This document shows positions 1 to 64,000 of a stretch of DNA of 64,000 bases, one piece after another. This stretch comes from Polytrichum commune. Taxonomy: Eukaryota; Streptophyta; Polytrichopsida; Polytrichales; Polytrichaceae. A program made the position numbers and the translations under genes. The stretch spans positions 73,735,554-73,799,553 of the forward strand of contig OX485803.1 in the NCBI GenBank assembly GCA_950295325.1, given 5' to 3'. How positions within the stretch are numbered: the first letter of the stretch is position 1; each line of letters opens with the position of its first letter. The notes below the pieces were generated by a model. The model was not told the DNA's origin. It did not search any database and saw only the letters and a program-made list of their open reading frames with translations.

Positions 1-231
1 TAGTTCAATATACATTGTCACGCCCCTCCATCACTATATTCATTTGATGCTTCCCTAATCCGAAATGATTCCCATCATATTTGAAGACTTGTCATGTGGA
101 CTCTCTGTCTACCTTGGTGACTCTAATTTGTATCCTCCTCTAATTTATTGTTAATACTTGCTTCATCCGAGTGGGCCCATAACTTTTGGAGCATACTTTG
201 ATCATCACATAAAAGAGAACTAATGTTTATT
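1..231. other. Left flank of the CACTA element, no gene seen
   Basis: AT-rich sequence with no coding signal that I can support. It ends in ATT (229-231), the left copy of the 3-bp target duplication of the neighbouring CACTA transposon. Confidence 0.6.
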
Positions 232-256
232 CACTACAACAGATTGGGTATTTTGT
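232..256 (+). repeat. CACTA left terminal inverted repeat
   Basis: 25 bp starting CACTACAACAGATT, identical to the reverse complement of 15470-15494. The next bases agree only in part, so the perfect repeat stops here. Confidence 0.95.
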
Positions 257-259
257 AAC

Positions 260-870
260 TGTAATTTATGACTTCCTTAAGTCATAAAATCCCAAAATAT
301 GACTGACGAGGCTCCGGATGCGGATGACGCGCGCGGTGACTGGGTCTAGTCATTACCGACGAGTCGCTTCGGACATGAATCATATGAATATATACGGTTG
401 TGGAGGCGTATAAAAGGACAGATTCTACGATCCCCACTGCACGTGGGGCATACCTTGACTAGCCTTGGAGTATGTGCCCTTTTTTGACCTGCCCGGGCAG
501 AAAAAATACCAAACCGACGTGGCATGTGACTCCATGTAGTCATGTTTTCTGCTGACGTGTAATATGACTTGCATGTGTCATAATTTTGCCGACGTGGCAG
601 GTCACGTGGAATGTGACTGCTTGTAGTCATGTTTTTTGGGGCGTTGGTCACATTTTCTGCGGGGATGACATTATTATATGACGTTCTGTAGTCATATTCT
701 TAGTAACATGTGATGCACAATGTGACATGATGGAGTGATATTCGCGTAGATGGAGAGTCACATTGTGTAGTTCTTTGTGCGTTGTTGTAACTGTATTGAG
801 TTAGATTCGTATTACTTGCAATTTTGAATGTTAGTCACATTTTGTGGCACATTCCAAACAATGACGACAC
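260..870. repeat. Left subterminal TATGACT palindrome cluster
   Basis: Dense short inverted repeats of the form (A)TATGACT-N5..8-AGTCATA(T), for example at 268-287 and 525-545. Subterminal repeats in both orientations are the usual binding sites for the CACTA TNPA/TNP1-type protein, so a binding role is inferred. The same motif recurs at about 1490-1730, 2740-2900, 3670-3880, 4800-4915, 5400-5480 and 6410-6600, largely in introns of the leftward gene. Confidence 0.8.
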
Positions 871-1035
871 ATTCAAGTCATGTGCTACATGACTAAGCCA
901 AATAAGAAATTGAGCACATAATTTGAGCAGATAAATTTCAATAACTTGAACGATATTATGTAGTCCATGTCTCCAAGCATATCCAAATGTGTTCATCTTT
1001 CCTACATGATCCCTAAATACGTAAACTACCGAAAT

Positions 1036-4000
1036 CTAAGTGGTTTGTTGAGGTTCCGGCGGGATAGCCTTCAATGCTTTCACATGCCACTTGGTAATGG
1101 ACTTTAGTGCATCGCCCAGACGCAGCATCGGAGGATCGTCGTCGTTGTTGCCCTCGTACAACAATACGGACTCTGCTCCCGACTCGATTGAGGACACACA
1201 AACTGATACGTTGCCCTCCTCAATGAGGCGCCCGTGGAGTGAGCCTCCTGCAAGGCTCACGATGATGCCTTGCGCCACTACGTTCGCCTTCGCCTTGTTC
1301 TCCTCGTCCAAGTCAAACAATTTGACATTGGACCCCGTGGCCAATGGCAAGGGTGCGTCCTCCACCAACGCATTAGCCGTCTCCGACAATACGAGAGTGT
1401 CCTCTTCTGCTTGTGTCTGCAGCAGAAAACGTAATTATCAACAATCAAAACAATCCGCGTGGAGTTACTGGAGCTTCATTACTCAAAATATGACCTCACA
1501 CTAGGCTATGATTGCATAATATGACATGACATACTCATATAACGCACCGTAGTCATCAGATATGACAACAATGAGTAATATAATTACGACCTATAACTGA
1601 CCATAGTCATATGACTGGACATAGTCATATAACCCATGACTAGCCATAGTCATATGAATGAACATAGTTATATTTCCTATGACTGACCATAGTCATATGA
1701 CTGGACAGAGTCATATTGTATGACCACAATAAGTTACATATTCACCTAGGGTCCTCATATTACTTCGTGGAGTGACATACCTATGCGGACATATGTTATC
1801 AACATTTTCCTTGTTTGCGATTGGAGTGAGAACCAAATAGACACAAAAAATATCCAAGAGCAGCTTACCTGTGTCGATGAACCTACCAGGTTCGCAGGTA
1901 CCGACGCTAGATGGACCTCTTTGGTCAGATACGCTAAGCAATATTCAATATCGGATTGCTTGCGGGCCAATGCTTCGAATGGCCCGCAGATTCTGCGGAG
2001 GAAGTCATCGTTGGGGTTTAGGGGATCCCAAAGCGGAAAGTTTAGGACATTTGAAGGGGGGGGAACGCGCCGTCGCCGTTGTATCCCAATCGAGTTGGAG
2101 ACATCGTGTTGAGCCGTGCGTGGGGTCCGGAATCATATCAAATAGATTGCGGAGGTCTCTTATTGGGTTCTGGAGGGGGTAAGTCCTCCCCCACATAAAG
2201 CTCCATTGAGCTGTCGTTCCCGATGCAAGAAATGCACCTACAACCTCTAGTACGTTCTGCTCTACGGGGGATCATATCCCGACATCAAAATTAGAGAACA
2301 ACATCGACAAAAATTTGTCGCAGTCGGTTCTTTTTTTGATTTTTACATTCAGGTCCTTTGCGTGGTGGATAACTAGATCCGGGCCCCACTCTCTCCTATC
2401 GTGCAGAGGTCTGATATCGCAAAGAAGTCCTACAACATTCAACACTATAATTTTCCTACGCCCGGAGTCTGACACTCTTACTGAAGGAACCTTCACAGCT
2501 AACGGCTGGATCTTCGGAGCATTGCCAGCATTTTTTTTCTTCTTCTTCTTCTGTGGACTGCCTCCTTTATGTGCCCGTTTTGCCGGCCTCTTCGTCGCAG
2601 GCTCCTCATGGTCCTCGTCCTCCTGCAAGTCCACGGGTTGATCCTGACTCGCTCCAACCGTCATAACCTGGAAGGCCACGACCCAGTAACACTCTAGCGT
2701 TAGATTATGACTCGGCCCTGTCATACATGACTGCTTGTGATAACCTCATATCATATTATATGACTGCTACTTCTCATGTTTTATGACTGTAGTGAGTCAT
2801 ATAGTATGACCGCCATTAGTCGTATAACATGACTACCTAGAGTCATATTATATGACTGCCTACAGTCATATTATGTGACATAGTCATATGACTGTCCAAT
2901 GTTGAGGCCAAATTAAAGACATAAAGCTTGTACGTAAGTATAACTATCTGACAAGTATAATGTGCATATGACATGAATGCCAATCTCTTTCTGTCGAGCC
3001 ATTGCACGCCGGGTAGGCCGTGCATCGCATTCCGCCAATAGCTTCTCCGCTTCACCCTTCCTCTTCTTGGCTATGGGTTTCTTCTTTTGAATGACGGGTT
3101 GGCAACCCATATCTGCTAGGGTGTTACGCAGGGGCTCCGATGCCGCAGTCGACCCAGTATGCCCGGATTCCGCCGACTTCCCAGTTGCCTGCATGTTCTA
3201 ATGATCCACATGAGGCGTGTATTAGTGAACGATCTTCATGCATGACATACAACATTGCTGAAGCAAAGGTGTTCCATACATATACTCGAAGCGAGTACTA
3301 GAGGATATACAGACGCAACCTTTTCGGCGGTTACTTGGATCACGTCGACTCCCGCTTCCGCCGTGGCTGGCGGTTCCATGTCCGTGGCCGTCGTTCGCTT
3401 CTGCACCTCCAGCAGCAGCTGCTTCACCATAGCCTTCATATCTTCCATCTCCCCCTTCATGCTATCCTAGAAGTCGTGCAGCTCGGTCCGCGTAACAAAG
3501 AGGGCTCTATCTCCCGCTCTTGCATTTGGGAGTGGCCTTCTGGACGACGATGACCGGCCCCGTCCTGATTTCCCGAGTGTCGCTAGCTCGGTCTCCACCT
3601 CCAGCTGCGTCGGGGGCCGCTCTAAATCTGCGGCCTGTGAAAGGAGCAACTGTGGATCCATGAAAAATACGTAAACATACTAAATATGACTAGGTAAAGT
3701 CATATGACTCAGAATATGACTATCTGAAGTCATATTATTCAACATATGACTAGGTGAAGTCATATGACTCACAATATGACTAGGTGAAGTCATATTCAGG
3801 TCACATGTGATTATCTATGGCCATATGACTCACGGTATGACTATGTAAAGTGATATCATTCATTATATGACTGAATTGTATGACTGCAGGTTATCACCTA
3901 TTTATGTTTGAATGACTTGCACACAAAATCACTTACCAGTCTAGAGCGCACCTCCCCCTCGGACCTTCCAGAATACGACATGGTCTGCACGGTCTGCCGT

Positions 4001-5726
4001 GCGGCTTTTATGCGCGTAGCTTCCGCGATTTTGTCCGTCCGGGCAATTAAGCGCTTGAAGTTGTCGACGTGCGCCTTCTTCACATACGGTGGGAGCGGGC
4101 CACAACTCTCTATGAGTTTCTTCATGTTTGACCTGCGAGTCCGCATCTGCTGGCGCAAAATCTGAAAAAAAACAACTTCAGGCACGTCTCCGAGTCCACC
4201 ACGGTACTCGAACTGTGCGGCCATCTTGTCTTTAATCGCCAACAACAAGGGCCGTGGGTGTGCCCTGAAGTTGTCGACGCTCCAGTCGAGGTCGCGAGAG
4301 TACCCGCGTAGTCGCGTCAGCCAGTCAGGCCTGTGTATCCCTGTCGGGCACCCGGCCTCGTCGACGTCGACCCACAAACGCTGACCACCACTGGAAGTGT
4401 GCAGCTCATCAGTCTTCTTCAAGGACCGCCTAAGGTTCTTCAACTTCGACTGTCAATGCCGCGCGTTTCCGTCGTCGCCTTAAACCTCTGCCGTCCGGCC
4501 AAGGCAACGCACCTTCTCGCGAAGGTGTGTCGAATCGGCTCCTTTTTGAGCCATACGCCGCAAAATGCTGACTTCCCGGAGCTCCAACTCGTCAAGGAGC
4601 TCGTTACGATGCCCTGCGCCATCCTCTTCCTCCTGGCTGTCCGCCGATGCGTCGTCGGCGTCCATCTCGCAAGCCCGGAGAGTATCTTGCATGTCTTGGG
4701 ACAGCAGGATATCCTCCTCATCGACCGCCTTGCCCTTCTTTCCACTAGATTGCAACGGCCATGACCTGGGTTCATTTGCATTTCCCTACACACCCAGACG
4801 TACAATACATTATATGACTGCATGGAGTCACCCTACATGACTGTACTAAGTTACATAATATGACTGGACAAAGTCATATGATTACCTATAGTCATATGAC
4901 TACCTATAGTCATGTAACGCGAACCACTGAATGCGGAAGCAAATGCAAGAAACTACTGAGATGTATGTTTTTACCTTCCGCCTCCTTGGTTTGGGCCGCT
5001 CGTCCTCAGAAGTCTCCTCTTCGTCCTCTTCGTCCTCGTCATCATCGAGGTCCGTTTCAGGATGTTGTTTTTTTCCCTTCGCTCGAGTGGTCACACCCCA
5101 ACCACCACCCTGCTCTAGAGATGGGCCCGGCTCTCCCACAGGCACACCATGGCTGCTCTCAAAAACACGCGCAACCTCATTCCCCACTCTCTCCAAAACC
5201 GGCAATGAAATTGCCGGGAAACTAGCAATTGTGCGAAATACTTCCACTTGCATGCCATTAGGCAGATTAGCTATTTTTGTTATCAAATTGACTAGTACAT
5301 TGTTCATTTCGGCACTTTTGGTGGAAGTCGCGGGAACCACACTGTTCAGTACGAGCGTGAGTTATTAGACGGACATTACATCCCACAAAAATTGTGACTC
5401 TAACGACTGCCAATGCTGAAACATGACTCAAATGAGTCATGTGGTCTCCACATTTTTATGACTGGGAGGAGTCATAATCATGAAATGGTTCACTACATGT
5501 AATGAGATGGGTTGAAAATAAAAATTGAAATTGATTGTCTATTACTGGATCTCAGTTCAGGATTCCATTGTAATTGTTAGAACCTATTGCTAAGTTGACA
5601 ACACATACACAATGTCAACACATACACAATGTCAACACATACACATACACAACACATACACATACACATACACATATACAACACATACACATTGTCAACA
5701 CACACACACACACACATACACAACAC

Positions 5727-5769
<43 letters not shown>

Positions 5770-6801
5770 TACATATATACAACACATACACATTGTCAAC
5801 ACATACACACACACATACACAACACATACACATACACATATACAACACATACACATACACAACACATACACATTGTCAACACATAAAATTGAGTTTACAC
5901 TTTTGTGAATTCATCTTACGAAAGGAATATGTAACAAACACACACACGAGTTCTAGCTAGTATTAATTTAGTTCCAATAATTCAAACTTTCATTTTCATC
6001 ACGGGCACGAAACAATCATGCATGTGAGTAGCTTAGTTAGCCCCCACTACATTAAAGAAAGACAAGTTGATTGACAATCTCAACTAGCACTTCTCTCCCA
6101 ACAAATAAAGAGCTGTTGGGAGTAATTGTCTCTATTCATAAATATTTTGAGGACTTGAAATCGTCGCAATTCGATGTTTACAACATTGTTCCTCAATATG
6201 ACATCGCTAAATATTTATCCTATGCATTATGGTTTCAATTCCCTTTCAAATTTGGTAACTCTGGACTGTTGGGTAGTATGGAAGTATTCATTCATTATGT
6301 GATATCAATCAAAAACATTGTTCATACACATGATCATAAATGCACGATCATAGAAAACCAATAGAAGCGACATATGATGCACAACAACATGGATGTGGGA
6401 AGAAGTTACAATATTTTTAGGACTGGGAAGAGTCATACTCACAAATATGTGACTGGACTGTGTCATAATGACCTTAAAGTATGACTCCAGTGAGTCATAA
6501 TATTCTAAACTATGACTACAGGGAGTCATAATACTATGAACTATGACTGCAAACAGTCATGTCTTCAGCAAGTTGTATGCAATTTATGACTACAAGGACT
6601 CTTAAAAGTTTCAAAATGCATAAGCAACCCTAGCTGTAGCGGGTCCGTTGTATTAGGGTTTGGTCATACATACCCGGGGTCCTCAGGTCTCTTGAAATGA
6701 GAAGTCCCAATCGGTGACAGACCCAGTTCCCGCAGCTTCTGGTTGTTGGCATCGATGTTTTTCTTCCGCATCCTCTCATACTCCGGAATTTCCTCCTCCA
6801 T
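1036..6801 (-). pseudogene. CACTA second gene (TNP1/Transposase_24-like), multi-exon, with an in-frame stop
   Basis: This is the partner of tnp2 in CACTA elements, probably the protein that binds the subterminal repeats. Exons read from the minus strand: 6801-6674 (starts MEEEIPEYERMR), 5341-4975 (acidic, ends PKPRRRK), 4785-4486, 4449-3937 (Transposase_24-like core ending SYSGRSEGEVRSRL), about 3652 to 3300 (PLPNARAGDRALFVTRTELHDF region, then a coiled coil MKAMVKQLLLEV), about 3183-2990, about 2665-2272 (lysine-rich), and 1418-1036. The last exon resembles the TNP1 C-terminal module (VVAQGIIVS...GGSLHGR). Junctions of the first five exons are phase-consistent. A TAG at 3467-3469 interrupts an otherwise open frame, so this copy is probably dead unless read through. 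The intron 4450-4485 would be only 36 nt. The later exons are approximate. Family assignment rests on remembered domain patterns. Confidence 0.7.
5586..5890. repeat. Compound ACACAT microsatellite in intron 1
   Basis: Runs of (ACACAT)n and (AC)n are broken by a recurring AATGTCA or ATTGTCA interruption spaced along the tract. Reading frames here encode only Thr-His-Tyr-Ile repeats and are not genes. The tract lies in intron 1 of the leftward CACTA gene. Confidence 0.9.
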
Positions 6802-7139
6802 GATTCTACAATACCCAGATGCACATTAGTGTTCATTGAGGACAATAAGGCTGTCCCCATTGCTGCCATTCCAACTACATCGTGAGCGGAGGAGGTGTCG
6901 AACAACCAGCACCTCCACAACTGAGCGACACGGAAGTTGCGAATTCAAGTGAGCTCACCTTTCTCCTCTTCGTATTACTTTGTGTGTGTGGGGTATTAGT
7001 ATGAGGCATCTAAAGGAATCCCTGAGAAACCACATTTAGTGTCCGAATTAGGATTGATCATTTCACAATTTACATGTTGTTTTTCAAAGTACAAGTTTTG
7101 AGATTCTTGATGTGTTAATATTTAACCTAAAATCTTATG

Positions 7140-8050
7140 TTTAGAGATGAGAGAGTGCACAACCTTGGAGAGTGAGAGAAAAAGGTAGTGAGCTCGAAAG
7201 CCCTCCCTCTCAATCTCGAAGAGAGAGAGACGCCGCACGGAGTGAGAGATTTAGTGTCCGAATTAGGGGTACACCCACCACCAAAGGAGCAAATTGCACC
7301 CAACACCGGATCTGCACTGAATTAGAAGAATAAGGGTGAGGCTGCACTAGAGAAATCTGAAATAATTAACCCTGGAACTCAACCCAGCTCCCGGAGTGGC
7401 CGAACTTGCACCCTGCACCGAGGCCCCTGCACACTACATCCACCATCCCTGCACACCGACTCAACCTCGGACCGAGCACCGAGGATGGCTAGAAAAGGAA
7501 GAGCGCGGGGAGACAGCGCGGGGAGACAGCGCGGGGAATATGGCCGAGTATGGCCGAAGATGGCTGAGGATCGGTGGCCGAGGATCGCTGTGTGAGAGCG
7601 CCGCCCACAGAAGAGAGAGCCTGGTGGAGAGAGCGCTGAGGGGATCAGGGAGAGCACCGAGGAGCTTTAAGCGAGGCTGGAGCGCCGACCACCGAGGACA
7701 CAACACCGAAGAGCGAGCGCGGAGGAGAGAGGATGGTCGCGTGGCAGCTGTCCGAGGGAGGGAGGAAGGGAGAGAGCGCGGGGAGGGAGGGGGGGGTAGG
7801 GAGGGAGGGAGAGGACGACGAGGACACAACACCGAAGAGAGAGCGCTTCGGAGAGAATCTGGTAGAATGCTAGGTTTCGGCGAGAGTGGACAGATGTCCA
7901 AGGGAGGGAGGAAGGGTGAGAGCGCGGGGAGGGAGGGGGGGTGAGGGAGGGAGGAGACATCACCGAAGAAAGAGCGGCTTCGGAGAGAATCTGGTAGAGG
8001 GGGGTGAGGGGGGGGTGAGAGGGGGTGAGAGTGGTCAAACAGGGTAAGAA
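7140..8050. repeat. Purine-rich GC block with imperfect tandem units and G-runs
   Basis: Strongly G/A-rich on the plus strand. A unit containing GGACACAACACCGAAGAG starts near 7694 and repeats near 7819, and a degenerate copy starts near 7951 (about 120-130 bp spacing). The tract at about 7780-7812 contains many consecutive GGG runs with 1-3 nt loops, and a second G-rich stretch follows near 7998-8030. Open frames across it are low in complexity (Arg/Gly/Glu) and I do not call them genes. Confidence 0.75.
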
Positions 8051-8325
8051 CAGGGTATAAAGGGGTCCGATAATGGATTTACTTAGGGCCACATTGAATT
8101 TACTTTTAGAAAAAAAAGGGTTGGGTTTCATCACACTTACGTATAACTGGGGTATATGACTCCCCTGGATTCGATTACGATATATTTAGGGGCCCCTTAA
8201 AATTAGGCAAACAAGGTGAAAAATGTTATCAATTTCAAGAACAGGGTAAAAAGGGGTCCGATAATGGATTTACTTAGGGCCCCATTGAAATTACTTTTAC
8301 AAAAAAAGCATGGGTTTCATCACAC
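8046..8325 (+). repeat. Direct duplication, about 90 bp, offset 191 bp
   Basis: 8046-8135 and 8237-8325 both contain AACAGGGT followed by GGGGTCCGATAATGGATTTA and TTTCATCACACTTAC, with a few mismatches. Confidence 0.85.
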
Positions 8326-10096
8326 TTACTCAGATATTTACGGTATATATCATAGGTCCACACTTATCCATGTGATCTTTTATCCCAATATAAATTTATC
8401 TCTATCAAATGAAGAATTACCCAGTATGTCAAATATTCATTTTTTCTAAGGGGATTCTAGCTCTTCTCCCTAATCTACTTTATAAAGGATGAACTTGACG
8501 AGGGGTTCGTGGTGTCTATGTAAACTCATCCATTATGAAGGAGGAAACGTAGTGAATTATAGTATAACTTGTGATTGACTCCAAAAAACCACATCAAAGT
8601 CCCTGAATTAATCTTATGGAGTCTAGTTGGAATAAATCGACCCTCAACCTTAACGGGGACCTTTTTTAAACTAAATCCCCTTCATCCACATTGGATGACT
8701 TGACACAGACCCCACAGATCCCAAGCGTGGCATGAACTACACATGCCTCCAACACAGCACATAATAGTGGTCAATTATTGCTTAATATAATACCTATCTG
8801 TCCTTTGAGATTTTATTTGGTACCTTCTTAATATTTAAGTGTTTTGTTAACAAATGAAACCCATCGTTCAGGTCGGTTGCCATTGAGTCTGCTTTGCACT
8901 TCTAGGATGAGTTTTCATTTAGAAGCGAAAAGATATGTTGATGTTGAATTGGTCCCTTGGTACCACCTTTTCTAAGTATGTAAGGTAGATGGGCTTAAGT
9001 GGCTCACTTCTTTAATCGGACCCCTAGATATGATTGATAATTGGTTCGGTGAGGATCAAAAAGAAAATATCATAAAGACATATGTTTAGAAAAGATTGGA
9101 ATACGTCTTCAAATTTCAAAGAACTACTCTACATTCAACAATGAACACAATTGGGGGAACCCGCGCATTTAGTTAAGAAATCAACAAATGTTATGCATAT
9201 CTCATAACTATAATTAAATCAAATGAAAGTAATGCTTGGTGTTTGCTCGGCTTCGAAAATAGGAACCTTTAGCTCACTATGTGTGAGCTCCCATATATAA
9301 TTGTGTACACTCGATGACCAAGAAGATACACATTGTGCACAATGGTCCATAAGGTCACATTAGTGGTCACTAAGGTAAGTGGGTCTTGAATAAACACAAC
9401 TCTCTTTAAACCCTCTTCTCATAGGATGTGAAATACGCAATTAGTGCAAAATGATTAGCAAATCCAAATTGTGCCCATAGCCATTTTCCTAAGTATGCTT
9501 TACAACATGTCCCATGATCAAGGCTTTAAAAAGTGACGTGAATATCTCTTGGTCGTGGTTTTTGGACAATGAGACATCCTAACTTTCTTTCCTCGCAGCC
9601 CTAGATCTCATATTGAAAACAAACCTTATCCAACTCAAAGAGAATAAGCTACTTAGTTTATGACTTGTCGAGTCTTCTCAACCAACTCAACTAGGATACT
9701 TTTATTTAAATCATACAATCATATGCCACGATTTATCAAACACGTTCATGAACCTTGTAAAAGAAGATTCGTACAAAGTGGATTGGGTTCATGATGTTTC
9801 ATAATATTCCTTCAAGTTGCTTCACGGCTTAGGTTAGAGTATTTTCACGCCTTCTAGTCATGAGCTGATGACTGTCATGTCTTATATGACTGCCATGTCT
9901 TATATGACTCCCCTGTGTTATATCTCTGTCATGTCTTATATGACTCCCCTGTGTTATATGACTGCCTTGGGTTATTTGACTCCCCTTCCGTATTAATCCA
10001 CATAGATACGTGACTGCGTGCATACGAGCACTTCCTCCTTGTAAGGTATTCCCATATCACAAATTGACCCAGCGCATATGCCGTGCACACCACAGG

Positions 10097-10995
10097 ATGG
10101 CAGGAGGGGAGGTCGAAAGCTTGAAGCATCTACAGTTATGGCAAGAAGAAGAGGTCCAAGCAGATGCAATGCGGCTATCCAAGTACCCATGCCCGTGCAT
10201 GGAGTGTGCAGGAGGGAAAGTCCTCGATCGAGCCACAATTCGAAAGCATCTTCGCAGCAAAAAAAGGGACCCTGTGTTTACAGCCTCTATCTTGGTGAGT
10301 CAGTCCATGAAACGACTTTTGAATGAGCGTAAGCGGGTGGTCCTGCTTTGAGCGAGTTTTCATCTTTGTGTACATGAATTTTGTAGGCCCGATGGAGACC
10401 CATTGTAAAAGCCGCTTGCAAGACATCCCTGAGAAAGTTTCTAGGAGGACCCGAAATGCCTTCACAGTCAATGCCAAACACAACGTCTGCAAGAGTACGA
10501 GCCTTGCAGACATGGGGGTCAAACGTGTATGACGAACAGTGGTGTGATGGGCCCATCCCAAAACTTATAAAGTTTTCATACTGGAATAGAGAATGGGAAG
10601 TAAGGGTGTCCAACTTCCCATTCATGGGTTGGGGTCTCTTTGCACTTCAACCCGCCAAAGAGGGAGAGGAACTACTGCCATTTGTAGGACCACAATACAC
10701 CTTGGGAGAATACAAATCTTTGAAGAAGCCACAACCTCAAGTGAAGTCATATGCGATGCAAGTTGAGCCGGACTTGTACATCGATGGAGATGTAATGAAG
10801 GGGAATGTCGCTGGCTTCATAAATAGTTCCATAGGACGCAAAGAAATAGGAAATGTGGTGTGGGAATTTTGCATGTTGCCAAAACCCTGGAACAAACAGG
10901 AATGGGGGTATGTAATCACCATAGCCACAAAGGACATTTTGGTCGGAGAAGAGTTGTATGCACACTACTCTTTGAACCCGCACACCGCATTGTAG
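10097..10995 (+). CDS. Zinc finger-SET fusion protein inside the CACTA element
   Basis: Two exons, 10097-10294 and 10387-10995, joined at TTG|GTGAGT and TTTTGTAG|GCC in phase 0, encode 268 residues. Residues 30-52 carry the transposase-associated zinc finger (Cys32, Cys34, Cys37, His51: PCPCMEC...RKHL) that normally starts tnp2. Residues about 134-262 form a SET domain: GWGLFA at 147-152, an internal G-N-V-A-G-F-I-N-S-S at 205-214, and GEELYAHY at 253-260 with the conserved tyrosines. SET domains usually methylate lysines using S-adenosylmethionine. The usual NHS(C) motif is NSS here and no post-SET cysteines follow, so activity is uncertain. The tnp2 exon begins downstream at 11524, also in phase 0, so exon 1 could be spliced to either. 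The frame is intact. Function in transposition or silencing control is inference. Confidence 0.8.
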
Positions 10996-11523
10996 GCTGA
11001 CACCCATTAGTCCACATTCGGAATGACTAAAGTGAGACATGTGGTCACTAACATGACTACACGAAGTCATATTTTGTTTTGACAAAATTTTGTATACATG
11101 TCCGGACTATGGTATACATGTGTACGTGAAACATGACCATTTTTTTACATCCAATGCTTGTATTTGTATGGTGCATGAAATTTCTTTTACCTGATACACT
11201 CTTGTCTTCATAATCGATGAACATCCCCCCCCCACGCATGTATGCCGTTCATGTTATATTTGGCATTTAATGATTGCGCCTCGTTAGATACAGCGCGCAT
11301 TTTATGACAGAATCATGTAACACAGAAGTCACAAATTTATGACTCATCCATGTGATACAAAACTATTTGTGATTGCTCCTTGTCGTTTTTATACACTTGT
11401 ATATAATAAGTGCATGTTATATACAATCCGTGTTCTGTGATTGTCATTGTTATGAGTCCTTGCCGTATGTTTCTGCCAAAGTGAAAACATATAACGTGCG
11501 CACAAATTTATCACTCTCTGCAG

Positions 11524-14500
11524 GACGAGTACAACCCGATTGACTTGTTCTCTCATGCACCCCGGACTGGGCAAAGAAGCCAGACATACCCTAACACAAA
11601 CGATGGACAAGATGGAGAAGTTGAGGTGCTACGTATGGTGGCAGAGTGCTTTGGCAAGTACGATGGCCTCAAATTTGACGGACACGAAACCGAAGCCACC
11701 ATACATGAGGGTCTCGGGGATGCATTGGTTGAAGACCTTCGCGAAGGGGAGGATGGTTTCACAACGAAGGACAGTGAAGGTAGCGAGGGGGAAATGGAAG
11801 AAACGAATGACCCCATGGAAACAAGAGGGAGTACGATGAACAGTGAGGACCCCAGTGGGGTAGACCACCAGAAGCTCTTATGCGAAGCTGGAACTCCACT
11901 GTATGAGGGAAGCCCCTCGAACCGTCTCACATCGACACTCTTGATACTATTGTGTTGCACCACCTTCGCTGTACCAAACAACTTTGTGGATGAGTTGTTG
12001 AAGTTGTTGAAGGAGACAATTTTACCCAAGGACAACACACTACCGAAATCATTTAACGAGGCGAAAGGCTTGTTGATGAAGTTGGGGTTGTCCTACAACT
12101 CAATACATGCGTGTAGAGATGGATGTTGTTTGTTTCGGAAAGAATTGGAGAATGCAACGGAGTGCCCAACATGCCACAAATCGCGCTTTGTAGAGAACTC
12201 CAGCACAATTCCAGTCAAAGTTTTGAGACATTTTCCTTTGATTCCTCGTTTGCGAAGGATGTACAGCTGCACATGGATCGCGGAGCTAATGAAGTGGCAT
12301 GTAGGTGGGAAAAGTAAGGACAAGGTGATGAGGTCCGTGGTGGACTCGAAGGCTTGGGACCACGTAAATAATAGGTGGCCGTGGTTTGCGGAAGATGAAC
12401 GGAACGTTAGGCTTGGCCTTGCACTGGATGGCGTAAATCCATTTAGGAACCAAAGTCTCAGCCACTCTACTTGGCCCGTGGTCATGCTCAACTACAATCT
12501 CCCCCCTTGGTTAGTGACCAAAAACTTCTTCATGATGCTTGCGCTAATCATACCAGGAAAAGAGAGTGTAAGGGACAGGAACGTGGATGTGTACATGGCA
12601 CCGTTGATTGAGGAGCTCCAAGAGCTCTGGAGAGGGATCGACTGCTTGGACGGATCGCAAGGAAACTCCAAAGAGAAAACATTTAAGCTACATGGCATGC
12701 TTTTGTGGACGGTGAATGACTTCCCGGCGTACGGTTTGATTTCGGGGCAAGTAACAAAAGGACATAGGGCTTGCCCCGTGTGTGGCCCCAACGTGGCAAC
12801 ACGGCGTTCCAAAGCGTTGAAAAAAAATGTTTACCTTGGGCATAGACGACAACTGCCAATGACCCACCAATGGAGACGACAGAGGTCCAATTTTGATGGG
12901 CAGTCGGAGATGAGACCACCGCCAAGAAGGATGAGTGGTCGAGAGCAATTGTGATATGCGAACGAGCGAGAAGAGTGGACGAAAAACCAAACTGGGCAGA
13001 CGACAGACCCCGTACACGAACATGGAGTGAAGAGGAAGACATGTCTATATGACCTTCCATACTGGAAAGTACGTGTATATTATTATTTTAGTTAAGGGAG
13101 TGGACGTAGTCACATGATTGCATATAGTAACATTGTTCATGAGTATTATGTGAGTGGACGTAGTCATGTACAGTCACATGATTGCACGTAGTGATATTGT
13201 GATTCGCTCCGGAAATTTTCTCACTGGGTCGAGTCATTGTGCAGGATCTTCTAATTCGGCACACATTGGATGTTATGCACTGTGAGAAAAACATCGCTGA
13301 GAATGTGATGAAAACCATATTTGGAGAGAATGATACACTTGGAGTTCGTCTGGACATGAAGGAGGCGGGTATACGCCCGCCTCTTTGGCCCGTAGCAGGA
13401 ACAAAACCCGGTAGCGTGATTCTACCTCGATCCTTGTACGTTATGACGAAAGAAGAGCGTGAAGTCTTTGTTTCGCAAGTGCGTGCACTGCGAACTCCCA
13501 CTCACTATGTGGGACAGTTGAAGAAGCGCGTAAACGTGGATGGGAGTATAAAAGGCCTGAAATCCCATGACTACCATGTCCTTATGCAGCAAGTGTTGGC
13601 ACTATGTGTGCGCTGTACAATGGAAAAGGAAGTGCGGACATTCATAATAATGTTGAGCCGTGTATTCAGGAGGGTGTATGCTAAGTCCATTGATCCTGCA
13701 ACAATACAGGAGTTGAGGTGTGAAGCGGCCATAGCACTATGCATGTTGGAAAATGAATTCCCGCCTTCATTTTTTGACATCATGACCCATTTGGTCCTGC
13801 ATCTCGTGGAAGAAGTGGAAATTTGTGGACCTGTACATACACGTTGGATGTACCCTATCGAGAGGTACCGACACACTACGACTACTGTTGTATGCAAATA
13901 TGACTGCCCTTAGTGATTTCAGCAAGTCCCATGTACTGATGTGTTGGGCTGTATCCAAAATGCAGGAAACACGAGGATGACATGTCACGGCGAGAATGTG
14001 AGCGGCACGAATACAGGCGGAAGAAGCGGAAGGCGCGGGTAATGTACCCAGCGGAGCTGCGCGACGAGGATTTCTACATTTGGTTTCCAAAAGCAGTGAT
14101 GCGCGCCATAGAAGAAGGCACTGAGGAGGTACAAGAAGACATTAGGGCCTTGATGTTACCTCCATCGGATGCAACGAAGTCGTATCGATCCATGTATGCG
14201 TTTGGAAACCACATCCGTGTCCGAAGCGCACAGGCGCAATTGACAACGATGGACTCAGGGGTGGCCGCAACATTTCGACAATTATGTTGCTCGGGCCTGA
14301 AGGACACAAATCCAAAGGCAGCGGAGTTGGAGTATGTGGGGTGGGTGGAGGAAATCCTTTCTGTGGACTATGGATTCTTCGAGGTGGTGGTCCTCTATTG
14401 CAATTGGATCGTTGCAAACATTAAGGGAGATGGGGCGACGACTATGGTTTCACCATTGTAAACTTTGACAAATTGATTCCGTTCTCAGCACAATCATTTG

Positions 14501-14832
14501 CATTTCCTCTCCACATCGAACAAGTTTTTTTTGCACCTGACGTAGCGAAGTGTGGATGGGAAGTTGTTTTGCGCAAGGAACCGAGAGGGGTTCGGGTATT
14601 CTCCAAACAACAAAGAACGGATGAAGTACAATGCATAGCACTAGGTAGGACATCTGATTTTCCCGGATTACAAGTGACGGCGTTTCATGACGATATCGTA
14701 CCGAAAACACCCATATTGGGCGATGCAGTGGAAGTAGGGCCAGGAGTGGTTGCCAAGGCATTAGAATGTCTAGAGGGACCGGATGACGCATCGGTAGATG
14801 ACTCCGAGCATTGCGACTCGGACGGTGATTGA
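11524..14832 (+). pseudogene. CACTA tnp2 transposase with DUF4218 and DUF4216, inactivated
   Basis: Exons 11524-13068, 13245-13864 and 13966-14832 have GT-AG borders and consistent phases. They may be preceded by the zinc-finger exon 10097-10294. The first exon matches the tnp2 (Transposase_21) pattern: an acidic leader, then KLGLSYNSIHACRDGCCLF, CPTC, ACPVC and GHRRQLPM. The second is a clear DUF4218 (LDVMHCEKNIAENVM, SHDYHVLMQQVL, EFPPSFFDIMTHLV, GPVHTRWMYPIERY). The third has DUF4216 features (IPFSAQSFAF, QVFFAPD, GWEVVLRKEPRG). Tnp2 cuts the transposon ends. Two lesions are visible: TGA at 12952-12954 inside exon 1 (the frame continues to LPYWK at the donor), and a frameshift at the G-run near 14433-14436 between the VLYCNWI and YGFTIVNFDK parts. 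The copy is probably non-autonomous now. Confidence 0.85.
13080..13215. repeat. TATGACT-type repeats in a tnp2 intron
   Basis: Several GTAGTCAC/ATGATTGCA-type variants of the CACTA subterminal motif occupy the intron between 13068 and 13245, far from the element ends. Confidence 0.6.
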
Positions 14833-15214
14833 CTTCCCGTCCGAGCAAGAAGTTGTATTGGTGAAACTTAGGTGGGTATATATTTAAGTTCAATTATATA
14901 CATGTTCAATTAGTCTCTTGGCAACAGTAAAAATCAAGTTTCCTCCCCAATTTTCCCCCTATACTCCCTAAAACATCAATCAATTAATTATTCGACTCAT
15001 ACATAAACATGGGCCATTCCCAATTTTCATTGCCATCCATATTATAACACACAAAGTACTTAATTTTGACCATTATCTGTCATTATTAAATAAATACTCC
15101 AAACCATAATAATAGATAATGAGTCATGGGGCAAAAACACAAGAGGCCCGTCTAGGGCAGCCTGAATTATCAAGGGCTGCCCAAAAAAAGGAAAAAAAGA
15201 AAGGTCCTAGTCAG

Positions 15215-15469
15215 AATGTGACTAAAGAATATGACTCGCAGAAAAATGTGACTGCCACATATGACTGGGCGTCCACCATACACGTTCCCCGACGTTCCCT
15301 GTAAAGGAAGTCGTCGTTCCCATACGCCGTATATAGTACATTTGCCGAATACGACAGTAAAATATGACTGCGAGTCATATTTTTGAATTTCGTACCCCCC
15401 AAAGGTCGAGGCCTGGGAAAATGTGACTGCATGTAGTCACCAGTCATCCCCAGTCATATTTCCCTAGTC
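15215..15469. repeat. Right subterminal TATGACT palindrome cluster
   Basis: Repeated ATGTGACT/ATATGACT and AGTCACATT/AGTCATATT motifs lie directly inside the right terminal repeat and mirror the left end. Likely TNP1-type binding sites (inference). Confidence 0.8.
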
Positions 15470-15494
15470 ACAAAATACCCAATCTGTTGTAGTG
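15470..15494 (-). repeat. CACTA right terminal inverted repeat
   Basis: Perfect 25-bp reverse complement of 232-256, followed by the ATT target duplication at 15495-15497. Confidence 0.95.
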
Positions 15495-15497
15495 ATT

Positions 15498-16176
15498 GAT
15501 GATCAAAGTCTTTGTTATATTGACTCCAAAGTCGTGTTGCAACAATTGTTTGTGGTGAGCTCTAGTTTGATGTAATGCTATGTTAGAAATATCAGAAACA
15601 TTCTTAGATAGCAGAAAACCTACTGAACTTGAGAATAACTGCCTAATAGGTGAATTGTATATTGACAAACATGAAGTGGAACACGCGGGGACAAACATAT
15701 TTGGCATAACTTTGTCTGAAAAGTGGCATGATTCTGAAAACATGAAGTTCAACACAAACCTTATGACATGTGTCGGACTCGCACCTCTCTCAAGAACTGA
15801 AAGCTTAAGCAACTAAAAACAACAGACACTCCACCAAAGCATATGGAATCTTCAGTGGCTCCAGAAAATCGTAGTTGATTTCAAAGCGATAAATTGCAGA
15901 TAAGGTGAGAGTGTGGAATGTTTATACCCTTGCATCATATAGAAGTTACAAGTCTTGTCAGCCATGTCCACTTGAGATCCACTTGCACATCTTTATTATA
16001 TTTTGAGTCAGAAGGCCAATTAGCCGACAACAAGCATGAATTGAAAGAAGAAAGCACACCCACTTTGAGAGGGAGGTGGAACCCTTCAAGCGTCCACTTG
16101 CACATTCAATTCATGATCAGGTGAAAGGGTCTGGAGCACCTTGACCAGCCTTAAACTTCAATACACAGCACTACTG
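15498..16176. other. Between the CACTA and Plavaka-like elements, no gene seen
   Basis: Short open frames exist on both strands near 15580-15816 but show no recognisable domain. I leave this stretch unassigned. Confidence 0.4.
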
Positions 16177-16763
16177 CATCTCGATTTTGGACCCCCATGG
16201 AGTTAATACTTATTCATTGTTGATTCAATAACATCAAAGTTCAATGCTAGTTTAATGTATTTTTTGGTATTGTGTCATCACTTAAGCAATGACCATTGAA
16301 GCAACAATAAATCAACATTAAATGATACAATCTTGTTTTTATGCTTATTAGACAATTGGCATTGTAACAACATCCATATAGTGCATTTTTTCTTCCATTT
16401 CTAAATCAACACTAAGTTTGTGCAAATTGATTCAATACTTTATGAACAAGTATTCAAGATGCGACATTGCATCAACCTTGTTTCTATACTAAATCACCAA
16501 TCAATCATCTATAACATTGATTCAACATTATTTATGCAACATCCAATCAATGATATGATGTTGTTTATTTATTGATTCAACACTAATTTAACACTATTGA
16601 TGTTTAACAAAACCATGAATCAAACACACACTCACTATACTTGTAGCCTTTGAAATTTTCCCTGCAACAATCTACAATCACTGCAATCTCTATGTGCATG
16701 AAAGTAAGTACAAAAATTAGGCACTCACCTGATAACTCAAGAGTAACTAGTGATACTCAAAGT

Positions 16764-19700
16764 TCAAAACTTAAATGAATTTAGAAAGAAGAACCATACT
16801 TTCACAAAATGAGGAACCACTTGCACAACTTTGAGAATAGAAGTTGTTTCTATCACTATATAAGCTTTTGTTTGTGTCTGTAACCACTTCAACTCAGCAC
16901 ACTCTACAGTAGTGTTGAACCTCACATAGTCATACATTCTTACAAGTGCTAAATCTTTTGTGACCTTATTTCTTTCTACATCCAATAAGCTACATCGAAA
17001 TAACAAACAAAGCTGACCATATGAAGTCCTCTCCTCTTCACCAACATCTTCCATTTGAATGGCAATTGAACTGTACCACTATTTTCCATGGAATTCGTGA
17101 GATGCTCGTGCATACATAGGCCAGTCCCCAAATCGAGCACCATTGCCAGGAGGTATAGCTAGTGAGCCATAAACCTGCAATACCCAGAATTGACAAAAGG
17201 AAGCATCATATGTCAACAAGTATGAATAAATATCAAGCCCAAAGATAAATACTGAAAAATGCAAGATATCCAAAAATTTGAATTGGTCGACATAATTTAC
17301 TTACTTCAGTATCTTTCAAATTGTTGTCATGGGTGTAGGATTTCAAGGCCATTGCCAATTCCAAACCAATCTCTGGTTGTGCAAAAAGTATTCGTTGTAA
17401 TTTGGTTGGATTTGAGTAGCTGGATGTGGCAATGTTGTCAAGTGCCAAAGTTCGTATGCGCAAGGTAGTTTGGTATCCAGCTAAGACATTTTGCCCAACC
17501 TCCACAGCCTACAATCCACTCAAAAAATTATAGATAGCATAACTACTTCAAATACATAATAAAAATTTGCATTATAAGCCAACTTGGTAGGTTTAAAGCA
17601 TTAGGTTTGGATCATACCAAGTCTAGAGCTGTTGTTTTCTCAACAATGGGTGCAAAACCTTCTCTTTCTTGGGCATTTTTCCGACGTGCTTGTAATCTTC
17701 TATTGTGCTTGACAATATAGTTGATATAGTCTTTTCTGTTGCTCCGTCTGTAAGCTGATTTCATTAAAGCTATATGCAAGTGCTCGTACAGATTAGAGTT
17801 GTATTCAAATGGCGTACCAGACCTCCGAATTGCATCACTAAAATGGCTCATTGCATGGACTTTTACTAAATGAAAATCTGATTTTTGCCATTTTGATAAT
17901 GCTCCTGTAAATGCTTGAATTGCTCTGTGAAACCACAAACATCACATTATAGTTCATTAGAAAAAAAATGACCAGATCGTACATAATAAAACTTACCATC
18001 TTCACAACACATAAAAAGGATTAACTGGATAAGCATCTAAACCTAGTTGGAATGCAATATACAAGAAGTCATCAATAAACTCTGCTATGAGCTGATCACT
18101 TACTCTTGCATGAGCTTATCCATATTTGCAAGGGATTCTTCAGTGTGTTCTTTTGATCGGCAAGCTTTCTCATACCACCTTAAAAATTTCACAACAGCTT
18201 TGATGATATCCCTTCTGAACAATCCAATTATGCACACAGCAATCACCTGCACCACAATTTTGGATTATGTTAAATAATAATAAATACATTCTCAAAGTTT
18301 CTACATGTATTGAAATCACACCTAAATTTGAACACCTAAATCTTATTTATCATTCTTTTTATTATATTAGTGACATAAATCTCATTTGCAACATAAATAC
18401 TAACCTGCATTACTGACCGATGCTTAAAGGCTGCATAATTTGAGTTGGCAGTGAAGTATCCTCCTTTGTCTGTGCCAGGAACTCGGAACTCTGAAAATCT
18501 AGAAGAATTTTTAATGCAAAGAAGCCTTTGATCCAACTCAGGGAGAATGGCTACAGACGTTGAAGTTGCAATGCTTCTTAATATATCTACAAGTGTCTTA
18601 AACACTCCTAAATCTGACTGATGAAGCATGTCAACATTCACTGCTCTATAGGGATTACCAAATGTAGTATCTCCTCCTGCAAAGCCCCATAGAGCACACT
18701 GTTCCAACATGACAAGTAATTAGACAAATAAATTTGATCATATTTCAAAGATCTGCTTAATATATGCAATTAAATTTTCCTAGGTTTACAAGCAGAATAC
18801 AAAACGAGGTAAGTGGCATACTTGTACAGGATGAATAGAATATCGTTTGGAAAGCTCAGTAGCCATAGATGGGGAAGAAATATGAATCTCTTCTAAGAGC
18901 CTCTTCATTTCCATCTCTGTTCTATACGGGAATCTCTCCTGGACATCCCTCAATTTATCTGAAGGGCAAAAACACATGCTACAAGGAAGCATACACTTGT
19001 TTGTGTCAAAAGTACACGTAACCTATAAAATTCAACACTTTTTTTATATTAGTAACAAGAAATTATAATCTCCAAAACTTCAAATGAAAATACCAAAAAA
19101 TATATATTAGAATCATTTATAACTTGTGTCAAAACTTGATATACCTTACAACCCTCTGGATGGTCACACACATATGAGTACAATCGAGGATACACCCATC
19201 TCTCTTCACCATTAGGATCTGATAGTAAGATTCCACTGCAGCAAACAAGTACCATCAAGTTAGAATTGAAACAAACTCAACTTAGAAACAAGCATTTTGA
19301 AACAACAATTTGAAACAAAAATTTAGATCATGATTAGGCTTACGTTTTGCTAGCATCTTTCAATGGTTTTAAAATATGCTCCAAACAACTCTGAAAAAGT
19401 TGCAATCTCTCCAAGTAGGTAGTTTCCATAGATGGAAGTATGGGAAAAACTGCTAGAAGAGCATGTCCTTCATCCAGATATCTGTTTTCACAAGATATAT
19501 TTCCAATGCTGAGCACTAAAGGATGCCCACTAACTTTTCCATCTTTAGACAGTGAAGTCCGATCGCTGTAAAGTATTAGTGGAGCAATCACAACACCTTC
19601 ACTATTGACATGGTCCTGCAAAGACACAATAAAAGGGTTTAGAAAATGAGACATCATACATCAAAAAATCAAGATCTTGCAAAATACCAAAATAGGATAT

Positions 19701-20432
19701 GATTCAAACTGATGCGTACGAGAACCCTATGACACAAATCACGCACAACTATTGACTCTTGTCATGTCATAATCACTCCGGTCAGGGGACTACATATTTG
19801 GCACCAATCATTAGCTTGTAACTTACTTGCATTTGTTTCCACCAATTAGTTGTGCCAGGAGTTGAATACACCTTCTCATAGATAGCCAAATTCTTGGAGT
19901 TTGGGTATATTTCAAATCCTTCGGCTACAATAGGAGAAGAGAATAGAGATCCCAAAGCATCTATAGGATCTCGATAGTGTAAAATGTGCCCTTGAATAAG
20001 TTCTTGTTTCTAACCATCCGCTGTAGCTAATGTCTCTCCTTCATAGCTATCCAAATCAACACTTGATCTTACTGAAACATCTTCTAATTTAAAGCTTGGG
20101 TGAAAGAGGACTTGGTTGAATAGAACATTTATGTCTCTTATTGATAGACCACTGTTGTTTATGCAAGTACGTATCCAATGTACTAGACTAAATGTAGAAT
20201 CATAAGGGACCTTAGAATCATCCTCTTGAAAAAAAGAAAAATCATCCACAGGAGACTCATGAGACTCAAATACAGGAGGTGGTGGATCTAAATTCACATG
20301 AAGTGGGGCAATAGTTGGACTTCTTGGCCTCTTGGAGCCACATCCCAAATACTTCTTGTGAGCACCAAGAGCCCCTGCATTCCCAAATCCTGTAGCTCCA
20401 CAAACACTACAACTAAAACTAAAGGCTTCCAT
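16764..20432 (-). pseudogene. Plavaka-like transposase, 9-10 exons, two in-frame TAG codons
   Basis: Exons (minus): 20432-19827, 19615-19344, 19235-19145, 19022-18822, 18698-18405, 18246-18104, 17924-17618, 17508-17305, 17174-16800, then perhaps a short last exon. Every junction is GT-AG and phase-consistent, giving about 831 codons. Residues 8-31 form a C2H-C finger (Cys8, Cys11, His25, Cys31). Plavaka-like signatures follow in order: HYRDPIDALGSL, NWWKQMQ, APLILYSDRTSLS, GNISCENRY, HPEGCKV, a Cys-rich CMLPCSMCFCP, NVDMLHQSDLGVFKTLVDIL, HAMSHFSDAIRRSGTPFEYN and EHLHIALMKSAYRRSN. TAG codons at 20010-20012 and 17079-17081 interrupt the frame, which is open on both sides. No frameshift is seen, so decay is recent or the codons are read through. 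The protein should bind and cut the transposon ends. Family call is from remembered motifs. Confidence 0.75.
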
Positions 20433-23201
20433 TCAAACACAGACCCAATCAAGTGCACTAGTTTAGTAATTCCATAACTCTCCCTGCAAATATCCACACC
20501 AAGTGGCTAAGAATTGAGCTTCCATGTTTCAAGTAGTAGGAACAATATATTAGTGCATAAGTTCATAAGATTATAAGAATATAAGAAAACATACCTAGAG
20601 GATATGCATGTTGGGCCTTGAAGTAAAGAAAAACAAGAAAGGTAGACATCTCTCTATCTCACGAACAATTTAGCTTCTTCAAGTCAGTCTTCAAGCCCCT
20701 CTCCAATCACACAACCACTTGTTGGCCATCTCATATGTATAGTCCATCCAATCAGCATCACAAAAGGAGATCACACAAAAGCAAGAAACTTCAAAATCTG
20801 GGATGAGCTTCCTCACCACATCTCTTATTGCAGATGACAGGGAGGACCAATTTTTCCATTGCCGGTAATGAATATTTCACACTTGGCCCTTGATGTGGTA
20901 ACAAACTCTCAAGTACATCCTTCCAGGTCCTCAACCCTCTGCTTCAATGGAAGATCAACACGTTTGGCTGTGCTTTGTTTGCGTCCTTGAAGAATGCCTA
21001 GTAGACGCTCGAGAAGCTTGTAATGCACAAAGGCATTGAACAAAAATACACGTAGCAAATGGACGCAGATACTGCCATTTTGATGGAGCATTCTTAAATT
21101 ATTCACATTGAGCATTCCTGACAATGTGGTGATGTTGGCTCATGTTCACAATATGTAAATTGATAAATCTCCGAAGCACCTTGATAAACGTTTTCTTCAG
21201 ATTCAAAATCCCATTTGGGCTACTTACAGGCACCGACATGAGAAACACTGCATGGACAGCTATTGCAGCGGATGCCACTCCCAACGAGCGGATGCCACTC
21301 TCATCCTTTTTTCCTCCATCACTGGGGTTTTGTCCCACTGCTGCACCTGCAGTCCCAAGATAATTGTCTCAAACTCAAGCATATTGCATATATTCCTATG
21401 AAATTGACCTTCATAGTAAGCATCTCACATGTTTCATGTGAGAAGAACCGACTCACATGGTAAGAGATTAAATGACAATCTTCCTGAAAACAAGTCGAAG
21501 GTCTTGTATATACCACTCCAGTAGGGTTTAGATGGAAATGACAAGGCAGATATTCAATGGCAATGCTCTTGAACCCTATGAATTCAGTCAAGGATCGATC
21601 CCTGAGACTATCCCCACATGAACTGATTGAGTTTGAGAATTAACCAGTTGAAGTTCAAGGCTTCAGGAAAATGACCTCGGAGGCTTGGATTGTTTCTTTG
21701 TTTCTTTGATTCTTTGATTTGGAACACAGCCTTCAAGTAGGGTATGTCGATAATCTTGGAGGTGGCGTAAGGGAGGGAGCTAGATACCTGGCTCAACAAC
21801 ATATGCAGGATCTCCTCTTTGCGAAATTCGAAGACGTCCTTCACGTCCTGTCTCGCGACCTATCAACCTCCCCAAACCAAAACAAAACTTGGCACCACCT
21901 ATTTCTACCGAATCGTCCTCCACAAGAATATTTCGCCGGCAGCTTCGAATTGAGCTCCTGCTCCGCTCCAATCCGCTCCCAATTTTTATCCCAAACTTTG
22001 CAGCATTGTGCACCACACAAACAAACCCCACCCCATGGTATGGAGCTCCTCAACTTGCCACAGAATGCTTAGAATTTCGAAAGACCCGAGAATAGTTTTC
22101 ATTTGTCAGATGAAAAGATAGCGATGAATGCCTCAATCAATCCAAATGCATCAATGGCTAAGATTGTCCATTAGGGATAAGAATCGACGGCTCAAGATTC
22201 TTCAAGTGTTATAGGTGAATGTTTAGAAAGAGTTCTAAGTTCTAAGTGTTTGGCGCGAAGATGGCGACAAGTCGAGCAATGGCGCCTCAGGATCATATGT
22301 AAGTTGTGTTTTGTGATTTTTTTGTGCAGGCCGGTTGTGGATTAATTTTTTTCGCAATTGGACATTAGATGTGAGTAGATTGGAGATCGTTGTTGTTCGT
22401 TGAGGAGGAGCGCGAGGAGGAGGATATTGTAAGTTGTTTTGTGTATGGGAGTTTCATTATGGAGGCTCTTGCATGTACTTCGTTTGGTGGTTGATGTCTA
22501 CAATTGGAGAGTGTTGGAGGGAATGCGTTGTTGTTGTTGTTGTTTTTGTTATGTTTGCTTTATAAGGAGCGCATGTTTGTTATGTACCTGAGTCTACTCC
22601 GACGTAGCTCCAGCACGAGTTGCATCATAACAACCGATCTTGAGCTGATAATTTTATAACGTGTTTCTCTGTGGTGCTAATCAAGTAATTTACAATCACC
22701 ATATCTTTGATATCCATCAAATTGGTCTTGCAGGCAATTGGGAGAATTTTTTTGGTCATGAATTTCGTCTAAGTGTGTTGCCATGTCAGAAGCATTACAA
22801 GAAAAACCTAAGTAGGTGTAGCAAAGTTTCTAGGGCAGCTATTGTTCTCGAGATCATTAGCTAGCTATTGTTGATGCTGCAGACAGATTAGAGAGTGATC
22901 CACGGAACTTAAGATCGAAGTTGACACCGACTTCGGTACGAAAGTTGAGAGGCCGACACCAACATCGCTCCTCTTCTCATCTGCGCTGTACTGCGATGTG
23001 AGTGCCCAATCTGTATACTCTTAATTGAGTGTCCTCCAGGATACTCAATTAACGGAAGGCAGATAGCTGATGTGTGCACAGAGTCAGAACTTAGAAGATT
23101 TACATAGAAAAGGCATGTTTGATAAACAATGAAGCCAATTATGTACTGATGATGTCTTGTGGTCAACACGCGAGGTTAATGGTCTCCTAGGTGTTGTTTC
23201 A
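20433..23201. other. Divergent spacer between the two Plavaka-element genes
   Basis: Contains the presumed divergent promoters. A possible first exon of the plus-strand gene starts at 22261 (ATG, 38 nt) and ends at a strong donor, AT|GTAAGT. On the minus strand 20860-22060 has several short open stretches (for example KDVFEFRKEEILHMLLSQ near 21840-21785) that may be a captured, decayed gene fragment. I do not recognise it. Confidence 0.35.
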
Positions 23202-25113
23202 ATGGACTCCAGGTCGAGAGCGCCTGCAAGGCGATCCTCATTTGTGTCCGCTCTTCCATCGCCATATTCTCGACCTTCTCAATTCCGTCATGATGGAATA
23301 TCCATTCGGTTCCAGGCGCCTCCAAGTAATATAGGCGATCCTGTAGCAGGAGAGAGCAGTGCTGTGAATGTTGCTGTGCCGGATCAGCTTGCTCCCGAGA
23401 CAATGCCGGATGCACTTGCCCCCAATACACCAGGTACTGTACTCCCTTCCCCTTGTTCCTTTGTCGCTCGGAGGATTCTCTCTTTTGATATGTTTTTTTT
23501 AAAATTAGATCATAGCTCTTTTTTTAGTTTCGCATATATTAGTTTCGCAGATGTAGTAGTCCTCATACTTCTTCAAAGTAAGATGAGTCCTTCGAGATAC
23601 TTTTTTGCTGTAACTGATTTGTTGTACAGATGTTGTGAAGCTTCCCCATTCCTGGCCGGTTTGATCTTTCCTCCTTGCCGTAATATTCATCATCAATGTT
23701 CTTCTCTGCACTGTGGTTTTATAGAATTATATAGAATTATATTTTTGATTGGTATGTGTGTGGTACAATCAGTTCGAGAGCAACAACCTTAGCCTCAATA
23801 CTCACTTTCACACTTTAATCTTCTATGCAGATGTGGCTAATGGACTCTCAGCCTCAGAGTGGATACTTCTTCACAAATTGAAGAAAGACACCAAAGATCA
23901 ATCCAGCCAAATTTCAAAACTCACCAACCTGTTAGCAGTTGCAGTTCGAGAGAATGTGGCACTTCCTCATTGCACTCAATGGGAGTATGTTAAGGTTTGG
24001 CACTTGGCTTATATAACTGGTGTCTTTTCATTTATTGTTTTGAATTTTGAATTTGTAAGTTTAGTGGTTTCAAATTAGTGATTCTAAACAGTTGAAATTT
24101 AACCTGGCAGCGGAGGTTGGCTGGGATCATACGGTCTTTCCTTCTTGGGAGGAATCCATCCACAAGTTCCATTCACCCAGGGCAAGAGAGCATTAAAAGG
24201 GCCATTTTAGAAGATTTTGGTGTCCTTGATGGTCCAATAGTTTGCAAGCAGTTTGACCAAGCATGGGGACCGCAGTCAAGCATGGAGCCTGGCCTCCAGA
24301 GTAGAGTCTCACGAAAGTTTCGAGATGCTAGAGGTCACATGACAAGAGTCATGAAGGATGAGTTGTATCATCTTTTAGAGATTCCCAAGCCCCCTGCCAA
24401 TGAAACAACTGAAGTAAAGGCTGTGTGGAGAAACAAACTTGCTGTGATGCAAGAAGGTACAACGTTCATTCCTCTTATTGATTTAATCTGTTTAAAATCT
24501 TGTTATAGTATTTTCCATATTGTAATTCACCATCAATTGTAGTCTTTTGGCATGCAAAGCTCTGGTTTTATCTCTTGGTTAAGTTCAAAGGTAATTATTG
24601 TGGCATGACCTTTGAACACTAACAAAATATGAAACGGTGTTTGTTTCAGAGGACAAATGGCGCTGCAGTTTGGATTTAGAAGATCCTTACGGATCAGATG
24701 TTGTATATGGAGCAATATCAAAAGTGGTAGTAGGTTCCAAGTATCCCAAGAATGGAGTGGTGAAACTCCTTATGAATCAAGCGGCATTCTTTGTGTATGC
24801 GGTAAGTGAATAACACTTAGGCTTGTGACGCTTAGCACTTGTCTTATGTAGGCTTGTGACGCTTAGCACTTATCTTATGTTTGCATTCACATTTGTGTTT
24901 GTGTTTGTCTGGTGTTCTTTTGTAGATGGAGCTTGCAATGGCTACCGAAATTTAAGAGAAGGGGATTACAGGGAGCATGAAGCAGAAATGTTAAAAGTTG
25001 AAGAGCATTTGCAGGAGTGTGTTCCATTCATGAAACGTGTGAAGATCATTGATTTTCATCTTGCATCACCAGTGAATGGTAGTGAAGCAAGTAGTGATTC
25101 TCTTGAGATGTGA
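23202..25113 (+). CDS. Divergent partner gene of the Plavaka-like element, unknown function
   Basis: Exons 23202-23433, 23831-23994, 24111-24456 and 24650-24801 join at GT-AG sites with consistent phases. The product has a Ser/Pro/Arg-rich start (MDSRSRAPARRSSF), a short coiled-coil-like segment (EWILLHKLKKDTKDQSSQIS), a basic middle (RRLAGIIRSFLLGR, SRVSRKFRDARGHMTRVMKDELYHLL) and a module with YGAISKVVVGSKYPKNGVVK. The last exon is ambiguous. Starting at 24925 in phase 0 it ends after nine residues (TAA at 24952-24954), whereas another frame stays open to 25113 with an acidic tail (LREGDYREHEAEMLK...SSDSLEM). An alternative splice site or a 1-nt indel could explain this. A role as an accessory transposition protein, like the second gene of CACTA elements, is inferred only from its position. 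Confidence 0.55.
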
Positions 25114-25438
25114 CTTTGCATTGCATTGAACTTCATAGTGAGACTTTGTTTACTCTTTACAAACAACACTTTTTGTAAGACTATTTTCAGTACGTTTGAT
25201 CCTGTACAATCTGATTTGGTTTCCTGGAAGTTGTGTTTGTATGTGATATGGAGGTGGCTATGGTTTTGAGAAGGGAGTTGTAGCTCTATTTGATGAGGTT
25301 TACAGTGGAGGTCGTATTTTAGTGATGTGGCTGTAAGTGTGAATGGTAGAGTGATAATATGCAATGTTGAAATTTGGTGAAATCAATATGAAAATTTGTA
25401 ATGCCATTGTAACTATTTAGTGTGTAATTCTCATTATT

Positions 25439-25712
25439 ACATTTCTACATATTAGTATTAATTCCTTATTGAATGAGTAATGTCACATTTCTATAAGTTG
25501 ATATTAATTCCTTTTTGGATGAATAATGTTACATTTCTATAAGTTGATATTAATTCCTTTTTGGATGAGTATTGTTAGATGTCTATAAGTTGATATTAAT
25601 TCCTTTTTGGATGAGTATTGTTACATGTCTATAAGTTGATATTAATTCATTTTTGGATGAGTAATGTTACATTTCTATAAGTTGATATTAATTCCTTGTT
25701 GAATGAGTCATG
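25439..25712 (+). repeat. 46-bp minisatellite near the right end of the Plavaka-like element
   Basis: Five to six imperfect copies of a 46-bp unit containing CTATAAGTTGATATTAATTC and TTTTTGGATGAGTA, differing by a few substitutions. Confidence 0.9.
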
Positions 25713-25904
25713 TGAGGTTCATAGATGTGGTATGAATGCAACAAAATAATCGATGATTTTGCATTAATGAATCAGTAATGTGACCAACTTTGTTGTTTCA
25801 ACATTAACTATGAAATGGCACACCCTTGCACATCAAAGCAGTTGAATTAGTGTTGTATTGATACACCATCGGTATTGTGTCCACCGGAGTCAGAAATCGA
25901 GATG

Positions 25905-26181
25905 TGGCCATCAAATGATTTCCTACAAAAGCTTTTGATGAGAAATTTGTTTGCCATAAATGGCACAAGGTAAACATCTTCATCTTGTGTCAAAAATGCA
26001 CACAACTTGGGAATTCATAGAGGAGATGTGGGTTGAAGGAAAACCTAGGAAACTCTGCAAGATTGAAAGTACGGTAAACTGACGCATTATAATTTACAAC
26101 ATCACCTGCTGAGGACATCATCTCTCTACGAACCTTCGGTATGCCTGGTGCTGTAGAAAACATCACTGATCAGATCCCCGC
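25905..26181. other. Short spacer upstream of tRNA-Lys
   Basis: No gene or repeat recognised between the putative right end of the Plavaka-like element and the tRNA gene. Confidence 0.4.
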
Positions 26182-26254
26182 GCCGTCCTAGCTCAGTTGG
26201 TAGAGCGCAAGGCTCTTAACCTTGTGGTCCAGGGTTCGAGCCCCTGGGGTGGCG
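26182..26254 (+). tRNA. tRNA-Lys (anticodon CUU)
   Basis: A 73-nt cloverleaf with no intron. The acceptor arm GCCGTCC pairs with GGGTGGC (two G-U pairs). The D arm is GCTC/GAGC with an AGTTGGTA loop, the anticodon arm is CAAGG-CTCTTAA-CCTTG, and the T arm is CAGGG-TTCGAGC-CCCTG. The anticodon is CTT. The internal promoter boxes (A box TAGCTCAGTTGG, B box GGTTCGAGCCC) are intact, and five T follow at 26271-26275. The three bases after discriminator G are CCA (26255-26257). Confidence 0.97.
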
Positions 26255-26270
26255 CCACGTGTGACCTTTA

Positions 26271-26275
26271 TTTTT
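26271..26275 (+). terminator. RNA polymerase III terminator of tRNA-Lys
   Basis: A run of five T on the plus strand, 17 nt after the tRNA 3' end. Confidence 0.7.
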
Positions 26276-27369
26276 CTCTTTTCACTAATGTTAATGCAGC
26301 AAAAGTACTGAAGTTAACATTTTAGATCGTAATCTTCGAGATGTGATTTTGTCATATTCGTCAAAATATGTGGTTACTGGGTATTAAAAGGCTAGGAACA
26401 TCCCCACACGTTTTCCAAACGCAAACATCTCTCTAAAGTTGAAGAGGTGAATTTTAACAAAGTAGGCATCCATCTTTCGTCATAGGACATTCTCCGTCAT
26501 TCAAACTTGCAATTAAGAATTAAGGTGTTAATAAAAAAATTGGTTTAATTGTATAAAGCAACTATGAAAACTCTTGGTAATACATCTTCCCTGCATGACG
26601 TTCTTGCAAATAGCTTTAACAGTGATAACCACAATCTACTAGCTGTTCAAACTATTGAAGTGGACATACATTACTCAACACGTCTTGAAAAAATCCTTTA
26701 AGCTCTGGAATGACCTGGTACTATCCAGAGTATGTATTCTTGTGGATCAAACTGATCGAGTTGAAAGACATCCAGAATTTAGATGCTGGAATACTCAAAA
26801 ACGCCATCACTCAGTTGGGATGATGGCAACATCCACTGCTATCCATGAAGGAAAGAAAAGACTAAACCTCAAACCCAAATATAGACTATGCAAATCTTTG
26901 CTTAAGCCTTGGCAACCATTAACCCAATCCGCAAATTCAGACCTGTGCTTTGTTACCAATGCCTTTCACCTTGAGTGGCAAAGAAATACCGTTGCCTAGG
27001 GTCAAGGTACAAAATATATGATGGTAATCCTCCCATCAAACGCTAACCTCCCAAGGAAATCATAGTTTCAGAACCTGTACAGCTAAAAATTGGATTTCGA
27101 ATTCTCTATTGTTGAGACACTTCCCAACTGCTCTGAAAGGTCATCAACTGGAACCAAAAAAGACTGGGGGGACTTTAATCATCAACTCTGATGATATTGG
27201 TCCCGGATATGATTGACTAGCAGTTTTGCCCATCAAGTAATTGAGATCCATGTATGTACAATCACCAAGTTGAGTCCCTGAATCTTGGTACGCATAACCA
27301 CTCTTGTTCACCCAAGAGCCACCTATAACACGCCACATTGTATGCATTTCATTCTTTAAAGTGCCTGTT
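26276..27369. other. Between tRNA-Lys and the 3' end of the Deltex gene
   Basis: Probably includes the 3' untranslated region of the minus-strand Deltex gene. A plus-strand open frame at 26655-26999 has no recognisable domain and I do not call it. Confidence 0.4.
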
Positions 27370-29701
27370 TCATTTTACACCTAGTTCTGCGAGCTCTGCC
27401 TTGACCCGAGCAAAATATGTCTCATCAGGCTGCAAAAAACAAGTATAGCAAGTTAATGGCTTATTCAACACCCAACATTAACATTGAATCTGCACAAAGA
27501 GTCACGTTTAAACCCTTCGAAGAATTAACTACTGCAAACAATGAATGTGAAGCACACAAAATCTGCTGGTAATCAATATTCTGCAAGAGCAAACATAAAT
27601 CAAATCAACTACAAAAACTCAAATCACTGGACACTTACATAACCAAAATTGGCTGGTCCTCCCCATGTGCTGGTTTTGTGATGCACTCCTGACCATCTGC
27701 ATTCATAAAACGACAGTGTTCTAAGCAATAGGACAATAGGAGATGGCATCAGGCAGACCTAATCGCATTAAGGATTTGTTGCTAATGTCCTTACCAGGAG
27801 TGACATCTAGGGAGTCACTGGCATGTAAGCAAGAAAATTTACATGCCCTAGATACTATACAAGACAGGAAATATCCCTTGCCAATCACATCCAATGACAT
27901 TGTGTAACAAGTTTAGGCAAACACCTATTCATTACCCCCTAAACAAACTCCCACAATCTGACAAATCCAACAAATCCACCTAAGCACATGGCAGAAAACT
28001 TACGTAACGACATCTGTACGCCCAGTGGTGACTGATGTTCCTACTCTGAAAAGCAATCTCCGCTCCCAGGCTGTCCTTAAAAGGCTAAGGACTTGTTCAC
28101 CTTCTTTGGTCTTGGGCAGGTACGCAACCCGATGTGTCCCTGTGTATGGTCTTCCTGGACTTGGATGCTCTGAACCCTATTCACAAAATAATTTCCAAAT
28201 CACTAAAAAAACATCCAATTCCCACAAGTAGCTAATCAGGCAATCCACCACTAGCTCACATAATAAAATGCAAGGTCGTGGAACCACACCCACTTGCTGG
28301 TCGTCCATCCAGATCAACCACTACTCCAACTTCCATACTCGCTCAAATAGAAATAGAGGCCAATCTTACAATGCTACGATTCCCGATACAACTGAATAGA
28401 TTACCTGTATTCCGTTTGGAAAGTTATAGAAAATTTGGATAATTTCTATGTTTGGGTAGCCTTGAAGCTCCTCGGGGCTTCCAGCTGGAAGAATGCGGAC
28501 ATTCATTGTACCGAGTGGTTGCATGCCAGTAATCAGACCATAAGCCATTGTGCATATCGGACAAGTAGGTCGAGTTTTAAACCACCTCGTGATGCATTCC
28601 TTGCAGAACGTGTGACGGCATTTGGCCAGCCTGACTGCGTTCTTCTTCACTAAACTACTCACACAAATCGGGCAGTCATTATCTGAAGTTTCCTCATAGG
28701 CCTCTAGATCTTCTGCATTATAAGATAGTGAATCTGCAGGACCTGTCTGATGCGAACCAGAAGCTTGAGGAGTGGGTACACTTGCCACAACCCATGCACC
28801 AGCTCCTGCCGGAACTGGCCGTCTTCGAACTTTGCGGGAATACTGTGAGGTCAGATTAGTCTGCACTGCGTCCGCCTCAAATTGGATGGTATATTTGCGG
28901 CGATGGATGTAAACAATAAAACCAGCAGGAGCGTTGGCTTGGTAGAATCCATTTCTATTGCTGCACTGTCCCCATGCAAATTCTATCTGGGAATTAATAG
29001 TTGCCTCATAACGTTGCCATTGGCCAGACTCGTCTTCCCACCACTGCCATTCTGAATTTCCAGAGGGTTGTACCACATTCCTTCTCACTGGTCTAATGCG
29101 TCCAGTGGTCTCATTTATCTACAAAGCAACCAACGCTACAATGTAAATCAGAATCAGCTAAACATAATGCATGCTATATTCTGTTATAACAGACCCCCCC
29201 CGGTCCTTTTATTGAGGCTGGTCGCCAAGATAAATACCACCAAAAGCACTAAGTATTATAAGTAATCTATTCATATTGAGTGACCTTGACTTCTGCTCCA
29301 CGCATGCTGGAATATTCTGCGCAGGAGTGTCAAGAGTAACATACTCCTGGAGCACATTCTTGAGGCATTTCACGTCACCCGTCTGATAATTCATGCGGAC
29401 CTCCTCTGACATCTCCCCACATCAAGGCCTTAAGGGAGGCAAGTTGCTTATGGTCAATACATACTAGACGAATCCTAATCCTTATCAACACGGGATGGAG
29501 AGAAAGGCCCACCTGGCAAGGAGGCTGGTGTTGGAAGGTGATGGAGTGGGTGGGTGCAGAGGCCGACTGTAGGCCCAAGTTTACAGAGAAGTTCCCTGCT
29601 TGATAGCCTGCTTCAATTGCAGCGCTAAGTGCAGGGCTATACGACTTCCACTTCATCGCATCTGTCATCCACTCCCACTCTGCTGGCATCGGTATCGCCA
29701 T
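27370..29701 (-). CDS. Deltex-type E3 ubiquitin ligase (WWE-WWE-RING-DTC), complete
   Basis: Five exons: 29701-29513, 29118-28405, 28176-28004, 27696-27639 and 27429-27370, all GT-AG with matching phases, give a 397-residue protein. WWE domain 1 spans about residues 8-77 ([14 protein letters not shown] to [14 protein letters not shown]) and WWE 2 about 86-163 ([15 protein letters not shown] to SRKVRRR). WWE domains bind ADP-ribose-containing chains. The C3HC4 RING is Cys212, Cys215, Cys230, His232, Cys235, Cys238, Cys249, Cys252. The Deltex C-terminal domain follows from about 263: [56 protein letters not shown], then [18 protein letters not shown] at the C-terminus. No stops or frameshifts. 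Order and length resemble animal Deltex proteins without the proline-rich linker. Expected role: ubiquitin transfer linked to ADP-ribose recognition, in nucleus or cytosol. Confidence 0.95.
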
Positions 29702-31237
29702 CGCTATCCCTCACCTTTCCCCTTCGCAACTCACAGCTCCAGGGCAAACCCCAACCCTTTCCCAAACCCCAAATCTCCGCCAAACCTCCCCCGTACCGAC
29801 TGCACTCCCGCCAATTTCCCACCTTCACAAACCATCCAGAAAACGATGTCGGGACGCTTGAACTTTCTGTGGCATTACAAAGGATATGTCAATGAGCAAA
29901 GAGCAACACTTGCATAGAAGAAGTCATCTAGCGAAAACATAAAACCCTCATCTCCATGCTCGCACAGAAGCCAAAACCGTCAGAATGGAACTAGGCTGAG
30001 TTGTATGCACATAATGAAAACGAGTGTGAAGTGTAACTCTTCTGTACGACTTAAATAGTAACGTAGCCCTATAACTTCTGAAGGAAGGCAGACCCAAAAT
30101 GTATACTAAACTAAATCACCAATTAAAGGACCAGCCTTGACAAGTCATCAACAAATCCACTCATTTATCCTAACTCATCGATACCTCCACTTCCTCTTCC
30201 CGAGGATGTCGAATTGGAACAGAGATGACAACCCAAGTCTGTGTTAAACATGAAAGACCAACCAAGCCTTTTAGAGATGTCATTTTATGGTCAGGTCTCT
30301 AAAGCTGAACAAGTGAAGAATCTTGGCTTCACCCTGGTTGGTTGAAACCATTGGCTGCTCCCGATTTCTTTGCTATCCAAGACTTGACATAAAAGCAAGT
30401 CATCACAACCTAGAATTCACTCCAACACCGCTGCCTAGGGTTTCAAACCCCCCACCACCCAACCAAGGGCCCGACAGAGAGCAAGCACATAGGAAATCCT
30501 ACACCACAACACATTCACCCTCACTCCCAGCACATCACCACGACATCACAACCGCATTTTTGTAAACCCCAAACCCACTGATCCCAGATCGTCAATCCCC
30601 AAACCCCGCCATATTCCGTAAGCAGGAAAAGCAAACACCACTAACCTCGAAGGTACCGCTACAGAGAACTCAAAACTCCCACTGCCACACCGTCCGAACT
30701 TCGACTTCGAAACGATCTCTTCCCCGCTGTAGCCACTCCTTGGACCTCTTGGCCCGATCGTCAGAACACGGGTGACGAAATTACTTCCCCCAATGTACGT
30801 CTGTACCGGAATCGAAGCCGCGAGAATGTGAACAAGTGGCCGAGGCCTAAGATCCCTACTGCCGTGTGCTCGAACTGACAAAATAGCCTTCAGTTATCGA
30901 CCACTCTGATACACTGACGACACTCACTAGGCCGCATCGCGTCGTGATGATCGATGTTGGCCGCGTACGAATTGCACATAAGTTATATGCTTAAGTTAGC
31001 ATTGTGTGACTCGTCAGAGAGCCTTCCAAAGCTTGTGGGCTTCTTCTGCAAGGCACTGCCGTGGACGCTCGGGAGACGAGTCGACGGGGACAAGTGATGG
31101 ATGTATTCTGTGGACGTTTGGATGATTTCTTCCGCACGAAGTCTCTGTAGAGAATCTTCCAGAAATCTCGGGGCTGGGCCATGGGCCGTTACTATTGATT
31201 ACTTCATTGATTATTATTTGGATTTTATGAGCCGGGG
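29702..31237. other. Upstream of the Deltex gene, with a possible orphan exon
   Basis: Presumably holds the Deltex promoter and 5' untranslated region. The minus strand at 30881-30646 is open for 78 codons (MSVRAHGSRDLRPRPLVHIL onward) and ends at a donor-like TCGAG|GTTAGT, so it could be a first exon or an upstream exon, but I found no partner exon with confidence. The rest shows no recognisable gene. Confidence 0.3.
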
Positions 31238-34200
31238 TTGGTGGTGATTGGACATTTGGGTGCCTCGCTTTATATCACAGTATGTGCTTCTAGGTTAAGT
31301 TTTAAGAGGGCCTTTTATTATGAGCCCTCTCTAGGCAAGACACGTGGCCTATTAAATTTCAACACCCTCGAATGTCGGGTCTTGTTATGTAGCTCTAATA
31401 GCAACATCGTTGTTTCCACCCATTATTTTTAGAATATTCCTTTTTATAGACGTTCGCCTATTTTCGCATAACTATTACAAATGTGAAGAACATGTCTAGT
31501 TCAACCCTAGTATCAAAATCTAAAATAAGACATATATGTCTATAAAACATGAGCATAAATGATGGTTGAAGCTCCAATCGTTAAGCACTTCAAAGTGCAT
31601 CACAAAGGGCATAAGCCATGTGCAAACAAGCAGTTTAACTCCTCTTCTTCACTTTATCCCTTTGTTGGCTATGTCTGTAGGACAAAGACTATGCATCAAC
31701 TTCTTTGTTTTAAGAGCAAATTTCCTAACCACTTTGCGTTCACACTTGGATGTTACTTGTTCCTACTATTTTTGGTTCAGTTCATTTAATGTGCATGTTA
31801 ACTATAGTTATATTTATTTAATTAACTATAGTTGCTCCCTAAAATGCATTGAAAGAAATCTAAATAACTATAGTTATTTTGGTAGTTCTTAATTATTTAT
31901 TTAAAACATTTTGGGTGATAAATGAGTAGCTTTAGTCCTTGACCCGCATCTGAAAAGAAGGTGCACAAAATCCCAAGAAAAACTTGGTATAGTAATAAAT
32001 AGCCATGGACTGGCATGCATGAGCAAAATGGACAACTACAATTGTAGTCTTTCACAATAAAGGACAGAGCCTCGCGGTTCTACCGTTTTCTCGTTTTCTA
32101 TCCCCACACCTCCACCTATTCCGCCACAACTACTACAAATATGAAGAACATGTCAAGTTCAACCCTAGTGTCGAAACGTAAAATATGAAATATATAAGAG
32201 TATAGAACATGCTAAAAAAATGATGATTGAAACTTCGTATGTCGAGTGCTTCAGAGTTCATCATAAAAGGCACAAGCCATCTCTAACTTTAGGTCATCAA
32301 TGAAATTAATACATATTTATTGTAGCATTCTTTCCTTTCTATTTTTTATTACTATTCTTAAATATTTCCTATGAAAATAGTAACCAACAAATGAGAAAAG
32401 TTTTTTTTCGTTGTTTTTTTTTTATTCACTTTCATGTGCTCTCGTTTCAAGAACCACATCTCACATGAGGACCATGCTCATGAAAAGGCTACATCGGTAC
32501 ATGATGATGATGCACCGTACACGCTTCTTTAAAGTGTTGTTGGTCTCAGTCCATATTAGTCACAAGGTTGGATAAGATACATGTGAGCTGGAAGGATGTG
32601 TTACAACAAATTTATATTTCCAATATGAGGAATGATTTATACTCAAATTGGTAAATAGTATTGCGAGTGATTATTATGACTACTTTTGTGTATTGTTCAT
32701 AACATTACTAAGTTGATGAGTTGTGTTCACATGCCCTAACTTTAGCTTCAATGTGAAGCATTGGAATTCTAACATCTATGTGCTTTAATCTTGAAACTAA
32801 TATGGGGTCCATGAACACATCACATCGTTTGAATAATGTCATGTTTATGAAAACTTATTCGAGCAAGTTTTATATACCAAATCTAGACTTTTGCATGAAT
32901 TTTGGAGTCGATGAAATTGTATATGTGCACTATGATAGAACTGACAAAGGTTGGTAATAGATGTGCACTTCATTTATGATTGTAGACACATCTTGGTTGC
33001 ATGCACATTGTGATATACATGAAAAAAGTTAAATAATAGGGTGAATATTTGACTCTTTATTGTTGCTCAAAGCACATGTATTTGGGGATGCCACCGTATT
33101 AGATATCTAGTTTGTTACCCTAAATGATATGCTTTGCAATGTGCATGTCTTAACTATGCAACAAAATAATAATAATAATCTCGTACGAATTGTAATTCTT
33201 GAAAAAAACATTTTGCTTGTATTTACTTATATCATAATGATGGAGGTCTTCTAAAACGTAGTGCATCGCTCCAATTTATAACATAAAACTACGACATTAA
33301 TATGTTGGTAACTGTTGTAAGTTGTTGCCTAGTCCAACGGTAAAAGTGTTTTGCCACATGTTGTATCCACGTTGGTCAAGACTTGGCTTGATCCTACATG
33401 GATGCTAGCTTTTGGCCCTCGAGGTGTTGAATCAAATAACACTCTACAATATCGTGGGACCATATTTCTTCATTATGGGGGAATGTAAGACCCAAGTGGG
33501 TCCAAACAACATGGCCTAGTGGACAAATAATTAAATACATGCTATACTACCAACCTCCACGTGTGTCATTAACATGAACTCTTGTCCCAACTCCACATTG
33601 ATGACCAATGAAAAGGCAAGTAGGCCTATGGGGTGGAGTTTTCATTGAAATGCCATATGATGTGCATATTATGTAATAAACCCCCCTATATGCAAAAAAT
33701 CTATAAATAAACAAATGTATACATACTAACGGTAGGCTAGAAAATGGACTCTTGTATATACTAAGTTTCCTAAAATTTAAACATGTAAATGTCTACACTA
33801 CATACACAAAATATAAATCATGAATTAAGTAGGCCTTTACGATGTATATATACAAGTTATGTTCACTTTCGAATGAGAAACTCATTGAATGTTTTTTTAA
33901 AATAAAATTAAAAATCCATAGGATGCAATTCACAATAATTTGACCCTAAACACGTGTCATTAAAGCTTTGAGAGCAATAATATTGATGAATGTGAACATA
34001 AATTGCATGAAACTAGCACATGTCTTGTCAAAAAATATCTCCAAATCTAGGGGGGGCTTTTGTATGTCATCTACCCTTACTTCCAAATTCTAAATACCTT
34101 TCTACAAATATAAGCACTAGAGAAATACAATACTTATCTCTTATGTTAAACTGTGTGCGCAAATGCCTGAAATGGCACCCATTTTAAAACTCATGTTAGT

Positions 34201-35314
34201 TTGTACTTGGTATGAAGAACCCACCCCAATGGGTAAGAAGGTAACCATTTCCCAACAAAAAAAATAAAATGACTTGGACTTGGGACATATGGACAAATTT
34301 CAAATCAAATTTGAGTCACAACACATAACCAACATACACAATTCTTTATCCCTTATGTGGAGAACGAATAGTGGAAAGACAAAAGTGTATTCAAATAATG
34401 TTTAGTACACTAATTATCCCAAATACATGTGTAGTACTATTCAAATTCACGTAGTGTACTACTGTCTTACTCATGAGTTCAATTTTTACTAACGAAAGTT
34501 CAATAAGTTGTTTGGACATTACAGAACATGAACGATTTTGCTTGGTAGAATAATAACATTCTTATCAAATATTTATAGCACTGCATACCTCCAAACAATA
34601 TCAAGCACCAATTGTAATAATCAACGTGGTAGCCACATGAAATCTTGGAGACCTCCCAACATGTAATCACACTTTAAAGGGAAAAGCAAAATATGACAAA
34701 TATCAAGTACTAGCTAGTGCAAAGGCCAAAGTGAAGACTTTTGAGTGAACCCGAAACCCTAAAACACCGGATGATGGTGAAGAGGTACCCAAACCAAATG
34801 GAGTGGTTGGCGGTTCGATTCCCAGCCATGAAATTGTCCCTGTACTTGACAAAAAAAACTAGCTAGGTGGTCAAAGCGCCTCCTGTGTTCCAAAGGGAAA
34901 AACGAGAGACTTTCGAGTTCATCTACTTGACACCAACGGGCACACATAGTTTGTTAAAAAGAAAGATCAAAGGAAGAAAACCCTTTACGGACCAAATTTT
35001 TTTGCAAGGTTTGAAAATAAATGGGTATAATGAAAGAATTTCCAATGTACGTATTGGCATGTATTGGATCGATGTTTAAACACGGAAGAATTGCACCCCT
35101 AATTTGTTGCAAATTGGTTTCATTGTTTTTACATTTGTTGCAAGGGCATTCAAGCCTCAAGGCTATAGTTAATAATAACTCATAACATGTTAAAATTACA
35201 CAGGGTCACAATCTACCTCTTTCAAATGGAGAGTGTCGTCAGACATTCATCCGTGACGACATCATCCATCCCGGGCGGGCCTCCGTCCTTCCACCCGTCC
35301 TCTGGCATGCTCCA
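31238..35314. other. AT-rich non-coding stretch with old dispersed repeats
   Basis: No gene recognised. 31445-31640 and 32140-32290 are diverged direct copies (both contain GAAGAACATGTC and AGTTCAACCCTAGT). 31660-31830 is related in inverted orientation to 53990-54300. Two tRNA-like promoter fragments occur: a B-box match GGTTCGATTCC at 34812-34822 and a CCTAGTCCAACGGTAAAAG segment near 33330. They might mark old SINEs, but I cannot define an element. Confidence 0.45.
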
Positions 35315-35317
35315 TTA

Positions 35318-35684
35318 GAGCATCTCCACCCTGCCGCGTTAAAGGGTCTTGGCAAGCCCTTTGACGCGGCCTTGAAGAAAAATCTGCCCCACCCTTCTTG
35401 TCAGGGCTCTTCAAACTTCCGGCTCCACTCACTATCCTCCCGGGTGAGCGTTGCTCTTGCTGCGCCCACATTCCGGGACCTCATCCACTTGCGATTCGGT
35501 GAATCGTGTCACTTTTGAGAATCAGAAGCACTTTTGGAAATATTCCTGACAGTTTTTCGGGTTGAAGAGCCAATATGCAAGGTAACGGTGGGGGAGTGGC
35601 ACCCTAAAAAAATTTGATGCATGCTTGGAGCCCTTCAAAGCACATTTCGAGAGCCTGCCTTTCTGCGGCAGGGTGGAGATGCTC
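35318..35684. mobile_element. Tourist-type (PIF/Harbinger) MITE, 367 bp
   Basis: Inverted ends start GAGCATCTCCACCCTGCCGC and match at 35318-35337 and 35665-35684. They are flanked by the 3-bp duplication TTA at 35315-35317 and 35685-35687. GAGCATCTCCA ends with TTA duplications are typical of plant Tourist elements. No coding capacity. Confidence 0.85.
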
Positions 35685-35687
35685 TTA

Positions 35688-37080
35688 TACTGCGAAGTGC
35701 TCGGATGTGCTTGTGCTCGGATTCTGTTGGAAGATCAGAGAATAACTTACATGATCATTCTGTGGTTGAGCTGTTGCGTTTCACTCATGCTCATCCGCTT
35801 AAATGAGCTAATATTGCGCTAGCATTGTTCTTGTTGCACATTCGCAGGTATCGAGATTGAGAAGGTCGCATTCATAATCACTCACATTACCACTCGCATT
35901 CTAAACTCGAGGGCTTCCGACAGTCCACCCCGACGTAGTTTAATTTGAATCGTTTCAAAATTGTCCTTTGCTGTCTAGTGACAGGCGGTGAATATTAGAT
36001 CTATCAAGATAGATAAGAAGGGCCAATTGAATGCACAGTGCAAGGTTCTTGTACCACGGAAAATGACGGATGCTTTGTTCCTCACCATTGATCAGTTGCC
36101 CGCTGGAACACTTTTTTGATCATATGCGCACAGTCTATTTCGAAGCTAACTCTGTCCTACAGAGCCGGTGTAAGCTGAAATGTAGTATAAGAAGCGACAG
36201 AGGCACTATTTCTACAAGCCAGCAGAATTCGATCCATAGCCTTTGTATAGTTTGAACATCTGGATATGTCAGTTGATTGTATCGTAAGATTCAATGGTAT
36301 ATTGTGTCCTGTGAGCACCTGCTTTTGCATTATTCATTCCAGAAAACGGGTCAAAATTTCGACGCCTTCCGTAAGGATGCCCGGCCTCTACAATCTCCGG
36401 CCCATACTAACCTCGCCGCAAGGAAACCAACACCTCTTTCAACAACACTTCCCTACTCGATCAGTGCAATGGGAGCAGCAGTGGTACTGAAGCCCTGGCG
36501 GCTATGGTGCACGACTTCATTGCATTGAGATCCAACATCCAAATTGATTACAAACTTGACACTAAAGGTATTATCAAATCCTAACACATATATCTATGTC
36601 ATTGGCAAGGAGGCATTCAATTTACTTAAAAAATTAATTTTATCAATTGTATCAATGACCAAACCATACATAATAAAGACACATTTGCATAATAAAATCC
36701 ATTGACTATAAAATTGACTTAGAGCATGTGGGAAGAGCCCCTAGAATTTGTCTTACATCTTGTGGCCAATAAGGTAAGCATGTCTTGAATAGACGCTTTT
36801 AGCTTTGCACCCTCTTCTTTTGTAGACATGAAGCATACAATTAGTGCAAAATGATTTGTAAATCCAAATCATGCCCTAACCATTTTCATCGTAATATATG
36901 GAGCTCATCTGAGTAACATTTTATTCGTTAGCAAAGTGAAGATCCTCTCTCTCAATAAATGATCATATACGTCCCCCCTCCCCTCCCCCATTTATGTTGA
37001 TTATTGAGTTTATAATGGTTAGCAATTTTGGAGCAGATAATCCATTATCTTTTAAGCATTCTTAGAAGCACACTTAACCA
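35688..37080. other. No gene recognised
   Basis: Mixed sequence without a domain I can support. 36730-36900 is related to 9345-9500 inside the CACTA spacer (shared ATTAGTGCAAAATGATT and AAATCCAAAT segments), indicating a dispersed repeat. Confidence 0.4.
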
Positions 37081-37089
37081 TACACTATT

Positions 37090-37570
37090 GCAGAAGAAGA
37101 AGAAGAACTCCAGTCCCCGTTAGGGGGCTGGAGTGACTAGAGTGTATGTTCGTAGAACATCCTTGGCCATACCCCAGGGTAATGGCGTTAGGTGTAATAC
37201 TGCTTCACCCTTTGCAAGGAGTAGACACTATGTTAGTGACACGTGGTTTTACCGGTGAACCGGTAATATATATTTTTTAATTTTTTTAATTTTTTTCCCT
37301 TCTAACTTATATATGGTTTTGTATGTCTGTGATAGGTTGTCTATTTTCTATTCGCCTTTTATGGACTAGTATTAGGTGTGCGTATTGTATGGCGATTAAG
37401 TTGATTTGTTTAAATGTGTTCCGGATTTGTGGGGGAGGGAGTTTAAGCTTTGTTTCTAGTTCTTTCATCGAGGGGATGTGATCATGTGGGTTGTGGCTCT
37501 GGCACCTGCTGCTAATACCATGAGTGGAGCGGTATTCCATCCTCTTGCTATGACATTGTTGATTAGTGGT
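37090..37570 (-). pseudogene. 3' fragment of a LINE related to the large element downstream
   Basis: On the minus strand 37540-37307 encodes a segment matching the C-terminus of the big LINE: SMKELETKLKLP...IRNTFKQINLIAIQYAHLILVHKRRIEN against SMKQLEQTFKIP...VKNTFKAINTIAIQFASSILLHKRRIEN (51630-51750). The preceding part (PLINNVIARGW, then GARATTHM) is in another frame, so the copy is frameshifted. The presumed 3' end, going leftward, passes a strong hairpin at 37108-37134 (CTCCAG-T-CCCC GTTA GGGG-G-CTGGAG) and a (TTC)n-like tail. The 5' part is absent, as expected for a 5'-truncated insertion. Confidence 0.75.
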
Positions 37571-38344
37571 TGATATTTTGTAGTTTTTCTTTCTCTGGTT
37601 TCAGCAGTAAACCTGTCATTGCAATATGTAAATTCTATAAATTGTATAGTAATTTCTGGTGTAGGGGCTTCTGTACACTATTGCAATATAAGTGTCTAGT
37701 TGAGATGAGTAACCAAATTAGGCTTGCTAGCCTTATGGTTGTCTTACTTCTTGCGGCCAATATGGAACCATGTTGGTGGGCCTTGTAGCGAATCACTTGA
37801 GTGAGCATTGGTAGAACATATACAAAAGCTATAAGTAATATTTCCGTACCATATGAAATTATTGCCAACAATTCACAGCGACGAGAAGCAAACCCCCAAA
37901 ACCCCCAAATCTCCTTCTCAATCTATAACTATAGAGGACACCTAATTTCATTCATAATAGTGCTAGAATGTAGTTGCCATGTGGGAGTCAAGTGGGTCTC
38001 AACCAATGTACAAATGACACGTGGCAAGGTTTTAAGGAAAGAAAAAAAGACTTGATGTCAAAATAGAGTGTCTTATACTCTAGTGTGTTCGTGAAGGGAG
38101 TTCTCTTTCTTCTTTGATGTTTCAAGAGGGGCCCGAGGAGTTGGAGATGAGCGGAGCAGCTCACTAAGACCCGCACGGTGGAGAGGAGGGGCTTTGGCAG
38201 AGAAATGTGACGATCTAAGTTTCGGAGCGCTGAGGGTGATCCTGGTCCGCAAAGCTAACTAATCGTCACAGTTCTTCGTAAGGGTGTTCGTAAGGCTGGC
38301 CGAGGAAAGCTGTCGAAAACTGGACCAACAAACAGGAGGCTGAG

Positions 38345-38625
38345 GTTAGCAGATTGGAGATCGGAGGCCTGCAGATCGGAGATCGGAGGTTTGCTGATTG
38401 AAGACCGGAGGCTTGCAGATCGGAGATCGGAGGTTCGTTGATTGAAGACCGGAGGCCTGCAGATCGGAGATCGGAGGTTCGCTGATTGAAGTCCGGAGGC
38501 CTGCAGATCGCAGATCGGAGGTTCGCTGATTGAAGACCGGAGGTTCGCTGATTGAAGATCGAAGGCCCGCAGTTCGGAGATCGGAAGTTTGCAGATCAGA
38601 GACCGGAGGTAGCAGATCGAAGGTG
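38345..38625 (+). repeat. 45-bp tandem repeat upstream of the LINE ORF1
   Basis: Five to six imperfect copies of a 45-bp unit containing GGTTCGCTGATTGAAGACCG and CTGCAGATCGGAGATCGGAG. GAGGGTGAT(C/T)CTGGTCCG occurs on both sides (about 38232 and 38732). It could be part of a LINE 5' region with monomer-type repeats, which is inference. Confidence 0.8.
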
Positions 38626-39461
38626 ATGGTTAGTGGCTCGAGAGGGACCGAGATCCAGGTTCTAACGCCGACCCAACGAACATTACACCTATAAATTTTT
38701 TCGGTGACCCAAGCCTGGGCAGTTTAATTGCGATGAGGGTGATTCTGGTCCGGAGTTAACCAACACCCAGGAAAGTAAGGCTAGCAAGGTAGACTAAGGT
38801 CCGTTTAAACAGTAAGAGAAGCTCATTCATTCAAACCATAGTCCTAAAACTGAGAGTGTTGGGGGGGCTTACATTGTAGTTGGGCAATGGCTTCGGTATG
38901 AATGAATGAGTAACTCACTGTAAAAACACACTGACTCTACCTAAGTCAGCCTCACCACCGAAAGCAACATAGGCCAAAGCTCCTCCAAGCACTCCACCCC
39001 TCCTTCAACACATGCAGAGGCCAATCCACACCGAATCACATACAGTCAAGCTTGCAACAACGACACTCGAACACGAATCCAACACTCCAGGTAAGTCCTC
39101 TAACCTATACCATCATTTCACACACATGCTTTTCATTCAATGTACATGCCTTCCATTTCATACACATGCCTTTCATTTCATGCACATACCATCATATCAT
39201 GCACATGCCCTCCATTTCATTCCAATATCTAGGATAATTACTAAACTCAGTTTACCACAACAATCTAATACACCTTCAAGCAAAGTAGCACATACGTCCA
39301 TAAAACCTCTTTTAAACCATATAATGCGTAAAAATTATAACCAAACAAACATAAGCTCTAATCTCCTCTACAAAGCCCGATTGCACGCGCAAAAAGGAGG
39401 AGGAGATAAAAACACTACCTTAACTACTCACCAAAACATTAGCAATCATTGTGATCAACAG

Positions 39462-41240
39462 ATGGCAAATAGAGGCAAGGCGGTACATGATGCCATCATG
39501 AGGAGCCCCACCGACACCAACATGGAAGAGATAGAAGACACAATGGTAATAGAGGCCCACCAAACCAAGAGGACACAAGAGACAAAGAAAGGAAGCAACT
39601 CAAGCAAGCGGAAGAAGAGTGCGGAGCTTACAACCGGATTAAAGGACACACTGAAAGACTTTTGGTTAGGGATTGTGGCTATGGAGAAGCTCGCCATTGA
39701 TGAAGGGGTGAAAGCCAAGGATTGTAGGCCATCAATGAAGAAGGAGGACCTCATCAAAATGGGCATATCGGAGGAAGAAGTAGAGGAGGTGAGTCAAATC
39801 TTCAAGGTTGCATTCCCGCATGTGAAACAACTACTCTACCCACTAGAGAGACCGGATGGGAAAGGTGGGCAACACTTCAACTTAACCCAATTACCCATCG
39901 AAACAGAGGTCGATCCCGGCACATGACTTTCTCTTGATTACCACATAGCTGCTTATTTTGACAAACCATCCACAGACTATACTCACAATGAGGTTCTCAA
40001 CATGGCCACAGCTAGACTAACAAAGATGGGTATTGAATTGGGGATAGGATTGGCTGAGCCCATCTACATCCCATGCAAAGAAAAAGAGAGAAATAGCAAA
40101 GTAAAGTTTTGGACAGGGACCATTAAAATCCACCTCAAGCACCCTAAAGTAGATGGCATTGGCATGCTTAAGGGGCTACGCCCCTTTATCTTGACAATAG
40201 ATAACACCAATACCTTAGGCAAAATTTGTAAATGTTATGATTCGGTAGCAAGAAACACTTTGCTATCCACAAAGATTGAAAACCCCAAACTACACCTCAT
40301 ATCTTCCAGTGAGCTGCAAAGAGATGTTCTAATTGAAAGCTTTAGACGTGGGTATGACTATGAGATTGCAAGTGTGCAAAAAGTCAAAGAGGAAACATGG
40401 GGATGGCTTATCTCAACCACGCCTACACAAACAAACAGAATCATACAGTACCTAGTTCCATACAAACAAGAACTCATGCATGTCATCACACCACAAGCAG
40501 CTCAAGCAGAGAGGAGGAGTCGCGGAGAAGGGCTCACTAAGGAAGAAATCAAAAAGAAAAACGCCACCATGCTATGCCTCTATGGTCTTCACAAAATGAA
40601 GAAAATTGAGGACACGAAGGACTCTATCAAAGCAATTCTAGGTGAGTTGAACGTAGCATCTTTTTACTTTCCAGGCCAAGTAGGTAATCTCCACAAGGGC
40701 ACGGCCAATGTTCAATGCCTCAAAGCCATTGTCTATAGACAATGGGTAGGCAAGACCATAGAAATTTTTGGCAAGCATGTGAGCTTTACGCCTCATCCAA
40801 AAAGCTTACAAGGTGCAATACCACCCACCAAAGAGGAACAAGAAAAACTTGGGTTTAGTGACATATCCACAACCATTGCGGATACACTTGAGGCAACTCG
40901 CAATGCACCACAAAACAAAGGGAAAAGTACCATGATCACACACGATGACCTAGATGCATTGGTGGAAACCGCCATGGACAAAAGAAATGGGCAACTCGTG
41001 ATTGAGCTCAAAACAGAACTCACAGCAGAAATCCACAAGGAAATGGGAGAATTCAAAAAAGAGGAGTCTTTGGAAGCAGATGTACATGAAGAAAGAATCA
41101 CCCGAAACCTGACAACACATGTCAAAAACCAACTGACGGAAATAAGAAAACAACTAGCACTAACATCGCAAGCGGTTAATATGACAACAAAAGCACTTGA
41201 CTCCATTCTAGCCCCAACACAACCCCAATTGGAAAACTAG
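39462..41240 (+). pseudogene. LINE ORF1 with an internal TGA
   Basis: A single frame runs from ATG 39462 (MANRGKAVHDAIMRS) to TAG 41238-41240, about 590 codons, broken only by TGA at 39924-39926 (after ETEVDPGT; the frame then continues through DYHIAAYFDKP to MATARLTKMGIELG). An open upstream extension to 39012 consists largely of short CATTTCATACACATGCC-like repeats and is probably not coding. The N-terminal part is acidic and lysine-rich. The middle (KFWTGTIKIHLKHPKVDGIGML...) is globular and unrecognised. The C-terminal 120 residues look like a coiled coil (LVIELKTELTAEIHKEMGEF). By position it should be the RNA-binding ORF1 protein, but I see no CCHC knuckle. Family assignment is by context only. 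Confidence 0.65.
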
Positions 41241-41660
41241 ATTGGACAAACAATCAAATAGCCCACCTACAAAAAATGTGTGTACCCACACAAAAAGAAA
41301 AAGAAGAAGGAAAAAATAACCCAATAGCATTTGGAAATGCTAACAATAAAGAAACAAAACAAAAAATTAAAACAAAAACAAATAAAACCAAAGCATTCCT
41401 AAATGCTTTCACACAAGCATATAAACTAAAACAAAAACAAAAGCATCAACATAAACTTAAACAAAATATCAAACCAACCAAAAACAAAAAACAACAATCA
41501 AACAAAAACAAAACTAACACACCCCAAAACACACAAAACCAAAGCAACATACAAACTCAACATAATAAAGCAAACCCTACACACAAAAAGCTACAAAATA
41601 ATAACTAACAAACACCAAAACACGCATCAAAAGAAAGTTAGGGAAAACCCCCAAGACATA
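41241..41660 (+). other. A-rich spacer between ORF1 and the ORF2 leader
   Basis: Adenine-dominated sequence with few G or T. Short frames here encode only Lys/Asn/Gln/Thr runs, and I see no domain. It may be where translation restarts for ORF2 (inference). Confidence 0.4.
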
Positions 41661-43859
41661 AAACGGGCTCGGCCTACCGGCCTCGCCCAAGTACAAAACA
41701 AATATAAACATAACAAAGATAAAAATTCAAAAAATAAAAATAAAATAATAACAACAACAACAACAAAAACACAAAACACAAACCCAAACAAAACACCATC
41801 CAAACAAAATTATAGCAAAAGTATAATACAAAACCATAAATATCATACTCCAAAAATTACAACACACATACTTAGAATGAACATAACCAACCCAACCAAA
41901 AAAACAAAACACACAACTAATCACAAAAGGATATACACATCACCACCCTATAACACACATCAAACAAAGAAACAAAGAAAAAACTCTCAAAATACAATAA
42001 AAACAAACAAAGACCTCAAACAAACCAGACATATCAACCTCGCCCGGAACCAAAAAAAATACAAGAATAAGCCCAAACAACATACAAACTCCAAAAACAT
42101 AAAATCCAAAAACAATAATAATAATAATAATAATAAACACCCACAACATAAACGAATAAAACCCCACCTCAAAGCACATCCACTACACCTCCTACTTAGG
42201 TTATACACAAACATTCTTGGCAAAATAAAAGCACAACACAAAAAAGACATTCAAAAGCAAAATTCAATACAAACAAAAACCCCAAACAAAAAGGTAGCAT
42301 GTCCTAATGGTCCCACACAAACAACACAAAAAATAAAAACCCATAGCCCCAAGCATCAAAACAACAAAAAACCTAAACCCTCCATACAAACACAAACACA
42401 CAAAAACATAAAACATAACAAAGGGAAAACACTTTCTAATGACCCCACACAAATAAAAAACAATAAAACACACAAAATCCCAAAAGCACACAAACATAAA
42501 CCCAACCCCAAAAAACCTAGTAAAAAAGAAAAAACCGTAAACAAAAAACACCCTCTCAAAATCATAAACACATACAAACAACCGGAAACATACAAAAAAC
42601 AAAGAACAAAACAAACAAACACACCTAACACTAGATACACTACTTCAATAAACCACGCAAACAAACACATAAACTCTAACACCAACACACTCCCTTCGAG
42701 AAATACCCAAAAAAACCAAAACACAAAAAAAAACCAAACACAAAGTACCAATAAAAACCACCTAAAACGGGCTCGGCCTACCGGCCTCGCCCAAAACAAA
42801 GTAACCAAAAAAATAATAAAACAAACTAGAAAGCACCTAGATAAAACCACACATATCAACAAACAAACACATCAAGAGAGCACAAATCATCCAAATCATA
42901 TAACAACCTTAAACTCTACAAAAAATCACAATAAAAATAAACAACATAACTCAAACCACAAAGAACAAAAAAATCCTCCCATAGACCAAACACCTCCCCT
43001 ACACCTACTATCAATACTACATAAAGGCAATCAAATCTTACCAAAATCAAAATCAAAACTTACAAATAAAGAACAACTAAACATAACCAGAAAACACCCC
43101 AAAAGACCTAAAGACACACGCAAAAAACCATCACCATACAAAACACAAAAAACAATACCTAACCACATTCCCCCAACCAATAAACTCGCCAAACATGTGC
43201 AGAAAAACATTCCTAAAAAAACACCAATATCCCCTACTCTAACACTATATCCCATAACATTATCCAATACTAAAATAAGCACACAACAAAACATAGATAG
43301 GCCCAAAACAAATCCACCCAAACCCAAACAAATCACCAAGACCACATCCCGCATTACTTACACACGAACAAAGCTAAAAACAAAACAAAATAAGAGCGAT
43401 AGCCCAAAACAAAACAACAATGGCTCAAAAAACCCTAAACAAACACAAACACCCAAAATCATAAAAAATAATAATAAAGCATTCCTTAACACCTCTGACC
43501 AAATAAAACAAAAAACAAAAACAAAAAAGGCTAGGCCTGCCGGCCTCGCCCAAAACCAAATAAACAAAATTAGAAGAAGAAACCAATACAAAACCACGCA
43601 TACCAAGCAAACAAAAAAAAACACCACTAAACACCCAAGACATACAACCAACCCAGACAATAAAATAAGAAACAATAAACAACGGAACATAAACCTTAAA
43701 ACACGAAAAAACCTTCCTATAAACCAAGCACCTATCGTACACCTACTACTACTACTTAGCGGAGATATTGAAACCAACCCAGGACCCATGCCCAATATCC
43801 TACAAACACACCCATCCACACATAGAAATAGATGCAAAATGTACTTTATAGAGTGCATA
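41661..43859 (+). CDS. LINE ORF2 leader: three in-frame modules ending in a 2A ribosome-skipping motif
   Basis: One open frame of about 730 codons, extremely rich in Lys, Asn, Thr, Gln, His and Pro. Three copies of K(R/K)ARP(T/A)GLAQ occur in the same frame at 41661, 42763 and 43525. Each is followed by polar sequence and then a leucine-rich stretch: HPLHLLLRL (about 42176), PPLHLLSIL (about 42996) and PIVHLLLLL (about 43734). Only the last continues into SGDIETNPGP (43758-43787), matching the 2A consensus D-(V/I)-E-x-N-P-G-P with an upstream hydrophobic stretch. The next codon is ATG. In 2A peptides the ribosome fails to form the final Gly-Pro bond, releasing the upstream chain. Here that would separate the leader from endonuclease-RT. 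The frame then runs into the MITE at 43860. The start codon is not certain. Confidence 0.7.
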
Positions 43860-44829
43860 CCGTATGTTAAGGGCAGCTTCGGCGCTCTCTTGCCGAATAA
43901 TTATTAAAAGTAAAAAAACAGTGTTCGGCGGCAAAAAAAAAATTACTAAAAATTTCAGCATTTTAAATAGTTTAATAATGCAATTTCGGCACACATCCAA
44001 GAAGTTATTATCTAACAGTAAACAAGGATGTTCATTCACGATTTCACAATTTGTGTGAAGAGTTTTACAAAAGATATAAATCTTTCACAATTTTGTGAAG
44101 AGTTGAGAATGCTCTGTGCTTTATACAAGTAGAGTGGAGTTGTGTTCAACAATGCATATGGGATATGTAAAGTTTGAGGTGAAGCACCTAGTTAGACTTC
44201 ATTTTTATAACACGCATAACTTTTGCATAGAGTCTTCAAATGACATAAAATTTGTTGGAGGTGGAAGATTACTTGATTTCTAAACTTTTCTTAGAGCAAC
44301 AAAATTCCAAAAAAGTTGATCTTCTATGCACAAATGAGCTCCGAAAAACTGTTATGAACGCATTTTAATTTTTTGATCTTTACACGGCTGCAATGTTTTG
44401 TCCATATCTTTCGCATAAAGACTTATTTTGACACAAAACTTGTTGGAGGTGGAAGATTACTTGATTTCTCAACTTTTGTTAGTCGGACAAAATTCTATAA
44501 AACTTCATCTTCTATGCTCAATTGGGCTCCAAAAAATTGTGTACAACACATTTGAAAAGCCTCACTTAGAGTCTTGCTACTTCTTGACCCATATTCTTTG
44601 TGGACTAATGTAAGTGAGCTTGATTACAAAAGGAGCACCTTCTCTCCTTCAGAATTCATATATGCTTCCAGTGTAAGTAAAATTCTAGTGAGAAGTTAAA
44701 ATTTCTTACTTTTCGGCAATTTTGAAAATTAATTAATTTTATATTCGGCAAAAAATGTCAATAATTTTCCAAAATTTTCGGCATCTATTTTTAGAATTAT
44801 TTTGTGCCGAAGCTGCCCTTAACGTACGG
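43860..44829. mobile_element. Non-autonomous DNA transposon inserted in the LINE ORF2, 970 bp
   Basis: Ends start CCGTA(T/C)GTTAAGGGCAGCTTCGGC on both sides (one mismatch), flanked by TA at 43858-43859 and 44830-44831. TTCGGC/GCCGAA motifs recur inside. No transposase is encoded. Removing the element and one TA copy makes the LINE frame continuous from 43859 to 44832 without a stop. A related copy in the other orientation lies at 62956-63898. TA duplication suggests a Tc1/mariner-like mechanism, but the superfamily is not proven. Confidence 0.85.
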
Positions 44830-44831
44830 TA

Positions 44832-46631
44832 ATCAAATTACAACCCGAATACCAACACCTAGCAAAACAATTTTCTCCTATAATAAATCTAACACACCCC
44901 AAACACCAAGACACAATTACTGCCTACCCATACCTATCAAGATACATTTATAGAAACCAACACCACCCACCCCCACGCATATTGTACGCACTTATTACCA
45001 CAATTAGCCCAATAATAAAAACATGTAACCATATATTAATACAAATCCCAGAACCAGATTGGACAACAATAGTATTAGAACGTATGGCTTCACTCCAAAA
45101 CCCACCGGAAAGACACATCATAACTATGCACCCATATACACAATTCCTCCAAACAAACCAAAACATTATTAACCCACCCACCACCATCCACAAAGAACTA
45201 TATGATTTCATTAAACAAAGTAATACACCACTAACCATACAAACAATGTCAGACAAATTTCCCTTTTTACCACTACAATTACTTACAGAAGCACTAAAAT
45301 GCAACGAACCGCTCCACGAATACTCACACACCCCACCACCACCCACCACACCCACCCTACACCCTCAAGAAAATCATACAACAAACTACAACACGCACAT
45401 AATCACATGGAACGCTTCATCATTAAACACAGCTCTACCAAACCTCCATCAACTTATATCCCATACACCAAACAAACCAGCAATTATTACCATACAAGAA
45501 ACTAAATTAACGGCAACTAAATCCACGAAATACATTCAAAACCTATTCCCACAATATAAACTAATATTTAATAATACACACTCACTAACAAGATGCATAC
45601 AACAAAGAAGGCCATATACACCTGCAAGAGGTAGACTCCTCACACTCATAAATAAAGAATACGCATACCCAAGTAATATCACCAAAATACCTACCCCAGC
45701 TATAATATCACCATATCTACAAATAATAAAAATACATAACCAACCTCTACAACCCTGGCTAATAATACACATGTATATGCCATCACACGAAGAAGACATA
45801 GGATCCATACCGCTAATTAAACAAAACATAACACAACAAACCATTGACCACCCAAACCATATACACATACTATGCGGAGACTTTAACAGGGACATAGCCC
45901 TAATTGGAAGACAAAACGACTACACCACAACACCACCACAAGCAGAAGACACAGAATGGCGCACATTCACAAACAATGTACAACTTACATACATCCAAAC
46001 AAACAGCCTATACTCTAGACAAGGAGGCCAAAACTACAACCAAACCAGCCTAATAGATGGATATTACATCAAAACACCCAATAACAACCTATACACATCA
46101 ACCATAAACAATGACCACAACCTCAACTCAGACCACTCCCCAGTAACACTACACATTCTACCAAATACACTACTAGCCCGATGTCCACCACCAACTACAG
46201 ACAAACCCCCAAGGATCCTAAACCCCATCCCACAAATAAACATCGAAAAATTCAAAACAGAATTCTTTGAAGAAAATGCACCACAGCTAAATGAACTCAC
46301 GAACACCCTAATACAAGACCAACTAACAAATGAACAATGGCAAACAACATGCACAAAATTTGACCATATCATACAAAAAATCTCCGACAAAATCCAAGAT
46401 ACATGCAGTGCACCACCTCTCCTAGACCTCACAAACCGTACATCACAACAAGGAGGCTTTCTACCAAGAAAACTCCAAAAGAAATGGAAAAACTATCTTT
46501 CCACCTACCACCTAATTAGGAAAGCAATTTACCTGATAAAAAATACACCAAATTGGCAAACACACCCCATAGTCGAAGAACTAAGGAACCATACCCAAAC
46601 CCCCATCCCACCCCCCCAATCAAGAACCTAA
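44832..46631 (+). pseudogene. LINE ORF2, APE-type endonuclease region
   Basis: This continues the leader frame after the MITE. A linker of about 190 residues precedes the endonuclease (about 45395-46170). APE/EEP signatures appear in order: IITWNASSL, ITIQETKL (metal-binding Glu), WLIIHMYMPS, LCGDFNRDI, SLIDGYYI and NSDHSPVTLHI. The enzyme nicks target DNA to prime reverse transcription. The frame ends at 46629-46631 because of an apparent slip in a C7 run at 46612-46618; RT-side homology resumes in another frame (EPNQPEWIATLAQIAKTAHIHA). The region is otherwise open, so the endonuclease part is well preserved. Confidence 0.8.
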
Positions 46632-49600
46632 TCAGCCTGAATGGATAGCAACACTAGCCCAAATCGCCAAAACCGCACATATACATGCCTGAAAAATTAC
46701 CACAAAATACACCCAAGAATGCATTAAAAAGGCCATATCCAAATACAGACTACTATACGACAAAAACCCCAAGAAAATCAACAAAAAAGTCTTCACAAAC
46801 CAAGAAACGCCCCCATTAGATTGCATTACAGACGGAAACAACAATGTACTTACAAACCCCATAGACATAGCCAATGAAATACACAACCAACAATCTATTA
46901 GCAATAGACCCACCGTACCAACATGCTACCACCAACCAGAACACACACCAAAGTGCACATGTGGTGTTAGACAATATCCATGGCACGACCTAGACGGATT
47001 TATCATCGAAAAAAGAGGAAACTCTAAAGCTCCACTACATGAATACTTTGACAGAGCAACATACGATATGTGTTTAAAGAATCTAGCAAACAACAAAACA
47101 CCCGGCCCCGACGAAATTCCCAACATAATCTTTAAAAACGTGCCTGAAAGCTTCCACAACATACTTTTCTTATTATTCTTCCACTGTTACAGACGAAAAC
47201 AAATACCAACTTCATGGAAAATAAGTCTAACAATATTACTATACAAAAAAGGAGACCCATCAAAATTAACAAACCACAGACCAATCGCACTTGCAAACAC
47301 AATATACAAATTCTTTACGAGCTCCCTTACATCCATACTATCAATATATGGAGAAAAATACCAAATCCTCCACGACAGCCAAGAAGGATTCAGAGCAGAA
47401 AGAAGCACATCCAGACAACTCCAACTCCTCGTAGCAGCACTAGAAGACGCAAGATTTACAAACTAAGACATCTATCTACTATATATCGATTTCAAAAACG
47501 CATTCGGATCTCTTGATCACGCACGACTATTAGCAGTAACTAAGGACTTAGGATATCCAGAAGATGCCGTGTCCTTGATAGGAAATATTTATTCAAACTC
47601 CAATACCATATTTATAGGAGAATACTTCGGAAAAACAAAACTCATACCAATACAAAGAGGCACAATACAAGGTGACACCCTCAGTCCATACCTCTTCCTA
47701 ATATTCTTAGAACCACTGCTACGTTGGCTACAACGAGGGAATAATGGGTATACATTCGGTACATCCAAACTAATAATCAGCTCTGCAGCATACGCAGATG
47801 ATCTAGCAGCCATCACAAGCAATTTCCAATCAATACAGACACAATTATACAAACTAGACAAATACTGCGAATGGGCCGGAATGGACCTGGGAGTTCCAAA
47901 ATGCGCCATCATGGGATGCCTAAACAAATCAAAAATAAAACCTGAAACATTCAAAACCAAAATCCAAGCCCAAAACATCCACTACAGAAACCAACCACTA
48001 CCGGTCCTACACCAAAACGAACCATACGTATATTTAGGCATACAATTAGTACCATCATTAACATGGAAATTCCAAACACACATCACCACAACCAAAATGA
48101 TAAATCAATGCAAACTACTAACAAACTGCCCAGCCACAATCAAACAAAAAATAAGTATGGTAGACATTGTCATCAGAGCCGGTATAGCATATAGCTTTTA
48201 TGCAGTCCCATATTCAATGCCAGCTATTAAAAAATTAGACAAAAAAATTATAGGAATCCAAAAAGTAATATGTGGTCTACCTAAATGTACAGCAAACATA
48301 ATAACCCAACTACCACACGACTTGTTTGGACTAGAAGCCTTCTCATTAAAAAACGCCTACCTAAGATGTATTAGCGAACAACTCAGAAATGCACTTAATG
48401 ATCCCGGCAGACTTGGCATAATCTACAAAGGACTTATACAACATATCCTTGCAAAATATGGAGGCGCAGAATACATACAAAGAATCAAATACCACGACTG
48501 CACAAGATCACCGACAATACAAACACTATTTCTTATGAAAAAAGAAGGAGGAACTCACCTCAAAAGCATAGAAACAAATTTCCAGCTCCATGCAACTGAA
48601 CTTGAAACAGAATGGAAATCCCAGACCACAGTCGTACTACCACAACTAAACAAAGAACTATCTCTTAAACTACTATATAAACTCCTAACACTAAACATGC
48701 AAAAAATAAAACACATTTCCCTTCCCAATGACACACACTTAATGTCACCAACAGACTTTCAAACCTACTATAAAACCCCGACAAAACTAATAAAAAGTGC
48801 ACTACACATAGCAAAACAACTGTTCTGCCAACAAAGTTGTAACCAAAACTGTCCAATCCAATGTAATAGACACCCACAAGCCCACACACTCCAAGAAAAA
48901 TACATATCAGATAATAGATAATTACTACCCAGAATCTTGGACAACTCCTTACACCCGCCACCAACACAACAACCCCAACAACCAAACCCACCCCCCAACA
49001 TAACAAATAACCCATTCAAATTTCCCATATACAACATACTAAATCACAAAGCAAACATAACGAAAGACAAATATAAAATAACAAAAAATTTTAACACATA
49101 CCTATACCAATGGTCACTCCAAAACAACGCAACATACTACAAGTGGATGCCACAAAAAGAACTATTCCCACCAAACCATCCCTCAGTAATCGAACACAAC
49201 ATAAACCTACTAAAAGAATATTATACAAGACAACAACACAACCACTACAATAAACTAATACATACCAATATAACCCCCATACAAACCAAAGACCCAAGAT
49301 TCATATCACTACCTACAATAACACCACACACCCAAATATCAATAATAGAATGCAACCCAGAAAGAGACATTAATACAACGAAACATACTATACAAACACA
49401 AAACGAAATAACACACATATACGAAGACACAGGGAGATATCTCATAACCATCCCAACCACCAGACTAAATTGGCTATGGCAACAATACAACAAAAACACC
49501 TACAGGACATACGGCTTAATACCACCCCCACAACCATTCGAAACTGAGGTAGTCTGGCTATATCAAAGATATAACTCTAAAATACCAAAAAAAAATCCAC

Positions 49601-50290
49601 TTAAAACATCTCCATACACTCTCCCAAAGAACCTCCTTGACTCCATTACAAAAGCATTTAACATTTCACACTCCTACTTCTTTTCACCAATAACATGCTC
49701 TACACATATTACAAAATATTTCTCACCATTCACAAGAAATAAAATTTTTGGATCATTAGGCACCGCTTTCCAATACAAATGGCACGGAATTGGCTATGCC
49801 CACCCACAAAACGAAGCAATGACTCAACAAGCAATACACTGGGCACGCCTAGCAGCCAGAAATGACCCAGACACCGTCACACTAATAGACACACCAGACA
49901 CAAATTGGTACCAAAACTACTCACCGCATACAATACCGTTCCCAGACACACATGTCCTAGCCCATTTCACCGCAGATACCATTACATACGATGTACCAAC
50001 AAACCCTCAAAACCTTAATAAACCACAAATAGAACCATTAGCAATACATATACTCTGCATCCACCACCAACACAATAATTTTGGCACTCCCAACCAAATA
50101 GACACAATCAAAACAACAATAGAAAACCTACAAATAGCACAATACCATATACAAACAACCCCACCCACACCAAACAATACACCCGTAAACAAGAACACTA
50201 AATGGAACAAACTACTCTACCCACCACATAATAACCCATCAATTACACCCATACCACCAATACCAAACTACGAAACCCAACACACATTAA
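46632..50290 (+). pseudogene. LINE ORF2, reverse transcriptase and connecting region
   Basis: RT motifs in order: KTPGPDEIPNIIF (47093 on), RPIALANTIYKF, EGFRAERSTSRQL, YIDFKNAFGSLDH (palm motif A), RGTIQGDTLSPYLFLIFLEPL (motif B), AAYADDLAAI (motif C, about 47788-47817) and GVPKCAIMG. Lesions: TGA at 46690-46692, TAA at 47464-47466 just before motif A, and TAA at 48919-48921, all in an otherwise continuous frame. The long connector 48937-50290 is open and has no recognisable domain beyond its LINE position. The enzyme would copy the element's RNA at the nicked target. This copy cannot make it without readthrough. Confidence 0.85.
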
Positions 50291-51451
50291 AATTCCTACC
50301 ACAATATAGCTATTACACCGACGGTTCATTTATCCCACCCATGAAAGCTAATGACGGGCACTGGAAGAAAAAAAAAAACTGAATATGGTATCTATAACCC
50401 AACGAAAATAGACATACGTATATCAAAAAGACTGCCCGGCCTACAAACCAACTTTAGAGCCGAATTAATGGCCATACACAAAACCCTCAAAATAATCACA
50501 ACCAAATACCCGAACGAACCTGCACACATATTTACAGACTGTTTAAACTGCTTATATGTAATCAACACACAAATAAAACACCCAACTCATCATAATAACC
50601 ATGCTGACAAAATCATACTAACATCTATGGTTGAAATGTTAAAAAACCGAACACAACCCACTACAATATATAAAGTAAAAGCACACATAAACATTGATGG
50701 AAATGAACAAGCTGACCAACTTGCAAAGCAAGGCACTAAAAAGCAATATAGATTTGCTGCCAAAACATATGAATTTGCACATACCACACCATACTACTTC
50801 CAAAAAGACATATGGCTTGGACCCAACAAAAGACCTGACAAAGGCCCAGTCCGATGCCTTGAAACATACCTCACTAAACACGATAGAGATAACAACCTTA
50901 AAAAATTGGCAATACAATTCCCCAACATTAACAAATGAACAACAAACCCAAACATAGACAATGAAATATCTAATCACTTCTGGTCTAACCCCACAATAAC
51001 AGATTCACAAAAGACTAGTATCCTAAAATTCCGTACCGGACAATATATGGGTAACGCTAGAAAACAACTATTCTTTGGCAGAGAAAGATTCTCATCCATT
51101 ACATGCCCAATCTGTAACTCACCAGATGCAGACACATGGCTACATGTACTATTAAAATGCAACCAACATCACATACACGCCCTCAGAACCAAAAGACATA
51201 ACAAAGCAGTATGGGAATTAAGAAAACTAATCCTATCATCACAAAAGTCAAGATGCTACACCCTTATGAACGCAGGAACATTTAACAACAACCCACAAGA
51301 AAATACAGTCCCAACATGGCTTCTAACATGTACATGTACACAACAAAGATGCCACTGCAACGCTAGACTCAAACCTGACCTTCTATGTATAAAAGAACTC
51401 CCGCACCCCACCACCCCACCACCCCACCACCACACCCAACCAACAACCTAA
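50290..51451 (+). pseudogene. LINE ORF2, RNase H and zinc-knuckle region
   Basis: RNase H residues are visible: YYTDGSF (first Asp, about 50309-50329), FRAELMAIHKTL (Glu), HIFTDCLNCLYVI (second Asp) and KAHINIDGNEQADQLAKQG (last Asp). A frameshift occurs at the A-run near 50368-50378, between TDGS and the rest. TGA at 50936-50938 splits it from FRTGQYMGNARKQLFFG and the knuckle CPICNSPDADTWLHVLLKC (51100-51156), followed by HIHALRTKRHNKAVW. RNase H would remove the RNA from the hybrid. RNase H downstream of an APE-RT is found in several LINE clades. Confidence 0.85.
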
Positions 51452-51774
51452 CGGTACAATTCATCGAATTTATATACACTAATGATAAATTCTCACAAGA
51501 TACAATCAACAACAAAATCCAAAAATACCAACCATTAATTAACGACATCACCCAACAAGGATGGAAAGTAGACCCACTTATAGTCATAACAGCAGGAGCT
51601 AGAGGAACCACGCACATCCCATCAATGAAACAACTTGAACAAACATTTAAAATCCCCGAAAACAATGTTAAAAATACATTCAAAGCAATAAACACTATTG
51701 CCATACAATTTGCTAGCTCAATCCTCCTACACAAGAGACGTATAGAAAACAATCAAGCAATCCCCACAGAATAA
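51452..51774 (+). pseudogene. LINE ORF2, C-terminal domain
   Basis: Frame with LTVQFIEFIYTNDKFS, PLINDITQQGWKVDPLIVITAGARGTTHI and SMKQLEQTF...FKAINTIAIQFASSILLHKRRIEN, ending TAA at 51772-51774. It is out of frame with the upstream zinc-knuckle part, with a slip in the CCACC-rich stretch 51405-51450. The same domain is found in the minus-strand fragment at 37307-37560, so it is a conserved part of this LINE family. Function unknown. Confidence 0.65.
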
Positions 51775-51803
51775 ATGAGCCAAGACAAAGAAAACAAATA
51801 AAG

Positions 51804-52362
51804 ACATAAATAGCGGTTTTTGCAAAAAACATACTTAAAAGTAAAATGTTTTACATAAATAGCGGTTTTTGCAAAAAAACATACTTAGAGGTAAAACGTT
51901 TTACATAAATAGCAGTTTTTGCAAAAAACATACTTAGAGGTAAAATGTTTTTACATAAATAGCGGTTTTTGCAAAAAACATACTTAGAGGTAAAATGTTT
52001 TTACATAAATAGTGGTTTTTGCAAAAAACATACTGAGAGGTAAAATGTTTTTACATAAATAGCAGTTTTGTAAAAAACATACTGAGAGGTAAAATATTTT
52101 ACATAAATAGCGGTTTTTGCAAAAAACATACTTAGAGGTAAAATGTTTTACATAAATAGCGGTTTTTGCAAAAAACATATTTAGAGATAAAATGTTTTAC
52201 ATAAATAGCGGTTTTTGCAAAAAACATATTTAGAGGTAAAACATTTTTACATAAATAGCGGTTTTTGCAAAAAACATATTTAGAGGTAAAACATTTTTAC
52301 ATAAATAGCGGTTTTTGCAAAAAACATACTCAGAGGTAAAACATACTCAAAACAATAATAGC
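51804..52362 (+). repeat. 49-bp tandem array at the LINE 3' end
   Basis: About 11 head-to-tail copies of a 48-50 bp unit containing ACATAAATAGCGGTTTTTGC and AAAAAACATACTTAGAGGTA, directly after the LINE C-terminal frame. The units abut without unique spacers. Confidence 0.9.
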
Positions 52363-52431
52363 GGTTTTTAGTAATTAAAAATGTATTAATCTTCAAGTAG
52401 GGTGTACAAATAATATATGTGTACAAATATA

Positions 52432-52600
52432 ACCACATACACGCCCTCAGAACCAAAAGACATAACAAAGCAGTATGGAAATTAAGAAAACTAATCCTAT
52501 CATCACAAAATTCAAGATGCTACACCCTCATGAATGCAAGGACATTTAATAACAATCAACAAGAAAATATAGTCCCAACATGGCTACTAACATGTACATG
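52432..52600 (+). repeat. Displaced duplicate of the LINE C-terminal coding segment
   Basis: About 170 bp nearly repeat 51170-51340 (ACACGCCCTCAGAACCAAAA ... CCAACATGGC ... ACATGTACATGT) with scattered differences. In the related frame it encodes HIHALRTKRHNKAVWKLRKLI. It sits just after the 49-bp array, so it is a partial duplication or a fragment of a second LINE insertion. Confidence 0.85.
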
Positions 52601-52602
52601 TG

Positions 52603-53453
52603 TTAGTACTTTTCTACTAGTACCAAAAATCCCAATTTTTTTAATGCTTTTAAACATGTTTTTAAAACAATGGGCTTTACTAAGACGGCAAGTCCATATT
52701 GCTTATACCCCGTATTTTCAGTTGTACCATGGTTTATTTTTTAAGCATCAAAACATATTAAAGAGCCATGCGTTGGACGAAAAAATAATCCATAGTCCTT
52801 CATACGGAATTGTGCTCGTTCAATTCGAGAGTGGTCTGGAATCTCTGCAAAATATGTTGAATTCAATTACAACATCATAAACTAGTGAATCCAACATTTT
52901 TTAACTTCTAGTATAACATACGATGACATACTTTTATACTAGTTTTAAAATAAATTTTTGTGATTGAAAATTACCTTCATGGACCCAAAATATAAATCCG
53001 GAACCTCCATCTTTGTCATCTATATGGTCAGGAGACCAATAGTTCTCTGTCACGCTCATCGTTGTGAATGGAGTATATCCAATACGACCCCACAGTATCT
53101 CCAACTCTTTCGGAACTAAATTTTCCAAATCTTTAATCCAAGATGACATTTGAATATTCAACACGTCGAATACTCTAGTCGTTATTCGCGCACTTAGTGT
53201 GTTTAAATCTGCAGCTGAAATTTTCATATTTTTCTCCCACCTTTTCTATTAGTTTGCTTATACATGCGAAATCCTTCAGCATAGCAACTTCTCCATAAAA
53301 AACAACCATATCCCCACCACTCTTCTCTTTACCCCTTTCTACTATTCCTCCTGCAGTATATAGTATACTACATTCATTGGTCAATATGTTTATCAATTCA
53401 TTTGAAAGAAAATTAAAATCAATAATTTCCACTACTTTTTCATTTTCAACCAA
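52603..53453 (-). pseudogene. 2-oxoglutarate/Fe(II) dioxygenase, broken (JBP/TET- or 2OGFeDO-like)
   Basis: Two exons join at GAAG|GTAATT (exon end 52975) and TTTTGCAG|AGATT (exon start 52844). The first contains the N-terminal part (IIDFNFLSNELINILTNECS...FYGEVAMLKDF), a frameshift near 53225, then ITTRVFDVLNIQ, IGYTPFTTMSVTENYWSPDH and the iron-binding H-x-D in DHIDDKDGGSGFIFWVHE. The second has YGLFFRPTHGSLICFDA, a TAA at 52741-52743, then KINHGTTE with the likely distal iron-binding His, and YKQYGLAVLV. This order (HxD, FxxxHGS, HGT, basic residue) fits a double-stranded beta-helix oxygenase. Such enzymes of the TET/JBP and fungal 2OGFeDO groups can modify DNA bases and are linked with KDZ transposons in fungi. 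The sub-family and any transposon link here are inference. Confidence 0.5.
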
Positions 53454-53485
53454 AATTGCAGAAGTAGTGATTTCAGTGAAGGTAT

Positions 53486-53716
53486 CTAAAAAATTAACTT
53501 TTTAGATACATAGATCACATGGCGAATTCCAATTGAAATTGAAACTCCTTGTGATCGAAACTTTTGTATTGCAACCTTATCCGGGGTTGTAACATTTTTA
53601 GTATCATATAATGTGGATTTAACAATCATTTTAGTATATTTTTTAGATTTATAATGAAACCCAAGCTGTGCTTGAGATTTCATTATTCTATCACATACAT
53701 CACACCTATACTCCAT
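53486..53716 (-). pseudogene. C2H2-like zinc finger exon upstream of the dioxygenase
   Basis: Starts MEYRCDVCDRIMKSQAQLGF with C-x2-C and one His; the second ligand position reads KSKKY, so the finger is incomplete. A predicted tail (IRHVIYVSKKLIF) ends at 53486, 33 nt before the dioxygenase frame becomes open. It may be the first exon of the same gene, parallel to the N-terminal finger of the Plavaka-like transposase. No product can be named. Confidence 0.35.
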
Positions 53717-53949
53717 AGTAAATATGGAAAAAACACTTACAACATATTACAAAAGCAAAAAACAGTAATGGAGTAGATACAAGAACAAAAGTTGCAAAGG
53801 CGAATATCACAATAATGAGGTTGGAAAAACATGTTCCACCCAACCCTAGGGCTTATATATTATATACAACTATGAGTCAAGACTCCTTTCAACTGGTAGT
53901 TCCAAATATCTTTAAGAAACAAACATACTTGACTAGATACATATAATAT

Positions 53950-54300
53950 ATGTAACTATATATGTGTAACTATAGTTAACATCCACATTAACTTCGAATG
54001 GATAACATCCACATTAAAATGAAATGGACCAAAAATTGAAATGACCAAATAGACCAAGACCTAGTAACATATAACTATGGTTAACATCCACATTAAAATA
54101 GAATAGAGCAAAAATAGAAAAGACCAAATAGACCAATAACTAGTAACGCATAACTATAGTTAACATCCACATTAACATAGAATGGACCAAAGATAGAACC
54201 AAATACACCCAAGAACTAGTAACGATCAAGTGTGAATGCAAAGTGGTTAGGAAATTTGTTCTTGAAACAACGAACTTGATGCATAGTCTCTGATAACATC
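53950..54300 (-). repeat. Degenerate tandem and dispersed repeat, inverted relative to 31660-31830
   Basis: ACTATRGTTAACATCCACATTA occurs three times (about 53967, 54073 and 54153) with AGACCAAATAGACCAA between. 54140-54290 is an inverted, diverged copy of 31660-31830; on its minus strand both read QRLCI(N/K)F...NFLTTL(R/H)SHL. Confidence 0.7.
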
Positions 54301-54558
54301 CTCCCTCAACCAACCGAGGAAACATGACTTGGCAAACACCAACGCCACAAAATCACACCTTATAACACCAACAAAACAACAGTAAACGGCTGCCAACTGC
54401 AGCTAGCTTTCTTTATTTGGTTTCTGGCTACTATAGTGTCCATCCTCGAAAGGGGAGAGTAGTATAGCCCCAATTTCCCTTTGTCCTATGGGCATCGGGT
54501 TATTGGCATTACGAATGGACACTTTATTCACGCCGGCCCCTACCCCAGGGACCGGAGT

Positions 54559-54595
54559 TTCTATCTATCTTTCTTTCTATCTATCTATCTATCTG
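54559..54595. repeat. (TCTA)n microsatellite
   Basis: Short TCTA/TTTC repeat run. No coding role. Confidence 0.85.
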
Positions 54596-54923
54596 TTCGT
54601 GAAGTTCTCTACTTGTTCGTCGACCTCACATTTCATTTTTTCTTTAGAAACATGTATGCCTCACACCTCCATAGCTTGAATTCTGATCCAAGTGGAGGGA
54701 CACTTCCAACAACTCTCTTGCATTTTTCTTTCCAAGCAAAGGGCATTTCATGCACTTGACCTCAAGAATTGTGTTACGCACTCCCCTTCACATTTCTGAC
54801 TTTGTGATGACCTCATCAGTGACTCAAGTAGAGGTTAAGTCTGCCAGTCTCCGACAAAGTTAAGTTACAGCTTGTCCAAAGCTTACAGTCAAGGGATTGA
54901 AGTTTAGGGTGGAGTATGTATAA

Positions 54924-55455
54924 GGGTTGCTTTACACCTAGAGGCCAGGCCAATTTGTTGTGTAAGAGGCTTGAAATCCTCACTCGTGATTGGCCAAAAG
55001 GTTAAAATTGGCCCCAACCCCTTTACACTTAGAGGCCAGGCCAATTTGGTGGTATGATTTTTTTAATCAAAAAATGCATGGTCTGACATGGTCCGAGCTC
55101 GTTGAATTGGGTGCACCCAAAATGAGGGGGCAATTCTTGGCCTCGGGCCGATGTCACATTTCAATAAAAAATAAACCTTTTTTTTTAATTATTTTTTCAG
55201 CGAACTATATCCATTGGGTTATGTGGAAATATGAACGGCTCTATGCTAGATTATGCTAGATCCGTTGGATGATGATAGATTTATTGAATCGGCCTAGCTA
55301 CTTGGCCTTAAGGCCTTTACATATGGAAAAATTGGCCCCCATTATAATCTTATTATAATGTGAAGTTGAGGCCGGCCTCCAACCCAAAAGGATTTGAAAT
55401 TTCATGCAATCGGCCTCAAGGGGAATTGGCCTGGCCTCTAGGTGTAAAGCAGCCC
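54924..55455. mobile_element. Tourist-type (PIF/Harbinger) MITE, 532 bp
   Basis: The ends GGG(T/C)TGCTTTACACCTAG... match over 32 bp with one mismatch (54924-54955 and 55424-55455). They are flanked by the TAA duplication at 54921-54923 and 55456-55458. The end motif TTTACAC(C/T)TAGAGGCCAGGCC is partly repeated inside near 55020-55048. Non-coding. Confidence 0.9.
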
Positions 55456-55550
55456 TAAGAGAGCTACAAAGCTTTGTTGCTGACAAACATGCCTCACAAA
55501 TTTTCGTTGCAGTCAATGGCCTTAAACCCTAGAGAAGTTGATATATGTAC

Positions 55551-55856
55551 CAGTGTGTATGTTTGACAAAGTTTTGGCAAGTTTTTGACATTTGACACAC
55601 AAAAATAAAATGCACGTCCATTGACACGCACGGTTTAGAATTTGACATGTAGTGTGACCCGTGAAGGAAAAAACCACACGTCAATTGACATTTAGAAATT
55701 GAAATGACACGTACCCCTAGGCATGTGACATTGAGGTGACATTTTAGAAGAAAATATAGATGTCAATTGACATTCAATTTGTGTTTTTGAAAACATCACG
55801 TGACACTTTGGATTTGAAGTCGAATGTCAAATGAAATTTGTCAAACATACACACTC
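55551..55856. mobile_element. hAT-type MITE, 306 bp
   Basis: The left end CAGTGTGTATGTTTGACAAA and the inverted right end (first base differs) are flanked by an 8-bp duplication, ATATGTAC, at 55543-55550 and 55857-55864. CAGNG ends with 8-bp duplications are typical of hAT elements. TTGACA/TGTCAA motifs recur inside. Non-coding. Confidence 0.85.
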
Positions 55857-55864
55857 ATATGTAC

Positions 55865-56633
55865 ATTTTAAAGATTTGCGAGCATTCACGAATGCAATCC
55901 CATGCACTAGATGCTCATTAAACCCAACTTCAAGTTTCACCTTTCCAAGACAAAGGCATGGGCTACAATTGTGGGGTTTTGTAAGGAAACATACGGCGAT
56001 GTATTAAATAGATATCGTGAAGATTACACACAAAAATGAAAACTCACATTTTATTGACATGAATGCTAATCCACAAAGCAATGTTGTGAAATTGCTACAT
56101 GGATATGTTTGCATATAACACGTTGTGACATAAGTTGTGTCTATGCTTAAAACTATCCTCCATTGTACTAATGCAACAAATTAATGTATCTCTGATTGAA
56201 GCTACCAATGCCACACTGTAAGTTAGAAAGAAAAGAAAAGAAAAATTACGCCCGTACATTGTACCGGCATGAATGTGAGCCCGTTATCCAAATGCTTAAC
56301 ACGGTGGACCCGCCACACTGTAAGTTATAAGTTACAGTGATGTGGCTTATCTAAACAATCCTAAGTGCAAGTGCTGCGACTTTCAAAAATACAACTAAGA
56401 GGAACCAAGTGTTGTATTTTATGTGTCATCAAAACCCCTAACTTGTCAAGTAATCGAATTGCCATGAACTTCTCAAGGTAAGTTCGTGAGATGAAATGAC
56501 GTAATTCAATTCGTCTTGAAATCACTATATTCGTTAATCGGAGACTTTGGAGAATCTCAAAATAAATGCAAATGGTTTGATATTTGGTCCAATTTCTTAT
56601 TATGATGACATGTATTTGTGCCAAATTGGTCAT
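55865..56633. other. No gene recognised
   Basis: AT-rich DNA with a small repeated CACACTGTAAGTTA segment (about 56212 and 56316). No coding signal that I can support. Confidence 0.4.
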
Positions 56634-57698
56634 GGGACATTCCCACTTGACATTAGTTAGAAGTAGTTTTAGTCTAAAAGCGGTTTTAGTTATCTAGGGT
56701 TCACACATACGGCTCTTTTTAGTGCCGAGCCTAGGTGGCAAATGATGTGGCATGGCTTAAAAGTGGAGGTTTTAAGCCTCAACCACCGACCCTCCCATCG
56801 GTACCTAAACATGAGGCAAGAATATAGGAACTTTAAAAGTGTCGCCTCCCACCCTTGTGATTGGTGGCTTTTTAGTCTTAGCTATGAGGGCACGAGGAGC
56901 TCCATTAACAAAAACCGATGGTAATGGGGCATTCCCACTTGACATTAGTTAGAAGTAGTTTTAGTCTAAAAGCGGTTTTAGTTATCTAGGGTTCACACAT
57001 ACGGCTCTTTTTAGTGCCGAGCCTAGGTGGCAAACGATGTGGCATGGCTTAAAAGTGGAGGTTTTAAGCCTCAACCACCGACCCTCTTTTCGGTACCTAA
57101 ACATGAGGCAAGAATATAGGAACTTTAAAAGTGTCGCCTCCCACCCTTGTGATTGGTTGCTTTTTAGTCTTAGCTACGAGGGCACGAGGAGCTCCATTAA
57201 CAAAAACCGATGGTAAGATAGGTGAGTAGTAAGGCATTTGGGGATGGGACAAAAACTACCCAACATTCACTGCTTGGTAGATTAAACCATGAACATGTGT
57301 GAAAGCTACTTAACTAAAACCTACTTGAAAATCTCCGGAGCAAGTTCTTGTAGGTGCATTGAGATAGTCGGATGCCTCCGCTATAACCGAGGGAGCTTTA
57401 CCCGGTTTTTAGGAAATACTTTGGGTCTTAACTAAAGTCAGGTGGGAAGGGGGCATAAGATAGGTGAGTAGTAAGGCATTTGGGGATGGGACAAAAACTA
57501 CCCAACATTCATTGCTTGGTAGATAAAACCATGAACATGTGTGAAAGCTACTTAACTAAAAGCTACTTGAAAATCTCCGGAGCAAGTTCTTGTAGGTGCA
57601 TTGGGATAGTCGGATGCATCCGCCATAACCGAGGGAGCTTTACCCGGTTTTTAGGAAATACTTTGGGTCCTAACTAAAGCCAGGTGGGAAGGGGGCAT
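56634..57698. mobile_element. Foldback-like element with two internal tandem duplications (AABB)
   Basis: A 292-bp unit is repeated (56639-56930 and 56931-57214), followed by a 242-bp unit repeated (57215-57456 and 57457-57698). The outer ends are imperfect inverted repeats: CATTCCCACTTGACATTAGT on the left against the reverse of the right end, CCTTCCCACCTGGCTTTAGT. No target duplication was identified. No transposase is seen, so it is probably non-autonomous. Confidence 0.6.
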
Positions 57699-58300
57699 TA
57701 GTGTTGCCCATGCGAATCGGTTTATTAAGTCACATTGAATATATATTTGTGTTTTCCTTGTTCTTTATTTGAAAACCATGTCCTTAAGTAGTCTCAAAAT
57801 CATGAAAAAGTCTCCAATCACTGAATATAGTGATTGAACCAATTGGAAAAACGCATGATATATGGTGACCCAAAAACTCGGGACTTGGGCGGTTTGATTA
57901 AATTGGACCATTCCAATTTCAATTCCGGCATGTGTTTGGGGCAGGTTTCATACAATGTGTCTCCTCTCAAGAATATTTTTTTAGGCACTGAAAATCCATG
58001 TATTTCGTGAAGCAATGGGGGCAAGGTGGTGAGGTTTTTGGAGGTGGGTTTGGAGGTGGGTTTAAGGTATCACCTCTCAACATTGAAACTCCATGGATTC
58101 CATGTGTATTCCATCACACTTGTGGATTGCCCAACATTTTCCCACACATGACGCATTGGTACCGAAACCTATACACAAGGGTTATTACGCTATACACCTT
58201 CAACCTATGTGGTGCTTATAAGTTTGTAGTTTGGGCATTGGTTTTGCCCTACAACTATGCATTATCATTGGTTTGTGGACCTTCATTATTGCACTCCACC
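57699..58300. other. Spacer before the MULE remnant
   Basis: No gene recognised. A plus-strand open frame at 57998-58321 shows no domain. Confidence 0.35.
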
Positions 58301-61300
58301 TCCTTTGCAGTATTTCCCTAAATGGCCATATTGGCTAGACCTGCAACCCACTTAGGATTGACATCTTGTTGAATCTCTATGCCAACACTAGAACTAGTGT
58401 GTGAAGACGCTGATAAAGTGAATGTTCAATTGGTTATTTGCATTTTTTTTATTGTCTACAAAGCCATTCTCTTTCCGAAGGCCTTTATACTAAAAGTGGT
58501 TGTGCATTTTTTTCCGTAAGAGCGGTAACAATCTAGTCCACACGTCTTCCAACCATGCAACTTCTATCTCACCTTAGCATTGATTTTAGAGACCCATGGT
58601 ACCCTTCAATAGTTGCATTTGTATCATGGCCAACATAAGGTAGGTTCTAGTAACTTACCACCCACATGTGAGCCTTACTTTGTCATTGTTTTTGCATGTA
58701 ATCCCAAAAGTCTATTTCTTCATGGTATTTTTTGCTCAACTCGTCTAGCTTATCTTTTGCCCAAGTTGTTGATTTAAAACCATTAGGTGAAGTCTTATCA
58801 TGCATCATGAGACCCAACTCTCAAAACACCTTTGCACGTCATACAATATCTTTAATATTGTAACAAGAATGTTTTTGCCATGCACGACGAACATGCCACA
58901 AACATAGGAAAATTGGAATTTTGGGCCTTGTTTATATGAAACATGGCAAAGATCAACCATGTCAACATAACCACATTTCTTGAGTAACGGCTTTCACAAC
59001 GAAATAGAATAACACAAAACAACGAATGTGAGATAAATGAGTGGAATATATGTTTGCAAGTATTTGACTAACGAATAGGTTAGGTTAGAGATACATACAT
59101 TAGTGTATTTATCTCCCCCTGCACATAGTCTACGATAAATGCAAACAGTTTCCATTGTGGACAAATTGTTTCATATGTTGTTTCAATGATGCCATCCAAG
59201 GAATGGGGTATGCCTCCGCACATTATGACGTGAGAACCCATGCCACTAGAATTTTTTGATGCCATTCAGCAAATACCATGAGTGTGTAAAATATGAACTA
59301 GAGAGTTGTAGTCAATGTCAGGGTATGATAGTTTCGTGACACTACATAAACAAAGTAGTGTCACTAGGATGAATGAAGAGTAAGATTTGCCAATTTGGTT
59401 ATACCAATAAACACTATCTTCAAATCATGTAAGAACACAATTTCACTAAAAGATGCGAAGAAGTGAACATACCTTCTTGTCATTAGTCTCAAACGTAGCG
59501 TCAATGGAAACACCTCCATTATGCCCACATTTAGCTATCATCTCTCTTTGCCATTTTGTTTGTATTTTTATGGTAAAGGGCATATTTTCCCCATTCAGTT
59601 GGCCATCAACTTGGATGGGTGAGGCCAAATCAGTCTTAGTGTAGTGGAAGATTTTATCTAGGTTCTTCTGGACCCACATGCGGACACTTTGAGTGTCGTT
59701 AGGGTGCAACATATATGTTTCTTTTGCTAGCTCACGGGTAATGTTACGAATGTCTTTTGGGATGATAAGTAGATCTTGAGTTATTTCTTTACCATCTGCC
59801 TCCCACTTTTGTAGAAATTTAAGGTGTTTCTTCATAATCTGGTGGACACCTTCATGCAAACATTTGTCAATGAATTCCTTCACAATTGAGGACAAATGGG
59901 CTGAGAAGGCGCCACAGTCACCGAACTTCATTCCACCATGAACCGCCAGTCCATCAATGTTCACATGTTTAAACTCAAAGATACAGATCTCTGAAATGTG
60001 AGGTGCATGCATGAGGCTCTTCATCGTAAAATGTGTTGTGCACCCCCATTTAATGGATAATTCCCATTTCTTTTGCAAGTTTCTTTTTTTTGGTGGAGGA
60101 GGAACTTCTATTTTCTTGACGAGTGCGTTACATTTATTATGTAGTGCTCCTTTTGTCTACTCATGTTTAAGCATTGGTTCTTTGTCGTTTAATACAAATG
60201 TCCATGCGACCTCCATCGCAATGTCACAGTGTACATAATTTTCCTTGCCCACTACAGAGGATTCCGCACGGACTATGGAGTTGACACAATACAATCCAAA
60301 ACAACATTGCTAGAGTTATTAGGGTCATAACAACGATGGTAGTCCAATTCAACTGTAGAGAACGTATGTTTGTCAACGGTCTTCCCAACACTAGCGCAAC
60401 AAACAAGGAATGTTGTAACACTGAGGTCGTCCAACTTGGTTGCCAAGATACTGCCACCATTGGCCCCATTTTGCAATGTATTACTAATTGCGTTTGAGGT
60501 AACATGGTCTATACTAATAGAAGTAATGTCACCTTGTGCAGACTTGCATAACATAGTGAGAAGGGGTCTTAAACCCTGAAACAAGGAATCCTCCTCTTTG
60601 TCGACATTGTCTTTGTAAATAATTTTTTGTCACGGATGGCTTTCGCGGAATTGTAGCCTTTTGTGAAAGACTTTCGAGCAGTTGTAAATTTGTTGAGATT
60701 TGGAAGCTTCTTCTTCATTGGGGCGTAAGTAAACCCGCACGAATCTATAGCATTGTCCACTAAAGGGTCGACTATGTATTTCTCACACTCAGGAGATATG
60801 CATTTTCTGCCTTTCTCCAAAGGGCATTTTGGCGGATTATTTTGGAAAGAGGTTCGAGCTGCAGGGCCCTCCCGGGTACATCAATAACTGTATCATTAGA
60901 GGCATAGCTACAATATGTGGTCCCATGACATTGATTATCAAGTGCAAGTTCGATGTTCTTGTTATTTGGCCCTTTCTTGCATATGGGCTTCACATGCACC
61001 TCGCAATCATCCTCGTTATCTGGTGGAATTTCCAATTTCTTCTTCCTCGGGGCCCTCTTTTGGACTAGTTTCGCAAGAACCTATCACCACCGCTATTTGG
61101 TATTGGAGGAAGATAACTAATAGTGCCATGATCGACTTTGGAACATTGATTTTCAAGTATGACCACGTCTTTTATTTTGCGAGGATTTTATTTATTTATA
61201 TTTTTTTCCTAACCTATTTGGCATGGGCTTTAATGGGAGGATGAGGCACTCCTATGGCATAATATGAAGCTCCTAGACAATGGCCTTCGTCAACAACCAT

Positions 61301-62150
61301 GTTTCTTAGAAGGTCATATCTTTTTCCGTCTTGGAATGATTGACACTTCTTTTTCAATAGAAGGTTTTGCATTGAGATCAAGTGTCACGAGAGATTTTGC
61401 AATGGCCTTAGCTTTGAACTCCCTAGGTGGTTTCTTTTTTCCAGAAGGGCGCCAAGACATTATTGATCGCTGTAATGATTTTCGCAATGGAAATTGTTTT
61501 CCTAGTTTTGGGCAAGAGATCAAAAGTAATGTCTTCAATTATGTGGGAATGATCCTTGGGACCATACTTGCAATGCCACTTGCGTACAACAAAATTTTTG
61601 TGAGAATGACACGAGAATGCAAAAACCGAAGTTGATTGCTTGAAATAAAGATGGAAAACTCACCGTGCAAAATCTATAGCAATCCATGGACCTTCTTTGG
61701 CATGATTGGGTTGCTTATGGTTCTCCTTTGTCTCTTGATACAAACTTTGTGTTCCATCTTTCCCGCATTGCATACCCATAATGAAACCTGACACACGACT
61801 CGTGGGGATATAACATTGCAGTATAACGGAATTGCGTCCATGTTTTCCATGACGGACCTTAAATTCTATCGCCCAAATGAGATTTCTTCGCCCAAACGCG
61901 GCTGTTGGAGGATGTTGAACGGAGTGTTCAATGTTGGCAAAGATTTGGAGACCAAATTCATTGAGTTTGGGCTTCTCCTGGTACTAAAGGTTTGTTCCAA
62001 AGTTATAGTCCACATCAACATTGAATTTAGTGACCCCCCGACAACCCTCTATGCGTCATATGGGGTACGTATTCCGGCATTGCAGTATTCTGACGACTCG
62101 GGTGTTCGCAGTGTTCCATACTACATGTTATGCACACAGTAAAGTGACAA
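58300..62150 (-). pseudogene. MULE-like transposase remnant with many stops and frameshifts
   Basis: Read on the minus strand from right to left. An N-terminal part near 61900-61300 (SEYCNAGIRTPYDA...VGGSLNSMLM; later FDLLPKTRKTISIAKIITAI) and 61035-60570 (a basic segment) precede 60580-60240. The longest open piece, 60078-59446, has KWGCTTHFTMKSLMHAPHIS, a conserved middle ending VRMWVQKNLDKIFHY, then PFTIKIQTKWQREMIAKCGH and VSIDATFETNDKK, the start of the MULE catalytic domain. Further on come FAFIVDYVQGEINTLM (about 59150), LCLWHVRRAWQKHS (about 58900) and TNATIEGYHGSLKSML (about 58600). These follow the order of MULE transposases, but the frame changes repeatedly and stops are common (for example TAG at 60153-60155). 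Terminal repeats were not identified. Probably an old, dead copy. Confidence 0.65.
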
Positions 62151-62953
62151 TCATAATATGTAATATGCACGTAACCAAACACATGAGTAAAATTGCAATC
62201 TACCACAAAATTGTTCTAGAACTATAATCCATATCCATATGAATACACAACCTGTACACGGGCATTCAAAGATCTTCAAATCACTATTTGCTTGCATGTG
62301 TGCAATGTATGAGAATGTTGTATTCCACTATCCACCATTTTTCCCTTCATAACAACAATGCCACAAACATGGCAAATCACCACAAAATACTTTCAATTGT
62401 TGTCTAGATTTACACTGAGATGTCCGGAATCACCTAAATGTATGAATATGAATAAAACCTTAAGACATGCATTTAAGATTCTTTAACAATGGTTGATATT
62501 TTCTATTTAATGCATTTTATTTGGGTAGCATTGATTACACACTATCACAACAACCATGGCCACTTTGCAAAGCAAGTCTTTTGAAAAGTTCAGAATGTGG
62601 ACATTTTGAACTTTCAAAAGTTTGATGTGGTAGAAATTTTTAAAAGCTTCATAATGGCATGAACACTGTTTTCATGAGGGCTCACAAAATATGCGAATCA
62701 ATAAAATCATGTTACAAATACATCATGCTATGGGACACCTAGTTACTTATTCTCGATAATATCCCAACCGAAAATGCTTAAAAGGCTGAACAATTCTAAG
62801 TTAATAATAACTTGCGTGATCTAAACATCTATATAATTAGATTTGACAATTGTTTACTTGATGTGAAAGAGCAAATTGCCAAATTTTAGCTAGCTATGAA
62901 CGAACCTTTAGGCATGTCATTTCAACACGGCTCACATGTAGACATTTAGGGGT
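62151..62953. other. No gene recognised
   Basis: AT-rich sequence between the MULE remnant and the second TA-flanked element. Confidence 0.4.
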
Positions 62954-62955
62954 TA

Positions 62956-63898
62956 CCGTAGTTTAATAGCATGTTCGGCACAAAATAATTCTAAAAATAG
63001 ATACCTAAACTTTTGGAATATTATTGGCATTTTTTGCCGAATATAAAATTAATTATTTTTCAAAATTGCCAAAAAGTAAGAAATTTTTACTTCTCACTAG
63101 AGTTTTACTTACAGTGGAAGCATATGTGAATTTTGAAAGAGAGAAGGTGCTCCTTTTGTAATCAAGCTCACTTACATTAGTCCACAAAGAATATGGGTTA
63201 AGAAGTAGCAAGACTCTAGGTGAGGCTTTTCAAATGTGTTGTACACAAATTTTTGGAGTCCAATTGAGCATAGAAGATGAAGTTTTATAGAATTTTGTCC
63301 AACTAACAAAAGTTCAGAAATCAATCCTTCTTCCACCTCCAACAAGTTTTGTGTCAAAATAAGTCTTTATGCAAAAGATATGGACAAAACATTGCAGCCG
63401 TGTAAAGATCAAAAAATTAAAATGCGTTCATAACAGTTTTTCGGAGCTCATTTGTGCATAGAAGATCAACTTTTTTGGAATTCTGTTGGTCTAAGAAAAG
63501 TTTGGAAATCAAGTAATCTTTCACCTCCAACAAATTTTATGTCATTTGAAGACTCTATGCAAAAGTTATGCGTGTTATAAAAATGAAGTCTAACTAGGTG
63601 CTTCACCTCAAAGTTTACATATCCCATATGCATTGTTGAACACAACTCCACTCTACTTGCATAAAGCACAGAGCATTCTCAACTCTTCACTCACATCTTA
63701 CTTGTCATTCAATCCAAGAGAGATGTACAAGATATAAGCTTAAATAGAAAATTAAAAATGAATTTAAGCTGAATTTTTAAAAATTAAAGGAGAAAATTGC
63801 CGAAAATACGAAAATACTATTTTTAGGTGCCGAACCTACTTTTTGAACTTTAATTAAATATTAGGCAGCAAGTTGCCGAACCTGCTAGTAAACTACGG
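62956..63898. mobile_element. Second copy of the TA-flanked non-autonomous transposon, 943 bp
   Basis: The ends start CCGTAGTTTA with TAGCA and GTTCGGC following on both sides, flanked by TA at 62954-62955 and 63899-63900. Its interior is the inverted, roughly 90% similar counterpart of 43860-44829 (shared ACAAAATAATTCTAAAAATA and GAGAAGGTGCTCC). The terminal 24 bases differ from the first copy while remaining matched between its own two ends. Confidence 0.85.
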
Positions 63899-63900
63899 TA

Positions 63901-64000
63901 GTAAAGTTACTAAAGGTTCTCAAACTACAATAAATAGTCGTATTATTATTGACATTATTATTATTATTGACCATAATAATTTTCTAGAGCCGACGGTAAT
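63901..64000. other. Window end, no gene seen
   Basis: Short AT-rich stretch with ATTATT repeats. Confidence 0.4.

Follow-up and report, generated by a model that had tools for sequence, protein, structure and literature searches.

Genes for SET histone methyltransferases are reported from the HarbingerS and MuDR DNA transposons of Phytophthora (Kojima and Jurka, Repbase Reports 2014, cited via PMC12730594), and fungal DNA transposons of several superfamilies, including CACTA/EnSpm, encode TET/JBP enzymes for which a role in escape from silencing has been proposed (PMC12730594). In plants, the anti-silencing proteins of the Arabidopsis VANDAL (MuDR) transposons are described as transposon-encoded, sequence-specific regulators of the elements' own silencing (PMC12730594). 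In maize En/Spm (TnpA/TnpD) and soybean Tgmt*, alternative splicing yields other transcripts besides those of tnp2, and one of the maize En/Spm products binds subterminal repeats (PMC2613891). The primate SETMAR gene, a fusion of SET and mariner sequences, couples a SET methylase to a transposase-derived DNA-binding domain and is targeted to transposon ends (PMC6326780).

Here, we analyzed a stretch of 64,000 nucleotides from the moss Polytrichum commune (the window), which carries a CACTA element with a SET exon inside its transposase gene. The HarbingerS and MuDR elements are likewise DNA transposons with a SET histone methyltransferase gene but belong to other transposase superfamilies and to an oomycete host, whereas the window element encodes a Transposase_21 protein. 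The TET/JBP transposons also carry an enzyme, one that acts on a DNA mark, and EnSpm is among their superfamilies, but this enzyme serves DNA demethylation and is not a SET protein, and the account we drew on describes no alternative splicing around a shared exon. For En/Spm and Tgmt*, both CACTA elements, alternative splicing was seen in transcripts, whereas that of the window element is predicted from splice signals; their second protein is presented in that account as a DNA-binding protein with no enzyme domain described, in contrast to the SET exon found here. SETMAR resembles the proposed finger–SET protein in linking SET to transposase-derived DNA binding, but it is a single domesticated host gene as described, whereas here mobile elements carry and spread the SET exon. 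SET-carrying transposons are already known, and it is the CACTA arrangement with a SET exon that looks new. To our knowledge, the VANDAL anti-silencing protein is not a SET protein, and known cases of chromatin being written by transposons are few and mostly involve DNA demethylation or anti-silencing binders.

The element spans 15,263 bp (232–15494) and has matched terminal inverted repeats and a target-site duplication of ATT, copies of which were read directly at 229–231 and 15495–15497. The 5′ repeat (232–260, forward strand) begins with CACTACAACAGATTGGGTATTTTGT, which is present at both ends, the 3′ repeat lying at 15466–15494 on the reverse strand. With up to two mismatches allowed, the terminus pattern occurs at 57 forward and 58 reverse sites in the genome, and a reversed control pattern at none. 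Dense palindromic repeats of the form ATGACT-n-AGTCAT occupy positions 232–6600, and some occur near the right end too. All 21 such palindromes of the window lie within the element, as do 54 of its 60 ATGACT motifs (14.3 expected under an even spread). These palindromes represent the subterminal repeats of a CACTA (En/Spm) element, but instead of being limited to the ends they extend across its left half; the inverted repeats starting in CACTA, the 3-bp duplication, and the tnp2 transposase are further features of this group. A Pfam scan of six stretches outside the left-half frames matched no other transposase family (Harbinger, MuDR), and a Pfam search of open frames near 17 kb gave no match. 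Several open frames at 1036–5361 on the reverse strand point to an apparent second gene, transcribed divergently and located in the position of TnpA.

The first coding exon of the transposase gene (10097–10294, forward strand) starts with ATG, is open for 66 codons, and ends in phase 0 at the junction ATCTTG/GTGAGT. The original prediction described it as a zinc-finger exon; the exon, its phase-0 end, and the GTGAGT donor are confirmed, but "zinc finger" comes down to a CxCxxC pattern, with a Pfam Transpos_assoc match under its cut-off and a U-box match barely over its own. Both acceptors proposed for this donor, at 10387 and 11524, join it in phase 0 in the window. The nearer one follows a predicted 92-nt intron (10295–10386, donor GTGAGT, acceptor TAG) and opens, at TTTTGTAG/GCC, the SET exon (10387–10995, forward strand), which comprises 202 codons and its own TAG stop. 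The proposed tnp2 splice would skip SET together with the interval 10996–11523, whose CAG acceptor occupies 11521–11523, and would enter the tnp2 exon (11524–12951, forward strand; Pfam Transposase_21, E = 1.6e-73) at CTCTCTGCAG/GACGAG. The stop ascribed earlier to tnp2 is a premature TGA at 12952–12954, which ends this exon; the open frame measures 489 aa versus 565 aa in many other tnp2 matches of the genome. Further tnp2 coding sequence on the same strand comprises a DUF4218 region (13203–13910, E = 8.7e-22) and a C-terminal transposase region (13940–14832) with a DUF4216-like match under the cut-off, in which two overlapping frames (13940–14461 and 14425–14832) suggest the frameshift that had been noted. 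Judged by its splice signals, the finger exon has two possible phase-0 partners, the SET exon, which brings a stop of its own, and the tnp2 body beyond it; the arrangement is best read as alternative splicing to either finger–SET or finger–tnp2.

As predicted, the SET frame is intact, and exon residues 81–194 (10627–10968) match the Pfam SET domain over profile positions 1–104 of 105 (E = 1.6e-9), with a score of 38.6 bits that exceeds the cut-off of 22.4. A profile comparison with known structures retrieved SET1-type, ASH1L, MLL, and EZH2 proteins, mostly over part of the domain (best E = 1.6e-5), and single-sequence structure prediction gave no usable model (pLDDT of 29). SET proteins bind SAM and catalyze methylation through the motifs GxG, YxG, NHSC, and ELxxxY. 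In the SET exon, GWG, the N, and ELxxxY are retained, whereas NHS is replaced by NSS (S for H) and YxG by FxG (F for Y). The NSS motif, to which the original prediction had drawn attention, is mostly conserved in the SET alignment. Across 16 diverse SET sequences, 37 alignment columns are invariant, among them GWG, N146, and Y194.

A genome search with the SET exon yielded at least 150 matched stretches, some being pieces of one copy. We read 88 copies from families A to D, A being the family of the window, for which 38 copies were fetched. Both element termini were found around 26 of these 38, one around 10, and none around 2 (100 of the 115 terminus sites used). The finger donor in family A is in phase 0 in 28 copies, frame-shifted in five, changed in one, and missed by the search pattern in four; in the other families, the finger was located in 21/23 (B), 15/16 (C), and 8/11 (D) copies. 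The SET acceptor AG stands at the same position in 71 of the 88 copies, in all 71 as TAG, and this position is kept in A, B, C, and D, with SET identities to the window of 44–57%. Among 64 copies with a tnp2 match, the best acceptor leading into an open frame is in phase 0 in 61; when the open-frame condition is dropped, the top-scoring acceptor is in phase 0 in 47 (1/8 in B and 2/9 in D). At the tnp2 acceptor, position −3 is C in 57 of the 62 copies in which the family motif was found. A fifth lineage, E (L088, L109, and L110), also has finger, SET, and tnp2 with phase-0 junctions, its SET acceptor being CAG, unlike the TAG of A–D. Since the acceptor is conserved and the exon order recurs in this fifth lineage, the arrangement is more than chance. 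The idea of a weak proximal and a strong distal acceptor was only half borne out: TAG versus C at −3 fits it, but pyrimidine content shows no consistent difference and lineage E uses CAG.

Besides that of the window, four CACTA lineages of this genome (B–E), all strongly diverged, share the order finger–SET–tnp2. Capture of SET by the window's element alone is not supported; the exon is present in related CACTA copies and is old and family-wide.

For selection, dN/dS was computed on intact SET frames only. Values range from 0.65 to 2.2 in the youngest pairs and from 0.15 to 0.26 in the deepest, moving between the youngest and deepest bins from 0.97 to 0.24 in A, from 0.65 to 0.18 in B (non-monotonically: 0.65, 0.18, 0.60, 0.36, 0.18), and from 2.2 to 0.26 in C. 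For the deep pairs L045, L052, and L053 versus L046, SET gives 0.15, 0.21, and 0.15 and tnp2 gives 0.17, 0.19, and 0.18, respectively; by these estimates, selection on SET in deep comparisons is about as strong as on the transposase. Fisher tests gave p = 8e-18 for L045/L046 and p = 3.5e-10 for L075/L066, a pair from family C. Among shallow B pairs, constraint is weaker on SET than on tnp2 (0.59 versus 0.25, 0.29 versus 0.20, and 0.41 versus 0.34), and codons 1–28 in A show more replacement than silent change (dN 0.039, dS 0.012). The low values between diverged copies speak for selection on SET and against neutral decay. The argument in the original prediction, that SET is intact while tnp2 is broken, carries no weight: in simulated neutral decay at an assumed 3% divergence, 40% of runs leave the SET frame without a stop and 26% do so for tnp2, whose exon is longer, so that the contrast is one of ordinary decay.

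SET is absent upstream in 25 of 90 tnp2 rows, which suggests that the module is unnecessary for element mobility. Eight SET-less relatives were read for the finger (L108 left out), and all have the same finger and donor directly ahead of tnp2. A remnant search of eight SET-less gaps recovered, in L097, the stump of a deleted SET exon, some 20 codons long (E = 0.029); a match in L094 is chance-like (22% identity, E = 0.38). SET-bearing and SET-less groups interleave in the tnp2 trees, which are unrooted with respect to SET gain and loss; the region fetched for L064 (L111) had no tnp2 match and was left out. Loss of SET is thus documented once, in L097, and its absence from the L090-type and L096/L108 elements could reflect loss or an exon never present. 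Given the shared finger and donor and the L097 stump, SET is an optional, inherited module, which at least one relative has lost and which is lacking in multi-copy relatives.

The account we consider probable is that SET is an old accessory exon of CACTA elements, and that alternative splicing of one pre-mRNA would give either a transposase (finger–tnp2) or a finger–SET methyltransferase. The finger would bring SET to element DNA, perhaps to the palindromic repeats, where SET may modify a histone or another chromatin protein; silencing could thereby be countered, or the element's own activity tuned. One could also suppose that finger–SET acts mainly as a repressor or competitor lacking the catalytic tnp2 body, with SET binding a protein or SAM and splice choice setting the transposition rate. 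Truncated transposases provide precedent for such control, the finger is common to both products while their 3′ parts are mutually exclusive, the N-S-S and PFVG motifs are atypical, and absence or loss of SET is tolerated. We nevertheless regard this as unlikely: the strongest selection falls on the SET core (dN/dS of 0.135 for codons 73–205 in B versus 0.38 in two earlier segments), and GWG, N146, and Y194 are invariant in 16/16 aligned sequences, as for an enzyme. Rather improbable is a separate SET gene that lies within an intron, is driven by a promoter and start of its own, and is not joined to the finger. The exon does have its own stop, and the finger–SET join is deduced from splice signals, but no Met column upstream of column 81 is common to the four families among 45 intact SETs, so that the translation start is probably supplied by the finger exon. 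Moreover, R4 and P5, directly after the acceptor, are near-invariant across the 16 sequences, in most A–D copies the acceptor places an in-frame TAG directly before the exon, and the short finger–SET intron is conserved.

CACTA elements are known to carry pieces of host genes, reportedly also in soybean (cited via PMC4158355), and SET might be a functionless hitch-hiker of this Pack-CACTA type. Neutrality is not rejected by single-pair tests within family A (p = 0.053 and 0.21 for the window versus L004 and L021; p = 0.20 for L014/L005), but the deep dN/dS values, close to those of tnp2 in the deep pairs compared, and the same exon order in five lineages make passive capture very improbable. 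No host donor gene for SET is apparent among the matches listed, which repeat families fill. The three parts do lie in order within one gene, as expected if a single finger–SET–tnp2 fusion arose by read-through of, or splicing around, the SET stop; this is hardly credible, as the stop ends SET in 45/45 intact A–D copies and in L088/L089, and the finger directly precedes tnp2 in the eight SET-less relatives.

The favored account, alternative splicing of an old accessory exon, bears on whether transposons write chromatin marks and do not just suffer them. One genome holds many similar copies, diverged lineages with SET, relatives without it, and the stump of a lost module, so that chromatin marks, small RNAs, and mobility can be compared directly between SET-plus and SET-minus relatives; the swap between methyltransferase and transposase is testable by counts of splice junctions. 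In our judgment, the chances are evenly balanced that this is a plant CACTA lineage with a long-kept two-output gene, pairing one finger with either the transposase or a histone methyltransferase of its own. If so, each element would encode a chromatin writer directed at itself, together with an inbuilt choice between transposition and marking.

The CACTA element spans 232–15494 of the window (15,263 bp), with an identical terminal inverted repeat (CACTACAACAGATTGGGTATTTTGT) at both ends and ATT flanking each of them. Its transposase gene, on the forward strand, comprises a 66-codon finger exon (10097–10294), a SET exon that ends in a stop of its own (10387–10995; Pfam SET positions 1–104 of 105, E = 1.6e-9), and a tnp2 transposase body starting at 11524 (Transposase_21, E = 1.6e-73; DUF4218, E = 8.7e-22). 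Judged by their splice signals, the finger-to-SET and finger-to-tnp2 joins are both in phase 0. The finger exon has a CxCxxC pattern and a Transpos_assoc match below the cut-off; a Pfam U-box match is marginal (23.1 bits, cut-off 21.4). Elsewhere in the element, minus-strand open frames at 1036–5361, with acidic and lysine-rich stretches, look like a second gene placed as a TnpA-like gene would be, and an ACACAT-like simple repeat array lies at 5584–5918. All 21 ATGACT-n-AGTCAT palindromes of the window fall within the element, densely at 232–6600 and about 15200–15450, and thus occupy the left half and not the ends alone.

A six-frame search of the 408-Mb genome (64 contigs, seven of 42–78 Mb) with the SET exon gave at least 150 matched stretches, several of which are fragments of one copy. 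An rbcL gene on one of the small contigs, together with the type of transposon, points to a green plant. The better matches were grouped into the window's own family, A (77–100%, most >90%), and the diverged families B (49–57%), C (about 46–54%), and D (about 44–56%), and 88 copies were read, including that of the window (38, 23, 16, and 11, respectively). The SET exon is hence a property of the family and no accident of one element. The AG of the SET acceptor is kept in position in 33/38 A, 21/23 B, 13/16 C, and 4/11 D copies, many of those missing it being decayed or displaced by small indels. In family A, 28 of the 38 copies have the finger donor after "SIL" in phase 0; five of the remaining fingers are frame-shifted, one has a changed donor, and four were not found by the search pattern. 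A finger is present in 21/23 B, 15/16 C, and 8/11 D copies; some of these fingers contain an internal stop, and in three cases the match ends one codon ahead of the donor. Sixty-four copies have a tnp2 match, and in 61 of them the best open-frame tnp2 acceptor keeps phase 0; if the frame is not required to stay open, phase 0 holds for the top acceptor in 47/64, with only 1/8 in B and 2/9 in D.

The element's terminal repeat occurs, with at most two mismatches, at 57 forward and 58 reverse sites, compared with none for the reversed control. Among the 100 of these 115 sites that were used for pairing with SET copies, both termini surround 26 of the 38 A copies, one accompanies 10, and two copies have none. 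As termini surround most A copies, SET travels with the element. The terminus-to-terminus span is 14.0–17.2 kb in 23 of the 26 two-ended copies and 18, 26, and 30 kb in the others. Among the same 100 sites, a window-type terminus lies within 20 kb of just 1 of the 50 B, C, and D copies, and these families appear to have different termini. Six pairs of termini 5.8–7.5 kb apart, without an adjoining fetched family A SET copy, are probable nonautonomous derivatives (genome contigs C2:17528421–17534561, C2:53543159–53548991, C3:45035958–45043158, C3:48730502–48737563, C4:12776107–12783570, and C6:39029013–39036030).

In the 45 intact SET frames, no Met position ahead of alignment column 81, which lies within the SET core, is common to all four families, and R4 and P5, directly after the acceptor, hardly vary among 16 SET sequences. 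For these reasons, the SET exon seems to depend on the finger exon for initiation, and the start codon of a SET product would seem to come from there.

Selection was assessed on intact frames only (45/88; 18 A, 19 B, 7 C, and 1 D), which excludes nonsense changes. With rising dS, pooled SET dN/dS was 0.97, 0.54, 0.42, and 0.24 in A; 2.2, 1.2, 0.81, and 0.26 in C; and, unevenly, 0.65, 0.18, 0.60, 0.36, and 0.18 in B. The uneven B bins apart, this trend is the mark of free decay after insertion and selection on mobile ancestors. Three deep B pairs gave SET values of 0.15, 0.21, and 0.15 versus 0.17, 0.19, and 0.18 for tnp2, and SET was looser in three shallow B pairs (0.59, 0.29, and 0.41 versus 0.25, 0.20, and 0.34). 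Fisher tests gave p = 8e-18 for the pair L045/L046 and p = 3.5e-10 for L075/L066 from family C; single A pairs were not significant (window/L004, p = 0.053; window/L021, p = 0.21; L014/L005, p = 0.20). The SET core is the tightest segment (dN/dS 0.135 in B and 0.31 in A). Divergence in family A rises from SET dN (0.024) through the first intron (0.044) to the pre-tnp2 interval (0.071), SET dS being 0.057; in comparisons across families, silent change is mostly saturated. Codons 1–28 in A (10387–10470) have the opposite pattern, with very few silent changes (dS 0.012, dN 0.039), and this excess of replacements could reflect a splicing signal or small numbers. The original prediction had set an intact SET frame against a broken tnp2, a contrast expected by chance: in a neutral simulation at an assumed 3% divergence, SET stayed free of stops in 40% of cases and the tnp2 exon in 26%.

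SET behaves as an optional module. A SET match lies no more than 3.2 kb upstream of 65 of the 90 tnp2 matches and is missing there from the other 25, and SET-bearing and SET-less lineages are interleaved in tnp2 trees. All eight SET-less elements L090–L097 have the finger and donor, and their tnp2 frame opens 69–514 nt past the donor, a gap too short for the SET exon. The tnp2 of L097 is 74% identical to that of the SET-bearing D group and 78% to that of another stretch, L112 (support 43 for the L097–D branch and 100 for all three together). The gap after its finger exon (G000:C1:37091000–37093100) keeps the first ~20 SET codons, clearly like those of L087, behind a changed acceptor, and no further SET sequence is visible between finger and tnp2. 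This remnant is the stump of a lost SET exon, left by internal deletion; the other SET-less groups are compatible with either loss or primary absence. A 326-codon SET frame, barely above the Pfam SET cut-off, is shared by L088 and L089 at two separate places, and a third copy (96–97% identical) is in two pieces. In a fifth lineage (L088, L109, and L110; G000:C3:52939000–52952600), this frame is opened by a phase-0 CAG acceptor, flanked by an exon that has the CxCxxC pattern and a candidate phase-0 donor, and followed by Transposase_21 and DUF4218; an identical SET frame lies at C5:1795593. By these predicted parts, even a very distant CACTA lineage, known here from internal parts without ends, has the finger–SET–tnp2 order.

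Thirty-seven columns are invariant across 16 diverse SETs, including G-W-G, N146, and Y194, and, among solved structures, the SET profile finds its best sequence matches in SET1-type, ASH1L, MLL, and EZH2 chains (E = 1.6e-5 at best). The usual SET motifs NHS and YxG are replaced by NSS and FxG, changes that may narrow or alter activity. A single-sequence fold prediction was unusable (pLDDT 29).

SET genes occur in HarbingerS and Phytophthora MuDR transposons, and fungal DNA transposons, including EnSpm, carry TET/JBP enzymes (PMC12730594, 2025). The term "SET domain" is absent from the main text of a survey of 64 CACTA transposases (PMC4158355; term search), and in the open-licence literature we found no plant CACTA element described as carrying SET. 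Maize and soybean CACTA elements give more than one product through alternative splicing (PMC2613891), and SETMAR is a host-gene parallel to a SET-bearing CACTA element (PMC6326780).

At the level of sequence, the comparisons establish a finger common to both predicted outputs, two phase-matched continuations with separate stops, and selection on SET and tnp2. Most likely, alternative splicing, as originally predicted, would yield either a transposase or a finger–SET protein, in which the finger would bring SET to element DNA and SET would methylate a histone or another chromatin protein at the element. Such a product could either shield the element from silencing or restrain it, the sequence being compatible with both.
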